DNA of 11,280 nucleotides, from the NCBI GenBank assembly GCA_934376945.1, contig CAKRPI010000076.1, positions 1 to 11,280 of the forward strand. The letters run 5' to 3'. Of this stretch, positions 1 through 11,280 are shown in pieces. Source of the stretch: an uncultured Lachnospiraceae bacterium (lineage in GTDB: Bacteria > Bacillota > Clostridia > Lachnospirales > Lachnospiraceae). Each line of letters begins with the position of its first letter. Within the stretch, counting starts at the first letter, position 1. The notes below the pieces were generated by a model. The model had not been told where the DNA came from. It was given only the letters and a program-made list of their open reading frames with translations, and made no database searches. A program made the translations under genes and the position numbers.

Positions 1-52
1 GCTCAAACTGCATGCGCTCTTCGTTCAGCCCCCACGCATTGTCCTTGTCGCC
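1..52 (-). other. Short open frame running off the window edge (possible next gene)
   Basis: Downstream of the hydrolase stop, one minus-strand frame is open from an in-frame TAA at 55-53 to the window edge. It reads GDKDNAWGLNEERMQFE. The composition looks protein-like, and the residues before the TAA (PLSPFG) continue in the same style. The only ATG in it is at 13-11, without a convincing ribosome binding site. It could be the start of a further operon gene, a remnant with a nonsense change, or chance. I do not recognise the family. Confidence 0.2.
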
Positions 53-94
53 TTAGCCGAATGGTGAAGCGGATTATAATTTTCTCTGCGTCTG

Positions 95-2248
95 CTATCT
101 CCGATACGCAATCTCCACCGCCCGCTTTCCGGTCAGCTCCTCGCTGCGCGCATCCGGCTGGCTGCAGCCGACGTAGAAGGTATAGGATTTTCCATCATCG
201 CGGCGGATTCCGTCCTCCCCGACTACAGTGAGGGCGCGATGGCCTACCGGAATGCGGATCTGTTTTTTCTCACCTGCATCCAGATGGATTCGCATAAATG
301 CACACAGCTCAGGGTGTTTGTCCGCATCAGCACAGTCGTGATTTTTGACGTAGACCTGGAGCACCTCATCAGTCGCATGAATTCCTGCATTGTGAACATC
401 TGCAAGAATCGTAAGTGCCTGCGGGTCAAAGTCTTTTTCGAACGATCTGCTGCCGGATTCGCACGCTGCCTCCATGCATGCTGCAATCTCCGCCCCCGTC
501 ACACATACATCCCCGTACGTCAATCCATAGCCGAACGGATACTGTGCCTTTCCTTTCATATAACGGTACGTTCTGCCTGCCATGCGGTAATCCGTAAATT
601 CCGGAAGCTCGTTAAGGCTCTCGTAAAAGGTGACCGGAAGCTTGCCGGATGGGGACACCTCTCCGAACAGCACCTTTGCTGCTGCCATACCGCCCTGCGC
701 ACCCGGATACCACAGCTGAATAACGGCATCAAAATGCTCTGATGCATAAGAAAGATCGATATCGCTGCCTGCCATCAGACACAGTACTACCGGCTTGCCG
801 GTTTCCTTGATGGCTTCCATCAGATCCCTTTGTACCTGCGGAAGCTGAAGATCGATCTTGTCACCGGATGCATAGCTGTTACCCGTATCGCCCTCTTCTC
901 CTTCCAGTGTCTCATCAAGGCCAACGCAAAGTACAACCACATCACTGTTGTCCGCCACAATCTTTGCCTCTGACAGACGGTCTGCCGGGAAAGCCAGATT
1001 CTCGGTGCGGTCACGGAAAAGCTCGCAGCCGGTGCTTGTCAGCACACGGACATCCTCTCCGAGATAATCCTGTAATCCTTCCAGTATTGTGACATAGCGA
1101 CTTGCTGTTCCGTGATAATTCCCTACAAGTGCAGCGCGGCTGTTGGCATTCGGACCGATCACGCCGATTGTCTTTATTTTTGACTTTTCAAGCGGAAGAA
1201 TGCCATTATTTTTCAGGAGAACAAAGCTCTCCTGCGCTGCCCTTTCCGCAAGTGCCAGATGTGCCGGTAATTCTACTTCTGTATATGGAATCGCATCGTA
1301 TTCACTTCCGTCGAACAGACCGAGCAGGAAGCGCGTCGTAAACAGTCTTACGGCCGCCTCCGTGATCGTTTCCTCGCTTACCAGTCCGTCCTGCACCGCT
1401 CCCAGAATATGCAGATACGTATTTCCGCAATTAAGATCACAGCCATTATTGATGGCAAGCGCTGCCGACTCTCTTGCATTTTTTGTCACCATATGATGTT
1501 CATGGAAGTCCCGGATTGCCCAGCAGTCAGAGACAAAGTGTCCCTCAAAGCCCCAGTCCTCTCGCAGGATTTTCTGCAGCTTCGGACTTCCGCAGCACGG
1601 TTCGCCATTTGTGCGGTTGTAAGCACCCATGACTGCTTCCACATCAGCCTCCTGCACGAGCGCCTGAAATGCCGGCAGATACGTTTCTTCCATATCCCTC
1701 GGTGTCGCCTCTGCGTCAAACTCATGACGCACCGCTTCCGGTCCGGAGTGCACCGCAAAATGCTTTGCACACGCTGCCGCCTTTAAAGTCTCGCCATCGC
1801 CCTGCAGTCCCTCCACAAAAGCAACGCCAAGCCGACTCGTCAGATACGGATCCTCTCCGTACGTTTCATGGCCACGGCCCCAGCGCGGATCCCGGAAAAT
1901 ATTTACATTCGGTGACCAGAAGGTCAGTCCCTTATAAATATCGCGATCCCCCTTCCCGGAATAGGCATTGTACTTTGCACGTCCTTCTGTTGCGATAACA
2001 TCTGCCATCTCCTTTACAAGATCTGCATCAAAGGTAGCTCCCATGCCAATCGCCTGCGGAAAAACCGTTGCCTGTCCGGCACGTGCCACACCGTGCAGCC
2101 CTTCATTCCACCAGTTGTAAGCCGGTATGCCAAGCCGCTTTAAGGCCGGAGCACCGTATTTGAGCTGTTCTGCCTTCTCTTCCAGTGTCATATCTGCCAC
2201 CAGCGCTTCTGCCTTTTTTCTTGCTTCTTCTCTATTCATTTGTTTCAT
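95..2248 (-). CDS. Glycoside hydrolase family 3 (beta-xylosidase / beta-glucosidase type), cytoplasmic
   Basis: This is an exo-acting retaining glycosidase that removes sugars from the non-reducing ends of imported oligosaccharides. The N-terminal barrel shows NWWNEGLHGVA (45-55), FRDPRWGRGHETYGEDPYL (118-136), KHF (162-164) and the nucleophile motif VSDCWAI, with Asp241 as the expected nucleophile. The second domain carries LLKNNGILPL (344-353), IGPNA (364-368) and LDETLEGEEGD (444-454); one of Glu449/451/452 is the likely acid/base. YPFGYGLTY (570-578) leads into a fibronectin-III-like C-terminus. The length of 717 aa is normal. The SDC form of the nucleophile motif is more typical of the xylosidase/arabinofuranosidase branch than of SDW beta-glucosidases, but the substrate is not certain. 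There is no signal peptide, so it acts inside the cell. It starts 19 bases after the permease stop. An AAGG sequence sits only 3 bases before ATG 2248, and Met4 is an alternative start. Confidence 0.95.
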   Translation of the reverse strand: MKQMNREEARKKAEALVADMTLEEKAEQLKYGAPALKRLGIPAYNWWNEGLHGVARAGQATVFPQAIGMGATFDADLVKEMADVIATEGRAKYNAYSGKGDRDIYKGLTFWSPNVNIFRDPRWGRGHETYGEDPYLTSRLGVAFVEGLQGDGETLKAAACAKHFAVHSGPEAVRHEFDAEATPRDMEETYLPAFQALVQEADVEAVMGAYNRTNGEPCCGSPKLQKILREDWGFEGHFVSDCWAIRDFHEHHMVTKNARESAALAINNGCDLNCGNTYLHILGAVQDGLVSEETITEAAVRLFTTRFLLGLFDGSEYDAIPYTEVELPAHLALAERAAQESFVLLKNNGILPLEKSKIKTIGVIGPNANSRAALVGNYHGTASRYVTILEGLQDYLGEDVRVLTSTGCELFRDRTENLAFPADRLSEAKIVADNSDVVVLCVGLDETLEGEEGDTGNSYASGDKIDLQLPQVQRDLMEAIKETGKPVVLCLMAGSDIDLSYASEHFDAVIQLWYPGAQGGMAAAKVLFGEVSPSGKLPVTFYESLNELPEFTDYRMAGRTYRYMKGKAQYPFGYGLTYGDVCVTGAEIAACMEAACESGSRSFEKDFDPQALTILADVHNAGIHATDEVLQVYVKNHDCADADKHPELCAFMRIHLDAGEKKQIRIPVGHRALTVVGEDGIRRDDGKSYTFYVGCSQPDARSEELTGKRAVEIAYRR

Positions 2249-2267
2249 CTGCCTTTCTGTAATATTC

Positions 2268-3125
2268 TCAGCCCTTCACTGCACCCGTCGTAAGTCCCTC
2301 TACGATCTGATTGCTGAACAGACAGTATACGATAACCGTCGGTGCAATTGCAATGATGATCGCCGCAAACATTTGTACATAATTTGTTGCATACGGTCCG
2401 ACGAAATACGTCAGCGTAACCGGAAGTGTTTTCTTTGCAGGATCAGAAATGAATACCATTGCAAGTAGCAGCTCATTCCAGTTACCGACGAACGTCATAA
2501 GGCCTGATACGAAAAGTCCGGTCCGGCACAGCGGCAGCGCGATTCTGAAGAAAATGCGGTAAATCCCGCAGCCGTCGATCGCTGCAGCCTCGATCAGCTC
2601 TCCCGGCATTGATTTAAAAAATCCGGTCAGAAGAAAGATCGTCATCGGAAGTGAAAATGTGATATACGGAAGCATCAGGCCGAATCTTGAGTTTGTCAGT
2701 CCAAGCTTTGCAAACCGCACAAACAAGGGAATCAGAATACAGTGCACCGGCACCATCATTCCGATCAGGAAAAATGTATGAGCTGCCTCTGCCAGTTTCC
2801 AGCGCATTCTCGCTATGGCAAACGCCGCCATCGCACCGAAAAACAAGCTGATCAGAAGCGTCACACCGCAGACCAGTGCGGAATTGACAAGTGCCACGCC
2901 AAGCTTACCAAGTGACCAGGCCTGACTGTAGTTTTCCCAGTGAAATACCTCCGGCAGTGCAAACGGCGCTGCCATTACGCCTGCGTTGTCTTTTAAGGAT
3001 ACGGAAAGCATCCACAGAAGCGGAGCCAGATACAGAACAGCCAGAAGTACCAGAAATACATAGATCACCACAATGACCGGGCTGACTGTTTTTCTTCTTT
3101 TTTTCATTACAGCACTCTCTTTCAT
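2268..3125 (-). CDS. Carbohydrate ABC transporter permease, MalG/AraQ/LplC type
   Basis: This is the second membrane subunit of a CUT1-type sugar ABC importer. Hydrophobic segments fall at about residues 17-40, 77-105, 116-137, 148-170, 201-226 and 250-272, giving six membrane helices. The EAA loop that docks to the ATPase is at 176-200 (ELIEAAAIDGCGIYRIF, then ALPL). The C-terminus ends VEGLTTGAVKG, a hallmark of MalG-like permeases. The length of 285 aa is normal. AGGAGG lies 7 bases before the chosen ATG, which supports this start over Met7. The gene begins 11 bases after the upstream permease stop, so the two are co-transcribed and probably translationally coupled. Subfamily is clear; the sugar is not readable from the permease and is inferred from the neighbouring GH3 enzyme. 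Confidence 0.96.
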   Translation of the reverse strand: MKESAVMKKRRKTVSPVIVVIYVFLVLLAVLYLAPLLWMLSVSLKDNAGVMAAPFALPEVFHWENYSQAWSLGKLGVALVNSALVCGVTLLISLFFGAMAAFAIARMRWKLAEAAHTFFLIGMMVPVHCILIPLFVRFAKLGLTNSRFGLMLPYITFSLPMTIFLLTGFFKSMPGELIEAAAIDGCGIYRIFFRIALPLCRTGLFVSGLMTFVGNWNELLLAMVFISDPAKKTLPVTLTYFVGPYATNYVQMFAAIIIAIAPTVIVYCLFSNQIVEGLTTGAVKG

Positions 3126-3136
3126 CTTCTGCCCTC

Positions 3137-4024
3137 CTATGACTCATACGTCTCTACTTTGATGACCTTCTTGACGAGCAGCGTCACGATCAGGCACATC
3201 ACAAGCAGCACGACTGATATTGCACTGGCATAGCCATACTTGAAGTAATTAAAGCCCTCTGCGTACAGCTCGGTTGCAAGTACCTCGGTACGGTGGTTCG
3301 GGCCACCCTGCGTCATGTTGTACACCAGATCGAAAAATTTCAATGAACCGATGCAGTTCAAAGAAAGGGAGGTCACCATCATCGGCCGGATCAGCGGCAG
3401 TGTGATATAACGGAATGCTGCCGGTTTGGATGCACCGTCCACGTAGGAGGCCTCATAGATGTCCTTCGAAATACCGGTGATCTGTGCCATATAAAGCATC
3501 ATATTCTGTCCGACATACTGCCACAGTGCCACAAACGCGATAACCCACATAGGAAGAACGATAAAGCCTTTAGAATCCATCAGCCACAGAGGTCCCTTGA
3601 TTCCAAACTGCGCCAGCAGCTGGTTGATGCCGATCTTCGGGTTGAACATGAATGCCCACAGAAGACCGAGCGCAGCAGAGGAAAGCACAGACGGAAGGTA
3701 ATAGATATTTTTGAATACGTTGCGCCCCTTTGGAATGTTCGTCAGGAAGACCGCCAGCAAAATACCGATCACCTGCTGTGTCACTGCTGAAAACAGCATG
3801 AAGAAAATCGAGTTTTTCAGTGCGATCCGAAACGTGGAATCCTTGAAAAACAGCTTTTTATAATTTGCCAGACCGATAAACTCCGGCGGTGTCAACGCTG
3901 CATAATCACACAGCGAATAATAGACCATCTGAAAAATCGGAATGACGAGGATCAGCACAAACATGATCAGCGCCGGTGCGATAAAAATAAAGATGGCTTT
4001 TTTGTCTTTTAATATCTTGTCCAT
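3137..4024 (-). CDS. Carbohydrate ABC transporter permease, MalF/UgpA type
   Basis: This is the first membrane subunit of the same CUT1 importer. It has a short cytoplasmic N-terminus, a first helix at about 10-32, an extracytoplasmic segment with the typical GLANYKKLF (51-59), and further helices around 73-95, 107-127, 155-180, 213-237 and 264-285. The EAA loop is at 191-210 (EASYVDGASKPAAFRYITLP). The segment NMTQGGPNHRTEVLATELY (236-254) matches the conserved MTxGGPxxxT region of UgpA-like permeases. The length of 295 aa is normal. AGGAGG lies 6 bases before ATG 4024. It is separated from the binding-protein gene by an unusually long 386-base gap containing a terminator-like hairpin, so its expression is probably lower than that of the binding protein. 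It pairs with the permease that follows. Confidence 0.96.
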   Translation of the reverse strand: MDKILKDKKAIFIFIAPALIMFVLILVIPIFQMVYYSLCDYAALTPPEFIGLANYKKLFFKDSTFRIALKNSIFFMLFSAVTQQVIGILLAVFLTNIPKGRNVFKNIYYLPSVLSSAALGLLWAFMFNPKIGINQLLAQFGIKGPLWLMDSKGFIVLPMWVIAFVALWQYVGQNMMLYMAQITGISKDIYEASYVDGASKPAAFRYITLPLIRPMMVTSLSLNCIGSLKFFDLVYNMTQGGPNHRTEVLATELYAEGFNYFKYGYASAISVVLLVMCLIVTLLVKKVIKVETYES

Positions 4025-4105
4025 AAACAGCCTCCTTTTTGTATGATGTCTAAACAGAACCCTTTTTTTTGCGGAAGCAATTGCCTCCTACATACCCTCT
4101 CCGCC

Positions 4106-4123
4106 CGGCAGTATGACCTGCCG
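4106..4123 (-). other. Small stem-loop in the binding protein-permease spacer
   Basis: CGGCAG and CTGCCG form a perfect 6-base-pair stem around a 6-base loop. There is no T-run after it in either direction, so it is not a terminator by itself. It lies about 80 bases before the permease start on the same transcript. It could protect the 5' end of a processed permease mRNA, or be chance. Confidence 0.35.
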
Positions 4124-4280
4124 CCAAATCACGTTTCCTGTTGCCAGGCGATATTCGCAATTCAGCTTCTCTTCTCTGCACTGCACCGCATATCCTGCGG
4201 CTAAGCTTTCAGAAGCGCTCCGTTTTTCCCGGAAGCCCATCGTACCAGCCGTGCCGGACAGGGCATGTAACTTATGGCAT

Positions 4281-4331
4281 AAAAAGAACCGCTGCAGGAA
4301 CAATGCGAATCCTGCATTTGTCCCGCAGCGG
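4281..4331 (-). terminator. Terminator-like hairpin between the binding-protein and permease genes
   Basis: On the minus strand, CCGCTGC (4331-4325) pairs perfectly with GCAGCGG (4295-4289). The helix continues inward with GGGA/TCCT (one G-T pair), a two-base mismatch and AATGC/GCATT, closing a 7-base loop. The sequence TTCTTTTTAT follows directly. This is a good intrinsic terminator, though the T-run is interrupted by one C. It lies 80 bases past the binding-protein stop and about 257 bases before the next gene of the same operon. Partial termination here, or 3' protection of a processed binding-protein mRNA, would give the high binding-protein to permease ratio known for ABC importers. Confidence 0.7.
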
Positions 4332-4350
4332 CTTTCCTGTCTGTCCGCTG
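4326..4350 (-). promoter_or_regulatory. Possible competing (antiterminator-like) helix
   Basis: On the minus strand CAGCGG (4350-4345) can pair with CCGCTG (4331-4326) over a 13-base loop. The second arm is the same one used by the terminator-like hairpin, so the two folds exclude each other. The geometry resembles an attenuator. The 6-pair helix is much weaker than the long terminator stem, so chance is a real possibility. Confidence 0.3.
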
Positions 4351-4364
4351 TCGTAAGGAACCGC

Positions 4365-4382
4365 CGGGCACCCAACTGCCCG
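4365..4382 (-). other. Small stem-loop just after the binding-protein gene
   Basis: CGGGCA and TGCCCG form a perfect 6-base-pair stem with a 6-base loop, about 29 bases after the stop of the binding-protein gene. No T-run follows, so it looks more like a 3' mRNA-end stabiliser than a terminator. It precedes the larger hairpin at 4289-4331 on the same transcript. Confidence 0.4.
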
Positions 4383-4410
4383 ATTGGCTCTTTAAAGCAG
4401 CCTTTTTACT

Positions 4411-5700
4411 TTATTCCCAAACATTCTCCTCATAGAAATCCTGAACGGTCTGGAATGCTTCTTCCGGTGACTGGTTGCCAAGGAAGATATCAACCATTGC
4501 GTTGTCGAAGCAGTCGCCGGCTTCTACAGATGCAAGGGACTCATTATAGAATCCAAAGGTACCGGTTGCATTTGCAAGGATATCCTGTACATATTTCAGC
4601 TGTGCCGGAGCTTTGTCATAATCAATTTCAAGGTCTTTGATGATCGGGATCTTGCCGCCAACCTCTGCGGTATATTTCTGAGCCTCTTCATCTGTAAACA
4701 TCTTCATCAGAGCGATTACTGCATCCTGGTGCTCCGTTGTTGCACTCATCAGCAGGTTGTCTGTCTTAACGATCATACGGTTCGGATCATTTGCTCCCTC
4801 GATGCCCGGGAACTGGAATACGCCGCACTTAGTCTCGAAGTCCGGATTGTTGCCGTTGATCTGAGCGATTGCCCAGGAACCCTGAATCAGGATCGCTGCT
4901 TCGCCGTTGTAGAAGTTTGCGGTAGCCTGATCATTAGAATCGCCTGCTGCTGTCTCCTGGAAGTACGCAGAGAGCTCTTTGAGCTTCTCACCGGCCTGAA
5001 CACACGTATCATCCGTCCAGTTTGCAGTATGGTCTGCGATTGCCGCAAGGTCAACACCCTGACGATCACACAGATAACCGGCTACCATGGACAGACACCA
5101 TGCCGTACCTGCGGAACAGGAAATCGGAGTATAGCCTGCGTCCTTGATCTTCTGGCAAGCATCCAGAAGCTCGGTGTATGTTGTCGGAACTTCTACTCCT
5201 GCAGCTTCAAAAATTTCGGTGTTGTAGAAGCAAAGAGCTGCGGCAAAATTCGTCGGAACTGCCATGATCTTTCCGTCATACGTCATTCTCTCAAAGATAC
5301 CGTCTGTAAATGTGGAGTACCAGTCTGCCTCCTGATTTGTCAGGATATCCGTCAGATCTGCTGCAACGCCTGCGTTTACGTAAACATCCATGTTCGGTCC
5401 CGGATTGCAGATAAACATATCCGGTGTCTGACCTGCTGCAACGAGTGCGTTGAGCTTTCCGTCATACTCCTCAAGATTCGTTGTGATCGCTGTTACGTGA
5501 TACTGTCCGTCATACTTCTCATTATAACGGTCAAGGACCTCCTTGTATCCCTTGGAGATCAGATCCTCTGTCGCCTCCAGGTCATCCCAGAACATCCAGG
5601 TGATCTCTTCCGGTCCGTCTGCCTGTACCGGTACTGCTGCAAAAAGGCTGGTTGCCATTGCTGCAGTAAGCGCTACAGAGATGAGTTTTTTCATTTTCAT
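4411..5700 (-). CDS. Extracellular sugar-binding protein of a CUT1 ABC importer (no lipobox)
   Basis: This family 1 solute-binding protein (COG1653 type) captures oligosaccharide outside the membrane and delivers it to the two permeases. Residues 1-27 form a signal peptide: MKMKK, a hydrophobic core, then VQA, with likely cleavage after Ala27. The mature part has the family pattern ITWMFWDD (33-40), a KLNALVAAGQTPDMF block near 82-96, and aromatic residues throughout suited to sugar stacking. There is no cysteine at the cleavage site, so it is not an obvious lipoprotein. That is unusual in Gram-positive bacteria, where such proteins are normally lipid-anchored. The length of 429 aa is normal. 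GGGAGG lies 9 bases before the ATG. It is the first gene of the operon, divergent from the AraC regulator. Confidence 0.95.
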   Translation of the reverse strand: MKMKKLISVALTAAMATSLFAAVPVQADGPEEITWMFWDDLEATEDLISKGYKEVLDRYNEKYDGQYHVTAITTNLEEYDGKLNALVAAGQTPDMFICNPGPNMDVYVNAGVAADLTDILTNQEADWYSTFTDGIFERMTYDGKIMAVPTNFAAALCFYNTEIFEAAGVEVPTTYTELLDACQKIKDAGYTPISCSAGTAWCLSMVAGYLCDRQGVDLAAIADHTANWTDDTCVQAGEKLKELSAYFQETAAGDSNDQATANFYNGEAAILIQGSWAIAQINGNNPDFETKCGVFQFPGIEGANDPNRMIVKTDNLLMSATTEHQDAVIALMKMFTDEEAQKYTAEVGGKIPIIKDLEIDYDKAPAQLKYVQDILANATGTFGFYNESLASVEAGDCFDNAMVDIFLGNQSPEEAFQTVQDFYEENVWE

Positions 5701-5744
5701 AGTACGTATCCTCCCTTTTTGTTGAATATATTTTTTACGTCATC

Positions 5745-5758
5745 TGATGGTTTCATCA
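5745..5758. repeat. Inverted repeat overlapping the transporter promoter
   Basis: TGATG and CATCA flank the 4-base centre GTTT. The repeat overlaps the proposed -10 box of the binding-protein promoter and its expected start site. It could be a small operator or a hairpin at the very 5' end of the mRNA. It is short enough to be chance. Confidence 0.3.
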
Positions 5759-5763
5759 TAGCA
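5755..5763 (-). promoter_or_regulatory. Candidate extended -10 promoter of the sugar-transport operon
   Basis: The minus strand reads TGCTATGAT, that is TATGAT (5 of 6 to consensus) preceded by a TGn extension. Transcription would begin near 5748, giving a leader of about 48 bases before ATG 5700. The hexamer 17 bases upstream, AAGATA at 5783-5778, is a very poor -35 box, as expected for an activator-dependent promoter. An alternative is TTGAAG (5808-5803) with TATAAA (5787-5782), but its spacer is only 15 bases. Confidence 0.45.
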
Positions 5764-5784
5764 AAGCAAATTGTATTTATCTTT

Positions 5785-5816
5785 ATAATTATTGCGTTAT
5801 GACTTCAAATAATTGC
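5785..5816 (-). promoter_or_regulatory. Candidate AraC-family binding site (direct repeat, 21-base period)
   Basis: On the minus strand GCAATTATTTG (5816-5806) and GCAATAATTAT (5795-5785) are direct repeats agreeing at 8 of 11 positions. Their starts are exactly 21 bases apart, two turns of the helix, the spacing seen for AraC half-sites. The nearer copy ends next to the poor -35 position of the transporter promoter. That is where an activator of this family would contact RNA polymerase. Confidence 0.45.
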
Positions 5817-5941
5817 TTTTGATTTTTTTGTTAAGTCGTCATTAAGTATATTTTTATAGTTTTTGCAGTGATTTTTTGTGCATGTTTTTTATTATTTTGC
5901 TTTTCATTTCTATCTATCGAAAAGTTTAGCCGGATTAAAAC

Positions 5942-5970
5942 TTGTATTTCCCTGTATTTTTTGGTATATT
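5942..5970 (+). promoter_or_regulatory. Candidate promoter of the regulator / c-di-GMP operon
   Basis: TTGTAT (5942-5947) and TATATT (5965-5970) are separated by exactly 17 bases. The -10 box is preceded by TGG, making an extended -10 element. Transcription would start near 5977 and leave a leader of about 150 bases before the regulator's ATG. This is the best plus-strand promoter in the divergent region. Confidence 0.55.
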
Positions 5971-6020
5971 AGAAAAATAGAAATCGCAATTTTTCAGACG
6001 TAATAATTTGTTACCGTGTA

Positions 6021-6043
6021 AAGCGGATATCTGCAAGCCGCTT
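6021..6043 (+). other. Stem-loop in the regulator leader
   Basis: AAGCGG and CCGCTT form a perfect 6-base-pair stem around an 11-base loop in the 5' leader of the regulator mRNA. The 3' arm overlaps a short sequence that recurs near 10630. It is a GC-rich island in an otherwise AT-rich spacer. Confidence 0.35.
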
Positions 6044-6054
6044 CGCTGCCTGTC
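6038..6054 (+). repeat. Short intergenic repeat, copy 1
   Basis: The 17-base sequence CCGCTTCGCTGCCTGTC matches 14 of 17 bases with the sequence at 10630-10646. One copy lies before the regulator/c-di-GMP gene pair and the other after it. It may be a fragment of a dispersed repetitive extragenic element. Confidence 0.35.
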
Positions 6055-6061
6055 GCCAGAC

Positions 6062-6075
6062 GGAAAACGTTTGAG
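6062..6075 (+). promoter_or_regulatory. Weak candidate catabolite-repression (cre-like) site
   Basis: GGAAAACGTTTGAG agrees at 10 of 14 positions with the idealised palindrome TGAAAACGTTTTCA bound by CcpA, including the whole central AAAACGTTT. It lies inside the transcribed leader of the regulator, where a bound CcpA could block elongation. The right arm is poor, so this is only a suggestion. Confidence 0.2.
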
Positions 6076-6125
6076 TGCCCACAGCTGGCTTGAAACGGTA
6101 ATGAAATTTTCAGAAGGGAGCCAAA

Positions 6126-6983
6126 ATGATCAAGCATTTATCCGGCATACACGAAACGGTTGCCTATCGCCCGGATACTCAAATCTGTCTTTACAACAAT
6201 GACGAGGCAGAGGACTATCCGCCGCACTGGCACACTCCGTTCGAAATCATCATGCCAACGGAAAATTCCTACCGTGCAATCTGCAGTGACCGGCAATATC
6301 AGATCCGTCAGAACGATATTCTGATCATTGCTCCCGGTACTGTACACCAGCTCTTTGCTCCGGAACACGGCGTACGCATCATCTTTCAGCCTTCTCTGGC
6401 CCAGATCGGAATTCGGGAGCTGGAGCTTCTGACTTCCAAATTTACACCGGCAATCCTTATCACACCGGAGTCCTTTCCCCGGATCCACGAACAGGTGCTG
6501 CACCTGATGCTGGAAATCCGTGATGAATATTTCAGTGATGACCCGTATTCGGAATCTGCCATTTATGCCCGCTTTCTTGAAATTCTTGTTTTGGTCGGGC
6601 GCTGCCAGGCCGAACTTACCAGGCACAGCTTTGACGCAAAAAACAGCAAGCAAAAAGAATATATGGATAAATTTCTATATATCTGCAATTATATCAACGA
6701 ACATTTTACAGAGAATCTGACACTGGAACAGATGGCATCTCTTGCCGGCTTCAGCAAATACCATTTTACACGGCTGTTCCGGCAGTACGCCGATACTTCC
6801 TTTTATAAATATCTGAACCAGAAACGCATTGAATATGCAAAATCGCTGCTCCTCGATCCGGATCTGTCCGTCATCGAGGTCGCACTGGCTTCCGGCTTTT
6901 CCAGCCTGTCGGCTTTTCTGCGCATGTTCAAACTGATCAACCACTGTACACCAACCGAATACCGAAATATGTACGAAGACTGA
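6126..6983 (+). CDS. AraC-family transcriptional regulator (cupin sensor plus HTH)
   Basis: This is a cytoplasmic DNA-binding regulator, probably the sugar-responsive activator of the divergent transport/hydrolase operon. The N-terminal half (about 15-95) is a cupin-type ligand domain with PPHWHTPFEI (32-41), QNDILIIAPGTVHQL (62-76) and IIFQPS (85-90). A helical linker follows. The C-terminal AraC DNA-binding domain has a first helix-turn-helix at about 198-223 (LTLEQMASLAGFSKYHFTRL) and a second at about 248-280, ending CTPTEYR. The length of 285 aa is typical. GGGAG lies 6 bases before the ATG. The divergent position next to a sugar operon is the classic AraC arrangement. Its stop is 12 bases from the next start, and the next ribosome binding site sits within that gap, so it is co-transcribed with the c-di-GMP enzyme. 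Confidence 0.95.
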   Translation: MIKHLSGIHETVAYRPDTQICLYNNDEAEDYPPHWHTPFEIIMPTENSYRAICSDRQYQIRQNDILIIAPGTVHQLFAPEHGVRIIFQPSLAQIGIRELELLTSKFTPAILITPESFPRIHEQVLHLMLEIRDEYFSDDPYSESAIYARFLEILVLVGRCQAELTRHSFDAKNSKQKEYMDKFLYICNYINEHFTENLTLEQMASLAGFSKYHFTRLFRQYADTSFYKYLNQKRIEYAKSLLLDPDLSVIEVALASGFSSLSAFLRMFKLINHCTPTEYRNMYED

Positions 6984-6995
6984 CAGGAGGGCACC

Positions 6996-9900
6996 ATGAG
7001 CAATCCTATTTCCATAGAAAGACATCAGAAGATCCTGGAATATCTGCAGATGATCGAAGCGATCAGTGCAAGCACCGATGATTATCTGTATCTGGTGGAA
7101 GCAGATACAGGACTGGTCCACTTTACCAATCATATCCATTTAAAATATCAGCTGCCAAGCTCCGGCAAAGAAGGATTTCCGGTCGCGGACTGGGTAAAAA
7201 CGATTTACCCGCGTGATGCAAAACCGGTTATGGAGGATCTTCAGCGGGTGTTAGACGGCACACAGCAAGATCACAACATGGAGTACCGTCTGCTGGACCG
7301 TCAGGGCAACCGTTGCTGGATCAGCTGCCGCGGCGTCGTTCAAAACGATGAGGCCGGTCAGCCGCTGATGCTGCTCGGACGCGTTTCTGATACTGTACTC
7401 GGTCAGAAAACCGACGTTCTGACCGGTCTTTTCAATGGCCGCAAATATACGGAGGATATTACCGCCAGCTTAAACCGTCATCAAAGCGGCTGCCTGCTGA
7501 TCTTCGGTCTTGACAACTTTAAAGATATCAATATCAAATATGGACGTTCCTACGGAAATCATATCCTGAAGCAATTCGCGGACGCTCTCGAGGAACACGT
7601 TGCCCCGCGTTATCCTGCCTACCGCCTCGACGGAGACCGGTTTGCACTTAATCTCTGCGGACAGGATCAGACCACCGCCAGTAAAATTTATGAACAGCTC
7701 CGTCAGGCAGTCTCCTTTTGCACAATTTCTGCCGGTTCCGTTCTTTATACCGCAGAATCCTCCTGCGATGGGGAAACACTTTACCAATATGCGGAAAGTG
7801 CGCTTGACCACGCAAAAAAAGACGGCAAAAACCGTCTGTTCTTTTTCTCTTTTGATGATTACAGGGAACATCAGAATTCACTGGAACTCCTGGCAGAGAT
7901 GCGCTACAGCGTTTCACATGACTTCAAAGGCTTCTTTCTTTGCTATCAGCCTCAGCTGCAGTGCCAGAGCTGCCGGATCTGCGGAGTGGAAGCACTTCTG
8001 CGTTTTCAATCTCCCTCGCGCGGTATCATCAGTCCGGTAGAATTCATTCCTCTGCTTGAGCAGAGCCGCCTGATCGTCCCGGTCGGCGAGTGGGTACTCC
8101 GCACTGCCCTTAAAGCCTGCAGAAAATGGCATCTTTCCCTGCCCTGTCTGCGCATCAGTGTAAACCTCTCTTATATTCAGCTTCTTGACGAGCATATCAC
8201 TGCCACGGTACTGGATATCCTTCGCGAATCCGGGCTGTCCGGTGATGCACTGACGCTGGAACTTACGGAAAGCGTCCAGCTGCAGAATTACGAATATTAC
8301 AACCGTATTTTTTATCGCTGGGAGGTCGCCGGTATCCGCATTGCAATCGACGATTTCGGCACCGGTTATTCCAGCCTCGGCTATCTGAAAAATCTCTGTC
8401 TCGATGAGATCAAGATCGACCGTTGTTCCATAACCGGTATTCAGCACAGTACCTATAATTACCGCCTGCTGCGCAATACGATCGAGCTCGCACGAAGCTC
8501 CCAGATCCATATCTGCTGTGAAGGTGTGGAAACGATGGATGAGCTTACTGTACTAAAGGAGCTTCTTCCGGATACCCTGCAGGGCTATCTGTTTTCTGCG
8601 CCCTGTACGCCCGATATTTTTGAACAGCTTTATATCAACTCGGATTCAAATGCATTCTATAATCGCCTGCAGCTGGAAGAACGCTGCCGTTCCATCGGAA
8701 CCGCTAAAAAAGAAACGCTGCAGCCCGCGCTTCGCAAAAAGTTTGATTTCGAGAGTAACTTAAGCGCATGCGCACATATATTTGCAAGAGAAAGTGAAAC
8801 AGAGACTGCCCTGCAAAATCTGCTCGCCTCTGTTGCCGGGTTTTACGGCGCCGACCATGCTTATATTTATACGCCGGTCCGCGATAATGCAAACTGGTAC
8901 TGCCGTGCCAGCTGGTATGCCGATCACGCTGTGCTTTCCAGAAAGCTGCCACAGACGCTTTCCACCAGTGTCATTGACCGCTGGATCAGTTATTTCACTC
9001 TCGGAGAATCCGTTATCATTGAAACGCCAAATGATATTCTCTCCGGTTCTCCGCTTGAACTAGAGCTTCTTCACTGTCAGAATGTCACCGGTCTGATCGC
9101 TGTTCCGATTTCCAGATGCGGACAGACCATCGGCTTTATCGGCGTCAGCAATCCCTCCGAGCATCCGGCAAATGACAACCTGCTTTTTGTCGCTGCCTGT
9201 TTTGTTGCAGACCGCCTGAACCAAAATACTTCCACGGACTGCGCAGGTGACCTTCCCGCTCTTACTTCCGCAGAAGTGCTTGCCCGCACACAGCTCGGCC
9301 TCTGGAAAATCCTGGTTCATGACGACCTGCAGCAATGTGAGCTTTTTACGGATGATATTATGCGGCGTACGCTTGGTCTTACCGCCTCTTTAACCCCTCA
9401 GCAATGCTTCCTCTACTGGTATACGCGCATCAGTGATGAATCACGTCATTACGTTGATTCCGCCCTTCAGGGCATGAATGAAACCAACCAGATCGTTCAG
9501 ATTGAATATACCTGGCAGCATCCGCTGCTTGGAAATTCTACCGTCCGCTTTCTCGGACTTCGCACAAAGGATCACAACGGCACCATCTGCCTGTGCGGGT
9601 ATCATCGTCTTCTAAGTAATATCGAACGGCTGAGCCTTCCGACCGATACGGATCAGAAACAGATTCTTGAGCTGGAATCCGCACGGAAAAATGATTTCTA
9701 CGAGGCAATCCTCTCTGAAACTATCGCTTATGCGGAACTTGACCTTGAAACCGGATGGCCGATCAATTCCGGCGGGCTGTGGGAGCATTATGAAGAAGAA
9801 TGCCGTCAGTGGAGTGAAACCTTCTTACAGGCAGTCATCCGTTCTCTCCCGCGCATCGTCGCACCGGAATACCACGATGCCTGCTGCAGATATTTTTCCC

Positions 9901-10583
9901 CGGATCAAATCTGGTCCATTTACGACAGTGCCGGTTCCGTCAGAAAATACTGCTACCGGCGCATCATCGGAAACGACTTCCACTGGGTAGAGCTGAACAT
10001 TCACGTCTTTCGCGAACACTTTACCAGCCATCGCTATGCGCTCCTTTATCTAAAGGATATCGATACGGACAAAAAACGGGAACTTGCCCAGGTATCCGCC
10101 GCAAATACAGATCCTCTCACAAAGGTCTATAACAGGCGTACCTTCCAGTCTAAAGTCGAAGCCTTCATGAATCGCTCCGACAAACCTGCCTGCGGTGCCC
10201 TGATTCTTTTCGACATTGATAATTTTAAACAGATCAATGATCTGCACGGCCATCCGCAGGGCGACGCGGCATTGCTCCGTATGACCGAGGTTCTGCAGTC
10301 TACCTTCCGCCAGCGCGATCTCATCGGGCGGCTCGGAGGCGATGAATTCCTTGCCTTTATCAAGGATGTCTCCAAACGCCAGGTTCTGAATCAGCGTATG
10401 GAAGAGCTGTCACAGGCTCTCTCCCTTACTGACGGCATTCCGATCGCCTTCAGTGCCGGAATCACATTCGTACATCAGAAAAACTTTTCCTATGAACGCA
10501 TTCTGGATCAGGCAGACCAGGCGCTCTATCACAGCAAGCAGCATGGAAAAGCCCGGACAACCTACTACGAAGATATGGTATAG
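6996..10583 (+). CDS. Multidomain cyclic-di-GMP enzyme: PAS-GGDEF(degenerate)-EAL-GAF-PAS-PAS-GGDEF
   Basis: This 1195-aa soluble protein is predicted both to make and to break the second messenger c-di-GMP. Order: PAS (about 22-135); GGDEF 1 (137-285) with DGDRF (212-216) and Gly171 where a metal-binding Asp belongs, so inactive as a cyclase; EAL phosphodiesterase (about 298-545); GAF (about 590-742); PAS-like segments (about 762-870 and 903-1025); GGDEF 2 (1030-1195). The EAL domain keeps Glu332 (EALLRF), Asn390, Glu422, Asp452/453 (DDFGTG), Lys473, Glu509, Glu512 and Gln529. GGDEF 2 is intact (LGGDEF, 1113-1118), keeps FDIDNFK (1072-1078) and has the inhibitory I-site RQRD (1105-1108). There are no membrane helices. 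It is cysteine-rich. AGGAGG lies 5 bases before the ATG. Domain edges are approximate; the PAS calls rest on fold-like patterns. Confidence 0.95.
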   Translation: MSNPISIERHQKILEYLQMIEAISASTDDYLYLVEADTGLVHFTNHIHLKYQLPSSGKEGFPVADWVKTIYPRDAKPVMEDLQRVLDGTQQDHNMEYRLLDRQGNRCWISCRGVVQNDEAGQPLMLLGRVSDTVLGQKTDVLTGLFNGRKYTEDITASLNRHQSGCLLIFGLDNFKDINIKYGRSYGNHILKQFADALEEHVAPRYPAYRLDGDRFALNLCGQDQTTASKIYEQLRQAVSFCTISAGSVLYTAESSCDGETLYQYAESALDHAKKDGKNRLFFFSFDDYREHQNSLELLAEMRYSVSHDFKGFFLCYQPQLQCQSCRICGVEALLRFQSPSRGIISPVEFIPLLEQSRLIVPVGEWVLRTALKACRKWHLSLPCLRISVNLSYIQLLDEHITATVLDILRESGLSGDALTLELTESVQLQNYEYYNRIFYRWEVAGIRIAIDDFGTGYSSLGYLKNLCLDEIKIDRCSITGIQHSTYNYRLLRNTIELARSSQIHICCEGVETMDELTVLKELLPDTLQGYLFSAPCTPDIFEQLYINSDSNAFYNRLQLEERCRSIGTAKKETLQPALRKKFDFESNLSACAHIFARESETETALQNLLASVAGFYGADHAYIYTPVRDNANWYCRASWYADHAVLSRKLPQTLSTSVIDRWISYFTLGESVIIETPNDILSGSPLELELLHCQNVTGLIAVPISRCGQTIGFIGVSNPSEHPANDNLLFVAACFVADRLNQNTSTDCAGDLPALTSAEVLARTQLGLWKILVHDDLQQCELFTDDIMRRTLGLTASLTPQQCFLYWYTRISDESRHYVDSALQGMNETNQIVQIEYTWQHPLLGNSTVRFLGLRTKDHNGTICLCGYHRLLSNIERLSLPTDTDQKQILELESARKNDFYEAILSETIAYAELDLETGWPINSGGLWEHYEEECRQWSETFLQAVIRSLPRIVAPEYHDACCRYFSPDQIWSIYDSAGSVRKYCYRRIIGNDFHWVELNIHVFREHFTSHRYALLYLKDIDTDKKRELAQVSAANTDPLTKVYNRRTFQSKVEAFMNRSDKPACGALILFDIDNFKQINDLHGHPQGDAALLRMTEVLQSTFRQRDLIGRLGGDEFLAFIKDVSKRQVLNQRMEELSQALSLTDGIPIAFSAGITFVHQKNFSYERILDQADQALYHSKQHGKARTTYYEDMV

Positions 10584-10622
10584 CACCAGACTGTAAGCAG
10601 GTTCCCCTTATGATAGTTCATC

Positions 10623-10676
10623 AACGCAGTCGCTTCGCGACCTGTCCGTGGGCGCGGGGGAATGCTTATCTGCGTT
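10623..10676 (+). repeat. Intergenic hairpin with nested stem
   Basis: AACGCAG (10623-10629) pairs perfectly with CTGCGTT (10670-10676). Inside it TCGC/GCGA (10630-10633 and 10637-10640) forms a small TTC-looped stem. The element is GC-rich and lies just after the c-di-GMP gene, before the terminator. It contains the second copy of the short intergenic repeat. Confidence 0.45.
10630..10646 (+). repeat. Short intergenic repeat, copy 2
   Basis: TCGCTTCGCGACCTGTC matches the leader sequence at 6038-6054 in 14 of 17 positions. It forms part of the nested hairpin at 10623-10676. Together the two copies bracket the regulator/c-di-GMP operon. Confidence 0.35.
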
Positions 10677-10684
10677 CATATCAC

Positions 10685-10740
10685 AAGAACCGCCCGGTTT
10701 CGGCCATACAGCCGGAATCGGGCGGTTCTTATTTTACTTT
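10685..10740 (+). terminator. Strong intrinsic terminator between convergent genes
   Basis: AAGAACCGCCCG (10685-10696) pairs perfectly with CGGGCGGTTCTT (10719-10730). The helix continues inward to 20 pairs, with two G-T pairs, around a 6-base loop. A T-rich tail (ATTTTACTTT) follows on the plus strand, ending the c-di-GMP operon. In the other direction the same hairpin lies 32 bases past the leuS stop but has a weaker T-run, so it may also help end leuS. Confidence 0.9.
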
Positions 10741-10761
10741 CGTCTGATCTTTCTTTTTATT

Positions 10762-11280
10762 TTACTTTACAACAATATTTACGATCTTATTCGGTACGTA
10801 GATCTCTTTTACAACGTTCTTTCCTTCCGTCAGTGCGGCGATTCTCTTATCTGCATTTGCAATTGCAAGAGCATCCTCCTTTGAGCAGCCATTCGGAATG
10901 ACGATCGTTGTCTTCAGCTTACCATTGATCTGAACACCGATCTCAACCTTCGACTCAACGGTCTTTGTCTCATCGTACTCCGGCCATTTGGAAAGAGACA
11001 GGAAGCCTTCTCCGCCGACTGATTCCCACATCTCCTCGCAAAGATGCGGAGCAAACGGGCAAAGCAGTTTGATGAAGATGATAAGATCCTCACGACTGAT
11101 CGTGCCTGCCGTATAAATATCATTGATCAGCGTCATCAGGCATGCAATTGCAGTATTGAATTTCATTGCTTCAATATCTGCCGTTACTTTTTTGATTGCC
11201 TTGTGGAATTTTACTTCCATATCCGGATCTGCCGCATCTGTCATAATGTCGGTCAGTCCTGCCACACGCTCCAGGAAACG
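10762..11280 (-). CDS. leuS: Leucyl-tRNA synthetase, C-terminal part (partial)
   Basis: This is the C-terminal 172 residues of the cytoplasmic enzyme that charges tRNA-Leu with leucine. The frame is open to the window edge and begins RFLERVAGLTDIM, so a GTG at 11265 is an internal valine, not a start. The anticodon-binding helical domain shows FHKAIKKVTADIEAMKFNTA and LCPFAPHLCEEMW, both highly characteristic. The small C-terminal domain ends YVPNKIVNIVVK, the usual LeuS tail that contacts the tRNA elbow. The catalytic HIGH and KMSKS parts lie outside the window. It converges on the c-di-GMP gene and shares the spacer terminator with it. It is a housekeeping gene unrelated to the sugar operon. 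Confidence 0.97.
   Translation of the reverse strand, partial: RFLERVAGLTDIMTDAADPDMEVKFHKAIKKVTADIEAMKFNTAIACLMTLINDIYTAGTISREDLIIFIKLLCPFAPHLCEEMWESVGGEGFLSLSKWPEYDETKTVESKVEIGVQINGKLKTTIVIPNGCSKEDALAIANADKRIAALTEGKNVVKEIYVPNKIVNIVVK

Follow-up and report, generated by a model that had tools for sequence, protein, structure and literature searches.

The window analysed here, a stretch of 11,280 nucleotides from an uncultured Lachnospiraceae bacterium, is organised as two divergent sides (Table 1). The minus strand carries an importer/GH3 operon, while an AraC-type regulator, an enzyme of 1195 amino acids and a terminator-like hairpin follow one another on the plus strand. This confirms the gene order given in the earlier note, with regulator and enzyme 12 nt apart on one strand and importer and hydrolase on the other. 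The 12-nt gap contains AGGAGG shortly past the AraC stop codon. A terminator scan of the window, near chance overall (14 found versus 10.7 expected), lists no terminator-like hairpin in this gap; its longest match is the hairpin 3' of the enzyme, and weaker matches occur within the enzyme gene (7399–7426, 7820–7837 and 7983–7998, plus strand). In the closest relative, L001, the gap is 11 nt and a GC-rich inverted repeat with a T-run was recognised by eye 3' of the enzyme. The predicted AraC-enzyme promoter also has a similar counterpart in L001, identified by eye; it is absent from the matches of a consensus promoter scan.

Table 1. Features of the window (nucleotide positions; half-site scores are from the half-site matrix described in the text)
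Feature	Position	Strand	Basis or remark
GH3 glycosidase, nearest to beta-xylosidases	95–2248	-	profile/homology match
Importer permease, GlcU/UgpE-like	2268–3125	-	profile match
Importer permease, GlcT/UgpA-like	3137–4024	-	profile match
Extracellular solute-binding protein (SBP), CUT1-type sugar ABC importer	4411–5700	-	profile/homology match
Predicted importer -10, TATGAT, TGC before it	5755–5760	-	TGnTAW begins 32 nt after start of proximal half-site
Proximal AraC half-site, I2-like, GCAATAATT	5787–5795	-	24.6 bits, top of all window positions
Distal AraC half-site, I1-like, GCAATTATT	5808–5816	-	14.1 bits, second in window; 21 bp from proximal
Predicted AraC-enzyme promoter, TTGTAT, 17 nt, TATATT (TGG before TATATT)	5942–5970	+	by eye
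Putative looping half-site, O2-like, GCAATTTTT, regulator leader	5986–5994	+	8.5 bits, rank 4 in window
AraC/XylS-family regulator, 285 aa, N-terminal AraC_binding cupin and C-terminal HTH pair	6126–6983	+	Pfam
PAS, degenerate GGDEF, EAL, GAF, PAS-like region, GGDEF protein, 1195 aa	6996–10583	+	Pfam, motifs
Terminator-like hairpin 3' of enzyme	10685–10730	+	hairpin scan; 20 pairs, 12 G-C

The regulator matches HTH_18 (82.1 bits) and HTH_AraC (54.5 bits), both above the Pfam cut-off, and possesses an N-terminal cupin ligand/dimer domain (AraC_binding, 25.2 bits; cut-off 21.1). It was rejected as an ortholog of the L-arabinose AraC, since its score with the NCBIfam arabinose AraC model, 60.4 bits, is below the cut-off (208). 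The best PDB match of the GH3 protein is a xylan 1,4-beta-xylosidase, and its Xyl3A score of 738.8 bits lies below the cut-off of 1250. The SBP is most similar to an unspecified ABC protein, followed by binders of chitin-oligosaccharide, XOS and other sugars. An Rfam scan of the window gave no family above its cut-off, and no catabolite (cre) site was found in the 5701–6125 gap, the single pattern match of the window being inside the SBP gene at 4557.

Pfam analysis of the enzyme identifies PAS_3, two GGDEF stretches, EAL and GAF; the region 750–1030 is labelled PAS-like from its alignment position and from PAS matches in relatives. The residues E332, N390, E422, D452-D453, K473, E509 and Q529 of the EAL domain, which we take to fill the catalytic roles, are all present, and none of them varies across an alignment of 11 rows. 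Of the two GGDEF domains, the C-terminal one is intact at 1114–1118, with an RxxD I-site (RQRD) at 1105–1108, and the first is degenerate (DGDRF at 212–216) and fails the signature. The two-way c-di-GMP activity proposed in the earlier note is consequently retained at the motif level, as a putative property of the EAL and C-terminal GGDEF domains and not of the first GGDEF. Between the window and L001 the dN/dS of the enzyme is 0.11, with 87% identity in the EAL and 84% in the C-terminal GGDEF domain; by this measure the protein is under purifying selection.

At the importer promoter, two direct-repeat half-sites lie two helical turns apart, as in ara-type operators. The half-site matrix was trained on 49 loci, with the window and L001 excluded, and a few of the sites used for training are out of register (lowest self-score -3.2). 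The pattern counts given below are independent of it. Among 80 other loci of AraC relatives, mostly Lachnospiraceae, a RCAAnWWTT pair 21 bp apart and directed towards the divergent gene is found in 65, and TGnTAW occurs exactly 32 nt on from the pair in 46. Shuffled sequences gave at most two of either, at any spacing in the case of the pair, a comparison which overstates independence because the loci share ancestry. More distant AraC relatives (38–42% identity) lack the pair in 16 of 16 cases. With a narrower pattern, GCAANWATT-N12-GCAANWATT, a scan of G001 located a zero-mismatch pair at the window-type AraC locus alone; there were 20 matches in all (17 with two mismatches, and two with one mismatch, both without the -10 spacing), versus 9 for a reversed control pattern, so that a regulon extending beyond this locus is conceivable.

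The third half-site, in the regulator leader, has the opposite orientation and sits about 9 bp into the predicted regulator transcript; its distance is 199 bp to the proximal half-site and 178 bp to the distal one. The distance of 199 bp, which is identical in L001, places it on the same helical face. The matrix is a poor judge of leader sites (that of L001 scores just 3.2 bits), and patterns were employed for the comparison. GCAATWWTT is present on the AraC strand in 44 of the 80 loci (shuffle mean 4.7, maximum 10). Among the 66 paired sequences, the window counted, 48 have a GCAANWWTT site at least 100 bp from the pair, a threshold that leaves out sites at 43, 82 and 93 bp; the nearest site per locus is at 198–201 bp in 25. 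No third half-site was found in the other 18, including L002 (AraC 74%) and L004.

With two stricter site definitions, 10.5 bp is the highest of nine periods tried for the spacing (R 0.805 and 0.806); with the loosest definition the best period is 10.75. All 23 sequences outside the 199-bp cluster fall within 3 bp of whole turns and 22 of them within 2.5 bp, the worst being L003 and L023, with deviations of 2.5 and 3.0 bp, a fit reached by 0 of 100000 uniform-phase simulations, with the same overstatement of independence through shared ancestry. On the AraC tree, parsimony requires 11 changes of spacing class. The half-site pattern had been relaxed after inspection of the 80 loci, so that the blind test consists of fresh loci alone, for which patterns and phase were fixed beforehand; the search there covered the 700 nt upstream of AraC rather than a bounded gap. 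Thirty loci were fetched and two copies of earlier ones dropped. The 21-bp pair is present in 15 of these 28 (shuffles 0) and absent from 13. A third site could be scored in eleven, and in all 11 the nearest deviates from the fixed phase by no more than 2 bp (p ~1e-5, again overstating independence among related loci); a second, farther site in L196 is 3.5 bp out of phase. Across the loci compared, the third-site distance varies by whole helical turns of 10.5 bp.

This phasing bears on whether the leader half-site might be a local roadblock, with simple autorepression beside the regulator start and no DNA loop. The site is suitably placed for such a role, just downstream of the predicted start, and across the loci the spacing from a TGnTA(A/T/G) on the AraC strand to a half-site is most often 23–25 nt, in 24 cases, or 27 nt, in 7. 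A roadblock, however, could work in any helical phase relative to sites some 150–240 bp off, whereas the phase is kept as the distance shifts by whole turns, and we regard this alternative as unlikely. Ten half-sites of opposite orientation on the AraC side have no clear shared spacing. In its anatomy, as far as sequence can define it, the arrangement is that of the AraC I1-I2/O2 looping switch.

The comparison of gene neighbourhoods in related Lachnospiraceae, as proposed in the earlier note, separates the regulator-importer pairing from the enzyme. A divergent SBP or GH3 gene is located within 900 nt of AraC in 68 of the 80 loci (59 SBP, 9 GH3), and 38 contain the complete SBP-PermF-PermG-GH3 set. 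From this conserved divergence and the conserved operator, the suggestion that AraC controls the importer is very probably correct. A GGDEF/EAL gene is located 3' of AraC in only two loci, L001 and L012; of the 47 genomes compared within the genus, only the two that carry these loci yielded an ortholog of the enzyme (E 1e-100). Counting all 80 loci, the gene behind AraC is encoded on the other strand in 57 and on the same strand in 22, the two enzyme loci included, while one locus runs into a contig end. Pfam scanning covered 12 of the 20 same-strand genes other than the enzyme and identified a sulfatase domain, GH5, DUF3786, a DNA polymerase IV type, a HAD hydrolase, MatE, two SASA esterases and GH2, along with three products without a match above cut-off. 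Since a GGDEF/EAL gene follows AraC in 2/80 loci and the next gene is otherwise unrelated or on the opposite strand, the AraC-importer link is, on this comparison, old and the enzyme a lineage-specific add-on rather than part of a conserved system. The idea of a conserved sugar/c-di-GMP system is accordingly not supported. Co-transcription of regulator and enzyme is favoured by their placement in this lineage (12 nt in the window, 11 nt in L001) and probably does not extend to L012, where 443 nt intervene. That gap contains no RCAAnWWTT on either strand (matrix -0.9 and 3.4 bits), so a separate promoter is probable for the L012 enzyme, and the 21-bp pair too is missing from this locus.

The enzyme could be a passenger that came to lie next to the regulator fortuitously. 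Its expression would then be low and constant, its activity would depend on its own PAS/GAF domains alone and sugar would be irrelevant, although the AraC-importer loop might be real all the same. We give this a serious chance, somewhat short of even. Besides the variable gene behind AraC and the rarity of the ortholog, it is consistent with the faster divergence of the enzyme (75% identity between the window and L001, versus 90–99% for AraC and operon) and with its distant relatives. The latter occur in at least 18 of 397 genomes, a lower bound because scoring was limited to the top two candidates of each genome, and in 17 other family genomes no AraC was found in short stretches of about 1.5 kb on each side. 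On the other hand, the 11–12-nt gap and its AGGAGG have been retained in two species with 75% identity between their enzymes. Moreover, a metagenome enzyme, P0005 (65–66%), and an AraC, P0123 (87%), both list a longest contig of 61,423 bases, which suggests a third linked pair. The enzyme might instead belong with leuS, which is convergent 3' of it in the window, L001 and L012. We consider this highly improbable, as leuS is on the opposite strand behind the terminator-like hairpin, and none was found in the same flanking stretches of the distant relatives in the 17 other genomes.

An ara-like looping switch at the regulator/importer-GH3 divergence, with the dose of enzyme following the looped regulator promoter, is the explanation that we prefer and consider reasonably probable as a whole. 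When sugar is absent, a regulator dimer would bridge the distal and the leader half-sites across 178 bp (17 helical turns), leaving the importer uninduced and hindering the regulator promoter. The inducing sugar, most likely a xylo-oligosaccharide, would shift the dimer to the adjacent 21-bp direct repeat, where it might contact RNA polymerase at the -35 region of the importer promoter, turning import on and freeing the regulator promoter. The enzyme, 12 nt behind the regulator, should then track this looped, autoregulated promoter. Sugar control of the enzyme is plausible because it sits on a transcript which the loop should repress. Of the earlier proposal that sugar sets the c-di-GMP level, what survives is this possible route to enzyme level, opened by a half-site for the regulator itself that lies at looping distance in the regulator promoter; it does not amount to a conserved system. 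The PAS/GAF sensory domains would choose the prevailing activity, EAL phosphodiesterase or GGDEF cyclase. Gene order, operator, phasing, motifs and purifying selection on the enzyme are read from the sequence itself, whereas looping, the inducer, co-transcription, the enzyme activities and the sign of any change in c-di-GMP are inferred. The stopping and attachment suggested in the earlier note are unlikely to work by switching off flagella, because flagellin was found in none of four related draft genomes (completeness unstated). All four contain c-di-GMP-I riboswitches; T2SSF platform genes are also present in 4/4, and in 13/14 control genomes, this family not being specific for pili.

More broadly, it is possible, though doubtful, that a phase-selected ara-type looping switch operates across Lachnospiraceae oligosaccharide operons and that one lineage has set a c-di-GMP enzyme on the looped transcript, its dose determined by sugar. 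If true, this family of gut anaerobes would serve as a test of the mechanism by natural evolution, its looping operators differing in spacing by whole helical turns. Oligosaccharide operons of an entire subfamily would also gain a defined operator, which would open their inducers and regulons to direct testing. The added EAL/GGDEF enzyme would link c-di-GMP directly to the regulator of one nutrient, which would be unusual in gut Firmicutes.

Looping by AraC is standard textbook material, and E. coli provides its best-known case. The E. coli araC-araBAD region (araI1, araI2, araO2) likewise combines a divergent regulator and operon, two direct-repeat half-sites by the -35 and a distant half-site. 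According to passages in published accounts, its loop partners are on the same helix face at a distance of 211 bp (PMC7408454, PMC4760080). The window differs in its half-site, RCAAnWWTT, in the distances of its third site, in a regulator that faces an oligosaccharide importer and GH3, in a transcript that probably carries an EAL/GGDEF enzyme, and in that looping is here inferred. Carbohydrate loci of gut Firmicutes (Roseburia, Blautia) are described with an AraC regulator beside an ABC importer and glycosidases; the passages on AraC/GH3 operons in these sources describe no operator, loop or GGDEF/EAL gene (PMC10318527, PMC5320581). Passages on AraC-family sugar regulators of Caldicellulosiruptor bescii report tandem-repeat sites with large spacers upstream of promoters, taken as activator sites, and the main text contains no word starting with 'loop' (PMC8579813). 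Of the papers listed from a literature collection with few subscription titles, none is, judged by title and abstract opening, on a looping AraC regulator in Lachnospiraceae or an AraC-GGDEF/EAL transcript in a sugar locus. The GGDEF-EAL dual-domain enzymes, such as E. coli DosP and Pseudomonas MorA (presumably structure 4rnh, 'Motility regulator'), share with the window enzyme a GGDEF-EAL core, sensory domains and a complete EAL motif. The window enzyme is distinguished from this group by its degenerate first GGDEF, by a second, intact C-terminal GGDEF after the GAF and PAS-like regions, and by its position behind a sugar regulator.

The order of the genes (table) is as the earlier note had described it, and is the same in L001, the closest of the named loci, from the MAG Lachnospiraceae bacterium SUG1567 (AraC 92%). 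No ATPase gene is present among the importer genes seen at positions 95-5700; presumably a shared MsmX-type ATPase is encoded elsewhere in the genome. Among the AraC/GH3 loci, leuS lies beside GH3 in L006 but adjoins the enzyme gene in the window, L001 and L012, which suggests a local rearrangement around leuS.

Features of the window, with c-di-GMP-I riboswitches of four related genomes
Feature	Position	Strand	Remarks
GH3 glycosidase	95-2248	-	importer operon
Permeases	3137-4024 and 2268-3125	-	sugar ABC importer operon
Solute-binding protein (SBP)	4411-5700	-	sugar ABC importer operon
Proximal half-site	5787-5795	-	
Distal half-site	5808-5816	-	
Third (leader) half-site	5986-5994	AraC strand	24 nt past TGGTAT of predicted regulator promoter
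AraC-type regulator	6126-6983	+	
1195-aa multidomain protein with GGDEF and EAL domains (the enzyme)	6996-10583	+	12 nt 3' of regulator
Terminator-like hairpin	10685-10730		3' of enzyme
leuS 3' end	10762-11280	-	
Riboswitches near T2SSF	G001:C29:75260, G002:C96:53664, G003:C44:11368, G004:C80:4318		loci L170, L174-L176

With the AraC alignment as query, 126 related stretches were recovered and the best 80 analysed. Their titles are mostly Lachnospiraceae or Blautia, with a few from Christensenella, Oscillospiraceae, Clostridium and Treponema. SBP (59) or GH3 (9) is divergent from AraC at less than 900 nt in 68 of these 80 loci; the complete set SBP-PermF-PermG-GH3 (PermF and PermG being the permeases) occurs in 38, and SBP-PermF-PermG followed by another gene or the contig end in a further 14. 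The regulator and the importer belong together.

By-eye comparison revealed a block around ATAATTATTGC 5' of the importer, common to the window, L001 and L012. On the importer strand of the same best 80 of 126 loci, RCAAnWWTT half-sites are found in 74 (shuffle mean 21.1, maximum 32) and pairs at exactly 21 bp in 65 (no more than 2 in shuffles). In 46 (again no more than 2 in shuffles), the importer has a TGnTAW that begins exactly 32 nt beyond where the proximal half-site starts. When a half-site matrix trained on 49 other loci was scored at all window positions on both strands, the two importer-side half-sites ranked first (24.6 bits) and second (14.1 bits). Judged by sequence, the 21-bp pair is the predicted position from which an AraC-type activator contacts RNA polymerase. 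Beside more distant AraC genes (38-42% identical), the pair was found in 0 of 16 cases.

On the AraC strand, GCAATWWTT is present in 44 of the best 80 of 126 loci (shuffle mean 4.7, maximum 10). The paired set comprised 66 sequences, the window included, and the nearest GCAANWWTT at least 100 bp from the pair was taken as the third site; by this rule one was present in 48 and not found in 18. The distance from the proximal half-site is 198-201 bp in 25 of the 48 and 145-191 bp in the other 23. Relative to 199.5 bp, all 23 lie within 3.0 bp, and 22 within 2.5 bp, of whole 10.5-bp turns, raw counts that are inflated by groups of close relatives (e.g., the 168-bp group); none of 100000 uniform-phase simulations matched this fit. 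When nine periods between 9.5 and 11.5 bp were compared, the strict sites gave their longest vector at a period of 10.5 bp (R 0.805; 43.5 when summed, vs a shuffle maximum of 4.4), as did GCAANWWTT sites (0.806), while the loosest definition, RCAANWWTT, was best at 10.75 bp (0.676, vs 0.618 at 10.5). With patterns and reference phase fixed first, a different query provided 30 new loci, reduced to 28 by removal of 2 copies. The 21-bp pair was present in 15 of these 28 (shuffles 0), 9 of which also have the -10 at 32 nt. Each of the 11 loci with a third site has the nearest one no more than 2 bp out of phase (p about 1e-5); one farther third site, in the fresh locus L196, is 3.5 bp off. Because parsimony on the AraC protein tree (n=48) requires 11 changes of spacing class, helical phase seems to have been maintained through several independent changes of spacer length. 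Two or three AraC-side half-sites, mostly 20-21 or 41 bp apart, occur in L011, L058, L059, L069-L072 and L074, which makes the distant operator look like a repeat in its own right. The AraC-importer link is real and deeper than the earlier note supposed, with a putative helically phased looping operator between the two.

Pfam analysis of the enzyme identified PAS_3, two GGDEF stretches, EAL and GAF. All catalytic residues of the EAL domain are present; the first GGDEF reads DGDRF, and the last reads GGDEF with an RQRD I-site. Judged by these motifs, the enzyme should be capable of both c-di-GMP breakdown and synthesis, while the first GGDEF is likely a regulatory relic. Compared with L001, dN/dS is 0.11; conservation is highest in EAL (87%) and the C-terminal GGDEF (84%), lower in the first GGDEF (79%), and 61-74% in the sensory regions. 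The enzyme gene is probably co-transcribed with AraC, as the gap between them is short, contains no terminator and persists in L001.

In the best 80 of 126 loci, the gene after AraC runs on the opposite strand in 57 cases and on AraC's own strand in 22, and the contig ends in 1. This next gene encodes a GGDEF/EAL protein in two, L001 (11 nt) and L012 (443 nt). Twelve of the 20 other same-strand neighbours were scanned, yielding a sulfatase domain, GH5, DUF3786, a DNA polymerase IV type, HAD hydrolase, MatE, SASA esterase (twice) and GH2; the remaining three gave no match above cut-off. Among 47 genomes in the genus of L001, an enzyme ortholog (E 1e-100) is present in 2, those of L001 and L012; AraC is at least 50% identical in 13 and, more distant matches included, detected at E 1e-60 in 28. 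In G004, whose AraC is 74-75% identical, no ortholog was found, the top-scoring match being 27% identical. Across 397 genomes of the family, matches at E 1e-100 occur in at least 18: that of G001 is full length and 76% identical, and the other 17 are 34-50% identical, mainly over the N-terminal half, although one of these, in G368, is in two pieces covering together almost the whole length. AraC was not found in the short stretch flanking each of these 17. The enzyme behind AraC is a late addition. Comparison of neighbourhoods in relatives bears out the divergent importer but not the enzyme as a regular partner, and the interpretation in the earlier note is half correct: the tie between enzyme and regulator is real in this lineage, though of recent date.

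The output of c-di-GMP was surveyed in four related genomes, all drafts of unstated completeness, and, for T2SSF and flagellin, in 14 controls. The four contain 4, 1, 1 and 1 c-di-GMP-I riboswitches and two of them a PilZ protein, so these bacteria can probably respond to c-di-GMP. T2SSF genes, for the type IV pilus/type II secretion platform, are present in all four, yet also in 13 of 14 controls, and are no proof of pili. Flagellin was found in none of the four drafts, vs 4 of 14 controls; stopping triggered by c-di-GMP, as the earlier note had envisaged alongside attachment, is therefore not likely in its flagellar form. Each of the four has a T2SSF gene on the strand opposite a riboswitch, at a distance of about 1.1-7.6 kb. 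Three further riboswitches of G001 (L171, L172, L173) precede genes that, by eye from their first residues, are oligopeptide ABC transporter-, SnoaL/MFS- and zinc-peptidase-like.

Since the solved structures nearest to GH3 are beta-xylosidases, and the SBP matches, with moderate scores, several oligosaccharide binders including a xylo-oligosaccharide (XOS)-binding protein, XOS are our best guess, but only that, for the inducer. In Blautia producta, several ABC-importer SBPs are raised during growth on XOS, but no XOS genes were seen beside the xylosidases (PMC8954004).

The AraC-enzyme transcript is predicted to start about 9 bp upstream of the leader half-site, so regulator bound at that site should repress this transcript. 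Sugar would lift the repression, at the least until it is restored by freshly made regulator, and we infer that enzyme dose would track regulator dose. Among the papers listed by literature searches, none deals, by title and abstract opening, with a looping AraC operator in Lachnospiraceae or with an AraC-enzyme link in a sugar locus. E. coli AraC bridges araI1 and araO2, 211 bp apart on the same helical face, without arabinose, and shifts to araI1-araI2 and activates with it (PMC7408454, PMC4760080). The anatomy of the window matches this switch, the distance from distal to leader half-site being 178 bp, or 17 turns.
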